DNA from: Conoideocrella luteorostrata
Taxonomy: Eukaryota; Ascomycota; Sordariomycetes; Hypocreales; Clavicipitaceae
Direction: 5' to 3'
Assembly (NCBI GenBank): GCA_032433595.1
Contig: JASWJB010000005.1
Location: forward strand, 1 to 64,000
Length of the DNA stretch: 64,000 bases
The translations under genes were made by a program, and so were the position numbers. The stretch's first letter is position 1; the number at the start of each line of letters is the position of its first letter. The notes under the pieces are model-generated. The model was not told the origin of the DNA. It was given only the letters and a program-made list of their open reading frames with translations, and ran no database searches. Positions 1-64,000 of the stretch are shown piece after piece.

Positions 1-2423
1 CGCCGATATCGTGCCTTCCACGATGACTTCTTTCCTTCCTTCTTAGATAACCGATTTGACTATTATTGAATATATTGTATTTGAAGCCGATGATCATGAT
101 CATTGCACAACCCTGTGCAACCCACAGGAATATCCCGTCAAGTCACGCGAGCAGGCACGTGGGCACGTCACGTGGCCACCCTGGCGCGCCTCTTACATAC
201 GGCGCGGGCATAGATACTCTTCTTCTTCTTTTCTTCCCTTTCTATATAGTCATGAATGAATTGAATACTTTGTTTATTGTTTTGCTTCACCTTCTGGTAC
301 CAGCTGCTCGAAGCCCCTGTGCTTCCTACACTTAGCGTCAATAGCAGCACCTTACTCGAGAAGCAGCCGCGCCATAGCAATATAACCCTTCTGTGCCACT
401 CGTAATAGTGGTGTCTACTCATTAGTATTCAATCTGCTTTCAAACCCCTTTAATAATTGTTAATTGTCGGAGCTAACGCCCCCCACGTCTTTCGAGATAA
501 GGCCAGTTTTGCTTGCGTTGAGCTGCGTCTTGATAACCATCTCAAGCCAGTTCCTAGAATTCTGTTGGATCGAGTTCTTCTAGAAATATTTGTAATGCTG
601 ATGTTTGTTCTGATAACTTACCATGCTGTTGCCTAATTTTATTTCCCTGATTTATGAGTTAATCCACTTATTGATACTGTGTAGGCGGAATAGATCCTCT
701 AGGATAACGGGATTGAACTCACGTCAATTGTGGAATTGACCAATTTGGTCAGAAGGAATGTTATAGCTATAAGTAGCGCGATCATGCCCTTCATAGAACA
801 CAAGGAATAACAAGGGAAGGCGGTCAAGAATTTTACGAAATTTTCCGCCGAGGTTTTTTTCAAGTGTTTTGTGCATTGTATCCATGTTTACCATGTTCAA
901 TTGAAGTGCACGATAGCACGATAACCGACGAGCAAGCTGTTAGACTATTTGATCTCGGCAAGAGAAAGGTCTCTACGAATTACGTAAGGTCTTTGCGAGA
1001 ACCTTTCACGAAGTGTACGGAGCGTTGCTGGTTGTGTGTCAGGCTCCATCATACGTGAGTTTTTGGCGTGCGTTTTGGGCCGACAAAATACCTTTTCTCC
1101 AGCCCGCTGACTAGTCTCTCTTTCTCCTCGCCTAGATTCTTTAAGCTTTCTTTAACAACTGCTAGACGTTCTCTCATCTAACCTAATGAAGCTGTTATCC
1201 TCTCGCTATGCTGGTCCAGTTATCCTATTTCTAAATAGGCCTAGTCGTCTGCTTCTAAAATTCTAAGTAATTTAAGCTTCAAACTTACTTGCTGTAGCTC
1301 TAGGTTTGTATTAACAGTGGAGGCCAGGGAGCCGGAGGCTTAAGCTAGCTTAAAAATATATATTTGCCCCTGCGCAATGCGTTCTTCTTTCACGGCCACC
1401 TTTAGTTTAGGCCTACTATTGCTTGCGGTTTGCTTCCCAAACGCTTTTGGCCTCATGTACGTAAGGTTCTCGAATGACTCTTTTAAAATAGCATCTCTGG
1501 ACGATGTTATAACGTGACATCGAGGTTGTATCCGCAACCCCTGTATCTCGAGCTCGAGCAGTATGATGAAGTCTTGAGATCATCTTGAGATCCCTCGCCC
1601 TGGCTGCGGAGTTGAGCTAAATATAGTCGTATAATGCTTCTATTTGCTTTGATAATCATGGCACTGCCTAAGTTTCATTCTTCCGGGGGGCAATCGTCTA
1701 TTAGCTTTAGGTTGATGTGCTCATATCTATTTATGTGAAAGCAGTACTGCTTACCCGTTGCCACGCGCCCCCTGCTCTGACGCTCTATTTGAATGCGGAT
1801 AGCCTTAGGTAGCGCACTTGATGCGGTCCCAGGAAGTAAGGCTGCACAACGTCCATGTGGTCTAAAGTACTCGCTATATGGCGCATTGGGTATAATCTTA
1901 CGGAAAGGGATTCCCATAACTTGTTCTAAGCTATCCTCTGGCCCGTTAATTTATAGGGTGTGGATTCCACACGACCAATGCCCTATGCCAAAATAGAGTT
2001 ATCCCTAGTCTTCTTCATTATTGCCTCTTATAGGCGGATAAAGGCCTAGTCACCCTTTCCGTAAATTAGGGGTATATTTACATCAAAAATTCCTAGGAGA
2101 CAACATACAAGGTCCTCCTCCCTTGTGCTTTCTCGCTTAGCTGCCTAGGATATGCGTTATGCTATGCTTGCATTATATAGGTCCTAAACACGTAGGAACC
2201 GCTAAGGAATGCATATAATTATTTAAATCTTACTAGATATACGCCTCTTTATCCCTATAAACATCTATGCTTAGCTATAGAAACATAGCTCCTTAGGGGC
2301 CAGAAGTTCCTGCAAAGTCCATCCTCATTAAAACCAGCGGCTAGAGAAGAACTTAAGCCCAGGGTCCATAGAATTACTTTCCGAGGGAACATCCGAAAGA
2401 TACGCATAATATATAGAAGCCTG
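1..2423. other. AT-rich degenerate intergenic DNA, possible retroelement relic
   Basis: No intact gene is visible. The stretch is rich in TA/CTA/TAG steps with many short interrupted frames, as expected of old repeats decayed by mutation (RIP is the usual cause in this group; that is inference). On the plus strand, positions about 1793-1990 encode a short run ending IYRVWIPHDQ. This resembles the conserved stretch just after the integrase core of Ty1/copia polyproteins, and stops surround it. The copia reading is weak. Confidence 0.4.
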
Positions 2424-2712
2424 TTAATACCATCGGAACATAGAAGTTAATAGCCTCGCCAAGCTCCACGGAATTAGCCTTATCAATGCATTAGGTATCA
2501 ATCCAAGCGTATCCCAACTCATCTTTTTTGGCCTGTTCACAACATCCTTGCAACTTGATATTTCCGGCCTTCTTAATATTTCCTGTCTGGATATCGTGGA
2601 AAGATAGCTCTTCCTCAACTTTTTCCCAGGTATGGGATAATATCGCGTACGGTAGGACCTCCTTGCCGACGAAGTTCTCCACAGCACATGTCTCTACGTT
2701 GATGAGTCGCAT
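2424..2712 (-). pseudogene. HET-domain (heterokaryon incompatibility) gene fragment, broken
   Basis: The minus strand opens with an ATG at 2712 and encodes the classic HET-domain start: MRLINVET, then YAILSHTWEKVEEELSFHDI, then GYAWIDT. HET domains normally continue with a Cys-Ile-Asp-Lys motif and an MFRWY-type motif. Here an in-frame TAA falls directly after AWIDT (near 2490). The CIDK and AINF residues follow in the same frame. The expected SMFRWY then appears only in another frame (end of the frame closing at 2424), so one frameshift lies near 2440. Nothing homologous is visible further downstream. It is read as a truncated, inactivated member of the HET-E/HET-6 type of allorecognition genes. 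An expressed short peptide cannot be ruled out. Confidence 0.75.
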
Positions 2713-4460
2713 TGCCGAATCTCGTCTCGTCTATAGATCAAAGTGTCGATAGAACTAATAGGAAAGTCGAGCGGCGAATGTTCCACCTCAGGCTAGATAG
2801 ATAACGATGATATGTCGGGATCGCGCCTGATGGGACATCGGATCGGACTTCGAGGAAGGCTTAGGATATGGATTAATTGGGCTGATGCGAATACCGATTT
2901 ATTCAAACCTAGTACCTGTCTTCGTCGATGTAGGCAAGAAGGTTGTCGCTGCCGTAGCAAATGCTAGTATTTGCCAGGTGGGGTTGTGTTGGATTACACG
3001 GGTGTGTGTGGACCGGATGTGTGGATACACGGGCTGTGCAAGGAAGGTTACGTGGCATCTGGGCCTAAGGCAGGAATTCAGGACGGAAGTGTCTCAGATT
3101 ATAGGGGTATTTATAGGGGGATTTGGACGAGGCCGTCAGACGGGGGATTCTGAATCCATCATCTCAGTAACACAGCTGGTCCCATGAATGCAAACATTGT
3201 TGAACCTCTCCTATTAATTCCAACAGGTTGCGAGATCCAGAAAACAATACGGCTACCTGCAATCACAGTGAGCTTTACACAATTCCTATTCACGGGGACT
3301 CGTACGTTATAGCTGCGAATCCCGAAGACAAAGTAGCTCAGGGAGATAGCTTGGACTGTTTAAGGCAGCAACGCGGAAGTCCTTGGCTGGTATTCGGCTA
3401 GGAGGGGAGAATTGGCGAATCATTGCAAGGGAAAAATGACCGTCTTTTGCTACAATGAACGCTGCAGCGTTAAGGTTTGGTAGCTGAAACCTCATATCAT
3501 GTGAGAAATATGCTGACGGGCTTTCTCAGCTCGGTCGCGCGACGCCCCGGTGAGCCAAATGTAGGCAACAAGGCTGCGCTACACTGATCCGGCACCTATG
3601 GCGCCTAATCCTCCACGTTGATGCCTAAGCATGACCACGCCTTATGAAGGGATTTAAGTCGACCGTTGCACGGCCGCCTAGGGTATAGCCTATGAAAATA
3701 GTCCCAAGACTTATGCTTTAGTGAAGACCTCCATCTAGGCTAGTAAATGGAGAAGGAAATCTACTCCGTGGGAGGAATTCGGTTCGAGGATCACTAAGAG
3801 ACGCCCCTCTTCACCAAATTCCCCCGACCGATAATATTGGCCAACGTCCGCGTGTGTTTCGCAACACGATTCAAGCTCTCGCGTCTACAACCCTGAGTCA
3901 TGGACTCCATGTTTTAAATTCTCTGTTCAGATGTATCTAATACTGAATGGATCTACAGCCTACCTAGAATCCTTGAGCTCCTGAGATGCTGGAATGTAGA
4001 TAGAGCCTTTTAGTTCCAACCACAACCAGGCCAGTTGAAAGGTAGGATATCCAGTGGGCTATGATTCGTATATGGGGTCAGGGGTGACTGCGTGTTTTTC
4101 AGAGATTGGCGGTCATTGAGGGGTCTTTTGTGGCGGAGGCGAAGCATGGAAGATGGGTGAGGAAAGCGGAGGATGGACATATTCCTTATGCCAACATCGG
4201 CGGCATAAAGTATAGTATTCTCACCATAAATTCGGGTCTGTACTGCTTGTTCTTGCTTGGTAAAGCTAGCACAAGCCACTTTCTGAGTAGGGTTGATGGC
4301 GGCTTATGATGTCTGGCGTTTTCTCAGGATCTGTTCCTTTCATTCTATCTGCTAGTGGTAATTCAATGTCAGATTAATACTAGAGGAATACAGACCTAAA
4401 ATTGAAGCGTATTTATTAAATAATGATAGAACTCTATGGGAATAGTCTCTCCAGCAAAAA
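2713..4460. other. Intergenic, no supported gene
   Basis: Only short frames without recognisable motifs occur. One ATG-initiated 100-codon frame (2885-3187, plus) lacks family features and codon structure and is not called. Sequence composition is less AT-biased than the first 2.4 kb. Confidence 0.5.
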
Positions 4461-5288
4461 TTACTCGTTTGGGAGGTACAGCTTGAATTTCCCTCCAATG
4501 AGCTGGTCCTCGCCAGACTCAGGCTCCAGCCCTGCTACGTCGCGCTGGTCCAGCTCCGCGTGAAAGTTCACCTCGTACTTGCGAGGCTCGTCATCGTCCC
4601 CAAAGTAGCCTCCGTCAGTGTATTCGGTGGCTGTGAGCTTGCCGTCCTCGATCTTCAGCTTCTGCACGCTGAAAGCCAGAACGGTAGGGCCCGGATCCTG
4701 CCAGTCGACCTTGAGCGTGCGCTTCTTGGATCGCCTGCCCTTGAGCCCAAGCGGCGCCCCCTGCACATTGACGCCGACGCTAGCCTCGTTTGCCCTATTC
4801 TTGACATCGGTCGACTTGAAGACCACCCCGGACGCGGTCGCGACTCCCGTGATGAGGAACGCGCAGGGATCCGTGCCGTTCTTGAGGATATCCATGATGG
4901 ACTTCTCCTCCTTGAGCCCCGTGAGGAACCTGGACGACGGGTCTAGTAGCTCGATGGTCATGCTTTTGATATCATACGTCTCCGAAGCGTCGGTGTCCGA
5001 CTTGTGCGACAACTCGGCGCCAAAACTGAAGAACTGGAGAATCTTGGCGAACAAGCCCACCTCAGTTTCCTCGTCGTCGTAATTCCCGACGTGGTAGTTC
5101 TCGAGCATCTTCGGCTCGGCAATGTCGCCGACTACCAACGCCGGCGTCGCCTCGTCGGGACGGTATAATACCTGGTGCGGCTGCTTAATTTGGTAGATGA
5201 CGTTGCCCAGCTTGACCGACGACTTGTAGCTCCTCTTTTCGTCCGGCACGATAAAGAAGGACGCCGGGTTCTTGGTTGGCGACGTCAT
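4461..5288 (-). CDS. Gasdermin-like pore-forming cell-death protein (HET-Q1/RCD-1 family)
   Basis: Single-exon gene of 275 residues. The first true ATG is at 5288 (protein begins MTSPTKNPAS); an upstream in-frame TTG is ignored. The length matches fungal gasdermins, which are small and lack the large mammalian C-terminal domain. Seen in the sequence: an amphipathic hairpin-like segment (about 142-157, CAFLITGVATASGVVF) resembling the conserved 'VTGvk.a.ga' strand of gasdermins; a basic patch (about 183-190, KGRRSKKR) suited to acidic lipid binding; alternating beta-type strands; and an acidic/Gly loop (about 222-236) before a final segment of about 46 residues. In Podospora, HET-Q1 is activated when subtilisin-like HET-Q2 removes a C-terminal piece of about 5 kDa. 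A subtilase gene lies 4 kb away (9516-12832). Family membership is assigned from memory of motif pattern and from this context; a profile search was not possible. Expected role: membrane permeabilisation after proteolysis in allorecognition or defence. Confidence 0.8.
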   Translation of the reverse strand: MTSPTKNPASFFIVPDEKRSYKSSVKLGNVIYQIKQPHQVLYRPDEATPALVVGDIAEPKMLENYHVGNYDDEETEVGLFAKILQFFSFGAELSHKSDTDASETYDIKSMTIELLDPSSRFLTGLKEEKSIMDILKNGTDPCAFLITGVATASGVVFKSTDVKNRANEASVGVNVQGAPLGLKGRRSKKRTLKVDWQDPGPTVLAFSVQKLKIEDGKLTATEYTDGGYFGDDDEPRKYEVNFHAELDQRDVAGLEPESGEDQLIGGKFKLYLPNE

Positions 5289-5374
5289 CGTGATCAATTA
5301 TGCGTGTGGTGTTTGTGATGATATAGGAAGCAACTGGACAAAATTGAAGTGGTCAAAGTCGTGTATGTTGATGA

Positions 5375-5984
5375 TTCTTGACCCCTCCAATTCCTTCCAA
5401 AATGCCTCCTTTTATGCCTGCTTCCCATAGCTGCCAAAAGCCTCTCAATTCTGCACCTCCCATTATTGGAGACACAGCCCCGTCATCCGCCACCTTACCA
5501 TCCAACAGATGAGCAATTTACGGAGTATAAAGCAACAAATTTCCCCGGTGGTGGCAGCCATTCCTGTCTTACTCACAGAGCTGAGAATTGCTTACCACAC
5601 CTCGCGATGCCAAGGCACACGAGACGTGGTCACCTTCTATTGGACAAGCTACGAAGAGATGCAGCTTGGCCCGTTTACTCGCCTATCACCTCCCTTTCAC
5701 CCGCCCGTAGCGAGCAAAGACTTCTCTTCCGGATACTGCAGCTGCGCTTTGCACGATAATTGGCCGATGCCCGCCCCGTTGAGACGGGTAGTAATATCCA
5801 CAGCTTATATCTGTCGGATAGGATAGTCAATAGTGTGTAAGACTATTGAATATCGCGGAGGAATTTGGTCATGACGTTGGAAAGGTCGATAATCCGGGGA
5901 TACGAAGGATACGAGATATTAGAGGCGGGAAGGTGTCAACTTGAAAATCCGTTGCGCCATAGTGCAAAAGTGTGAGCCCACAAG
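5375..5984 (-). repeat. Gasdermin upstream region, copy 1 of a duplicated promoter block
   Basis: Two blocks here recur, in the same order and orientation, at 6738-6843. Block 1 is 5375-5423 (sequence around CCAATTCCTTCC and the TATA core). Block 2 is about 5936-5980 (around GTGCAAAAGTGTGAGC). In this copy the blocks are about 510 bp apart, but at the other site only about 20-30 bp apart, so this copy carries extra sequence (about 5428-5935) or the other has lost it. The extra segment has an ATG-initiated 105-codon frame (5509-5826, plus) with no recognisable features; it is not called as a gene. Confidence 0.65.
5408..5417 (-). promoter_or_regulatory. Probable TATA element of the gasdermin-like gene
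   Basis: The minus strand reads GCATAAAAGG about 120 nt upstream of the gasdermin ATG. The block around it (5375-5423) recurs at 6738-6785, where the element reads GGTATAAAGG. Conservation of a TATA-like core in both copies supports a promoter role. Confidence 0.45.
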
Positions 5985-6737
5985 AGGTAAAAGCTATGCG
6001 TGGATATTATTGTATGAGAAGGGGAACGGTGGAGACAACGCGCACATTTAAGTATGCGCGCACCTGGAGATAGCTTTCTTTTGTACAAGGACTTCAATAT
6101 ATTCAATCTTCGAAATTAGCTATGCAAAGGTCTCGTAAACGTGAAAGTTACGTATCCGACAGCCATAGCTAGCAGGAGTATGTCTATTCGGCGCTGTAAC
6201 CAGAAAAACGGGTACGGAGACAGACCGAATTATGATTCCCACACCCCGACCCGTGAATCAAGTTAAAGTCATGGCATATTACCCTTTACACACAAGAAAT
6301 CCTGTGTATTATTTATTTATTTATTTCTTCATAGCCTATGGCTCGGCTACGGCCAATTTGCTTAAAAATGCGATTTCTAGCGATTTCTTGAATTATATAT
6401 ACATTTAATAGGCCAACTAATTCATCCGATCATTCTGAGCGTGCCAAATAAGGCATTATAATAAGAATCTTGTTAATAACACTGGTCTCACTAGACGACA
6501 AGAAGGTAGGTGACTCCCTCCCCTGTAGTTGCGCTGCTGATTATATTCTTGTACGTTGTGCCTGAATTTGAGCACCCCCAGAGAAGCTGCGCCGAGCGAG
6601 GATTTTCTTTGACAAGGATGATTTAGTGATGTGTCAACATGCCTTGACGGGATATTCCAACAATAGATAGATATTTGAAGAGGTCATAAAATGCATGTAT
6701 TAAAGATGATGCTGATGATGATAATGAATATTCTGAG

Positions 6738-6843
6738 TTCTGACCCTCCCAATTCCTTCCATAATGCCTTCCTTTATACCTGCTTATTCTCCCAGTGTCG
6801 TATTGAATATACGTTGCACTAAGGTGCAAAAGTGTGAGCTTAC
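6738..6843 (-). repeat. Copy 2 of the gasdermin promoter block, orphaned
   Basis: Block 1 (6738-6785) matches 5375-5423 at roughly 85% by eye, including the TATA-like element. Block 2 (about 6799-6839) matches about 5937-5980, sharing GTGCAAAAGTGTGAGC. Weaker similarity continues downstream on the minus strand (GGTCAT...ATGTAT...GATGAT near 6683-6715 compared with 5351-5376). No gasdermin coding sequence follows it between 5985 and 6700. It begins 26 bp past the stop of the zinc-finger gene. The simplest reading is the scar of a second, lost gasdermin gene. Confidence 0.6.
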
Positions 6844-6868
6844 TAATTGTTAATTCGATAAGATATAA

Positions 6869-9100
6869 TTAAGTCTCATGGGTATAGTCATCGAGGCTGT
6901 CCACACTCTTCTGTTGTACGAAAGGTTGTGTCTTGTCTCCCTCAACAAACAAGCCCTGGTAGTCTGAGTCGGCCACATCTGACATCTCGGTTCCGCTGGA
7001 GTTGACCGGATCTGCAATGTTAACTCTGTCGTCGTCGTCGTCAGCATGTGAGGGCAGCGAGAGTAGTCGGATGGCGAGAATTGTGATGGTATATAGATGG
7101 CCGGCGACGTGTTCGCCCATCCGCCGAGACTCTTGAATTGTCTTGGGAAATATGTCTGTATTATGCCCATCGTCTTCTATATCTTCTTCTACGATCGCCC
7201 CCAAGGCCACCTTCGCGGCTTCTAGTGTGGAAGATTCATATTTGGTCTCCCTTTTAAATACTACTGAGGGCGATGCTTCGGCACCGTCTACCCCTGTTCC
7301 AGATTTCGAGCTAGGTTTGTTGTCATCGACAGAGAAGCAACAGAGTGGGCATATATTCGCGTCTCGACTAAGAAACACAGAGCTAAAACGGACCCTGCTC
7401 TGTCGCTGCTGTTGCGTATATTTTGGGTGCTCGTTTTCCAGGTGCTCCAGTAATTTGACTTCAGAGTCGAAGCGGCTAATCTTGCGTTGACCGGTTTCTT
7501 GGTCAATATGAAGACTGCACACCCAAGCCGGCATCTTGTAGATCTCGCGGTGCCAATCTACTGAATGCTTTTCCATGTGTCTTCGCCAGTCTAGGGACCG
7601 GGCAAATCTGGGAATGCTCTCGTTGATACGGGCGGCCTTTTGGGAACAGTCCTCCGACAGGCAAATGTAGGGCTCCCAGTCTTCTTTCAGATGCGCTCTA
7701 GATAAATCGTTAGTCACGTCCACGCTCGTCCACTGAATGTATTCCTACCTCCATGCAGCCGGATTGGTAAACATCTCGGCAGGATAGTTCTTGAAGCACC
7801 ACCGGCAGTCTGCATACTTTGCATTGTCCGGCAGGACCTGAGGTGGAGGATACCATCCAAGATTAGCACTTATAGACCTCATCGGTCGATCGTGACAGAC
7901 CGTGGCTGGAAGAGTTCGTGGATAATTCTTGTTAAATTCGCCCTCGCTGAAGACAGAGGACTTCACAGAAGTTAGGGTATCGTGGCTGGATTTTGGGAGT
8001 AGAGGTTGGTAGCCTTCCGCATTTGAGCGCAGCCTCGGAGATCTTTCCACGCCACCACCGTCGCCACTTTGCACCTCAGGCAGCTTCCAACGAGGTTGAG
8101 GTTGAGGTTTCAGCTTCGGAAGACAGGCATGAGACTCCTGTCGAATGCTGTACCCTTTTTGGTACTGCCTTTTCCGTGCCTCCAGGTACAAGACTTTCAG
8201 ATACTTCTCCACCAGGGACTTGCAGATGTGCTCGAGAAACTTGGGGTTTGCCGCGGGGTACAGACCTTCCAGGACAGAATATGCTAGCATGCTGAAGGAA
8301 TTCAGACGCTCTTCGCTAGCGTAAGGCTTGGTCCGAGACATGAGCTGTCCACCGGAGGCTTGGCGTATCGCGGCGCCGAGCCGGTGAAGGCGATCGAGAG
8401 CGCCTCCAATTCCAGCAAAACTTGCTTTCAGAGCCGGCGAAAACCGTGGCATATTGTCTTCCTCTACGAGAGGCGCAACTTGGTCAATTTCCGGGACTTT
8501 CTTGCCGACCAGTTGGACGGCTGCAAAGACTAATTTTTAGCTTAATTCGCACGCGAAAAGTGTCTATGAGCCCAGCCGGCGTTAATTGGTAGCCTACATA
8601 CCCGCGATCAGGTTCCTCTTGGCTATATGCAGTTGCTGCATCACGAGGCTTTTGACTTCAGGACTATTCCTGAGCCTGTGGTCAAGGTTAAGGTTTCCCT
8701 GGGCAAAGACGCCGAGGAAGCCAACCCAGGAATCATATCTCTGCTGATAGTCTGTTACCAGCCTCTTGGTGAGAGGGGTTTTGGCTCCTAGGCTATCGAG
8801 GAGCTGTGAAAACGTCTCCCAGCAATTTCGCGCGGTGTCAGTGATTTGGGAATCTTGGACGGCGGTCGGCTGGGGAGGGTCAAGGTGTAGCAGAGTGTCT
8901 GGCGCCGCGGACGAGACTCGTTCTTGCCCCGCTGTCTCTTTTTCTAATATAGAAGGAGGCCATGGTGACACAGTTTCGATCGTAGTTGTAGATACTTGCG
9001 AGGCAGCATCGTTGGCTAGTTCTGGCTGCATTGGAGGTGGCAAGGCTACTTTCGGCCGTTGGGAGGACCCCGGGGCTGCGTCAAATGTCGTTGAGACCAT
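6869..9100 (-). CDS. Large C2H2-like zinc-finger protein, partner gene in the cell-death cluster
   Basis: Three exons, 9100-8602, 8520-7749 and 7697-6869, give 699 residues. Introns of 81 and 51 nt start GTATGT and GTAGGA, and the second ends after a TGACTAAC branch point. The start at 9100 has the context CCACCATGG; frames further upstream lack an equally good start. The N-terminal third holds a helical region (CWETFSQLLDSLGA, then YQQRYDSWVGFLGVFAQGNLN and LDHRLRN) typical of fungal proteins often labelled 'oxidoreductase acuF-like C2H2-type zinc-finger'. The C-terminal half has repeated, partly degenerate Cys/His pairs: DCRWCF...WRAHL, YICLSEDC...WRRHMEKH, WVCSLH...LEHLENEH, and CPLCCF...GEHVAGHL, the last recalling the 'H.GRHLEELALFALP' ending of the family. 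Molecular function is not established. It lies between the gasdermin (same strand) and the subtilase (divergent, 415 bp apart), so co-regulation is plausible. Confidence 0.8.
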
Positions 9101-9515
9101 GGTGGGGAAAGAAACACAACAACGGTCAGACGATCTGAGCAGAATAGGGTCGAGAGAACAAGAAGTTGAAGTAACAGTCGAAATTAGGACTCTACGTGGG
9201 ACTCTACGTTGCACTCGCCAAGGCCGCGCATCTCTGTATCGGGCTCTTGACTCCAATATGGGGGAGCGGGGTTAAGTCATCAGCAGTACACGTGCTCATA
9301 AGCAAAATCACCAGCCAACCAGAATGAATGTACCAAGTCAGCCAATGGTCTAGTCTGCTGTCATTTTTATTACTCTTGCCTCTCATTCCCCGCTTGTTCA
9401 GACTTGGTGCAGAAATGCGAATTTCCAACACGTAGCCGCCGCCCGAATCCAAACGAGTTCAACGATTCATCCCAAGCGCCGGCCACGCAGCCGTCTTAGA
9501 GCCTGTTCCCTCAAG
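9101..9515. promoter_or_regulatory. Divergent promoter between zinc-finger and subtilase genes
   Basis: This 415-bp gap separates two start codons transcribed outward (9100 minus, 9516 plus). No clear TATA or repeated operator was identified. The short shared upstream region is the basis for suggesting coordinated expression. Confidence 0.5.
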
Positions 9516-12500
9516 ATGTCTTTGAATGGCATCTTGGAGTGGCAGGCCATAGTTGCTCTTCGCAGCTATTTGATCTTTACCCTGCCCGGTGATAATAGGC
9601 GGTCCGACCCCTACCCGCTGGAAGCCGCTGATATCTCAGGTGATAACGCGGAGGAAAGCTTTGAGTTTGAGCTAACGAGGGTCTTTGTCCGCCAAGATCC
9701 CCCGCTCCAGGTTGGAGATGCATGGGTGAATGACTGCCATCCAAAGCTTGTCAAGCTGGTGACCCTCCTCGATTCTCTGGTGAGAAGCGTGCAAAGGTAT
9801 CATTCCGGGCGGTGCAGCCAACTCAGCACCAAGTACACACGACTGGGGGATCTTCTCGAACATCTCGAAGCTACCAAGGTACCGTTAAATCTGATCAATG
9901 GCCCCCTCGGTCCGGCTTTCGACATGCCAAAGAGAGATATGGTTGAAAGACACCTCAAGACCGTTCAAGATGTCAATTTTCTTCTTGATTCATTGCTGCT
10001 TTCACAAAAGAGGACAGAAGAGTTTGAGAGTTTGGTACCAGCTGTAGCTACCCCCGAGCCCTTGGATGACAGCGTACGGGAGTACGCAACCGCAGCCTTT
10101 AATGCCATTTTTGGGCAACTGAAGCGCTGTAATCCAGAACATAGCGTAATGCTTTATCTCCGGAGTCAACAAGATGATAGTCTTGGGACGCCGAAAGCCT
10201 CTCTTGACCTGTTTTTCTCTTCATGCGTAGATCGTCATGTTTGGCAGGAGATTCAATGTGGTGAGCGCGAGTATGTTCATCGTCCCTAACCCCTGTCCAC
10301 CCCTCCGCCCTTCTACAACACATCTTCTCCCCTACTGAACGGCGCATTATGCTAATGATCGAACCCACAGGAACCTCGAGCTTGGCCCTCGAGAAGTTAA
10401 GGACCTCTGCCGGTTCATCAACGGCGCGAAGAAGCAGGGTCGCATAATACACGTAGCGGGGGAGGAGATTCAAAACATCACACAGACCCCTCCGCACGCA
10501 CGCCACCCCCGGGACGCTCCAAGCAAGTCACTCCGCTCGCTGATTCTGGGTGACGCGTTCAAGCCGCTTGATGTTGACCATGTGGTCTCGGTTCGGTTCA
10601 GTAGGGTCGAGAAGAGGAAACTCGCCGTGGATATCGCCAGCTCCCTTTCCCGTCTACTTGGGTCGCAATGGGTTGGCGAGGGCTGGTGCTCCAAGGATTT
10701 ATTTTTCTTGGGTAACAAGGTTGATCAGTCGAGATCAAATACACCGTTTGGCCCATACATTACTTGTTCAGCCGCAGGGCCACCATCGGACAACCTCGAG
10801 CGCTGGCGACCGAACTTGGGCGACCCGCCGATACTTCTCTTCCTCGCAAAGCTCCTGCTCGAAATTGATCTTGGAAAGGACTTAGACGACAGTATTGATG
10901 AGGCGTTGAAAAAAGACCCGAACGAGGATATTTGGTTCCTCTTGTCGGAAATCAAAGGGAAATACAATCCCGATCTTGAATACAGCGATGCCATTGAGTA
11001 TTGCCTCAATTATCACATGAAACGTCAAGCGAAACTCGAGCTTGGGGAAATCTCTGGAACGGCAAGCCAATGGTCTGAGTGGGATAGAACGTATATTCGG
11101 GGCGTTATCAAGAAACTCGCAAAACCTGCGACGGAGGCCCCGGAGGCGGACCCGGAGCCCAAATCTAGCAAGAAACGCCAGAAGGGTAGGTGGTGGATGG
11201 GCCACATAATAAATCCTGCCTCGGAAGCTTATTCCCCCCCGGCCAGCTTGTTCGAGGTGCCACCAACGACAATGAGCTACTATAGCTGTGATTCTGTTCT
11301 AGCAGACTCACTAGAGCCTGCTACTTCGTTGGGCCCGAGCAGGTCCGGCTCGACTTATCCCACCACGGTCAACTTCGAGCGGCGGACACAAAGCCCTTCT
11401 AAGGACCTAGCGGCCGCGGCGTGTCATCCCATTCCTGCTAAAGGCTACGAGGCCAAACCCAATGCTGAACTACAGATGCTACAACCCTCCAGGAACATTT
11501 CACCCATCATAGGCGGGTGGCTTGATGGCGCAGACCAGTCGGTGGCGTCGGCCGAGGACCCCTTGAAATCTCCGACTTCTGCGCTAGGGATGACGGAAGG
11601 TGACAAAATCGGCGTTTTATTTGACGCAACAGAGTTTCATGTGCTTCATGATCACCTAAAAGAGTGAGAATTCTAACCTTAACATTGTCGTTGACGTGAA
11701 CGCCCAGATTGCTCACATTATAGTACAGCGGACATAAGCAAGCCGAAGAGTATTGGGAGTTAATGAGGGACTTCAACAAGAAGCACTTCCTACCATCTCC
11801 AGATACCATGCTGACTGACGAGATAGACATGACCGGAACCAATGAGCAAACCGTGAAGAACCGCGGGGTAAAGCTTGCTCTGATCGACACGGGGTTGGAT
11901 ATCAATGATTCCCTCATAAAAATCGAAATGGAGCGAGGGAGAATTAAGTGTCGCAGCTGGGTTAAGGAGGATATTAGCGACTCGTGCGGTCACGGGACAC
12001 ATCTTGTGCGGCTCGTGCTACAGGTCAGCAAGTCCACAGACATCCTCATGGCAAAGGTTTCAGACAGAGAGTCATTCTCGCCTAGAATTACGCAGAACAT
12101 AGTCGAGGTAAGATTGCTACAGCGCGGGCTCCCACGAAAAGGTTATGCCCCAAAAGTACTGGGGTTTGGTTCCCTACTAACTAGAATGCATTCCGCGCAC
12201 AGGCGATTCAGTGGGCCGTAAAGGAAGACGCAGATATAATTTCGCTGTCATTGGGCTTCAAAAACGAAGTCAAACCCATCAACGACGCCATCGACGAGGC
12301 TCTTAGACCGAGGGTCAAGACTGGGGACGCACGACCCAGGCTCATATTTGCAGCAGCCGCCAACTGGGGCTTTAACCGGCCCTTGGCCTTCCCGGCGTGC
12401 AAGAAGGGTGTCATTTGTGTCTACGCCACGTTTGGCAATGGCTACGACGGACGGCTCGGCCCCAAGCAGGACGATTCCGTGAAAAACTTCCCGATAGGCA

Positions 12501-12832
12501 CGCTAGGAGTTACCATCGAGTCGCGATGGAAAGGGAAGGCGGTGTGGCTAAAGGGGACATCATACGCCACTCCGATTGCCTCCGCGGTCGCGGCAAACGT
12601 ACTGGAGTTTGCGCGGCGGAATCTGGACGCGCAGGTGCAGAGCGAGCTCGAACGGTTTCGAGGTATGAAAGCGGTGCTAGCGCTCATGTGCAAAGACTGC
12701 GACAGCAAGTCGTATCGGTACTGTGCACCATGGGTGCTCTACGAGAAGATCGTCAACAACGAGAAAATCAGCACTACGGAGCAGATCCTTAAGGCGATTC
12801 GACACGAGATTGAGGAGCTCGACTACTTGTAG
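9516..12832 (+). CDS. DUF7580 plus subtilisin-like serine protease (HET-Q2-like)
   Basis: Four exons, 9516-10270, 10371-11663, 11729-12107 and 12203-12832, give 1018 residues; all phases close. Introns start GTATGT, GTGAGA and GTAAGA and end CACAG, TACAG and CACAG. The N-terminal half carries a helical domain and then a region (about 290-400, VEKRKLAVDIASSLSRLLGS, GWCSKDLFFLG) characteristic of the fungal DUF7580 family often fused to subtilases. The C-terminal peptidase S8 domain (about 730-1000) has a complete triad: Asp736 in ALIDTGLD, His771 in CGHGTH, Ser929 in GTSYATP. The oxyanion Asn863 lies in AAANWG. No signal peptide is seen, so it is cytoplasmic. In Podospora, HET-Q2, an intracellular subtilase, cleaves the linked gasdermin HET-Q1; this gene is the natural candidate for that role here. 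The intact triad implies an active enzyme, and the N-terminal half is probably regulatory. The long low-complexity linker (about 500-680) is poorly conserved in look. Confidence 0.88.
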
Positions 12833-15556
12833 AAACTGAGGTAGGGGAACTTTCGGACTCCCGGTCGGAGGCAGAGAGTTGCTAGTTCCTAGTTGGATAT
12901 ATCGGGAAACGGGAAAGCCGGCAATTCTTGCGTCATGTACCTTCATAAGCAATTTTGCAACAGTGGAAATCGGCAGAAATAGAAGGGTTTGAATTGAATC
13001 GATGGCTAAAGTGAACGAATAGACTAAAGAGTGACGAATGAAGACGACGATGATGCCTCTGCTGAAGAGCTCTGTAATCCTCCTATATATTGTCCTTCAG
13101 CAGTCGGAACATTCCTCGAGTTTAGTTGCCTAAGGCCTTCATTCCTAGATATCATACCACCTGCTTCCATTATCTCGCAAGCCTAGCTATTTACGGCCTC
13201 GGGATTTTCCGAAAGAGCTACTCTAATCTCAACAGCAATGTGATGTAGAGTATATATGAGGGCATTGAGCCTCTGGATCATCAGAATATTCAATATGCAA
13301 CAGGGCAGCGCAGCCTCGTTTCTGGGTTCGAAGTTTGATTATGACGTACGTGCCTAACCTAAGTGACCAAGAAAGAGAGACAAGCACACCACCGAAAGAA
13401 ATGCTGGAGCCAGCGTCAGGTCGTACTAGGCAGCATATTCTGGCTTCCAGACATGTTCGCAGCTGTACTCTTACTGTTGGAACAATTAACCGCTCGACCA
13501 CTGGAGCAAAAGTATGGCCTATCACAGGTTTCTTCAGTGGCTGCAATTAGAGCCTACATTCAATGCGCGACGCTTCACTACATCTTCACCAAGGGAAGCC
13601 GATATTAGCCGTTCATAAAATTGCCCAGACGGAATGGGACCTCAACACGACATTAATCCGTATCGGTACTCTTAATCCTCAGGTTTTCATGGTCCGTAGA
13701 GCCTGCTTGCACACGCCTGACGCTACATCCCATCCCTATATGGCGGTCTTGAAATAAGTATTAGCAATTGCGCAATACGAGGCCCTGATGCCGCCGAAAT
13801 TATTGACCCCCTAGGTGCAGGGAAAGCTTCGGATTCGTTGACGATGCTGCTGCTGACGATGCTACTAATAAACGTATTATTGCCTATAATGCTGCTGATA
13901 ATTTTACTACTATCTTATGTGACTCTTTTTTTACCCCGGGGGCCGCCTGCGGCGAGCTTATGCCTACGGCGGGCTTCTTCTATAGCAGAATCCGCAGAAT
14001 CTTACCGCCCTTTTCCCGTATCTGAGGGTTCTTTAGCACCACGTCTTCGCGATGCAATGCATCACGATACATCGCGAATTTCATCAAATAATAGCCGAAC
14101 GAATTAACAAATTGGAAAAATTAGAGACAGGCAGAAAAAACTAGAGACCGCAGGTGCCAGCTCATTAAAGATGCAAAACGGGAAGCTACGCTTCTCCCTG
14201 CTCTTGCCCTCGCCTTGCCTAATCGCAAATCTTAGGCAAAGCTCCGCTTTCCCTCATTAACACCGCCATTGTCATGGCCGTGGAATAACCCGAACGCCTT
14301 AACGGTTTTGCCCCAAGTTGATTCGCGAACATTACGCAAATTGCTGGGAAATTAAACGGTGACGCAAGGGCCTACGGTTGGGCTCCATGCAGCCACGCTG
14401 GACAATGTGGACAATGGCAATGGCTGCACTGTCGAATGGATCAGGAAACAGAAACGGGAGAACATACACTCCACTTCACTAGCTCACTGCATTTTTTAAC
14501 GGCCCTGCATGCAGAGTAGCTTAAATACCGTTTAGGAAGAATAATAGCTTAATATTGATAGCTGAGGTACGGAGTAGTTACGGTCCTGGGCGTTCTTGAA
14601 CGAGGCTTACAGTGGCCACAAGATGGTTTATTAGGATAGTGTTCGTACCTAACCGTGGTTGTTATATAAAAAGCAAAACCCATTTCAGTGTGCCATCTTT
14701 TGTATGATTTTTTGTTGACCCAAAGCACACACCCACCACAACGTACTATGGTGTCGAACACAACACCACTAATGCAATTTCATTTCAGTAAATGAATTAG
14801 CTTAGAGCCCAAAACAATTCGCATGGATCTCTTATTTAGCGAGATCAAATGGATGAGAAGTTCCATACGATGTTATAGAATGCGACCAGTCGTCAACAAA
14901 GCAATCAAGACACAATAGGCGCATGAACTGCTTCCGGCCGGCGATGAAGGACTTTCGTAGGAATGGGTTTGCATTAATTGGAGACAAGTTTGATGATATT
15001 GTAACCGGCGAGCAATTGGACATATTGTTTACACAGAGCCGTGCTGGTTGCCTCACTGCCTTCATGAGATTCTAGTAACGTCGATAATGTACGGGTCGTA
15101 ACAAATTTATACTCAGGTTCGAAAAGCCAGGTATCATAAATATAGACGCATTTACAAATGGCTAGCAGGTTATATCTAATGCAAGTTAAGGAGGAAAAGG
15201 AGTAATGGGCTAGACTCGTAGGTACCCGGCCGTCAGTGATAGCTTCAATTTAGTGACTGTTTTGTCTTGAACTTAATTCCCTAACCTGGTTTTCCGAAAG
15301 TCGTAAGTTTATTTGCCTATAATAGTCTAATTCTATTAAAAGCTCTTGTCCTCAGTGCTCTGGTAGTCTATTCTGTTGGCCACTAAACCAGTCAGTCATG
15401 TTATCTAACAGAGCAATTGCATAAAAGCCAGACTAATTCAAAATAAAAGTTCCCGGATCGCATATTTCGAAGTGATAGCGAAAAGGCAGTGAATTGAGCA
15501 ATCTGAAAGCTTCCCAACGTATATAAGTACCGGGTAGTCCTATTAGTGTGCTAGGA
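12833..15556. other. Intergenic between subtilase and NLR, no supported gene
   Basis: This 2.7-kb stretch has only short frames. An AT-rich, trinucleotide-like run lies near 13840-13930. A GC-rich block follows (about 13938-14300), with CGCGATGCAATGCATCACGATACATCGCG showing inverted symmetry. It may be a mobile-element relic, but no ends or coding remnants were found. Confidence 0.5.
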
Positions 15557-18500
15557 TTAACATAGGTACTCACTACAAGGCTGAACAAGTAAACTCCTGC
15601 TTCCGCATATTGATGGGATGCCCAACGGCCGCACTTGGTCGATTAAAGTCTTCATGTATTTATACTCATTATGAATTGGAACACGAAAAATTTTTCCTGG
15701 CTTGTTAATGCAGAAATGGCCGTTATGAATATACCAACTCAACTGATTGTCGAAGCTTTTTTGGAGTATGATCCTAAATAAGGATTTTGGGTAATTTTTT
15801 TTAAAAAGGCTGCAATAGACCTCTTCGTGCCTCTGCAGAATATCATCAGCAATATTTCGAACGCTCTCATTCTCATTCTCGTCTAGAAGCCGTGCTATTA
15901 TGTTCCGTAGGACCTCTTTCGGTAATTTCGATCGACTACCTAGAGATTTAATAGCAGCCTTTCGAACACTGCTCTCTTTATCCTGAAGTTGTGCCGCCAC
16001 GGCCTTTAATATTTCCTTTGGTAATGCTGATCGGCTGCCTAGAGATTTAACAGCAGCCCATTGAATACTGCTCTCTTTATCCTGAAGCCGTGCCACCACC
16101 GCCGCGAGTATTCCCTCTGGCAGCACTGATTGACTGCCTAGAGATTTAACAGCAGCCCTTCGAACACTGCTATCTTTATCCTGAAGCCGTGCCGCTACCG
16201 CCGTGAGTATTTCCTTTGGCAGCACTAATTGGCTGCTTAGAGATTCAACAGCAGTCCTTCGAACACTGCTATCTTTATCCTGAAGTCGTGCCGCCACGGC
16301 CGCGAGTATTCCCTCTGGCAACGCTGATCGGCTGCCTAGAGATCTAACAGCAGCCCATCGAACACCGCTATCTTTATCCTGAAGTCGTGCCGCCACGGCC
16401 GCGAGTATTCTCTCTGGCAACGCTAATCGGCTGCCTAGAGATCCAACAGCAGCCTCCCGAACACCGCTATCTTTATCCTGAAGTCTTGCCGCCACGGCCG
16501 TGAGTATTCTCTCTGGCAGCGCTGATCGTCTGCCTAGATATCCAACAGCAGCCTTTCGAACACCGCTATCTTTATCCTGAAGTCGTGCCGCCACGGCCGT
16601 GAGTATTCCCTCTGGCAACGCTGATCGTCTGCCTAGAGATCCAACAGCAGCCTCCCGAACATCGCTATCTTTATCCTGAAGTCGTGCCACCACGGCCGTG
16701 AGTATTCCCTCTGGCAACGCTGATCGGCTGCCTAGAGATCTAACAGCAGCCTCCCGAACATCGCTATCTTTATCCTGAAGTCGTGCCGCCACGGCCGTGA
16801 GTATTCTCCCCGGCAGCGCTAATTGGCTGCCTAGAGATTCAACAGCAGCCCATCGAATACAATAGTCTTTATCCTGAAGTCGTGCCGCCACGGCCGTGAG
16901 TATTCCCTCTGGCAGCGCTAATTGGCTACCTAGAAATTTAACAGCAGCCTCTCGAATATTATTATCTTTATCCTGAAGTTGTGCCGCTATGACCGCGAGT
17001 ATTCCCTCTGGCAGCGCTGATCGGCTGCTTAGAGATTCAACAGCAGCCCATCGAACATTATTATCTTTATCCTGAAGTCGTGCCGCCACGGCCGCGAGTA
17101 TTCCCTCTGATAACGTCGATCGGCTGCCTAGAGATATAACAGCAGCCTTTCGAACACTGTTATCTTTATCCTGAAGTCGTGCCACCACGGCCGTGAGTAT
17201 TCCCTCTGGCAACATTGATCGGCTGTGCAGGACTCGAACGGCAGAGCTTTGAACGACTCCATACTTGCTCTGTAAGCCCTTTATCATAGCGGCAAGGATA
17301 TTTGCCGATAATGTGGATTGGGTCTCAAGGATAGTAGAGGCTGAATACTGGATATGCCGGCTCTCACCCTCAGCCAGTATCTGGTCTGTCACAATCGAGA
17401 GGATCTCCTCTGGCAAGGTCGATATGCCGCCCAGGGCTTGTAAGGCTTTGGCTCTCACATTCTCACGCTTGTCTTGAAACCATAAGGCCGTTTGCATAAT
17501 ATTGTTCGGCGAAAGGTTGGCACGATACGAAAGCGAGTCCAGAATTATTTCTATAACGTCAGACCCCTCACTGAAGGCAGTGAATAATGCCTGTTCGGGA
17601 AATTCCTCCTCTCTTGCTAGCCTTGCACTACTATTATATCTGCATTCGAAAAGCAACCACTCGGACAGACTTTGTTCCACGTCTCCTCGAATTCGTAAGT
17701 TCTTCGATACTTCGCTTAGGCAATGCATGACCAGTCTTTGATGCGTAGGACCCAAAAGGTCAAGCGGTTCTTGGTTGATGAAATCAAGAAATGAGTCAGC
17801 CTGGTTTTTTGCGTCCCACAAGCCCGCGACAAAGCGCCAGAATATGTCGTAGCGTGCTGTATACTTGTGTTTGTCAAGCAACCGAACAGGCTCGGTCTCT
17901 TCGGTCTTTTCGCTATTGAGATCCGTACATTTTAGTGGTCTCCCTGAATACCATTGTCGAATATAGTATCGAGCTGCAAAATACTCCAAAAAGGTCAAGT
18001 GTATGAAGTGGTAGTTTTGGTCCTTAAATTCTAATAATGGGTCAGATGCCCGCAAAAATGAAAGGTTTGGAAGAGTTTTGTTGAGTAGAATCTTTGGAGC
18101 CTTAAATTCCTTCGATATTACAGACCAATTTTCGGAAGTAAAGTCAGTCGCATCGTTATACAGCCCGGTAAACGCAAGACCTTCAAGGAGATAGAGTTCA
18201 TCTTCGACGAGGCTGGGAACATCCGAGACCGCAATTTGGCAAGATGTCAGCAACTCCCCGTCGTGCTTCTTCTCCAATCGCAAAATATCTTTCTTCCATA
18301 ATTGACGCTCGATAAGTCCGTACATGCTGGTCATGGTATCAGGTATGTCGTCAGGTTTCATGTCGTCCCAAGTGTAACATAGTGCATCTAGCTGAATTGG
18401 GATACGGACAAGACCCTGGATAAGCCAATGTTTTTGTAGAAATACCTGTATGTCTTGAACCTTTTTTAGGTTAATGTCATTTTTCTCTCGATTAGTAAAA

Positions 18501-20360
18501 GTTTTTTCGATGTAGTCGTTCACTTGGTCTGGGTAGAACCCAATTGTTTCTAGTTCGAGGTCTATGTCAAGTGAAGCCAAGCGTCCTGTCGAGGGTCGGG
18601 TCGTGATGATCACGTTCGGTTGTTTTAACAGCACCTTGAGGAATTGTGACATGGAGTCTTCGCGCTCGAGTTCCTGAGATACTTCATCCAGCCCGTCGAG
18701 AATAAACAAACTTCCACCGTTGCGGTCCTGTAGTGCTCGCCACATTTCTCTAGCAAGATTGCGGCCACCGTTCTGTCCACAAAAATACTCATGATAGAAC
18801 AGTTCCTCAAAATTGTATCCGGGAATCTGCCTTCTTTCCTGCAGTTTCAAATTCCGTAGAGGCACCCAAAGTACACGCTGGAATAGCTTGTTCCATTCGC
18901 CCCAGGTACCTTTACAGAATTCAGAAATAATTTTTTTACAAAGGGTAGTTTTCCCCACTCCTGCGCGCCCTCGAATCAAGATCCTCCTTGGTTTTACCCA
19001 GCCGCAATTAGGCTGTTCGCGTGTATTGAACATCTTCGCCAAATCGACTTGGATTGTCTCGTCCGGTGTTGTAACCCTTTGACGACTAAAGAGTGAAAAC
19101 GGTGAGGGCCCCGACGATAAGTTTGTTTCATCAGCCCTCTCGACGGATTTCTCCACAACAGAGAGATTAACATAGCATTGCTCCATGGGCAGAGAATGAC
19201 CCGAGAGTCGTTGTATCTTGAGTCTCTCCACAGTGTAGCAATTATCACGGATGCAGGCATCCGCCCTATCAAGCAATGTTGGTGCTCGAATCCCCTGAGC
19301 ATATTGTTCAACCTTCCCTGCCACTTTGATATAATCTGAATCGTCAGGGCCTGAGAACTTATTCATTCTTCCATGGGGTCTATCGAGTGGTAATGGATGG
19401 GGAACCATTTCCAGAGTGGCAGAGTCTTTATCAACCAGCTAACAAGTGTTAACAACTGTTCACTCTGTCGGAAAATATTTTGAGAGTGGCAATGGTGACA
19501 CCTACCCGTTTTGATCCGGATGATAGCCAAGGAATCTTGAATACATTTGTCACGCCCGTTTCATAAAAGGTCATTACCTCATAAGGATAATCTTTATCTC
19601 GACATAGTTTGGTAAAACTGCGCACGAGTTCGTCGTGATCGAACATTAAGCCTGTAACTCGGCCAAGCAACTTGTTCACCCTTTGGCCACGAATCGAGGC
19701 CCAAGTTCTCAGAACAAACTCTAAAATGCCGGTAGCGTCTTGGAGCGAGGTGCCTCTGAATGGTGTTGCAAGGAACACAACGGCGCGTGTGGCTCTTCTG
19801 ATCGAACGGTACTCGCAGTCGTCGTTGGCCATCACGAGCGACTTCATGAGGATGATACCGCCAAGACATGACGCAATGAAAATAATTGGCCGATCTTTTC
19901 TTGAGTGTCTGTTTATCCCATCGAGCAAGAGCCGCGCCAATTCCTCAATCTCCTTCTGGACTAGGTCCGATCGCTCGAATAGATCAGAGGGCCAGTCGCA
20001 AGTGAAAATGCGAGCACGCCCAACTTTGTGCGGTAGCATGTCATCATCGGCTAGCCAGTGAACATTTTTGGGCGGACTTTTGGACTTCCAAATCCATGTA
20101 TCTGGGGACCCCGTGTCTAGGCCATGAATGGCAATGATGTCGATGTCGGTGTCGGGGTCGGGGTCGGGGTCGGGGTCGGCGGAAGCATTCTGGGGATGTA
20201 TCTGGACAAGATTAACACCTTTGCTATATGTGTTATTTGTTTGCGAAGATCGGCAGATTGAAGACGGGTAACGGCTTCGTCTCGAACGTCGGATGAGCAG
20301 CGCAGTTACCAGAACGACCACGAAGGCTTTGATCGCACCTAGAATGGTCTCTGTCGCCAT
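15557..20360 (-). CDS. NLR: SesB-like hydrolase - NACHT - HEAT repeats
   Basis: Two exons, 20360-19506 and 19438-15557, give 1578 residues. The 67-nt intron (GTAGGT...GTTAG) restores the SesB motif LVDKDSATLE...NKFSGPDD across the junction. The start is the first ATG (MATETILGA); a frame upstream lacks ATG. Order of parts: an N-terminal hydrophobic helix (about 7-22) followed by RRSRRSR, a likely membrane anchor; an Asp-Pro repeat; a SesB-like alpha/beta-hydrolase (about 85-325) with AIHGL and FIASCLGG, where the usual nucleophile Ser of HSLGG is Cys; NACHT with Walker A GRAGVGKTT (about 442-450), Walker B LFILDGLDE (about 529-537) and TTRPS; a winged/helical region; then about 16 HEAT units, 13 of them nearly identical. 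In fungi such NLRs trigger cell death upon ligand binding by the repeats. It follows the subtilase tail-to-tail, with 2.7 kb between. Confidence 0.9.
15880..17250 (-). repeat. 99-bp coding tandem repeat (HEAT array of the NLR)
   Basis: About 13-14 consecutive 99-bp units, each encoding a 33-residue HEAT unit of the form ILTAVAARLQDKD-xx-VR-x-AAV-xx-LGS-xx-ALPEG. Adjacent units around 16568-16766 differ at only about 4 of 99 bases by eye. Differences cluster at fixed places: the residue after VR (K, W, E or R), the pair before it (NS, NN, YC, SD, SG, SS), and the pairs after AAV and LGS. Two more degenerate units lie upstream (about 17250-17450) and one downstream. This is the pattern of unit exchange by recombination with selection on surface positions. 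Confidence 0.92.
20146..20178. repeat. GTCGGG hexamer microsatellite inside the NLR exon 1
   Basis: Perfect and near-perfect GTCGGG hexamers encode, on the minus strand, an Asp-Pro repeat (DPDPDPDPDTD) directly before the first strand of the SesB-like hydrolase. Because the unit is 6 bp, copy changes keep the frame and would only lengthen this linker. Confidence 0.85.
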
Positions 20361-20423
20361 GATCGTGGCTTCTTCCCTCGCGTACGTCTTTGCCGGCGGC
20401 AAACAAAGCAGAAAGCCTATAGG

Positions 20424-20540
20424 TGATGAAAGTCACAAAAAAGCTGATGATTCTCGCCGAATAGACTTGCAGAACGCGTATCGGCGATGAAAGTCACAAA
20501 AAAGCTGATGATTTTCGCCAAATAGACTTGCTGAACGCGC
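20424..20540. repeat. 62-bp tandem duplication upstream of the NLR start
   Basis: Two head-to-tail copies begin at 20424 and 20486. Both read GATGAAAGTCACAAAAAAGC and continue through ATAGACTTGC(A/T)GAACGCG. A few substitutions separate them. They sit 64 bp upstream of the NLR ATG, so they lie in its 5' UTR or core promoter. Confidence 0.9.
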
Positions 20541-21908
20541 CGGTCGCGTGTTGGCACCCTGGAAAAGTGAGGCTGCGCCGCCGCACTGAATCCATCCACA
20601 CCGCTCCGCATGACAGCGACGGCTCAGGTGCTTCATCCAATCACCTCAATCGCGCTCTTTAACTTTTCCCAACGCCAAAGAGTTGAAAAATTTCCACTTC
20701 TGCATCGCGCGGAGAAACACAAGCATCCCTTGGGCCACGGCGCAGAATTTTTGTTCTACTCTAGCAATTGAACAGCGCGTAGGTCAGCTCCCCTTTCTTA
20801 TGATGGCGAAGCGTAAGGCGTACCACTCTGCCTAGCCAGTTTTCAGTGACGCTACGGAGTAGAGAGCAAAGGATCCACTTCTATACATGTCTGAGGAGAG
20901 AGCTTCTCACACCAGAATTGAACAAAACTTCGCTATGCATGTGGAAAATTATCAATCCAGTGATTTTCCTGCTTTAGAAGCCAAAAGAGGCCTGGTGAGG
21001 GCGCAGTTCAATACTATGTGGGTGGATAAGACGTATTCGCACAATGCTGCACACAAGTAATAGCCGCACCATGTATACATCACCACATACAGTCCTTATG
21101 AGGTTCGATATATCATACGTACACGTATTTTTTATCCGCAGATTTGCGCACTGCTCAAACCAAAGGCTCGATATACATTATTTCGTCAAGGTTCACGCAC
21201 CAAACATACACCCACATTACTTCGCTGCCCACTTAGCGAACTAGAGAACAACAAAAATTGCCAATATATGCTCATAGTTCCTGAAGTCTGTCAAATGCTA
21301 AAGGAATGTCACCTAATCTTGTTGACTTCAAGCTTAGCATTATAAGGCGAGGTTTCTGAAATACAAAATGGCCGTTCGCCATATTACTCGCATGCGGTTC
21401 AACTCCCTGTGGATCACTAATCCGTCATAACCCACCATGATCGATTGGTATCCTCTTTCAACTAGGTCCTCCAGTACCTTGTCTTCTCACTCCGGCTACT
21501 GATATAGATCGTTCCAAACAAGGTGCAGCACCTGAGACTCACAACCTAGGCTCAGAGGAGCCAAGCATAGTTCGCTTCGTTTCTTGCTAAAACTTAGTTG
21601 CAGGGGCAACATGGTGATCACATATGTTCAGCAAGTAATGGCTTGTCCGGCAAATAATTGTTTTACTACATGAACGATGGTGTACCACTATTTAATAGCA
21701 AATTAGATGGATAGAAAGCATGGCGGGCGAACACTACCCGCCATATTCGCGATAATAATCCTAATTCCATGCCTGAAACACTTTCAACCTGCAAAGCGGA
21801 AATTGAGAATACAAACAGAACCAGCTGTCGATATTCTAGATGCTTGATGTAGCCAAGCCCAGTTCTCAGTTGGCATTCTTCGCATGATCGTCATATCATC
21901 AAAGCAAC
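20541..21908. other. Intergenic, no supported gene
   Basis: Only short frames occur between the NLR promoter and the 3' end of the Egh16-like gene. One TACGGAGTA copy is at 20853-20861. Confidence 0.6.
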
Positions 21909-23171
21909 TTAAGCCGAGAACTGAACAGCGCGCTTCTGCTGAGCATTGTTCTTAGTGCCGGCTTGGCCTTGCCTGGAAGCCCCCTTGGCGTTACCCTCAC
22001 CGGCATTTCCACCTCCAGTCTTACCCCCGGCACCGCCTTTCTTGCCTCCAGCAGCATTCTCACCCCCGTTATTACCTCCAGCAGCATTCTCGCCTCCTTT
22101 CTTACCTCCAGCGGCATTCTCGCCTCCTTTCTTACCTCCGGCGGCAGGCTCACCACCACCAGTAGCAGGCTTACCCCCAGCAGCGGGCTCACTTCCAGGA
22201 GCAGGCTGGAGACTCGGGCTCCCAGCAGCAGGCTCAGCGCCTCCAGGCTGTGCAGGCGCAGCACCCCCTTCGGCCATTTGGAAAAGCGCTACTCCACCGA
22301 AAGGACCAGCCGCGTTGGTATTAGCAATCTTCATGAGACAGAAATTTCCTTGCACCTTCGGGTCTTTGCCTTCGCATTTGGTACCGGCCGGGACCTCAAC
22401 TTTGAATTTCTTTTCATGACAGAGCCTTGTTAGAATTTCAAGATTCAAGACATTGGGGAGCATGCTCTTTGACTCACAAACGACTCGTTGACATTCGTGG
22501 CGCGCTTTCCAAAAACTGCGCGTCGAAGAATTTCCAACACACTACGCTTCCCGCCGCCAATGGCTTTGCCTTGGGTGCCAATAAAATTACCGCCCTTGCC
22601 GGGAACATTTTCCGTAAAAGTGAGCTTTGGGCTGTTGGTGAAGTCTCCTGTCCCAGTCGTGTCCAAAGCGGCAACCAGTGGGCCGGCTCCGTCCTGTTGA
22701 ATATGATTAGCACGGCATGCTAGCTGGAAAAGCGGCGGTGAGGGGGGTTTCCACAACATACTGTGGTGACGACGTGAAATACGCCGGAGAAGGAGCCGCC
22801 AGTGCTGCTGACTTGGGGGAGAGTGTTGCCTGACAGGGCCATTGCGCTAGCAACAGCCGCAACCTTATTATTGCCGCCTTTGGTAGTTTTGCCCAATCCT
22901 TTAGATGCGACATTTCTCGATTTGAAAACAGTGGTGTCGATTTCCGTCTTGCCGTTGGGGCCTGCCCCCGGCACGACACCGCCCATGATGCCGAGCGCGG
23001 TGGTGTTGCCGCCAGCATCTCCCGTCTGTTTAATATTAGCACCAAGAACGAGAAGCATCTGTTTGTCATATTCAGTGAGAGAGAACTCACCGCCAGAGCA
23101 AGCTTTCCGTGCCCTTCAACGAGGGTGGAAGCAAAGGCCACCAGGGCCAGAACATTAACGGTGTAGCGCAT
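21909..23171 (-). CDS. Egh16-like (GAS/MAS/Cas1 family) secreted protein
   Basis: Four exons, 23171-23091, 23025-22762, 22693-22478 and 22409-21909, all phase 0, give 353 residues. Introns of 65, 68 and 68 nt start GTGAGT, GTATGT and GTGAGT; a nearer AG in intron 1 was rejected because the family reads ...A-TGDAGG... at that junction. A signal peptide (MRYTVNVLALVAFASTLVEG) is followed by HGK, then TGDAGGNTTALGI, the KGLGKTTKGGNN motif, DGAGPLVA, and FKVEVPAGTKCEG...CLMKIANTNAAGPFGG. These are the landmarks of Egh16-like proteins, first known from appressoria of Blumeria (Egh16H) and Magnaporthe (GAS1, GAS2). The last 110 residues are a Pro-Ala then Gly-Lys-Asn low-complexity tail with repeated AAGGKKGGEN units, unusual in length. 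Role: secreted, possibly in host contact or cell-wall interaction; the biochemical activity is unknown. Confidence 0.85.
22054..22145 (-). repeat. In-frame 30-bp-like repeats encoding the AAGGKKGGEN tail
   Basis: The minus strand carries three to four in-frame copies of a unit encoding AAGGKKGGEN or AAGGNNGGEN in the C-terminal tail of the Egh16-like protein. On the plus strand the copies share TTACCTCCAGC(A/G)GCATTCTC. Confidence 0.8.
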
Positions 23172-25452
23172 ATTGTCGAGTTGGAACTGAGATCAACTCA
23201 GAATAGAATTAAAGTAAGTTTATGAGTAATTATTAAGAGAAAGCTGGATCGAGGTATTGAAGAGCTGAGAGTCCTGCCAACCAAAAAAAATTCAACCATT
23301 TGTCGGCATAATCGCCTGTTTTAATAGTTTTCTGGCCTCTGTGAAAAAGGTACAAGGATTGTCTCTGCTACAGGACTAGCTAGATAGCTCCGCAAGACAC
23401 GAAACCCCCAGCTCACATTCTTCGTCCTATTCCAGCTGCGGGAATATCGACCTCACGCAAATGCAGACAGTCTATTGACTAGTCTGTCTGAAGAATCACG
23501 TATAATTCGACCGACGAGACGACATTAACTCGTGATTTGTGACGAGGCCGCCAGCCCAAAACCTACGATTTAATGCAGTCGGAGATGGCCGTTCTCTGCC
23601 GCTGACTACGCCCTCACAGAATCCTCTCCGCTGTTTCTAGAACTTCCTCTTGGAAACCAGTTTCGTTTCAAGCATGGCTATTGCGGGAGTCCGCCAAGCA
23701 ATAAGGTGCGCCGCCCAAACGGTAGTCGTTTACTATAAGGCCGGTTTACAACAGGGGTGGTCAAACTTTAAAGGCCACCTGCCCCACGAATCGGACTTCG
23801 GCGACGCTGCGGAGGTCCGACCCCGGATCAACCTCCATGATTGGAGTAGATACACGAGATTTCCGCCAAACCGCTGGCTGTTAACTATTGGCGTGATAGG
23901 TGACAGGTGGTGGCCAGCCGCGCCGAGCCGAATCGAGTCATACAGGCGCTACGAGCGCGACCAGAGGGAACTCATGCGCCCCCCATTCATCTCATCTGCC
24001 ATGGCCTCCGATAAACTTAACTTCCGTCGGCTGCGACATACTTCGTTACTCTTTGCTCGTTTGTCATGCACCGCAACCGCAAACCCATTGCTTAGCAGAA
24101 TTATGGCGCATGCCGCCACTATTTGTCGATTGCCCCAGACATGCATTTCGCATCATGTCGTCGATTGCCGACCGACGACAAACTTGTGCTTAAGTTCGCC
24201 TAACGGCCGGGTTACGAAGCCACCGGCTCCGATGCCGCCGGCGATCAACTCTTCTGCTCTGTTTAAGATCCGATCCCTTGGCCCTGCTTGGCTCATCATT
24301 ACGCAGCGGCTCCAACACACAGCCGCCCCCTGCATTGTGTCTTCACAAAGACCCCCAAGGTAGTGAGTTGGGTATTCGCGGAATTGCGGCCCTTTGCTTT
24401 TATTTGCTTGCCTCTGGCAGCGAAAATAGTCCTACATAGTTCTGTATTGGGTATTACAGAGCCCGGCCGAGGCAAATATTCGAATTGGAGAAAAAAAAAA
24501 GGGGGGGGGCGGGGGGGGGAAGAGAGCACGTTCAAGATTATGAAACAATGGCCGATACAATAAGCCACTCGAAGCGCGTGTTAATATGGCAATCTGTGGA
24601 GCATTTCATTATTCCCCTGGGTAGGGTTGAGCCTTGCATGAACAAAAATCCACCAAACATGTCAACGCGTTGCTCTTCGGGTAAAGCATGTGAAGCATGC
24701 TTGCAGGTTAATAGCTTTACAAGACATGCCATACGTGAAATCCTCCAAGACTACAAGGCGCATTGCGAGATGTGCTCAATGCTGGGCCGGATTATGCGAA
24801 ACGATGTAGTGATATCACGGGTCTTCTTGACCGCTCTTTCATCCATCTGAGACACCAACCAAGAAGCGGCATTAATGGTAACAATGGTATCACCTTGATA
24901 TTGGAGACGGAACATGTTCTCCTTCGTCTATACTCATCTCCTTGCCATGTATGGTACATCGCCATCATCCACCGCTCACAGCACAGCACAGCATCCGAAG
25001 GACATATTTTTCATATATCAGTGGGAGCAAATATTTGCCATTTCCGAATCGACCATCGCTTTATATTTATTTCTTATTAATTTTTGGTATCTAGCGAGCC
25101 ATTCGGCTCTGTCAAGCGCATGTTTTGTTGCTAATAAACCATCCGAACAGCTGCTCCCGGGTTTTGTCGTGCAGCTGCTGCAGCGGCTGCAGCAGCGCAT
25201 GAGCACCCATAAACACCCAACATCGAAACTTGGCCTCAAGGACACTATCCATAAATTCGCTCACATGTTTTCAAAATTCGACGCGAGTCGTTTTATATTC
25301 GGTTAATTGGCAGCGAGTATTCCACGCACAACTGCTCACACCGTCAAGGTGTTCCAGTTTTTCGGACGCAAGCGTAATCGGCGACCAGCCGTAATGGCAT
25401 ATCCAACACAAAAGTCTCATAGCAGTCAATTCGTCTCGATGGCACAGACGAC
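23172..25452. other. Intergenic, no supported gene
   Basis: Contains the promoter of the Egh16-like gene at its left end. A poly-A/poly-G homopolymer run lies near 24490-24520. A 237-codon open frame (23650-24363, plus) begins with TTG, lacks family features and has no splice logic; it is not called. Confidence 0.55.
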
Positions 25453-26607
25453 TCAGAAAATTGGCATGTACGCCTGATTGACATAGTCCACGTTCGCGTC
25501 GTACGACTCGATCCGCTCGCCGCAGGTACCAAAGAGCCTGTCCCAAACGCGAGACTGCTTGCCGTAGTTCTGGCTCTTCCTCCATCCCTTGCGGTGATGC
25601 ATGTCATGGTCCTCCACGCAGAGCTCCATGTTCAACGGCGTAAGCAGCCAGCTCAAGGTCGAGGGTACGGCGAGATGGACACGGATGCCGCTGTGGCCCC
25701 AGACTTCGGTGTACACAATGTACTGCTGGCACATCCACCACTCGTAGAAGCCGAGTTGTATGCCAACAGCCCGAAAGGTACCCCAGGTTAGGAAGGGGAT
25801 AACGACCATGTCAAAGAATTCCTGCTCCTCATCAGCGTAGGCTGAGAGCATGGGGTTGGGATGCTTGGTGAGGTGGTGTGTGCGGTGGAAGCGCCACAGG
25901 AAAGGAACATCGTGCATGGCGCGGTGGTAGACGTAGAACCAAAAGTCGAGGACCACTTGGTAGGTTCCAGTGATGAGAGGGATGAGAGCCAGCCATTTCC
26001 AGTTGGACATGACAGCCAAGGGGGGAGTGTTTGGATCGTACGAGAACCAGACCATCATAGCCAGGCGCGCCCCGACGGTCTTGTACAAAGACCAGACGAC
26101 TTTGCCGGCACCCCGATCAGGAACACCGTCCCGGTCGTGGACATCGCCATCGAGAAACCCGTGCTTGTGCCCGAGGCGACGAAGGATGCGGACCTCGCGA
26201 ACGATGGTGAAGTTGAAGAGTGCCATGTAAAAGTGAAAGGCGGCGTGCCTGGAGATCCTCCACCCCGTCAAGGAAACAAAAGCCTGATGAAGGATCAACG
26301 GGATGAGGCCGTAAAACCAGATCCAGACGTGTTGTGATATTTGGCCCAGGTGAGGCACTTTGTCGGTTTTGGCGTGCTTGGGGACGGGCTCGTCCAGAGA
26401 GATGTGGTGAGCGCCCATGCGGTCAATAATCTTTTGGTAAATATTCCAGCTGGTGCGAGGATTGTTCCTCCAGGTCGACTTCATGGAGTCTTTGTGGCGC
26501 GCATGGGATACAGGTTTCGTATTTGTGGTGGTGGTCGTCGTCGTCGTCACTGCTGCTGCTGCCGCAGCGGCAGTCCGACTGCGAGTTTGAGTCTGAGTGA
26601 CTGCCAT
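25453..26607 (-). CDS. Fatty acid hydroxylase / sterol desaturase superfamily enzyme
   Basis: Single exon, 384 residues. The start at 26607 (MAVTQTQ) has the context CCACCATGG; the open frame extends further only from a TTG. The three diiron histidine clusters are present and correctly spaced: HRAMH (228-232), HRTHH (241-245) and HDMHH (334-338), with an additional WGHSG at about 304. Hydrophobic segments flank them (about 93-113, 120-137, 205-223, 267-283), so it is a membrane enzyme, probably of the ER. The family includes C-5 and C-4 sterol oxidases, alkane and sphingolipid hydroxylases; the substrate cannot be chosen from sequence alone. The N-terminus is a Thr/Ala-rich low-complexity leader (Ala8 and Thr8 runs). 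It is divergent from an SDR gene 1.4 kb away, which could act on the same class of lipid. Confidence 0.88.
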   Translation of the reverse strand: MAVTQTQTRSRTAAAAAAAVTTTTTTTTNTKPVSHARHKDSMKSTWRNNPRTSWNIYQKIIDRMGAHHISLDEPVPKHAKTDKVPHLGQISQHVWIWFYGLIPLILHQAFVSLTGWRISRHAAFHFYMALFNFTIVREVRILRRLGHKHGFLDGDVHDRDGVPDRGAGKVVWSLYKTVGARLAMMVWFSYDPNTPPLAVMSNWKWLALIPLITGTYQVVLDFWFYVYHRAMHDVPFLWRFHRTHHLTKHPNPMLSAYADEEQEFFDMVVIPFLTWGTFRAVGIQLGFYEWWMCQQYIVYTEVWGHSGIRVHLAVPSTLSWLLTPLNMELCVEDHDMHHRKGWRKSQNYGKQSRVWDRLFGTCGERIESYDANVDYVNQAYMPIF

Positions 26608-28033
26608 GGTGGTGGTGGTGGTGGTGGCGATGTGCAGCCAGCCTCGTTTGTAATGCTCCAAGTCAGACGGTGATAAGACTGTGCCAGAGGCGCATATAAT
26701 GTATAGTGTGGCAAACTAGACGATCAGATAAGATTATTCCGATGTCATGTAGTATGGGATGGGAAGGGGGATTGAGGACGTTGCCGTTGACCCTTACGCT
26801 TTATATGTCACCAAGCGGTCGTCCAATTTGCCCCATATCAAGCTAGTTACTGCGGGTACGTGACCTGACGACGCCAGATGGATGTTCTTGCGTGTCGAGA
26901 CCCATCCAGCGAGTTTCAGCGACGCTTGGTTGACATGGTCAAGGCAATGATGTGTCTGGCTGCCGCACTCCATGTTGCGTGCCTTTGCCTGCATCTGTAC
27001 ACAGTACCTGTGCCCGTACGGAGGAGTACTCGTACCCGCTCCACGCGTACTAGCAGCTGGCTAGCTATGGCTTGCGTCTGTTAATCCGGGGGGGTGTGAG
27101 CCCGTGCGTGGCCGTTCCAGTGGGCGAGAGACCGCCACGGAGTCGACAGCGGACGAGCTTGTTCCTCCGATGGACCGCTATGACTGACGGTCAGGCCAAC
27201 ATGGGAACGGGGAGCCCCAATGATGGAGTCGGATCCCCACCAGCAGAGAAGCGAGTACTAGCAGGTACTAGGCAGTACTAGGCCGCACTGGCACGGGGAC
27301 TCCTCCGTTCCAAACATCGAGTAGAAGCCTGTGAAAAAACAAGTCTCGACCAATTCGATCCAGGCGATCCCCCAGATGCACCTCCACCTCCGCGACCAAC
27401 CCCGCGCCGCCTGTTCGCTCCGTCTCTGTTCCTCCGTACCCAGTTGTACCCCGACGTCTTCGCGAGCCCAATCAGAAAACGCCCGCCAGCCCAATCAAAT
27501 CCAATCAGATTCAATTCAATCCACACACACACACGCATGTGCGTCTGCTTGTGCTTGTGCCTGCATGCGCTCTGCCGCCACGGGAGCGAACCAATGAGCC
27601 AATGCCAGAAACGGACTGCCGGTCTAAAGACGCCTCCAGCACGATCAAGCACGAGTCCTGGTGGCCACAATCGTTGAAGCTTGCGAGCCTGCGATGCCGC
27701 CAACCGAGGCAATGACCCACCACTCACGGCATCCTGCGTCGTGGAATTTCCGTATAATAATAAAGTTGTTCCTTTCTTGCCTTCGTTATTAGAAAAGAAT
27801 ACATATGTATACAGAAAAGGGAAAAAGACCGCATCTCGTCGTAAAGCTCTGATCGCCTCTGCTACGCTCTTGGTCCGGGAATCAATTGGTCGGCAGCGAC
27901 CTGCACAGCGGCACACGATAGAATTGATCACTCATCATCCGCTCCTTTCATCTCGACTCTGGCCGTTTGACACGATATCCACTCGCACGCCGCGCATCCA
28001 CCCAATCAGTCTATCGAACATCAACCCATCATC
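26608..28033. promoter_or_regulatory. Divergent intergenic region between hydroxylase and SDR genes
   Basis: This 1.4-kb region separates two outward-facing start codons. It contains a short CA microsatellite (about 27522-27534), TACGG and AGTACT-rich blocks near 27000-27030 and 27250-27285, and no convincing gene. Confidence 0.5.
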
Positions 28034-29104
28034 ATGTCGTTGGTGAAAGTCATCGAGTCCGCGCCTGTCCGCGGCCTCCAGAGCCTCAGCGCCGCCGTTC
28101 AGTCGCCCTTGTTCTCTGGGCCTCTCCTGGCCGCCCTGATGTATGCCCCCGATGAGCTCAAGCAGGAGGCTTTCAAGCATCTCCCTGGCGGCTTCAACGT
28201 CGAGCTTGCCCAGAAGGCCCTGCAGGTCCTGCTTGGCATTGGCCTCGTCAAGACTATCAACCAGGGCTTCAGCGCCATGGCCGCCAACAGCTGGCGAGCT
28301 TCGGCCGCAAAGGGCTGGGACTGGCCCAGGGAAATTGCCGTCGTCACCGGGGGATGCAGCGGTATTGGCTACTGCATCGTGAAGCGACTGGCGGCCCGCA
28401 AGGTCAAGGTCGTCATTATGGATATTCAGGAGGCGCCCAAGGACTTCGCCAACAACCCTCTCATCCGCTACTACAAATGTGATGTCACCTCGCCGGAATC
28501 TGTAGCCAAGGCTGCCGATGCCATCCGACGCGATGTGGGCCACCCTTCGATCCTCATCAACAACGCCGGCATTACTCGACCCATGCCTATTCTCGAAATG
28601 CCCCAAGAGTTCTTGCAGAAGATCTTTGCCGTCAACACCATGTGCCACTGGACCATGGTGCAGCAGTTCCTTCCTCACATGATCAAGGTCAACAAGGGCC
28701 ACGTCATGACCGTAGCCAGCATGGCATCCTTTGTTGCACTGCCCAAGGGTGCCGACTATTCAGCCACCAAGGCTGCCGCGCTTTCTTTCCACGAGTCGCT
28801 GGCCATTGAGCTGAAGCATGTCTACAAGGCCGACAGCGTCTTGACCTCTGTTGCTCACCCCAACTTTGTGCGAACTCCCCTGGTCAAGGACTTTGGCCAC
28901 CATCTCGAGGCAGGTGGCGTTCGCATGCTCACTCCCGACGGCGTGGCTGGAGCCATTACAGATCAGATCTTCCGCAAGAGAGGCGCTCAGCTCATCATCC
29001 CCCCGCAGCAGGCTACCGTCACTGGTATTCGAGGTTGGCCAACCTGGCTGCAGGTGTTGGTGCGCGACCAGCTGGGTTACAACGCTAGCAAAATCGGAGC
29101 ATAA
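28034..29104 (+). CDS. Short-chain dehydrogenase/reductase, RDH/SDR16C-like
   Basis: Single exon, 356 residues; ATG in the context CATCATGTCG. An approximately 95-residue N-terminal part, including a hydrophobic stretch (about 27-37), precedes the Rossmann domain, so membrane association is likely. Motifs: TGGCSGIG (105-112) for cofactor binding, CDVTS (149-153), NNAG (176-179), and a catalytic triad Ser229, Tyr242 and Lys246 in YSATK with the normal Ser-Tyr spacing of 13. The Asp of VVIMDI (130) after beta-2 suggests NAD(H) rather than NADP(H); that is inference. The closest known type is the SDR16C/retinol dehydrogenase 10-like group that acts on lipophilic alcohols. Substrate unknown. It lies divergent to a diiron lipid hydroxylase. 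Confidence 0.9.
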   Translation: MSLVKVIESAPVRGLQSLSAAVQSPLFSGPLLAALMYAPDELKQEAFKHLPGGFNVELAQKALQVLLGIGLVKTINQGFSAMAANSWRASAAKGWDWPREIAVVTGGCSGIGYCIVKRLAARKVKVVIMDIQEAPKDFANNPLIRYYKCDVTSPESVAKAADAIRRDVGHPSILINNAGITRPMPILEMPQEFLQKIFAVNTMCHWTMVQQFLPHMIKVNKGHVMTVASMASFVALPKGADYSATKAAALSFHESLAIELKHVYKADSVLTSVAHPNFVRTPLVKDFGHHLEAGGVRMLTPDGVAGAITDQIFRKRGAQLIIPPQQATVTGIRGWPTWLQVLVRDQLGYNASKIGA

Positions 29105-31650
29105 AAACGGGCGCAACTAGACGGGGAGAAACATTCAGAACCTAACTAGACGGTAGATTATATATCATGTGAAGGGGGGGTTTTAATTGGGACTGACGGG
29201 CCTGCGGATTTGTATTTGTTGCTATATGTAGTTAGATGTTGGACGCCTGATACCAAAAATGACATTGATGTACAACATGATTGGATAAGGTGTGAGTGTT
29301 CTGTACATTATCTCAGGGCTAGGGTCAAACTTTGAAACTTGTAGATTTTATTTTTCATGTGAAAATTTGAAACTAGTTAGTTGCGCCGTCATTCCGATTG
29401 TGATTTTGCGTTGTAGCTGGAGGAGGCGCCACTGCCGCATAACGGGGTTGATCCCGAACTGGCAGCTCAACGACGTATACGCACGGTCGGATGAGTTCCG
29501 TCTTATTGAATCCCGCTCGCCGGGTTTGTTTTGTACGTGCCAGCATGTACATTGTACATCCCTCATCCTCCATACGGCTAGCATACCCGCCTGTCTGGCA
29601 CTGCTAATGCTTCCGCCGCCCTCAGGCTAAGCCCATGCCTCGTGGTTCGGAGGGTTTAATTTCCCCTGCCGAGCCACACCACACCCTTCCAGACCTGGCC
29701 GTTGAGCATGAGAAGAATCTCTAGAAACAGTCTGAGGCCTTGTGAAAGTGGATCGTTCGCCATCTACTCCGTGTTCACGTCACGGCCGCATCATCATGGC
29801 TGATGCGGACAAAATCACATGCTTGCTTCGCGTAAACAGTCACGTACGGGAATCCATTCAAGAGGTCTACAGAAACAGCAGCAGGACGCAACTTCCTGGC
29901 TCTCGTAGGCCTCTTCAGGTATTGCCGTTACAAATATTACATTCAACTCCGGATGCTAGCTACTTCACATCGGTCGCCTAGGTGGAAATAAAATCTATCA
30001 GTTGATGAAGTACGGGGAAACTATACTAAGCTAGTTACTTATAAGTACAAGAGTACATGTTTAAATTGCGAGAGCGCAGTTAGCACAATCGAATATGTGT
30101 TGTTGGAAATATTTTCCAGTAGAGTAAAGCACGCAAGATGCGGGATGGCAGATGACTGTGACTATAGAACCGCAGGCGTGGGCATGTATCGTAAAGTCGA
30201 GTTGGTAACCCACATGCTGCTGCATATCGCGGCCGTACTTTTCGACAGACGTTCCTTCCCCTATATTCCCACATCATGTACCCAATCTCAAACGCGTAAG
30301 CCCTGGCCTCCGGCACTTTTTGATGGCCCGATCCCGTCCATACTCTGGAGGACGTTCATCTTTCAGAGGGGTTCATGGCATCGGTATGCTACTGCACAAA
30401 CCCACCCAAATCAGGGAGACTTGACAGTGAGTTACGGTGCTGGTTTATCATCATCATCCATCTTTGCAGCGGCTGTCTTTTCCGGCCAGGACTCTGCTCG
30501 TACTCGTCTGCATCATGACCTGCTGAGACCCTTTTTCATAAAGAGGTATAGGGTGGTCGTTGCAGAAATCACGGGTTTTTCGCATGGTTTACAATTTTCG
30601 TCCGTGTCTGTCGAGTCTTTGGTGGATACGACATGTCTGTCGGTGGATAAGATATGTCTATCGAGTCTTTGACCGACAAGACATAGACAGTTACTACCAC
30701 GCCCGGGTCTGATCGCTCAGTCAGATCTACCTCCTCTCCGCTGTGAGTGACGTACTCCTTCGTGAAGAGATTCTCGAGAACATCATTCGGCTCCGCAAGC
30801 TGGCTCCAGTCTATAAGCCTTGGCTTTGGGGGGGGGGCCTTTCAATGTTTCGCGGCTATCTGCCAATTCACCAGGATCACAATTGCGACGCATATCCTTG
30901 CGTATCAGCTCCGGAGTTTCGTCATCGTAGTGATAGTCTGTCCGGACAAGCCGACATTTAGCGGCATCTGAAAGCAATGTACGTCCGTGGCAGCCTTTCT
31001 CGCGCGGGTTATGCAGCCGGCCTGTCCCGTAGCGTGCGTGCCTCTCGACGGATAATCGCAGCCAGCTGCGCCGCATTGTTCGTAACTTGGGGCGTTTGGT
31101 ATTCTCCTAACGCCGCATGGTAAGACCCCAAGACTGCGCTGGTGGTTGCCATGCGTCCGTTGGGAAGCCAATTTTGGTGGTCGATTCGAAGTAAGTAGCG
31201 TAGAGCCGTTGCATTTGCAGCCGAAATATGCAGGCATAAGTTCTCTGTTGATATTTCTTGCGCTCTTTGTTGTATGTATAGAGGAGCGATTCAAGTGCCG
31301 TGCCCTGTTGATGGTTGTTATGCTCCTCGTCCTTCTTGAAGTGTAACTTTTGTTAACCCTGCCAAAGTGTCTTATGCTCCTCATTCTCCCTGAACAAGTG
31401 TTGAACCTGTTGCCCTGTTGATGGTCCGTAAGATGGGCATTTTCGATAGTTTGTGCTTGCGAACGACGTAGCTCCATAGGAGGGTGCCCTCGGAATCCCT
31501 GGAAATATCGTATTTTCCTTATCGGCCTTCAGTATATATTGCTGAGGTTTTCGTAGGGTTTCACCGATTCTGTGTTTGTGAGGGCTGACTCTGTGGACAT
31601 AGAGGCTGCGCCTTGTGTAGGCTGTGAAGTAACGCCTTGCGCATCTCGAT

Positions 31651-31681
31651 CGTGAGCGTGAGCGTGAGCGTGAGCATGAGC
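31651..31681. repeat. (GTGAGC)n microsatellite
   Basis: Five tandem hexamers, the last with one change (GCATGAGC). Confidence 0.9.
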
Positions 31682-33723
31682 ATTTTCAACATTTTCGTAG
31701 ATTCCATGCTCTCGGAGGTGGATTTTGCAGGCCAGGCAGGGACAGGTCGGGTCAACAGCGATTACGAGTAGCGGCAGCCCCCCCCCCCCTCCCTCCATCC
31801 ACTGCCCTCCTCTCAACAACCATGTCGTCAAGCCGGGACACCTTGGTCCACGATTCCTGATGTATCCGGAGTCAGTGGTGTGTGTCTTGACGGCCATTGC
31901 TGTTTGACAGTATACCCCGTAAGTGCGTAGTTTACCGCGAAGGGGAGAGTAGGCCAACTATTGTTGCAGATTGGCCTGTCTATTGCCTCTCTGGCTAAAA
32001 CCAACAGCCTGTACATCTTTGCCGTCGCTATAACTCGAAATGCATCGACACTCTATATCCCACCATTTCCCTCTAGCATGCCACTGCAGAACGCATAGTC
32101 AGCCATGATGATGATGATCATGTTAATCAGGTCGACTCTCGCGACCAAGCAGTGAAGTTCTTCTTTTCCGCGGAGAGAACTCAGTCATATGCTTAAACTG
32201 AGTTGTCCCAGTGGTCAGGACGATACGATACTCGGTCCCCCAAACGGCGGAACGGAACATGCGCAGCTTGTCCTGCGGTCCGCCAAAACAGGAAATGATT
32301 GTAAGTCATCGTTCCGCAAACCGCTTTATGAAAGCATTGACGGGGAAGAACTTGACAGTAGGCTGCTACCTTCTCGTAGGAGGAGGGGATTCCATGCCTT
32401 TAAATGGGAGAGGTGGTGCCCAAGCTCTCTCTTTGTGCGACAACGTCCGGATCTGTAATGGCAGCCTCCGTGACGTATTGTATGCGAGGAAGTGTTCAGG
32501 ATTCCAACGACACATAACTCGTATCCTGCTGCATTCCCGTCGCTCGAGCCGGCATCTCGCGGAGGGCCACGGCTCTCCCAGATACGGTGCTTTCCAACAA
32601 CAACGCCCAAGTAGCGTGTTCTGAATGTTGGGTCGGCTCAGCCCATTAAGTCACACCACCAACTCATCCAACGAGGACAGCCGAGCTCGAAACTGCTTTG
32701 GCATATACTTTTGCCAAATTCTGATGCTCACACACCGTAAAACCATTTCCGGATTCACACAACTCCCCCCTTCCAGATGAGTTGAGTCCGTCAGTAGCAA
32801 TATCTGACGGTTTCTGTTGCCACCGCGTTATTGCATTTCTAGTAGGCATCTCCCATCCTGGGAGTTGGTTGAAGCGCACCCTGTTCAGCTTGATGCGTAG
32901 GGTCCTGACACCCGCCAGACAAGTTTCCAAAGACCATTGCGCGGCCGAAATGTGGGAGCAAATCTCAAGCCCTGATCTCCATAACATTGGTGATCATGAG
33001 CACGGCTTCTCGGGTTGGGCAATTTGGCAGCTCAGTCGTAGAGAGCAAGAACCAAAAAGGGGGAAGAGACTGCGCTGCGCCATGAGCTAAACTGCTCCTA
33101 AATGAAGCGCCTAACTGAGATGTGGGCACTTGTGTGATGTTGAAACCCCGTTTGTACTCGGTACTCGGCAGCTTGCCTAGCATCCGAGGTTCTGTGAGAA
33201 CTTGTATGCAGACGGCAGTATAACGCAACTGTCGCGGACAGTGACGTGAAGTAGAGCTCCGGCTGGAGCATGCGCGCAGTTCATCATCCAAGATATTATT
33301 GTTGGAGCACACGCACATTTCGGGGGCTTTGGCTTGAGATAGATGTCGTGTGCGTGTGCGTATGCGTATGCGTATGCATGAGCGCGTGCGGAGGCCACAG
33401 CCCCCAAACAGACAATGTCTATAGCGGGTGTAGAAGCTCCGTGGTGTCTCTCCGACAGTGCCTCCGATACATGAGCCCAGCCTTGGTGCATTGCGAAAGT
33501 CTGCCCACCATACAAGTGGACGGGCAAACAACGAAAAGCCCTCGTCAAGTATCTTGAAGTCATCGCAGGGTCAGATTCTTGATTGCGGACGGAATAAGGC
33601 GGGGTGATGAGGTCGCAGATGTTGCGTTTCCCGTTTCCGCATCCGCATCCGGTAAACCATGGCGGCAACTGTAGTATGCTGCTCATGTCTGTGAAGGCTG
33701 TATGTGCTAGCTGGGCGTGGAAG

Positions 33724-33846
33724 CTGCATGTATTGCTGCATGTATTGCTGCATGTAGGGCTGCATGTAGGGCTGCATGTAGGGCTGCATGTAGGGCTGCA
33801 TGTAGGGCTGTATGTGACGGCTGTATGTGATGGCTGTATGTGATGG
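33724..33846. repeat. 12-bp minisatellite, TGCATGTAGGGC
   Basis: About ten head-to-tail 12-bp units. The centre is perfect (TGCATGTAGGGC); the left units read TGCATGTATTGC and the right units GGCTGTATGTGA. Units decay progressively to about 33930. Confidence 0.92.
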
Positions 33847-36611
33847 GGATACTGAGGGCTGCATACGAGCGCAGTATTATATGTGAGGGATGTATGTGAT
33901 GACTCTATTGAGAGAGGTATGTGAGGGCTGTATATGTATGAAGTTGGAGTTGGGTTGAATGATGCAGATGTGAAAAGACAAAAAAACCAGCTCGAGGGAG
34001 GGAGGAGAGCTCCAATTTATAGACCATCTCTGACTCGCAAGAGATCACTCTACGCTTTACGAACTTGCCACATATGCGACTAATCTCCTGCTGCTCCAAC
34101 TTCGATGGGCCGAGGAGGAGACGGGGAGGGGAGATGGAGGGCTGTCATCGCTGTTGGTTGTTACACGATATGACTTTGCAGGTAGCAGATTGGAGGCATT
34201 ACGGCCACACGTATACGCTGTGATTCGCCCAGCAGACGAGTGACACAGCTGTTTGCATTAATTGTCGACGAGCTATGCGCAATTCGCTCACTTGATCACG
34301 GCTCGTGTCGCTTCCGACGTCGTAATAGCAATAGTTGCGGTCTATGTCCTCATTTGTTCTCTGTCTGCGTTTGCCACAGACGCGGCCGCGGCCACCCGCA
34401 AGACTCACCTTGTAGTGAATCAGGCTATTTTGCAGTCCCTGCTCGTCATATCGCCCATCCTCGCGTGATGCATGTTTGCGTCCGTATCAAACTACACAGC
34501 CCACCGGCCGTCATACGCGAACATAGCCTCGTGCTGCTCGCTTGAACAGCGCATCCGCTGCACATACGCTCCTTGCCCTCCTCTCCCCTTCCCTCCCCAC
34601 ATCTTAATGTGTAGTGTATCAGAATTGGGATTGTTTGCCTCCTTATCCGCACCAGATACATTCACGCCAAGCTGTGTCCTCAGTCAAGAACGGGGTCCCA
34701 TGTGTTTGATAGCTCGACAGCGTGAACGTGCTCACACTGGGTCTTCTCGGTTTCCTCGCTCAGTAAGAATGACCGAGCAGGCTCCGTTCATCGTGAGGCG
34801 TCCTTGAGCCTGCTCATTCAGTCCCATGGCAACATGCAGCCGAGATGGCGGGGCCATAGACCATCTCCAACGCATGGCAATCACACCCGTGTAACCACCA
34901 GAGCCTCGCATGCTGAGAAACGATCAAGGCCACGATTCCACCACGGCCGTTTCTTGGCTTGAACAGCCGATCCAACCCCAAGTGGGCATCTGACCATAAT
35001 GTCACAGCATATAATTTTGATCCTCACGAACACACTCCAGACTGTTTGCGAGTTCCACCGTCCGTGACAAGGTCGCACCATTGCGTACGCTTACGGACAG
35101 CCAGCCAGCCACCATGCAGTGTTGCGCGTGAAACATGACCGGTCTGTCTTGTCTGTCCAGTGTTTGTCTGTGGCAGCACGCCCAGATCTTGAGATAGTCA
35201 CGTAAAATGCCAAGTTCCGAAATCAGTGGTCCGGACATTGGCCACTGGCAGATCCTTGATCGCGAGCCTTCATTCACCTCGATCCGCGCAAAGAGCAGCG
35301 TAGCACACGCTCACCGTTTTCCGAAGCCACCTCCGCAAGCTCGCGGCATCGTCTCCGTATTGGTGGCCAAGAACGTCGGGCATACGTCCGTGGATGCCTG
35401 GATGTCTGGCTGTAGAGCTGCCCAGCCCGCAAAGTGTGCGGCATTTCGTTGTTGAGCAAAGTAGAGCAACCGGGTCTCAGCGTACAGACACATGTGACGT
35501 GGCTACCTGCAGTGGCCAAAGTCCCCAACAAAAGGTTGTGCTCCGTAGTATTTGCAAACTTCCGTCTCATGAAACATTATCATCATCTTGAAAGTAACCG
35601 TTGCGCAAGCTCGGCTCTGCTCTGTTATGCATTTCCATGCTCAATGTACGCACAGATGATGGGCGACGCACTCCCTCCCTCCCCAGGGGCCGGCCTCCAA
35701 CATCGACATCTCCCGCCGCTGATGCCCATTTTGCCCGATCGGTGAGTCCCAGACGCTACAAGGCTGTGGCTCATTTAGCCCCATCAGCAACTAAGTCCCA
35801 GATCAGTGAGTCCCAGACGCCCAGCCCAGTCTTGCCCGCATCAGCAGTGGGATCTGGGTCCTGATTGCAGAGTGGCCCTGTGTAGACACCCCGTATCACC
35901 TATTTTACTTCTTCGCGCAGCAACGCAATCCAGAACGCCCAGCGCTCCATGCCACGTCATTGTGTCGTGAGAAACGCAAACACCCAAACCCCCCCCCAAA
36001 AAAAAAAGCCAGATGGCACACCGTACTCCGTACAGAATAGAATAGCGTATCACAACGTCAACCAACTCCTCCGTCCGCATTCCCCCCGCCAAGACGGACG
36101 CTTGATGCACCGAACCGGCCGCATCTCCGTCCGCCCCAGCACCCACCCACATGCATGGCGCCAACGCCGGCAACTGATCAATCGTTCCGTTCCTGCCTCC
36201 CACGCAGCTCAGCTCCTCCAGCCTGCCAACCCAACCCAGCATGTGACATCACTTGACTGTCCCCATCCCATGATTATAACCCAACCAGGCCAAGCGTCTT
36301 GGAGATCATTGTACTTGCAGTAATTAAACAATTAAACGTGCATTACAGTGCCGAGGTCGCTGTTTGACATGCTGGACTTAATTCCAAATCCTCGTGCTCC
36401 GTAACTACTAGTATACCGCAGTGAACTGACTACTCCGTATTGCTCCGTGCTCTCCATACATGATATAATACTCCCGCTGAACAGCGGTATTCATCGACAA
36501 TCCATCTGCTGGGTATTGCTCTCTTCTCGCAGCAAAGGATTCTTCTGTCTCCAGTCTCCCAACTCCAACCAGCAGACCTCAACTACTGAACTCCGCCACA
36601 CAACCGCCAAA

Positions 36612-37286
36612 ATGCTCGACTTCTCCCAAAACCTCTCCCTCTTCACGGTCCGTCCAGTCCCAACAACCAACCACCAACCAAAGCAAGCCCTGGTCCGCAC
36701 AAACAGATCCTGAATAGCCACAATTAACAAAGATCAAATATTCTAGGTCCCCGCCGCATTCGGCCTCACCCTCCTCCCGCACCTCTATGCCGTCGGTTCC
36801 GCCGGTTTCAACGTCTACGACAACTCAAATCCCCGCGCCTACCGAGATACCCTCATGAAAGACACATCAGTTGACAAAGTGGTATGCCTTGGGCCCCACA
36901 TCCACCTTTCTCATCCACATATTCTACAAGATGTTCCCCCCTACCCAATGTTTCTTGTCAATAAACTCTACAAAAAACCAATTCGCTAAAGCTTGGTGCA
37001 GCGCAAACAACGCATCCTTCGCAGCGAAGCCGCTTCCCTAAACGGAATTGAAACCATTGGCTTGTACGCTGCGTCCGTCCTGGCAGGCAACTATGCGCAA
37101 CTCGATACTGCGACGCTGAATAGCCTTTCGATTGGATACTTGATCTCCCGGGTGGCATACACGCTGTCGTATATTTTGATCCAGAACAGGAGATTGTCCT
37201 GGCTGAGGACGGCTATTTGGCAGGTCAGCAGTATCTATATCGCAACGTTTTGGATCAAGGCTGGCTTTAAGCTCCAGCTCGTTTGA
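36612..37286 (+). CDS. MAPEG-family membrane protein
   Basis: Three exons, 36612-36647, 36747-36881 and 37002-37286, all phase 0, give 151 residues, the usual MAPEG length. Introns of 99 and 120 nt begin GTCCGT and GTATGC. Features: an N-terminal strand VPAAFGLTLLPHLYAVGSAG (first membrane helix), then NPRAYRD, then RILRSEAASLNGIETIGLYAASVLAG, the characteristic R..R...A..N..E motif for glutathione/lipid binding, then SRVAYTLSYILIQ and LRTAIWQVSSIYIATF (helices 3 and 4). MAPEG members include microsomal glutathione transferases and leukotriene C4 synthase. The substrate of this divergent fungal branch is unknown. The first exon codes only 12 residues. Convergent with the beta-glucosidase gene. 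Confidence 0.85.
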
Positions 37287-37691
37287 TGTGGCGTCCCCTA
37301 CTTCAAACAGTGGAAATGCCTATCCTTTTATAGCTGGAGTGACAACCACAGCACACGCAGCGGACATATACCTTGCCGACAATATTACTTTCGCACGGAG
37401 GACTTGGAGCAACCTGAAGGAAGGCGAGACAGCCGGTCAAGTCACAACATAAAGACCCGAGAGATGCGCTTTGTACATATTTCACGCGAGCTGTCGCCGT
37501 TCATATATATATATTTGCTAATTACAAAGGTAAATAATACTGTATGTATGTGTGCCTTAATGATGCTACCTATACGGCTTGATATGCCATATCTTCTGCC
37601 TTTTTCGACAGATGTTGCGCTTTTCTTTCTTCTTTTTTCTTTTGGTTGTTTACCTAGCATTTATCTTTTTGTTCCTATTTGCATATTGGTC
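37287..37691. other. Convergent 3' intergenic region
   Basis: This 405-bp gap lies between the MAPEG and beta-glucosidase stop codons. It is T-rich towards 37610-37690, consistent with the 3' end signals of the minus-strand gene being read as A-rich. No gene. Confidence 0.5.
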
Positions 37692-40600
37692 CTAATTCAG
37701 GTCCGCACTCAGAGGCAAGTTGCGTGAGCTGCTGCCAACCCAAACCTTCTTGGGAGCCTTGGTGATGACCCAGTTTTGGGAAGCGGTGTCCCAGTTGCTA
37801 ATCTCGCGACGAGTGAGCTCATGGCGGAACGTAACGCTCTGTCCAGGGGCAATACGCTCAATACGCTCAAACCCGCGCAGAACACGGACGGGCTCATTCT
37901 CGCCCCCGAGACTGACGTAGACCTGAGGGACTTCGTCTGTCATGGTCTTGCCAGTGTTGGTGATAGTCGCAGTGATGGTGTACATGACATCCCACAGCTG
38001 TCGGTTGCCACCAGGTTCGCCCGAGGAAGCAAGTCTGGGCTGAGGAGAGCCATCTGTAGCGCCAGGCGGGAGGAATTCCTTGGCCGTCTTGCCATAGTGT
38101 GGGTCGGCCGAGGCCTCTTTGCCAGAGGAGGTGGTGTTGAGCCACGGGTAAATGAACTGGTAAATATACCGAATAGATGACGGGAATGCATAGTCCTTGA
38201 GGTCGGTGCTGTAATTGCCAAACGTGGGCGCAGCCATCGTCTTGCCCTTGGGAGGCGACATAGGGCCGGCATTGTGCTTTTCCACCTTGAGGTCCGAGTA
38301 TTCAAAGGTAGACCAAGAGAGTCCGTAGCCGAATTCATAGATGGGAGCACCCGACGAGTTCTTGCCAGGGGCGACCTTGTCAAAGTGCCGGTAGTCAATG
38401 AACCCACCCTCCTTGAACTCCTGCTGGGGAGCATCGTTCCCGTTGTTAGGCTTGTACATAACATCGGTACCGTAGCTCTCCAGAGTAGGACCCCAGGTGA
38501 AGGGCGATCGACCAGGGCTAGTCTTGCCGTACAGAATGTCGGTAATGGAATTACCGGATTCTTGTCCTGGCAGACCAGCCCAAACAATGGCGGAAATGTT
38601 GGGGCTCTGGTGCCAATCGGTGACGAGAACTGGGCCGACGCTGTGAATGACGACAATGGTGTTCTGACAGTTGGAGGACACATTCTTGACCAGTTCATCA
38701 CCATTCTTCCATAGGGTGAGGTTCTTTCGGTCTCCTCTGTTGCCATCGACGTTGATGTAGCCCTCGCCACTATCAGCGTTGACAAAAACGACCGTGGTAA
38801 CGTTGGGTTGGGTAATGACCTTTTGGGTGGCAGCCCATTCGTTGTTGGTGAGCACGCTTTCATATCGGGAGCCATCCTTGATAGCCTGGGCCTGAAGAGC
38901 ACTGTCGGGGGTGATGAGGTATGGAAACTGCGACGTGCCGGAACCCCACAGCATGGCAAGTGTACCGTTATCGCATCCACGGTCATCGCAGCCGTTGGGG
39001 CCTTGGGGGTTCGGGCCAGCATCCTCACCAATGACGGCAAGGAACTTGGGCTTCTTCAACGGTAGTGAACCAGTGTTTTTGAGAATGACGGTTCCCTTGG
39101 CGGCTGACTCGCGAATGTGCGCAGCGTGGTCATTGCGCACGTCGACCTGAAAGTTGATCTGCTCCCAGTTCTCCTTGGCCGCAGCATTGCGATAGCCGAA
39201 TGAGTCGCGAGTCCATGAGCTAAAGCTAGTTGGGACCTGGTTGCCGGGAGTATTGCCAACCTTGAACCAGGCAGCCATGATACGCAAAGCCATGTCATCG
39301 ATACGGTAAGCAGGAACAGTACCATTGATGACGGCAAGGGTCAGGTTTCCACCCCAGTAGCTAACTCCAGTGTTGAACACTGTGTCGCCGGGCATGGACA
39401 TGTCCAAGCCTGCAACTGCGGTGGCGGCACCAGCGTGCTGAGCTTGCCAGTCGCTCATGACGAATCCCTGGAATCCAAGTTCATCCTTGAGAATACCGTT
39501 GATGAGTTTGGAATTCTGACAGCCGTACGAGTTGTTAATCTGGTTATAGGAGCACATGATTGAGCCAACGCCAGCCTTGACGGCATCAGCAAATGGCCAA
39601 ACATACTCCTCATGCATGGTCTTGTCATCAACATTTGACGACAGAGATTCCGTGATGTTGAAACCATACCCAACCGCTTCCGGGGCCTGTCTAAAATATT
39701 CTAACGGATTACCCGTGTTAGCAACTAAAGAATTCCTGATAGACGGGTGCCAAGGTTCAACCAAGTTAAACTCACCTTGCTCATTGGCGATGTAATGCTT
39801 AGCACAAGCAACAACGCCGGCTTCCTGGATGCCGATGACAGTGTTAGCCAAACCCCTACCCTGGAGGTAAGGGTCAGTGCCGAAACCTTCAGCATTACGG
39901 CCACCCGTCGGAGTACGGCCCAAAGGACCACTGACGGGACCCAAGCTGACATCGATACCCTTAGCTTTGTTCTCAGCGCCCATGGCCTTTCCACGGTCTC
40001 TCCAGAGATGTTCAGACCATGTGGCGCCAGCAGTGAGTCCGGCCGGGAAAGCACTGTTGTAATCGGAAAGTCGGATGCCCAACGGGCCATCCTGCATGCA
40101 GAGCGCTCGAAGTCCTAATCGAGGAATAGAGCCAACATTGCCGACGCACTTCTCGCTCATCCACCTGAACAGTGTCAGCTGCCTCAACTTCATAGCTTGC
40201 CATGCATTTGATGTCGGCGCCTTACCCAGTACCAGTGGTCAAGTTGACCTTCTCAACGAGAGTCATCTGTGACACAAATGCCTTGGCCTTAGCATAGGCT
40301 TCCTCCCAGCCAGGAGCCTGCGGGTTCATCCATGGTGAAGGATAATGAGGCGGGGAGTAGGCTAAAGAGCTGTTTGTTACAGCGAGCTGCAAAGGGATTT
40401 GAGTGTTAGCAATACCGTAATAAAAAGGGTCTTGAATAATGGCAAGTGCCGTCGGCGCGGCTCCTAGAGCTCGCGCGGCTATCAACAATAGTTTCATCCC
40501 GATCGCATTTGCCAAGCCGACGAGACCTGTTCACTTTGTCCAGTCTCCGCACTAGCCCCGGACAGCTGCATGGCGCAGGAAACAGAAGTGTCTAGTCGGT

Positions 40601-41029
40601 TCGCAATGAATCGTTCGCGGTGGTGGCAAGAGGCGGGGGGGATCTCGCTCACATCCTGCACGCCGAATAGGATTGGGGTTAAAGCTTGTATGGCTTGGGG
40701 AACCCAGGTCAGGTCCGCACGAACGCAGCAGCTCCGTCCGATCCACCATCGGGAGACTACCAGGCTGCAACCAGACCGACCAAGGGACCATGATGGAACC
40801 GGAAGCAATTTCGGACAACAAAGATAGCCGGGGGAGAAGATGCAGCAACAGAGACCAAAGCAGATAAGACCCAGAACGCAGTCGAGGAATTGCTTAATTG
40901 CGGAGTAATCTTCGTGTGATACACGCGTGCAAAAGGGGAGCTTACATTGTATGTGTAACCAAGATCGCGGGGAGTCGCATCCACCACAGCAGTGGAGAGA
41001 GCCACGGCGAAGACAGATAAAGGCTTCAT
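37692..41029 (-). CDS. Secreted GH3 beta-glucosidase
   Basis: Four exons, 41029-40946, 40386-40226, 40164-39776 and 39700-37692, give 880 residues. Exon 1 supplies a signal peptide ([18 protein letters not shown]). Exon 2 carries [12 protein letters not shown] and [16 protein letters not shown]; exon 3 [17 protein letters not shown] and MQDGPLG. The catalytic nucleophile is Asp295 in GFVMSDWQ. The C-terminal half holds the GH3 C domain and a fibronectin III-like domain ending TRREISNWD...[11 protein letters not shown]. Many NxS/T sites fit secretion. Intron 3 (39775-39701, 75 nt) is a multiple of three without stops, so an unspliced reading stays open; it is removed because the family reads [12 protein letters not shown] at that point. 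Intron 1 is long (559 nt), and an alternative start within it (about 40497, [19 protein letters not shown]) could give another leader. Function: hydrolysis of cellobiose and other beta-glucosides. Confidence 0.93.
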
Positions 41030-44000
41030 GGCGAAGAAGTCGGATGCCGCGTGGCCCGTTGGTTTTTTTAGTCGGAGGTTTTCTGCAGGAAGGCGGAAGC
41101 AGCTGTGAGTATGGAGTGACGGACAACAACAACTAGATCAAAGAGAAAAAACACCGACCCAGGAGAGAGGGACGGGGCGGCAGTGTGGCCTTGATATAGT
41201 ATTTTTGGGACAGGGTCTCAGTTCATTCAGTAAGTTAAGACATGGCGACGGGGGGTCCGGGAGACAGAGTGTGACTTGGATGGGATCGTCTAGAATGAAT
41301 GAATTGGTCGTCATGACAAGGTACCGGCGATGGCGGTCGGGGATTCGGGTATTGGGGGGTTGTGGATTGAGGATTGGCAAGTGAACAAGGACCCAAATGC
41401 CAAGTACTATGTAGTAGCATGACAGGTGAGCATAGCGCCGCCCTGATCATGGTTGGTGGATTCATCGTCGTTCTTTCTTTTCGTGCAATTAGTTAACCCC
41501 CAGCCGGCATGGAGTGAGGAGCAGTCTAGCTGATCAGAAAGGAATCAGACTTGGTGCCAAAAGCATGGATCGCGAGCTCGGCCGGCCGCGAGTGGAGCCG
41601 CTTGCCCGTTCTGGCTTGCCTGGCTTGCTTTGCCCTGCAATGGCCTGCATTATTAGCTCTTGACGTGGGCGCGCGGCGTCGAAGGCTCTCAAGCTTGTTT
41701 ATTGCACTGGCGGTGCTAGTGAGCCCCCTTTGCACGCGGCAGGTTCCAGAGACAAATATAGCAGCAGCATGTCACGGGGTAGTGACTCCGTAAGGAGTAC
41801 TCAACGGGTATTCTCCATTGCGCATCTTGCTTTCTTCAATGGCCAGCTTGGATCAGGATGCAATCGATCTCATAACAACCCTCGGCCTCGGGGGAAGCTG
41901 TGGGGCAACGTTAAGCAGTGCCGTGTGGCCGTGAAAGTGGCTCCAAGGTTTACCATTGTGCTTTCCTTCTGGGGTTGGGCCGGAAGGCACAGCGTCGTCA
42001 ATGGCTGGACTTGAAGACCGTTCAGGCTACTACATACGTACATTCCTCAGCATAAGTGGGGATTAGCGTGGCCATAATGGAGGTCTGGTGCCGCGCAACA
42101 GGTCACGGAATGCAAACTGGTCGCCAGCTTCGCCATTCAATCGCTGGCTGTTCAAAATCAAATCGGCCGACGCGTAGCAGCAGCAGCAGAGTGACTGCAG
42201 GCCAAGAGCGCCTTCGCCGGGGATCGCCCGGTGGCGTCCGGCCGGTGGAAAGCTCGCCACATGATCAAAGTGTTCGTCCACCAGTACCGGACAGCCCAAG
42301 AACATGTCCATAGTGTACTCCGTAAGTGAATGTTTCTGTCTGTGCATGAACGCTGCCAGTATGGCGTCAAACAGCCGGTCGGCTGACCGCTGCGGAATAC
42401 GTGTAATTGTTGGATGATACTTGTGTCTAACAACAAAGAGTCCTATAGCCTCGAGGCGAGCTGGAGAGGCAATTCCGGTTTAAACCTGAAATATGAGGCT
42501 GCCACATGACCAGTGCATCAGTGGCCTTTTAGCTGTTGCCTTGCCGGCTCTGGCTTGTTAGGGCAGGCAGCCTTGACCGATGACATGTCCACCGCACCGC
42601 GGACTGGAGAGAATGCGCCAAAAGTACGCAGTAGTGTTCTCCTACTATTGTCTACACGGCGTTGGGGGCATTGAGCAAACACAATGGAGATTCACACACG
42701 TCAGGTTTTTCTTGTCGTCTCAAGGCCACTAACTGACAGGTCGTCGTGGCACATATCCCCAAATGGTGGGTGGCATCTGCCAACCACTGGCCAATTTCCT
42801 ACTGTCAACCTTGGTACTCAGGAAGCTAGAGAGCACATTCATCGCCAAAAACGTTCCATGTAATCAAACTCCCACGAGAAAATAAAAAAAGGGCCGACAT
42901 TATCGCAGGACCTTTTTTGCTGTGTCCTTGCCCCCAACCTTTCCCATGGGGCAGGACCTGGATAGTTTTCGGTGAGCAAGTAAACTAGTTATTTGCATCA
43001 ATAGGCGACGTCACTATGCTGTGCTTGGGCGGCTCTTGAGCCAGGGTCTGGAGCGCCGCCCTGCTGCAAACCTCACCATCATCACTTTCACGTTGCATTA
43101 CCACGGAAGCCTGTCAACCGAGGAGCTCCGCCGTCGGGATGAAACCATGCATCTGCATCTTAAACCTCCAACGGCCTTGCTTGCACCATAGTTGGTGGCT
43201 CGCCAATTTAAGGTCTCTGCAGATGTGACTGTGGGTCGAGGTATGACTGACTGAAGCCACAGATGGCATACCGAATGAAAGAGTAGACAATAGCCAACGC
43301 CTAGAATAAGGATAGCTTACCCGGATCGACGCCAACTCTATGATGTCCTGGCCTGCGCGATCTGATAATGCGACTCTAAAAGCCTGTCAAGAGAGCACAT
43401 ATCTGTATCCTGTGCCTGGTTTTGGAATGTGCCGTGCAGTTTTGTAGTACATCACAGCCCTTGCGTGCCCGAGTCGAGACATTTTCTGGAGCTATCGATG
43501 TCGGCGAGACTCAACACCTCCCTCTATACTCCGCACTCCGTAGATTCTTTTGAGTCAAGACACTGAAGCCGATAGTGCATGAACTAGAACAACCCGTAGA
43601 GCAAACCCGTCGGCAAACGACTAGCTAGTAGGGCGCACTTGTGGTCATGCAAACTGCCCAGTTATCAGACAGCAAGCGTGCATTTTAATATGATCAGCCA
43701 TTGACGAATCAGGTGAGCGACGAGTGCCAATTGATGCGAACCGTGCATGGCAAAACCGCCACCCCACCTTCTCGCGTATTCCCTGCGCGAGGGGTTGAGG
43801 GGAGCAAGGCTCGCATCAACGCCAGGATCTACTGTCAACGGCCCTCTTCGTCGAGTTGGCTAGTTATCAGTGTATCAAGTACAATCTGAGGCACGAAAGC
43901 GCCGCGGATAGTCATCTCCGGCAGCGCTGCCCCATTACAGATTAGAGAGTCCCTACGTTGTACAGCAGAAAATATTGTTTATACCATCCAATATCAGCTT

Positions 44001-45699
44001 GCAGCTGCTGGGGTCCAGATGCACCGCCCTGAACGGGGAAATTGCCGTCACCAACGCCGCTGACGGTCAACAAGGGCTTCTCGTCATCATCATCATTCTC
44101 CACATGGTCCCCAACTTTTCCTCCCCCGCACTCTGCCGAAAAGTGTGGGACGACAGCAAAATAAGTGACAAGCACCAGCCGTCCCGGGGATTAGCTTATA
44201 GTCCTTTCGGGCCGTTTGACGCGACAATATCAGCAGTTCAGGCAATTTTTCTATCCAAGTCAACTCGGGGAGTCTCGGTCTGCTTTCGATCTGCAATATA
44301 CTAGTACTGAAGATCTGCAGCTCCGTTTTCCTCAGCTCAGACTTCTTTAGTGGGCTATCCGACATTTAGCCATGGCATCAGCAGGCGTAGGCCTGGGATA
44401 TGTGCCAAGTGCTCCGCAACTCCCCACGATTTCTCCGGCATTTCGCTCCGCGCAGCCGACAGTTTACTTTGTACGTGCATCAATATCAGGCAATGTACTC
44501 CATAACTACGTCCTGGCCAAGACGTGCTCTCGGCGAAATACAAACCAAATCGTAACGGCGCTCGTGTTTCTGCAGCACCTCGTGGAAACTAAGGGGCCAT
44601 CAATAGCCGAAGAACATCCAGAGCACGACGATCGCAACCTCTTGGACACTACGTGCTGGCACGCTATGAACTTTTCATACTCATTCTTCACGACGATGAC
44701 ACCCTGGAAGAATCGCCATGATTCATTCGAAAGCGCTCGGCCAATTTTCTCATGTCGCTTAAATTAATGTGCGAGATGAAAGGTCATTTGACTATAGCAT
44801 TGCGTGATTTTCTTAACTTAATTTGAGAATGCCCTCTATGAAATGTCCTGGGAGCAAGATTGGTCCGACTCGCTGTTCTGTTGTTTTCCCAGCACAATTC
44901 CTACCCTATAGACAAACTTTCCAGCATCAGGCCTTGCCTTCTCCAAAAGAGGTTAAAGTTTGATCAAAGACAGTTTAAGGCGCATGTGACTGAAGGACGG
45001 TGCGTCTCATGCAACCTGCATAAACACCTGCACAGACGCGTTGCGAACGGTTATTATCGGACATAAGCTGTGAACGTGCAGTCTGATGATAGACCAAGCA
45101 GCCTCATGCTCTGCAATCAATAACCCATCTCATCTCGTAGATTCCGGAGAGATACCTCAAATGTATCTGCGGGGGTGGTCGGTCAATCGAAACGTAAGAT
45201 TCAATGGCACTTAACCTGGCACTTATTTTATACTATAATAGAAGTCCCAGCAACGTGAATTTTAAACCAATCGTTACATTACTTTATTGCATCTTTTGTA
45301 CGGAGTACCTGGTCGCTAGAAGTCCCTGGGGAAAAAGGGGCAAAAGTGGGCTCTACGATAGGTTGGAGGTCCTCCGTCTGCGTTTGTGTATGGAAGGATT
45401 CTATCCGCCAACTACGAACACAAATTAAGCCCAAGCTTAAGCCATCGTGTGCTTGTTCGAACCATTCAAATGTAGCGATTTTATTCTCGTTTGTTTTAAA
45501 AATTATAAAACCAAATTGATTCATGCACTTCCATACACTGCCACCCTTGCAATATTCAACATTACAAATATATATTCGCGATACTCCGTTACTGTCGCCT
45601 CTTTCTGAGATATCCTATAGCCTGTAAAACTCGCATTTTCTCTCCTCCGATAGCCCCATACACTAATGTAGCACCTCCTCCTCGCCACTACATGCCGGC
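41030..45699. other. Intergenic, no supported gene
   Basis: Upstream region of the beta-glucosidase (left) and 3' flank of the sterol reductase (right). TACTCCGTA is at 42316-42324 and TACGGAGTA at 45299-45307. One ATG-initiated 131-codon frame (44372-44767, plus) in a fair start context has no recognisable feature and is left uncalled. Confidence 0.5.
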
Positions 45700-47343
45700 T
45701 TAGTACAAGCCGGGAATAATTCTGTATCGAACAGTTTGCTTGTACTTTTCCCAGTCCTCGCCATACTTGCGGTGGCACTTTTCGTCGTCGCGGCGGTCAC
45801 GGTGGATTAACAGGACTGCAAAGTACACAATGTAGAAGTAGGTGATTGGCATGGCCCAGCCGCGAGCGTTGCCTTGAATGACCTCTCGGCCATCCTTCAT
45901 AATGAAAGCTCCCTCACCTGCGGCACCGGCACCAGCGGCTAAGATTTGGTAGCCAGCAAGACCGGTAGGGAGGCTGTAAGGCCAAGACTGGATCCAGTCA
46001 CCGAAGTAGTTTATGTGACGAGCGATGCCCCACCAACCAGAGATGAGGAGCTTGCTGCCGGTTTTGGTCTCGATGTACTTGAGGTGCGCGACATCGGGAT
46101 GCTTGGGGTCGGTACGGAAAGCATTCTTCTGGCTATTGGCCGATCGGAAGATGTAAAAGCCGAGCATGATGAGAGAAACAGTGCCAGCTAGTCCAACAGG
46201 ACCAAGGGACTGGGGATGGACGGAAAGATAGCGAGCCTGCATGGAGTAAACGAAGGGAACCCAGACGAGATCTCCAAATGCGAGCATTAAGCCAAAGCCG
46301 TCGGTGGTAATATCCATCGTAGTTAGGATAGCGGGCTCAAACCACCATGAGTCAACGACGTAAAGAGCCTGCACAACAGTGATACAGATGATGCTGTCTG
46401 TGACAAAACCAAAGTTTCGGTACTGTTGAGCGCACCACGAGCAGTTGAGGATGATCCAGCCCATCATGCCTGGTCGCAGCTCACACCACTCTTTGATATC
46501 GATTTCGCCAATGAGTGGAATGGTAACGCGAGGATTAAGCTCACGACCAATGAACCAGTCGTACAGCAAGTTTCCAGAGTGTCCGCCAGCGGCAAGCTCT
46601 CGAAGCCCCTTGTTGCCCGACTTCACGCTGAAGCTTCGGATGTACACAAAGGTAGCGATTCCGTATGAGATTCCGATGTTGGCCGCGATAATCTGGGGGT
46701 AATTTTCGCTGATGAAAGTCCAAACTGGGAACTCTGCGCCTTGGGCCACTGTACCGGCGGCAAGAGCAGCCAACGTAGCTGTGCTGGAGTAGAGTGCTGT
46801 TCGATTATTAGTATTTTTTATTATTATTGAAACCATGTCCATCATGGACAACCATCTACGTACTGTTGAGCCTGTACTTGAGACGTCCACCGGAGCTTAA
46901 GACGGTGCCCTCAACCTCGATTGCGGGCAGAACACGGTAGAGGATCAAGCTGAGGAGATAGTAGGCGAGAACGGCACCGGTGGCCTTCCAGCTAGCAAGA
47001 CCCAAGATTCCATCACGCGGCCAGCCGACTTCGAGCTTGAGCTGGTCGAGGGACAAAGATCGTGGGCTTAAAAGGGATGGAGCAGGGCACCCTGAGATGT
47101 CGTTGCAAGCGAAAGTGAAGACGTATACGAGGAGAGGTAGGCCGAATGAAATGCCAAAGGCGCCGGGGCTGGTGCAAACGTTAGCAAAAAGCTCTGACGA
47201 AAGCTTCGTCTAGAGAACGTCCCAAACACAGAACATGACGAAAGACAGCTTAGGGACACCCACGGGCCAAAAAATTCGTAGCCATGCCCGGCTGGAGCAG
47301 CCGCCTTGGCAAGTGATTTCGATTTGGCGGGCATGTTGGGCAT
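45700..47343 (-). CDS. erg24: Delta(14)-sterol reductase (ERG24)
   Basis: Three exons, 47343-47264, 47168-46864 and 46796-45700, give 493 residues, the normal ERG24 length. The donor of intron 1 (GTGGGT) was set so that the family motif YEFFGPPGAFGISFGLP is rebuilt across the junction; intron 2 runs from GTACGT to GAACAG. Landmarks: FTFACNDISGCPAPSLL, LLYDWFIGRELNPRV, WIILNCSWCAQQY, GWWGIARHINYFGDW, and the C-terminal HRDRRDDEKCHRKYGEDWEKY. Multiple membrane helices place it in the ER. It reduces the C14-15 double bond after Erg11 in ergosterol synthesis, and is the target of morpholines. Two candidate ATGs (47343 and 47334) differ by three residues. Confidence 0.95.
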
Positions 47344-48199
47344 CGAAGGTGACGGATCAGTCTCACGCGCGACAAGTACACAGGTGAACGAAGGAAAGCT
47401 TCAAATCCGAGTTGGCCAACAACGCTCGAATGTTTGAGGTTCCCAGTCGTTTATTATAGTTGATTCGCGCGCGACTCGAGCACGTCACTCCTATAAGACG
47501 AGGGCGACGGAGGAAGTTATGAGAGACGCGGGTCCTCCTGACTCCGATGGGGTCACTAGTTACCCAGAATTTTATGTCGGCTTGCTAAAGATCCGGATCG
47601 TCTCATGAACGTCATTAGAGAGGCTTAGTATGGCTTGAAGAGGCATAGCGTTCCCGGTCCGGACGAGAGAGATGTGCGGATGAATTGTTTTGCCGCACCG
47701 GGCAGTCCCTTGTCGAAAAGCCCGATCGAATTGGAGAGGAAGCCACAGTGGACACAGATCATGGATCAATTACTGGTTTCTAGGGAGTCTAGCGCTGAGA
47801 AATCCAGCATGTAGTGGCTGCTAATACGGACATTTGGTGCTTCTTCCCCTAGATCCACAGCATCGGAGCCTATATGTGTGCCACCAACAGCCCGTGATCA
47901 CAGCATTCGTATGCGAAACGTGGTCAGTTGTCGCAAGCTTGCGGAGTACTTGCTGGGAACTTCCGAGCTGAGACTCCTACGAAGGCATCGCTTAAAGCAT
48001 TTGCCGCCTGAACTTGTAACTCGCGCCGTCAATTTTGCGTCCATTGAACCTCTCCAACCACCTGTTTGTCGCTGGTACAAAGTTCATGATAGAATACGAC
48101 ATCTAGCCGCCAGACCCCTTGCCGCTGCGCTTTGAGCGCCGATCCGACGTCCACGCAGAGTGCCTCCCCACCGAGCCCGAAACCTATAACTCTGTCACG
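47344..48199. promoter_or_regulatory. Divergent promoter region, ERG24 and MRH receptor genes
   Basis: An 856-bp gap separates two outward start codons. No gene was found; no clear sterol-response or TATA element was identified by eye. Confidence 0.5.
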
Positions 48200-49356
48200 A
48201 TGCGATACAGTCTGTTCAGCGCGGGAGTAGTCGCTGCTTCGCTTGTCGGTGCGAAAGAAACGTCTACAACTACACATGTGCCAGCATGTACCGCAACGGC
48301 GTCATCGGGCACCGGAGGCTTCTACGACCTGCGACCCATCATGGCGCATCCTGCCGAGAAAGACAAACAGCACAAGACTGGCGTAACTAAAGACTATCAC
48401 TCGAGGGGATACGACTATGGCAAGAACTTTACCCTCAACGTTTGCGGATCGGTCGTGGATCCTGTAACGGACGTGAAGGGCGTCGACAAGAGCGCATGGG
48501 GCAACGTCAGCGCCTACTACATGTCGCATGGAAGCGTTTATTCTATAGGGTTAGTCTGGCTTCTTACGTCGGCCCCTTCGACCTAGTACTGACTCTATTT
48601 TGCAGCTCAAGCTCGATGAATTTGGTCAGTCGAGGCCACATGCTGGTCTTGCAGTATACCGGCGGATCTCCGTGCGGAAACACGAAGTCGAGCAAAAGCA
48701 GCCGGAGTCTCTCGTCAAGTTCGGCTACATATAATCACGGAGGTAAAATGTCGACTTTGACGGGCCAGCCTCACGTAATCGAGTCTCTTCAAAAGGAAGG
48801 TGATGATAAGGACAATACGAAACGCAAGTCAACAACGATTTCCTTCATATGCGATCGAGACCCCGGTAGTCCTCGGGCTGCCTTTTCATTTGTCAGTGTA
48901 TCTCCAGACGAATGTTCGTACTTTTTCGAAGCTCGCTCTGTCCATGCGTGCGTGGGGGCCGAGCCTCACAAGCCTGGCAGTGTCGGGCCCGGAAGTGTAT
49001 TCGGCATCATTCTTGTGGTTGCGTTCCTTGTATACGTTCTTGGTGGCGTATTTTACAACCGCACTGTTACCAATGCTCGTGGGTGGCGACAGTTGCCAAA
49101 TTATAGCCTCTGGGCTGGCATCTGGAATTTTATAAGCGTATGTGTTTCCAAGGAGATGCCCTGTCTGACGAGTTTATGAACTTGGGAATGTTTGGCTGAC
49201 AGTTTACAGGACATGGCTATCATACTATTTTCTTCATGCGCAAGGTGTCTGCCTGGTCGACGGGGCTACAGTCATCTCAACACGAGCCCGAGACGCAGAA
49301 ACTCTGACGCTGAGAATCGTTTGATTGACCAGCTTGACGAGGAATGGGACGATTAG
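48200..49356 (+). CDS. MRH/Atg27-type membrane sorting receptor
   Basis: Three exons, 48200-48549, 48606-49137 and 49210-49356, give 342 residues. Introns of 56 and 72 nt end TTGCAG and TTACAG. A signal peptide (MRYSLFSAGVVAASLVGA) precedes a luminal domain with MRH landmarks: CGSVVDP, LVLQYTGGSPCG, STTISFICDRDPGSP and YFFEARSVHAC. One membrane helix follows (about 248-267, VFGIILVVAFLVYVLGGVFY), then the membrane-proximal GWRQLPNYSLWAGI and a cytosolic tail ending in an acidic ENRLIDQLDEEWDD. This is the layout of cation-dependent mannose-6-phosphate receptor-like and Atg27 proteins that cycle between Golgi, endosome and vacuole. Whether it serves autophagy (Atg27) or hydrolase sorting (Mrl1) cannot be decided here. 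Confidence 0.85.
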
Positions 49357-52081
49357 ACTAGCGAACGAAAAAGAGCTGCAGTCTGCCACTCTCGTATATA
49401 TATATATTTTGCTGTGGCTCAAGCGTCGAGCTCGGATGTCGATTTGCCTGCTCTTCTTTCTTGTGTATATTTTTAGTGACAGAGCATTAGCGGCGTTATG
49501 GAATAAGAAGACATGATATTTGTTCTAATCTCATGTGTTTTGCACTCAATTGGACGTAGAAGGCGGCCGCAGCGGGTAGGACTGGACAACTCCTTATATG
49601 TGACAATCTTTTCGGCAACGTTCCCGACTAAACTTTGGAAGAGAACTCGCTAATTTAATTGAATGCTGTGGCTCGTCTCTAAAGAGAAAACAAGGACTTG
49701 TGCCATCTTCTCTGTCCTGCTTGCGCAGCGAGGCCACCATACATATAAGCGTAGGGACTGTACTGGAACCAGGGCTTGCCACAAAAACACGGTTGGGAAG
49801 ACCAGCTCGAGACCTGATAGGTAGGTCGCCCTCGCCAAACGCGACCTTTTCCCACCCCAAGATTTCATCCACCCTTAATCGGCGGCGGCTTGAACGGTGA
49901 ACGGCCTTTGTATTTCGCAGTGCAGACAGACCCAGCAATTCGAGTCGCAGGGGGGTCCTGCAGACCGGTAGATCGGCCATTGCCGAGAGCTGAGACCTCA
50001 TCCTGGCATGGAAGCAGGTGGTGTTTGCGCCACGTGCGTGCGGCATGACCAGTTCCTATGAACGATAGAACTCGGTGACGGAGAGCTCTTACTAATCGAA
50101 TATACTTCGCGTGCTGCGCCCGATCGTATGTGGATATAGATGTAGATGCCATAGTCTGTCTCGAGTGCCTGCTGGAAGTGATTAGCCCGTCTGCATAACC
50201 TCGAGACACCCGATATAGGTCGAAGCAAAAGCAAATGCTGGATACTTTCTTACGCCCATTTCTGTTTGTTCCAGGACCTTGAGCCATCAGTCCCCATCGT
50301 CAGCATCGGGCTCTCTCCGTCCAACGATCTCATTCCCTGGCCAAAGCTCGCCTGGCCTGCATCTCGTTAGCCTCTTCTGCAAGACATGCAGACGCAGAAA
50401 GAATTTTGCCATTCATTTCGTACAGGCCTGAGTGTCATGTTGTCCTGACGGAACGGAACGGCCGGTCTGTAGTCTCATTTGGTTGGCTGTTTCGAGAAGC
50501 CGCAAATGCTGTGCAACCTGCCAGGCCGGACTTTTACTGGACGTTGAAGGTTCCAGAATGTTTTGCGGACGCACCTCGGGGCTTGTTTCTTCCCCCCTCT
50601 TGTAAACACGTAAATTTGCTGCCTGTTTTGAACTCGCGGGAGGTGCTTGGGCAGACGTAGTAGGGCGAGCAGATTTTGAAGAATTGTCATGGGAGTGGAG
50701 GCCGTGTTCGCTGGCACGTATGGTAGCATGATCTCGTCATGAGCATCAACACTCTTGTGTCAAAGTGCTTACAAGTTGCTACGGTGGGATTCTGCTCTAA
50801 ACTTTGATGCTTAACCTTGAATTGGTTGTTTAACTGACCGTACCCTGACTGTTTACGAATGTCCTGCACGTTGAGCTACAGTGGAGAAGTGGCCGAAGCG
50901 CCATTGCAGCCTCATCATAGTACAAGCCAGTTTGCTGTCTCGGGTATGGATCATGTTAACACGGCTGATTGCAAGGGGGCAACGTGGTATCCAGCTTACT
51001 GTTCGCAAGTACTTTGCACTAAAGTACCAAGGTAGTACTTCCGCAGGACTAATAGCATGACCAGGCACGTCTCCTTGTCATCCTGCTCTCTTAGTGATTC
51101 AATCATCTGGAACTTCCCAGTCAAGTCGCGTCACTGGGTCAGGGGGCTTCAGAGCTTTGTCTACGGTCAACAGACCCTTGCACGTCAACCGGTCTGTCTA
51201 TCGACACCACCCCCTCTCTTCCAGCAGGGGACGCTGTACTCTGCTCTTTATCAGTTTAGACAAAAAGCAAAGGATATGCATTCTATCCGGGGCATTCTCT
51301 TAGTTATAAAAGACGGCAGCAGCGGTCCCATGTTCGGAATCGCCTACCAAAGCCAAGCCCATGGACGCTGCCGAGCGGATACTAAGCGTACTATAACACG
51401 ATATAGAGAGCATTAACACGCGTAGAAACCGGACATGGACTAAGCTTCCTCCTATGTCACGCATATGCCAGCCACTTCTACATAACGGACCATAAATAAT
51501 ATGATATCAGATGAACGACGTGAGAGTCTCCGTGATTAACTGAGCACAGGTACCGCCTGCTCTCCTGGCCCCGAGAGCATGGTGGTGCCTCGTTCAACTC
51601 ACCTCTTACCCGTGCACCTGTTGTCCGGACACTGCCAGTCCCATTTCATTCTCCTTAATGGCCCGGCAGCTGTCTTCACCTGCCGACTGGCTCTAGCAGT
51701 GTTGCAAATTTCGCTCCCCTCAGCATCTATAAATTTCCTGTCTATTGATGCCCACTCTACTAACTTCCCAGCTGTGACTGTCTAAGCCATTGTTGACATT
51801 TATCTCCATTTCCTTCTGCATCTTCGGCCTCATCGCCCTGGCTTCACTCTTTCCCTAAATCTCTAGAAAGTCAAAGAAGCTAGATCTTGCCTGACTCTTG
51901 GTATGCTCACTTTGTTCTAGAAAGCCATTCGACAGCTGCTTATACCCAAGATCACCAAGTTTTGGCAAGACGCAAATTTCAGTTAGCATTCTATATGAAT
52001 TCAGGCAATCAACAGCATAACTAACTCAGAGCCAGGTGATCTTACCTTTTAACAAGTTCCTATTAGGATAAAGGACACCCA
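49357..52081. other. Intergenic, no supported gene
   Basis: Short overlapping frames only, most lacking an ATG. The right-hand part (about 51780-52080) is T/A-rich and probably holds the promoter of the Myb-like gene. Confidence 0.55.
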
Positions 52082-53110
52082 ATGGATCACCATCAGCGTC
52101 AATCCTCAGAAAATACCCTGGTAACTTCGCCAGAAGATGATTATCCTATCAGAAATGAACAAGAACAGCAAGTAACAGAAGTCAATTGTCCTATCACAAA
52201 CGAGCAGGAACAGCAAACGACAGAGGATTCTAGCAGCGAGGACCCAGCCGTATGTATTTCGCTTGCTTCTATAGAGGACATAGTATTAACCCTGTGTCTA
52301 AGATCAATCAAGACATCCTGTTTTCCGATATTCATTTTTCCACGGAGAGACACTCGTACACAAATTTCGAGGAGGTAATCATAGCATTTACCTCCACTCG
52401 AATCTCGATGGCAGAGGTGGAGCAAAGGAACAACTCAACGAGTTTTGAGTCTGCCTATCCTAATGCGAATAGCAGCTCCTCCAGAGATGTTACAAATACG
52501 GTGACCGTTGAAAGACCTGAGAACAGTGGCGCGGTGCCACAACCTACCTCTGAGTGTGGTAACTTGACCGATACAGGTACGTTGGAGAGTAAATGTACCG
52601 CAATGAGTTGAGATTTGACTTGTCTAGGTACTGAAATGTCTTTTCCCCAATCAGAAACCTCAATGGACTCCATGTTTAACTCAGAATCTGAGCCTCAACC
52701 TTTCGTCCCTCAAGAAGTTCAAAGCTTAGAAAACGAGATACTTAGACAGGGACGCCAAGCAGGTCTACCGTACAGCGCCGTTCGAGCATCCTACAACTTC
52801 AGCGTTGGAGAAAGTGCCCTGCGAGGACGCTGGCGTGCCATTCGCCTACCACCACACAGAAGGCTAAGAAGTCCAGAATGGCAAGCAGTTGATGTAAGTC
52901 TGACTGATAAATGCCAGATTTGGGAGGCAGCTTGGTTAACCACCGTACTAGGTTCAGTTACTGTGGCATGCCATACCTTTCTACACTCGGGTCAACGGTT
53001 CAGTATCTTGGGGGGGAGTTGCCGAGTATATTTTCCAACACGGGGGCACCTATCACTTTGGATCTGTCGACTGTGCGAGGAAGTGGCGCGAAATCATAGG
53101 TCATGTCTAG
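52082..53110 (+). CDS. Putative nuclear protein with Myb/SANT-like repeats
   Basis: Four exons, 52082-52249, 52303-52576, 52628-52893 and 52952-53110, give 288 residues. Phases close at all three introns (GTATGT...TAAG, GTACGT...CTAG, GTAAGT...CTAG). The N-terminal half is Gln/Glu/Ser-rich and probably disordered. The C-terminal half reads ENEILRQGRQAGLPYSAVRA then SVGESALRGRWRAIRLP, RSPEWQAVDVQLLWHAIPFY, VSWGGVAEYI and GGTYHFGSVDCARKWREIIG. The spaced Trp residues and 'W..V..YI...GG.Y.FG...C..KW' pattern match Myb-like tandem modules common in hypothetical proteins of filamentous fungi. DNA binding is inferred. The first intron is the least certain; an alternative start is Met at 52408. Confidence 0.6.
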
Positions 53111-53364
53111 TTGTGGGTCGATTGGTGGACTACATATCCGAGGAATAGAGACATTGTTGGTAATTTTTTTTGTTGTGTTTTAATGGAGGAAAAGTTTTGG
53201 GATGAGATATTTGCCTGCCTGCAATTTATACAAAATGCAGATGTAGCGGGTCGGTCTTGTTTTGCCAACATCATGCGCACATTGCTTTCGGCCCAACTAC
53301 ATCAGGAGGTAGTACTAAATAAATGCCTTGGCCGGCGGGACTAAGAAATGAAACTACTAATAGA

Positions 53365-54411
53365 CTACAACTTGGTCTCATCAGCTTCATCTCGTGATAA
53401 TCCAATTCGTCTCAATACATCCGTCAGCCCGCTTGGCTTCTTAGTTAATGCTTCCCACTCTGCTTCGTTCTTCACCAACGCCGTCCCTGCAAGCAGGGTT
53501 CCGTTCAGCGCGAGTTGACCTACCTCAGTCTCGTCATTGTATACGGGACCCCCCTCGGCGAACCTGGGGCAAATAATCAACGTGTGTTTCGTCATGGCCA
53601 TGTTGTAACTGATCCGCGCAGGGCCCTCTGCTGGCACGTCGTCTGTGGATTCGCCGTTGCCGTTATGTCTATCGACTGCCCGACAAGCCCGGTAATACAA
53701 GCGAAGGTAAGCACTGTGTAGCTCTGACGGCGCCATGCCCAGCTGAATGGGTTCCGAGAAGACCACGAACGGCGCCTCGTTGAGATCCGATCTATCTGCC
53801 AGCACGTCCCACGGCGCACCAGGCTCTAGCCCGTCTCTCATTCCATCAATGGGCAATAACTGGATATGCCTATGTGGCTGACTGGCCCCCGAGTGTTCGC
53901 CGCAGTTAAAGAAGGCAAACAATCCGCCGTTCTTGGTGTTAGAATTGGCCTGCTCGTATGCCTCGATACACGATAGCGTGGATTCCAGGTCTGACTCTTG
54001 TAGAACATGCGTCTGCTCCTTGAATTCTCTCGTGGCCAAAATGAAATGCTCCGGCACGACAGCGAACTTGTTGAGGACCAGGTAGTGAGACGGCGCGACA
54101 TCAGCTATGAACAGTGATGCCGGAGGATGAGCAAACGGATCAACAGTTTTCTTCTGGCGAGACGGATCCGGCGGCGGCCCTTTGGGTTTGTTGGCTAACG
54201 CCGGCGAGAACCGAAGCTGGAACTGCACAATACAACGTCATTACATAGGGCAAAAGGTTGGGAGCCGGTCGTAACGTACTGCTATGGACTGGACGGGAAT
54301 TAGAGCGACCTGCGACGCAAAATAATGCAGCTCTCCATCCGCATGGGCTTTGGCAAACACCGTCTTGACGAGCTCGGGTAAATTAGCTGGGGGCCTGATC
54401 GCTCGCGCCAT
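53365..54411 (-). CDS. apa2: Diadenosine tetraphosphate (Ap4A) phosphorylase / ATP adenylyltransferase
   Basis: Two exons, 54411-54280 and 54222-53365, give 329 residues. The 57-nt intron (GTACGT...GTGCAG) joins ...VQSIA to FQLRFSPALANKP, as in the family. The start codon sits in CGCCATGGC on the plus strand, giving MARAIRPP. Motifs: DPFAHP, HYLVLNKFAVVPEHFILATREF, and the HIT-like active site GASQPHRHIQLLPI, with His161 and His163. The C-terminal ATP adenylyltransferase segment reads YNMAMTKHTLIICPR and ALNGTLLAGTALVKN. It degrades Ap4A by phosphorolysis to ADP plus ATP and can run in reverse, acting in cytosol and nucleus. Nothing appears broken. Confidence 0.93.
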
Positions 54412-55094
54412 GGCTGTGGGGGATTTCTGTGACTTGGGATATATGAGCGTATGATGGTGTGAGACGACTTGTGGCGGATATTGGGTGATAGCGACATCCA
54501 CACCCCCTCCATGCGGGAGGTGACGGAGGAGCATGTGGGCTCCAAATAAAAAAGAACATGCACACCCGGCAACTTGGGTCAACAAACAGACGTCTTCAAT
54601 TGTGGCCACCACAACCATTGTACTTGACCGGCATTAGTGGGAATTGCATCAATCGATAGCTAATTTGGCCGTAATATGAGTCTCGTTGCAAGAAACTGCA
54701 CCTTTCTATCACATGCCATAGATTCAATCCAGCCATCCATTGCACTATTGACCGTGTTTTCTGCAACGCAACTGATGAAATCAGAACAGTTCTGATGGTC
54801 TAAAACCTACTCGCGACAAGCACGACATTAATATCTTCGGGAAGATTATACTTATAATTTGATGAGACGACAGTTAGCAAGAGGGACAAATCAGATTAAT
54901 TTCTGCTGTTAGACTAATTCTAGCGGGTAATCAGGCATGACTTTAGGCGGTCATCCGTTGGTCTCATCTTGTCTGATCAGGTGGTTGATGGTCTTGTCAC
55001 ATCTAACCTAGCTGTGTAGTCGACGATAACGCTATGCTTTCTACTATGTACATTCCCGTTTACGAGTTCGCGATCCACCTGTCCGTCATACCAT
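54412..55094. promoter_or_regulatory. Upstream region of the Ap4A phosphorylase gene
   Basis: A 683-bp gap with no gene. It holds the promoter of the minus-strand gene ending at 53365 and the 3' flank of the FIT2-like gene. Confidence 0.5.
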
Positions 55095-56147
55095 CTAAAT
55101 CCCGGGCAATCCAACTATGCCTCTCATGACAGGGAGAAACCGAGGAGCAACATAGACCACGTATATACCGGCCAAGGCCGTCAAGAGTCCAGTTAGCTAC
55201 TGATTGTCAGTGTTTTATCGCTGTCTTTGTCCCAAAGTTAAACATACCTTTTCGAACCAAGTATGGAAGTAAATGGCAGTCATCAACAGCATCCACAGGT
55301 TCAGTCCCGCAATAGCTGCCGCGGTCTGGCCACCAATACCCAACGAGTATTTCCCCTCCCCCTGGCCAGGACTAATTTCTGCCTCAACATTCGCGCTTTT
55401 AAGTGCGCCGTCGGGCATGACAATGCATCTCTCTTCTGACGATCTACTGCTCCATCTGCTCGCCGACCACCCAGCCTCTTGCATCAAGAAAGCGGTGCCC
55501 AGGACAAGCAAAAATACATGTCCTGAGATATCGTGCCCGCCACTCCACTTGCCACCGGCTGCCTTACACGCCACAGCAGTGAAGACGTCTCCAATATCAG
55601 GATTGCCCATTTGAACCTCCTGCTCGACCATGTTACATTTGCCTCCGGTCCATCGGAATCCGCGATCAATCAGGGGAGGGCCAAAGCACCACTGCGTGAA
55701 GATGAACCACCATCCCGTCACAGCCACCCAACGGAGCATGGCTCGAAGCCGTCTTGGTGTAATGTCGAGCCCACTCGCACCGCCGCTGGGATGTGTCAGG
55801 AGGAAGAAGTAAAAGCCAAGAGTCGTCCAACCCCAGCCACGCTTGACGAATAGCACGTTGAAGAGGTTGGATTTGCGGGCGAAGTAGCTGGGGGCCAATG
55901 TCGGATCCTGCGAGTGCGATTGCGAGATGGGGTCGTAGTGCGCGGAGCGTGTTTGGGGCGAAACTACGGAAAATATGGTGCCAAAGACGAGGAGCAGCGG
56001 GAAGATGGAGAGCACAGCTCTCTCCAGTGGTGTCGGGAGGAATGGCGAGTTTCGCGTTGACGACGAGTTTGCCGGTCGCGTGGTATCGGCAGCTGTATCG
56101 CTGGACTCCTTGGCGCCCAGATTGGCGCCGCGACGGGTCGTAACCAT
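55095..56147 (-). CDS. FIT2/Scs3-family ER protein (lipid droplet formation, acyl-CoA diphosphatase)
   Basis: Two exons, 56147-55248 and 55196-55095, give 333 residues. Membrane segments include LSIFPLLLVFGTIFS, TTLGFYFFLLTHP, VAVTGWWFIFTQ, HVFLLVLGTAFLM, LNLWMLLMTAIYF and LLTALAGIYVVYV. The two catalytic His motifs of the family are present: HDISGHVF (205-212) and YFHTWFEK (His295). FIT2 proteins cleave fatty acyl-CoA on the ER luminal side and support lipid droplet budding; yeast members are Scs3 and Yft2. The last intron (55247-55197, 51 nt) ends in a tandem acceptor CAGTAG. The distal AG gives LTGLLTALAGIYVVYVAPRF, continuing the final helix; the proximal AG would place TAG as the next codon. 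Confidence 0.9.
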
Positions 56148-58469
56148 GAGGATGGTGGGAAAGAGACTCAGCAGTATAGCAAAAGTTCTATGGCAGGCTC
56201 ATGACCAGAATTGGAATGGGTCCGTGAGGTGTTATCGCGTGAAGAGTAGGTCGGCGCGAGACGTGGTGGTGAAGACGACAGCTGTCTCGCTTGTGGGATT
56301 TTCCAATGAAGTCTGTGACGTCAACTAGTATTGGCTGACGGGTCAAGCTGAGCCCCATCAGCTAGCGCCACATTGCCTCGGCAGAGAGTGCGATTGAGGC
56401 TGTGCTCACTCGAACCTTCCAGCATCCAACAAAAGCACCTGCAGGCATCCTGACCAACTCATCATACATTATAGTCTAAAATTAATGACAGTCTTTCAGC
56501 GAAGTAGCTTGAACCCACACGAACTTAGGAGATCTATGCCGTCACAGCATGAGCTGTGGCGGTCTTCGCTTTTTGCGCTGGACACGCATTCGAGTCCGCT
56601 GAGCGCAATATAAGAATAAGCCGTTGGACAGAGTAGTATTGTGTCCCTTTTGCCACTCTTCACTACTTCCAAAAAAAAAATTTCTTGTACGTTTTTCTGC
56701 TACCATTAAGCTAAAAGTCATAATGTAGATCATTTACCCGACTAAAGCCAAGACATCGTCTTCCTCAAGTGATGCCATTCCAATGTTTTACATGAGCCTA
56801 GTGTTCTCGGCGCGTTGAGGTCTATTTAATCTACACATCAATGCGAAGCCGTCCCTGCGTTGCTAGCATGGCTATTTCCTTAGCTTTGATAACACATCCA
56901 CTGGAAAACAACAATCGTGTATGCATTCATTTGAGCTTCACTGTGCATCTAGTCATAGCAACCACGTCACTCCATCCACTGCCTAATCCGTCCTCGCCGA
57001 AGGCACCGGCGCCCGTAAAGCTCATATAGCAAATCAAATCACCTATTCTCAGCGAAGTAGCAAAATCATGTACGAAATTACTATTCGCAAACTTGCCCTC
57101 GAGGGTCTTCGCTGTTTTGCAGTTCGAGACCGCTGACTTGAGTTTTTGCCAGCTGTGAATATCATCGGATTCAAGCGAATAGACTACGGTCCGCCTGTTC
57201 CTTCAGTCCATGTTATTTTCTATTTTTTTTTCTCACCGCAAAAGACTACAAGTAGTAGAATACATCAGATAAAACTACGAAAAATTACCCTGAATTCGCG
57301 TCTCTGCACTTCTCTCGGAAGAGGCTCTGCACAGATTGTTGGCGCACCCCAGCCTGACTGCCTGGTGTAGTTTGCGGTCCATTTTTCCCGCCGATTGACT
57401 CATCATCCGCATAAACACAGGCCGAACATCGCAAGCTTTAACCTATGAATACGCATGAATGCGGCTATGAAGGAAAGCCTCATGGGCATTCATCTAAACA
57501 GCGAAACAACTTAACAACCATGCTCCTCTGCAGAAAGCAGTCTCGTCTTTCGGTGTGCAAGATGAAGCGGTACTTAGCATCGGCCTTCGCTTTTGGTTAA
57601 GGCGGCCGTTGGAGGTCTTTTTTTGTTGTTGCTGAAGGGAAAGGGGACGGGGCCCTTCAAGCTAAAACTCATAGCAATATCAGCACAACTAGAATAAATT
57701 TTGTTGGCTACTGTATTAGAGACCGCCAAAGGAAGGAGCCTGATGCTCTCGCCGGGCGCAAAACCTCCTGTGCTCGGAAACGTGAATCCTGGGTCTATAC
57801 CGTGCCAAAACTATAAGTGGATGCTGGCCCGGGCTGCATTGTGGCATGGACCTCTCTGTTAAATCATCTCGGGAAAGTTGTCCTCCAATCCGCATCAAAA
57901 GAATGCGGCACATAACATCACGCACCGTGGCAAAGGCCAGGCCCCGCACCGCGTACATCATCCATGAACCCCTCGGTAATCTCACGTTCCCCCGAGCCAC
58001 TCAACCCTTGTCTATAGCACATATGGCGCCTATTTACAAGCTGTGCCTGCCTGGGATTGTTTTACAGCCGTCCTTTAAAAAAGCGGCTTTCGTGCTACGG
58101 CGTCTCAGGTACATAAACAGCTCAGCTATTAACTACCTTGCATTGCGGCTGCGGATAGGGATGCATCTGCATGTCTTGATGTACGGAGTAGTGTCGCTTG
58201 GGACGCAGGTCCATCCCTGGTGGACTGGGGGAAAATGCATGGGTCACATGTTCCGTGTCAGCTGGAATTGCAGCATTCACTGAATGCTAAAACAGGAAAA
58301 AGAGGGTGTTTTCTTTTCATGACATAATCAGAGCTGTGAATTGAATGCTCCCCCCTCTTTCCCTACCATTTTGAGAATAATAGACGCGATATATTACATG
58401 ACATTGTTCATAAAAACTATACACAAGAAGACATGAGAGAATGTTGTCCAGCCCCCATTTAGGCGCAAT
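56148..58469. other. Intergenic with a diverged duplication, no supported gene
   Basis: Two related segments lie at about 56497-56615 and 57050-57135. Both start CAGCGAAGTAGC and, 55-65 bp later, read GGTCTTCGCT..TTTGC..TTCGAG.CCGCTGA. Low overall identity suggests an old duplication. TACGGAGTA is at 58182-58190. Confidence 0.5.
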
Positions 58470-59680
58470 TTAGACGTTGGCCTTGACGAAGTCGGTGATA
58501 GCTTTGTAGGCGTTACCAGCGGAAAAGCCGAAGTTCAAGCCGTGGCCAGCCTCCGGAATTACTGTTGCTTGGAATGCGCTTGCCTGTTTGAAGCTGCCCT
58601 TAGAGTGTTCGATAAGGTTGGCAGACACGTCTTTGATAGCCATAGTGTTCATGCAATTCCCGCCACAGAAGGGAATGTCGCGATCACCCGTGATAATCAT
58701 GACAGGACCTGTAAAGTTGCTCGTCGTGGGTCCAGAAGCAACGGTGAGTAGCTCTCCGATGGCGGCGGGCTGGCCAGCTTCGGTTACCACCTCGAGGAGC
58801 TTGGGGTCGAAATCTCCTGGGCCAAAGAAGTTGGTGTGCACGCCTATTGACGACTTGGGTGCAATGTACCCAACGTCGTACTGTTCGGCGAGCGTCTTGA
58901 TCTCTTTGACCGGCGCGAAGTTCGCACCCAGGGCAAAGTAGGCCATGAATTGAGGGACCTGACTGAAGCCCGTGAGAACAATGGCATCTGTGATGTTTGG
59001 GAATAAAGCGGTCAAGCCAAAAGTCATTGCCGAGCCGAAGGAGTGGCCGAGGTGGACGGTCTTGTCGAACTTGGGCACACCGCAGATATGTCCCTCGCGC
59101 GCATATTCGGTCAGCACCTTGAGGGCAGCAATTTCGAGAAAGATCTGAATCTCGTTTATCGGATCCCCGTGACTGGAGTGCCCGACGCCAAGTCGATCCC
59201 ATGAGAGGGTTGAGTAGCCGGCTCCGACAGCATTTTTAACATAACTGTAGTTGTAGTTGTTGTAAGGGAAGTCCCAGTAGCTGCGGTCAAAGCCAACGCC
59301 GTGAGTGAGGATCTGGAGCGCATGACCGGGGCCATTGTCTGGCTCGCAGTACGTGGCGGCGAGCTTGTAGTTTCCAGAAACGGTTTTGTACTGGTTATCA
59401 TTCGCACGAGGTCAGTATCCTATATGACTACCTACCTGCCCACGTATGCGGGAGGGTTGAGGAAAGCTTGGGAGCTTACGCCTTTGAGATAGTTGGCTGT
59501 TTGGTTATTGCCGGGTCGACTCAACCCCAAGAAGAGGTTTGTCACCTCGATCTCGGTAGCCGGCGCCTTTAAGTCGAAGTCGCCATTTCTGGAGCTGAGC
59601 GATACGGGAACAGTGAGGTTCGTGCAGTGCATGGCCGACGCGACTGCGGCGCAGCCAAGGAAAAGGGCCGACTTGAACAT
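58470..59680 (-). CDS. Secreted alpha/beta hydrolase
   Basis: Two exons, 59680-59480 and 59390-58470, give 373 residues. The 89-nt intron (GTAAGC...ACCAG) joins NYLKG to YKTVSGNYKLAATYCEP in phase 0. A signal peptide (MFKSALFLGCAAVASA) leads to an alpha/beta-hydrolase core: an oxyanion region ILTHGVGFDRSYWD, a nucleophile elbow LGHSFGS (Ser184), an acid candidate in MIITGDRDIPF, and a catalytic His350 in EAGHGLNF. N-glycosylation sites (NLT, NQT, NYS, NIT, NFT) fit secretion. The family comprises lipase- and esterase-like extracellular proteins of ascomycetes with unknown substrates. No cluster partner is evident. Confidence 0.88.
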
Positions 59681-62588
59681 GATGGATGGTTTATTATGAT
59701 GTCGCAGCTGTATTATAGGAACGGACAGACAGAGGAAGAAGATTATATCAGTAGAACTGCTTCAATGAGTGTGAGGAGCACAGGGCTGCAGAGAATAATA
59801 GACATCAGCCACGAACGACATACATGGGTGCGAACAGATGCGCGCAGGGTCTTTATATTACAAGACCCTGCTTTACAAATAATCAGATTGGCGTCCGGGC
59901 GTCGTAAACAACATCTAGTCTGCTGGAGAACGCCATGGTATTCACGTAGCCAGTCTGGCGACTTCGGGACGTGAAAATCCGGATCGAATTTGGCGAGTGA
60001 GCCCAAAGCCAACCCCGTTCTCACATCGTGTGCCTACTACCCCAAGCTAGTAAGATACTATAACGTACGGATCTCTTGCCGGCATGTCCTGGGACATGAG
60101 ACCACCCCACAATGCATGGGGGGGTTGGAAATCTAGCGGGCGCGCCCGGGCGAGTGAAGTCATGAAGTCATCCAAGTCATCATAGATATGAGCCATGATG
60201 TCTAGCTCTCGAGTCAGTCTCGACGCAAATCCTACCTCAATTGCCCGTGAAATCGCATGTCTCTCAGTTCACCTACAGTTTTCCAGCTAGACCGCAGAAG
60301 CTGCCGCTCGACACAACTTATGCGTACGCCGATAGCAGGGCAAAATGGCTGTATGACACCAAAAAGTAGTGACACGAGTGGTACGTATGCGGCGGAAATA
60401 CCTCAACTGCCCAACATAATTTGTCACAATAGAACGGAGTTACATTGTACTTCAAATGAAAGACGAGTCGAATAGCACCCGGCCCCCTCCATTCGAACAG
60501 GGGGTTTTCTGCCCAACGCCGTGAAGAAGTCTGTGCCAATTATTTTTTTTTGTTTCTTTCAGCTATTGCTAGTCCGTTCCGAGTAGTCCGGCGGCGGCCA
60601 TTGGGCTCCCTTCCTACCTGTAGACGGCGCGAATGGCAAGAGACTTGTGATGATAACCGCTAGACCACCAATGGTTGACGCTATTCCGAATCGCCGCCAT
60701 GGGTGCGGCCTCCGTCCGGCCGGGAGATCGGCCTCCAAAGCAATGCCGTCCAATTTGTTATGGGCGCTCGATCTGTTTTGCCGAGCGGACTGACGCCTCT
60801 GCTAGTGACAAATACAGGGGACGAACTAGCTCCGGCTTGTGCAAAAGCACGTACGATAGATCCTATACTAATTTAAACAATGGGTCTTCAAGTTGTCGAG
60901 ATTCCAAAGAGAACCAGAGCCCTCTTCTACATCCGCTATTCCCGGCCAAAACCTAGGAAGTTATTGAGCTCACAATAAGGTGAATGCATTCTCCGTACGT
61001 AGTACAATGTTGCCCCTCCTCTGGCTTGCATGCCCCGTTTCGCAACCGTTGATTTCTATTCATGTTGGGCGGGAAATAACAAGCGAGCGTAAAGTAAGAT
61101 TACTATGCGGGACGACTGAGACAATACTAAAAGAGTGCGGCTCGCCAAGGGGCCCTGGCTGTGATTTCATTCCCGGCAAATGAGCAGCCTAGCGCGCAGT
61201 CGAGGATCTACATTTTGGGCCTGGCAGGCAACAAGACGAAAAGGGGGGGGGAACAGGCGATTGGCTTGCCCAGGGCTGTGGTATTCGAGAGGATTGGTAA
61301 TTATTGAACACAAGATGCCTCCATAAATACGTGGTTATTTTGGTCCATGATGTGAAAACCACGCACAGAAATTGACAACCAAGCCTTTCCACCAAGTTAA
61401 TTAGCGCACTTTGTCAATTCCAAATACTAGGACAGTCCGTGTGGCGTTGAGCACTGTTGCCAGAAAACAGGACTACATAAAAAGTTAGCGCTGAGAGTGG
61501 CGAAAGCGCCACTTGAGCGGGTTTCGACATCACAAATAACTGCGTGTTCGACTATTGCGTCTTGTTCTTCGGGTTTAACGCGGGGGATGCTTAGCTAACA
61601 ATTGAGTTGATTATTTGGACGGGGGATGCTTCTGAAGTCATCGACTGGCCCGGCCTGAAGGTCGCGCAAGCAGTCTATCTATTTCAAGAAGTGGGCGAAG
61701 GCGCGCACCACGTATAGTAATCAACAATTTTCTACTCAGGAGCATTTTTCAAAGCCCTCACCATCTCTCAAGCTGCACTGGTGTCGGTCGGCAGACGCAC
61801 AACAATACCTGCGGTCATATCAAGCTTTGGAGCCTGTGCAAATCCCGACATCGTATCGTACAGACTGGAACGGCCTCTGTCATTTTCGCTACTTATCTAG
61901 TTCTGGATATAGTCGCGAATTGAAGGAAGAGTACTCCGTAGTGTGTAGCCTTTGATGCAGCACATTGCTTTTTCGTATCACATCCTGTCTCCCCCGCAAA
62001 AGCTTCCGGACGATCTGTCATATTATCCAAAGTTATTGCTCTAAACGGTCAGGATGTAGTCAGTAACAGCAAGCCCATCCGAATTTTGCGCAATCTTCTG
62101 GTTGAGGAAGCCTGTTGCTGCGAAAGCAGCCAAAAAAACAATGCCAGCATTGCCCGTCAGCCTCGACAGGGGTTGAGACGGAAACCTTGTCTGGCCTATA
62201 AACAGACAGTCCCGTGTTTCTCCACCTTTGTTAGCCAAGCTGTTCTCTCAACCCAATCTCTCCCGATCGCAAACGCAATCCGGACGGGGCCCAAACGCCA
62301 TCATCAAGGCTGGTTGTACATACATATGCGCCTCAGAGGCATTAGGATAAAACAAAATTGAATCTCCGAGATCGCCGACCAACCCGGAAGAAACGCCCTG
62401 GACCCGAGGCAAGCCACAAGTTTTACGGGTCTGCGTAACGAAGCCTGCCACTCTCTGATCTGCTGTGTATGGACTCCGCAGCTACGGGGGTAACTCACAA
62501 TAATTTACAGAGTACGGAGTACTTTCTCAGGCGTTAATTTCCCGATATGGCATCTGGCTGATCTCAGACTCCATCCAGATACGACGGG
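59681..62588. other. Divergent intergenic region, no supported gene
   Basis: A 2.9-kb gap between two outward start codons. TACTCCGTA is at 61932-61940 and TACGGAGTA at 62513-62521, the latter 68 bp before the next ATG. Only short frames occur. Confidence 0.5.
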
Positions 62589-63650
62589 ATGCACAGCATG
62601 CAGGCTTCTGCACCATTGTTGTCGCCGTCCTCGTCCTCGTCCACGTCAACGCCACCGCCGCGCATTCGAGTCGATGGCAAGGAACAATGGGCAGGATTGA
62701 TCAGGTCTGTTTTACGCCCGATCCTAGTTCATTTGAACGAGGACACGACGTGGCTTTTGCAGTTACCACGACATAATAAGTGGTTCAATATTCTTATTGA
62801 CCCGTGGCTTCAACATTCGCAATCTGATGTTCACCCACTCTTCAGCACGCAGTCGCATGTTTCCCTGCCCAGCGTTGCAACCATAGAAGACCTCAATAAG
62901 ATCCTTCAGGACATTGAGGGTGCCAGGCCACAAACCGGGGCTGAGGGTCGAGGTCCTGGGCCAAATGCTTCCATGATCGACGCCGTTGTTATATCGCACG
63001 AGTTCACCGATCATTGCCACCAAAAGACCCTACTTGAATTGCCTCGTTCTACACCTGTCTACGCGGCTGATGTTGCTGCTGACTTGATACGCAGCTGGGG
63101 CTACTTCACCCAAGTTATCACAGCTCCTGCGCTAGGTGCGGGCGTCAAATGGTCCCAGCTGACGGTTGGCCCATTGCCGGACTGGCTGGCCATTGGTCGG
63201 GTCATCACACCGGGGAATGCCTTGTATTACCATTCGGCCATTATTTTTGCTTTCGATATTGGCGCCGGTGATGGTGGCGAAGCAATTTTGTATTCCCCCC
63301 ATGGAATTGACAGTAAAGATCTTGCCGGATTAGAGGCTTCTGGTCTTAAAATCCTAGCTCTTCTTCACGGACTGGATGATGTGCGTATTTGGCTCACCAA
63401 GCAGCTGAACCTCGGCGCTCTGAATGGCATTCGGGCCGCCAGCAAAGCAAAATACTGGTTCCCGACGCACGATGAGAAGAAGAAAGGCACAGGATTAATA
63501 GGGTATTTGTTACAACGAACTAGCTATTCCTTTGAGGAAGCCGTATGTCATGAAGAGCAGCGACTGAAACAAATTGACGGTGGTGAATATCTGCCGTCTT
63601 ATCAGTTTATGAAGCTCGGGTCGGGGGATGGTCTTGTATTACTGGCATGA
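62589..63650 (+). CDS. Metallo-beta-lactamase-fold hydrolase-like protein
   Basis: Single exon, 353 residues, ATG at 62589. After a Ser/Pro-rich leader, WFNILIDPWLQ (66-76) gives the first MBL strand and its Asp. ISHEFTDHCH (135-144) occupies the place of the HxHxDH metal motif, with Phe139 at the second His position, so one ligand is altered. Later elements ALYYHSAIIFAF, AILYSPHGID and YWFPTHDEKKKGTG match the distal strands; the THDE His/Asp are possible ligands. Fungal relatives with an SHPF.DH motif are annotated as MBL-fold proteins of unknown substrate. Metal content and catalysis are uncertain because of the motif change. Confidence 0.75.
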   Translation: MHSMQASAPLLSPSSSSSTSTPPPRIRVDGKEQWAGLIRSVLRPILVHLNEDTTWLLQLPRHNKWFNILIDPWLQHSQSDVHPLFSTQSHVSLPSVATIEDLNKILQDIEGARPQTGAEGRGPGPNASMIDAVVISHEFTDHCHQKTLLELPRSTPVYAADVAADLIRSWGYFTQVITAPALGAGVKWSQLTVGPLPDWLAIGRVITPGNALYYHSAIIFAFDIGAGDGGEAILYSPHGIDSKDLAGLEASGLKILALLHGLDDVRIWLTKQLNLGALNGIRAASKAKYWFPTHDEKKKGTGLIGYLLQRTSYSFEEAVCHEEQRLKQIDGGEYLPSYQFMKLGSGDGLVLLA

Positions 63651-64000
63651 TTTGTCAAAGATGGATTCTCGCTGTCTGAGCGACCGTGTGAAGAGTGTGT
63701 AGAAGTTGGTGATGGTAGTTCTGTACGGTGCAATGGCGGAACGGAGGGTACGTGTACGTCTTATCACGCACCCTCATTTTTACCAGAGGAAACCGCGACT
63801 GCCGGTGTGGAAGGTATTCTGGAATATTTACGTCTTACGTAGCGTTAGTGAGCATTTGGAAAATTTCGCCCGGTGAATTGTGCATATAAAGACGTTTGTC
63901 CCGATTCTATTTGTTGGTGCCAATGCGAAGCGCTCTTCCCGAGGGACGATTCTTGTCGCCCAGAGTGTAGTCGGGGACGATGGCAAGTACGGAATGGGTA
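63651..64000. other. 3' flank, no supported gene
   Basis: 350 bp to the window end with no recognisable coding sequence. A further gene could begin beyond the edge. Confidence 0.5.

Follow-up and report, generated by a model that had tools for sequence, protein, structure and literature searches.

In the genome of Conoideocrella luteorostrata, a fungus that infects scale insects, we analysed a window of 64,000 nucleotides (contig JASWJB010000005.1, positions 1 to 64,000) that carries a gasdermin-like gene (4461-5288, minus strand), a gene for a zinc-finger/helical protein (6869-9100, minus strand) and a gene for a DUF7580-subtilase protease (9516-12832, plus strand). The positions proposed for the gasdermin and the protease in the original prediction are correct. 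The gasdermin-like gene is a single exon, open for 275 codons from its ATG, and its start lies 4.2 kb from the start codon of the protease and 6.9 kb separate the gasdermin from the Peptidase_S8 match. The protease gene comprises four exons (9516-10270, 10371-11663, 11729-12107 and 12203-12832), and its spliced product of 1,018 residues is 100% identical to the deposited Conoideocrella luteorostrata protein QQS21_000505. The zinc-finger gene, which we count as the third gene of the proposed module, has three exons (9100-8602, 8529-7749 and 7697-6869) encoding 702 residues; the deposited model, QQS21_000504, has 699, without three residues at the start of exon 8529-7749. The zinc-finger and protease genes start back to back, and the 415 bases between their divergent start codons (9101-9515) may serve as a shared promoter. 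Outside this module, 2.7 kb past the stop codon of the protease, an open reading frame for a NACHT-HEAT NLR (15557-19438, minus strand) holds 13.1 copies of a 99-base unit with an 88% match; arrays of this kind are characteristic of recognition genes in fungi.

By its sequence, the 275-residue protein is a fungal gasdermin. In a search of PDB sequences, the single protein matched the HET-Q1 pore chain (9uv9) at E 0.005, and a profile of 18 homologues (alignment A1) matched HET-Q1 at E 4.8e-6 and RCD-1-2 at 0.018 and 0.44, which bears out the predicted HET-Q1/RCD-1 kinship. The proposed check against the Pfam gasdermin profile gave no such support: PF04598 scored 11.6 bits against a cut-off of 25 and was detected in only three of the 18 family members even at E up to 10. 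Since a PF04598 search of the genome recovered none of its 13 gasdermin loci (see below), we consider this profile insensitive to the present branch and not decisive, and identity was judged instead by the family profile against PDB sequences. An AlphaFold model of the gasdermin, with a mean pLDDT of only 44, was too weak to build on; Foldseek listed 121 matches for it with E up to 10, of which none reached 0.001, and the top 13 rows were all gasdermins, with a best E of 2.4e-3 and TM-scores of 0.16-0.42.

A cut after Phe229 (codon 4602-4604, minus strand) would free an acidic tail of 46 residues and 5.2 kDa. This tail is kept in all 18 sequences of A1 (45-47 residues, 4.9-5.4 kDa), and Phe229 itself is invariant among them. 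It was chosen as the predicted cleavage position by analogy with F238 of HET-Q1, as described in the available part of PMC12881547. As an invariant site of the wider family, Phe229 was not upheld, since seven aligned paralogues carry Leu, Met or Val at this position. By the same analogy, the protease would cleave the gasdermin, probably after Phe229, and the tail would be inhibitory until HET-Q2-type cleavage removes it.

The protease combines two recognisable regions. DUF7580, whose presence was confirmed at E 1.2e-53, occupies residues 184-475 (10065-11040, plus strand, interrupted by the intron 10271-10370), and Peptidase_S8 matches at E 7.4e-16 over residues 728-951 (11862-12628, plus strand, interrupted by the intron 12108-12202). 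The catalytic triad was likewise found intact in the spliced protein, with the codons of Asp736 (11886-11888), His771 (11991-11993) and Ser929 (12560-12562) all on the plus strand and each residue invariant in 12 of 12 aligned sequences. When the protease model was used in a structure search, the matches listed were subtilases, covering the S8 part (residues 659-1016). The protein is presumably intracellular. With its intact S8 triad and a gene less than 10 kb from that of a gasdermin, it fits the class of HET-Q2-like S8 proteases (Q2L) on both counts.

The reference system is het-Q1/het-Q2 of Podospora anserina, a fungal gasdermin and subtilase pair reported by Clave et al. 2022 (as summarised in the available parts of PMC12881547 and PMC10197012). 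Like the present locus, it places a gasdermin whose tail measures about 5 kDa close to an S8 protease gene, and our gasdermin is homologous to the pore chain of HET-Q1. As originally predicted, a HET-Q1/RCD-1-type gasdermin near a subtilase with an intact triad is an arrangement already published. Our locus is distinguished by a third, zinc-finger gene that recurs there; the DUF7580 domain of its protease, which resembles a kinase, may be a further difference. Across fungi, about 63% of gasdermins are clustered with S8 genes and a further 19% with CHAT genes, according to the accessible portion of PMC10197012. The pairing of gasdermin and S8 protease is known, and what we add is the kinase-like DUF7580 and the recurrent zinc-finger gene.

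To judge from sequence profiles, DUF7580 resembles the C-terminal lobe of a protein kinase, a point that the original prediction had not made. We built a profile (A3) from 15 of 17 DUF7580 loci, leaving out C291 and C74, which have a stop within their matches. Against PDB it gave 168 matches at E up to 10, and the best 60 of these 168 were all protein kinases or pseudokinases, among them CLK1 (the best, at 1e-4), IRAK4 (1.5e-4) and MLKL (0.008). A HeLo-DUF7580 frame at C512 also matched Pkinase at 4.8e-5, with 23.3 bits, below the Pfam cut-off of 31.7. In alignment A3, read by eye, the window protease lacks an HRD motif, the catalytic-loop position reading GWCSKDLFFL, and no kinase N-lobe was recognised in the DUF7580 protein. 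Three DUF7580 proteins of the same genome (C512, C54 and C555) match HeLo and not S8. DUF7580 is therefore shared with the MLKL-like HeLo-kinase proteins of fungi, in which the effector would be the HeLo membrane domain, whereas here it would be a protease acting on a gasdermin. Our literature search on DUF7580 found no publication.

Single-protein searches of the 46.4-Mb genome found 13 gasdermin loci; a further candidate, C130:5474-5695, was dropped from the count (E 0.151, with a stop inside it). A subtilase match lies within 7 kb at 12 of the 13, nine of them with a DUF7580-subtilase, and the predicted clustering of gasdermin and protease genes is borne out. Because the subtilase search yielded 111 matches at only 88 loci in the whole genome, this pairing is not due to chance. 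One continuous frame holds both DUF7580 and S8 at C492 and C221, and splicing joins the two in the window; at the other loci, neighbouring matches on one strand suggest that they likewise belong to one protein. The seven DUF7580 loci without S8 had no gasdermin within the roughly 10 kb examined.

It is in this setting that the zinc-finger gene gains weight. The original prediction had named it as a difference from het-Q1/het-Q2; it is not an incidental one, as a relative lies within 7.3 kb of the gasdermin at all nine DUF7580-subtilase-gasdermin loci of the genome. The three other gasdermin-S8 loci (C171, C105 and C4) have no zinc-finger match. The S8 exons of C171 lie behind an ankyrin frame, an arrangement that resembles the ankyrin-S8 form of Q2L clusters described in the available literature, and two frames upstream of the C105 subtilase gave no Pfam match. 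Counted from the side of the zinc-finger family, 11 loci, counting C30 from which the query came, matched at an E of at most 2e-5; ten lie within 7.3 kb of a gasdermin, and the eleventh, C587, adjoins a DUF7580-subtilase that extends as far as the end of its contig. Weaker matches fall at two DUF7580 loci without S8 or gasdermin (C450, 6.6e-4; C74, 0.0035) and elsewhere (C241, 0.012; C547, 0.016; and a short stretch of C232 at 0.059). As fungi commonly have zinc-finger proteins of this type, a more sensitive search might reveal many that lie away from such clusters.

The window copy shows a C2H2-like Cys/His pattern by eye; it has no Pfam match at E 0.05 and no recognised receptor part, and zf-met2 matched a piece of one exon at 0.03, short of the cut-off. 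At sister loci, the zinc-finger frame carries ankyrin at C291 and PNP-NB-ARC-TPR at C587; TPR occurs at C30, where CHAT also lies in the same open frame of 1,427 residues as the zinc finger; and at C23 a subtilase shares a frame of 586 residues with it. From a genome search with TPR_10, in which 150 of 432 candidates were scored, C221:58253-58501 emerged as a further TPR stretch that may belong to the C221 zinc-finger gene. Both our loci and the Q2L two-gene clusters pair a gasdermin with an S8 protease, but in the latter, as far as the accessible portion of PMC10197012 describes them, the receptor repeats sit inside the protease protein, whereas several of our loci carry receptor parts on zinc-finger frames distinct from it.

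Records from other species show several arrangements. Gaeumannomyces hyphopodioides and Chaetomidium leptoderma have consecutive locus tags for gasdermin and protease, a numbering that leaves no zinc-finger gene between the two, and neither species had a zinc-finger homologue among the four matches listed (7,989 candidates sharing most words were scored). The Xylaria curta records for gasdermin, protease and zinc-finger protein all trace to a contig 24,258 bases long. Cylindrodendrum hubeiense has a zinc-finger protein with TPR, g1657, and next in number g1658, whose annotation is a DUF7580-subtilase with a gasdermin at residues 785-1044.

Because the zinc-finger gene recurs at most gasdermin-protease pairs of the genome, these observations suggest a three-part self-destruct system in place of the known two-part one. 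We consider it likely, if well short of certain, that the gasdermin, the DUF7580-subtilase and the zinc-finger protein act inside the cell as three separate members of one cell-death module. In this model, the gasdermin would be the executioner, kept inactive by its short acidic C-terminal tail, and the subtilase would be a protease controlled by its kinase-like domain. Once activated, the protease would clip off the tail, probably after Phe229, and the freed N-terminal part may then form pores in the plasma membrane and kill the cell. The product of the divergent gene, with its helical and zinc-finger module, would act upstream as a partner that most likely senses the trigger, perhaps an intruder or non-self, and then activates the protease.

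Instead of sensing the trigger, the zinc-finger protein could be a restraint or a dedicated regulator, either an inhibitor or a DNA-binding factor for the cluster, as its C2H2-like pattern, the divergent start codons 415 bases apart and the lack of recognised receptor repeats in the window copy would allow; we regard this as unlikely, though worth keeping in view, given that the frames at sister loci continue into receptor and effector parts, namely ankyrin, TPR-CHAT, PNP-NB-ARC-TPR and subtilase. Slightly less probable again is a plain two-gene module of the het-Q1/het-Q2 type, in which protease and gasdermin suffice and the zinc-finger gene has another function in the same neighbourhoods. 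Such an arrangement is already published (in the part of PMC10197012 available), and it agrees with the consecutive tags in Gaeumannomyces and Chaetomidium and with C171, C105 and C4; yet it leaves unexplained why the zinc-finger family attends every DUF7580-subtilase-gasdermin locus, why nearly all its strongest loci are gasdermin loci, and why it shares open frames with protease domains at C30 and C23. We think it improbable that the neighbouring NLR is the sensor driving the protease, with the zinc-finger protein as adaptor or bystander, a reading that draws on its proximity and on its recognition-type repeats. Least probable of all is a gasdermin that acts without cleavage on meeting a different partner gasdermin, the protease having another substrate: in the related RCD-1 of Neurospora crassa, control lies in two allelic variants coming together and not in cleavage (PMC12881547, in its available part), but the acidic tail conserved throughout A1 and the subtilase gene at nearly every gasdermin locus argue against it.

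Returning to the three-protein module, we also propose a bolder version, which we put forward tentatively and rate somewhat below evens. Here the locus would represent an uncontracted pyroptosis-like pathway in fungi, in which a zinc-finger receptor, a protein in its own right with ankyrin, TPR, NLR or CHAT parts, binds to a pseudokinase-gated subtilase and switches it, and the subtilase frees the gasdermin. The zinc-finger/helical domain would then correspond in fungi to the docking domain of an inflammasome, with DUF7580 as a pseudokinase switch common to HeLo (necroptosis-like) and S8-gasdermin (pyroptosis-like) death, joining the two through one shared domain. A 2025 review lists the stimuli that activate the putative sensors as a major open question (PMC12881547, available portion). 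Should the zinc-finger gene encode the sensor, one class of fungal gasdermin modules would have its missing input assigned to a named gene open to testing, and the three separate proteins would mirror the chain of receptor, protease and gasdermin in animals.

Among the papers listed by our literature search, we found none linking this zinc-finger family to gasdermin clusters, and the term 'zinc finger' is absent from the main text, as available, of PMC12881547, PMC10197012 and PMC9815663; Clave et al. 2022 may say more. Zinc fingers have been described in 57 Sordariales NLRs, 34 of them of the C2H2 type and 52 of the 57 C-terminal, in the accessible part of PMC12258605, from whose main text the word gasdermin is absent. 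As for the gasdermin itself, its closest named relative is 75% identical and belongs to a fungus of another order, and we therefore considered horizontal transfer of this gene as a possibility.

The 275 residues encoded by the minus-strand frame at 4461-5288 form a gasdermin. Against the Pfam Gasdermin model the protein scored E 0.19 and 11.6 bits, below the cut-off of 25, and in a single-sequence search it matched the pore structure of the fungal gasdermin HET-Q1 (9uv9) at E 0.005. Eighteen proteins, the query among them, were listed as homologues; five of the others are labelled by species: Gaeumannomyces hyphopodioides (75% identity), Chaetomidium leptoderma (65%), Xylaria curta (50%), Nemania sp. 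(49%) and Hyaloscypha variabilis (46%). The profile built from these 18 homologues (A1) reached HET-Q1 at E 4.8e-6. Its matches to RCD-1-2 came at 0.018 and 0.44, followed by two unrelated chains (1.1 and 2.2). The AlphaFold model was poor (pLDDT 44); in a Foldseek search with it, the top 13 of 121 matches were all fungal or bacterial gasdermins (best E 2.4e-3), and none of the 121 reached E 0.001. The gasdermin assignment made in the original prediction therefore holds by profile.

All 18 sequences in A1 carry a stretch of 45-47 residues after an invariant phenylalanine (Phe229 in the window protein), a tail of 4.9-5.4 kDa with a net charge of -5 to -19. PMC12881547 describes a loss of about 5 kDa from HET-Q1, with F238 as the likely site. 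Since the invariant residue and tail size parallel those of HET-Q1, a cut after Phe229 is the natural prediction by analogy. At this position, seven aligned paralogues have Leu, Met or Val, keeping the hydrophobic character but not the phenylalanine.

We searched the genome (46.4 Mb in 620 contigs, the window being the initial 64 kb of contig C5) of Conoideocrella luteorostrata, a scale-insect pathogen (PMC12352038). Gasdermin protein queries, confirmed by profile, located 13 gasdermin loci; a weak match on C130 was dropped as a further locus. A search for subtilase (Peptidase_S8, S8) domains gave at least 111 matches in at least 88 loci. The clustering of gasdermin and protease genes expected from the original prediction extends across the genome: an S8 match lies within 7 kb at 12 of the 13 gasdermin loci (11 within 6 kb and the window pair at 6.9 kb), or at 11 of 12 when the window locus is left out. 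On a rough calculation assuming uniform placement, the chance of 11 of 13 loci having S8 within 6 kb is 1e-16. The sole exception, C71, has no S8 match on its contig and a stop in its gasdermin match. Because about 63% of fungal gasdermin genes adjoin S8 genes according to PMC10197012 (about 80% adjoin protease genes, and 19% lie near CHAT), the window pair is an ordinary case of published gasdermin-S8 clustering.

The window protease (9516-12832, plus strand) is identical (100%) to the deposited entry QQS21_000505 and carries DUF7580 in its N-terminal half. DUF7580 gave 19 matches in 17 loci of the genome, 10 of which also have adjoining S8 matches. A gasdermin lies within 7 kb at nine of these 10; at the tenth, C587, the protease extends to the contig end, and a gasdermin could be missing from the assembly because the contig stops on the protease-stop side. 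None of the seven DUF7580 loci without S8 has a gasdermin in the roughly 10 kb read per locus. DUF7580 and S8 lie together in a single open frame at two loci, C492 and C221, and in a single spliced protein in the window; at the remaining loci we infer one protein from adjacent same-strand matches. HeLo-DUF7580 proteins with an MLKL-like layout are encoded at C512, C54 and C555.

The zinc-finger gene (9100-6869, minus strand; QQS21_000504, 100% identity) sits between the gasdermin and protease genes. Its protein has a helix-rich N-terminal part and, read by eye, Cys/His-rich C2H2-like stretches. The deposited protein had no Pfam match at E 0.05; zf-C2H2 appeared at 0.023 in one homologue and zf-met2 at 0.03 in one exon piece of the window gene, both below the Pfam cut-off. 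Searching the genome with the window protein found four other contigs (C30, C71, C88 and C203), every one a gasdermin locus, while the Xylaria curta homologue, at E up to 1, found 13 contigs, 10 of them gasdermin loci and the others C241, C547 and C232. With the C30 zinc-finger stretch as query, E values of 0.1 or lower were reached at 15 loci. The strongest eleven (2e-5 or better) comprise 10 gasdermin loci (C30 itself included) and C587, where the match lies beside the DUF7580-subtilase. Weaker matches fell at C241 (0.012) and C547 (0.016), with flanks outside the regions read, and at C450 (6.6e-4) and C74 (0.0035), whose DUF7580 genes lack S8 and have this weak zinc-finger relative nearby.

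Zinc-finger relatives lie 0.7 to 7.2 kb from the gasdermin. One is present at all nine gasdermin loci with a DUF7580-subtilase, and genome searches found none at C171, C105 and C4, the three gasdermin-S8 loci that lack a DUF7580 match. Of the module parts, C71 has only gasdermin and zinc finger, both matches containing stops (C71:129422-130761), possibly a decaying module. Two-gene clusters whose protease can belong to the receptor itself are described in PMC10197012; a recurrent third, zinc-finger gene was not found in the portions of literature searched, the primary het-Q1/het-Q2 paper being outside that scope.

Elsewhere, zinc-finger frames bear ankyrin, TPR or NB-ARC, which are receptor parts in other gasdermin-controlling proteins, or the proteases CHAT and S8. 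The zinc-finger frame extends into ankyrin repeats at C291 (8.6e-66), TPR repeats at C30 (1.5e-22), and PNP_UDP_1, NB-ARC and TPR at C587. By frame length and phase, the 1427-residue C30 frame also includes a CHAT match (C30:73487-74413, E 2e-28), and at C23 a zinc-finger match shares a 586-residue frame with S8 (C23:63289-63732). At C587:147-7661, the DUF7580-subtilase is divergent from the 1165-codon zinc-finger, PNP, NB-ARC and TPR frame. The S8 frames at C171 are preceded on their own strand by a frame with ankyrin repeats (Ank_2 1.9e-39), an arrangement like the published form in which the protease carries the receptor repeats. A domain search of the window DUF7580-subtilase found no ankyrin, TPR or NB-ARC-type repeats. 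The simplest reading is a division of labour among three proteins, in which the zinc-finger protein would act as sensor, the DUF7580-subtilase would be switched and do the cutting, and the gasdermin would be the killer; the sequence supplies the parts and the company they keep, and these steps are what we infer from them. The zinc-finger and protease start codons are divergent and 415 bases apart, an arrangement that would allow joint expression.

Other species carry comparable combinations. In Cylindrodendrum hubeiense, both zinc-finger-family and TPR parts occur in the zinc-finger homologue, G7Z17_g1657; the gene numbered directly after it, G7Z17_g1658, is annotated as a single protein with DUF7580, S8 and gasdermin (residues 785-1044, profile E 1.2e-125); these are either real fusions or merged gene models. 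In Xylaria curta, gasdermin, protease and zinc-finger protein each come from a 24,258-base contig. Gasdermin and protease tags are consecutive in Gaeumannomyces (RB595_003680/003681) and Chaetomidium (C8A00DRAFT_32425/32424), and neither genus is among the four zinc-finger proteins listed by a capped homologue search. Trichoderma austrokoningii has a zinc-finger homologue (51%), with no gasdermin or protease counterpart among the homologues listed. Gaeumannomyces and Chaetomidium, which do not belong to the order of Conoideocrella luteorostrata, are the nearest named relatives for both the gasdermin and the protease, and these two genes may have been inherited patchily or passed between lineages.

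The window also encodes a NACHT-HEAT NLR (15557-19438, minus strand). Directly upstream, the ORF at 19449-20432 (minus strand) had no Pfam match at E 0.05 but resembles a SesB-type esterase domain. Within the NLR, a 99-base unit is repeated in 13.1 copies with 88% match (15930-17225), which suggests recent repeat turnover.
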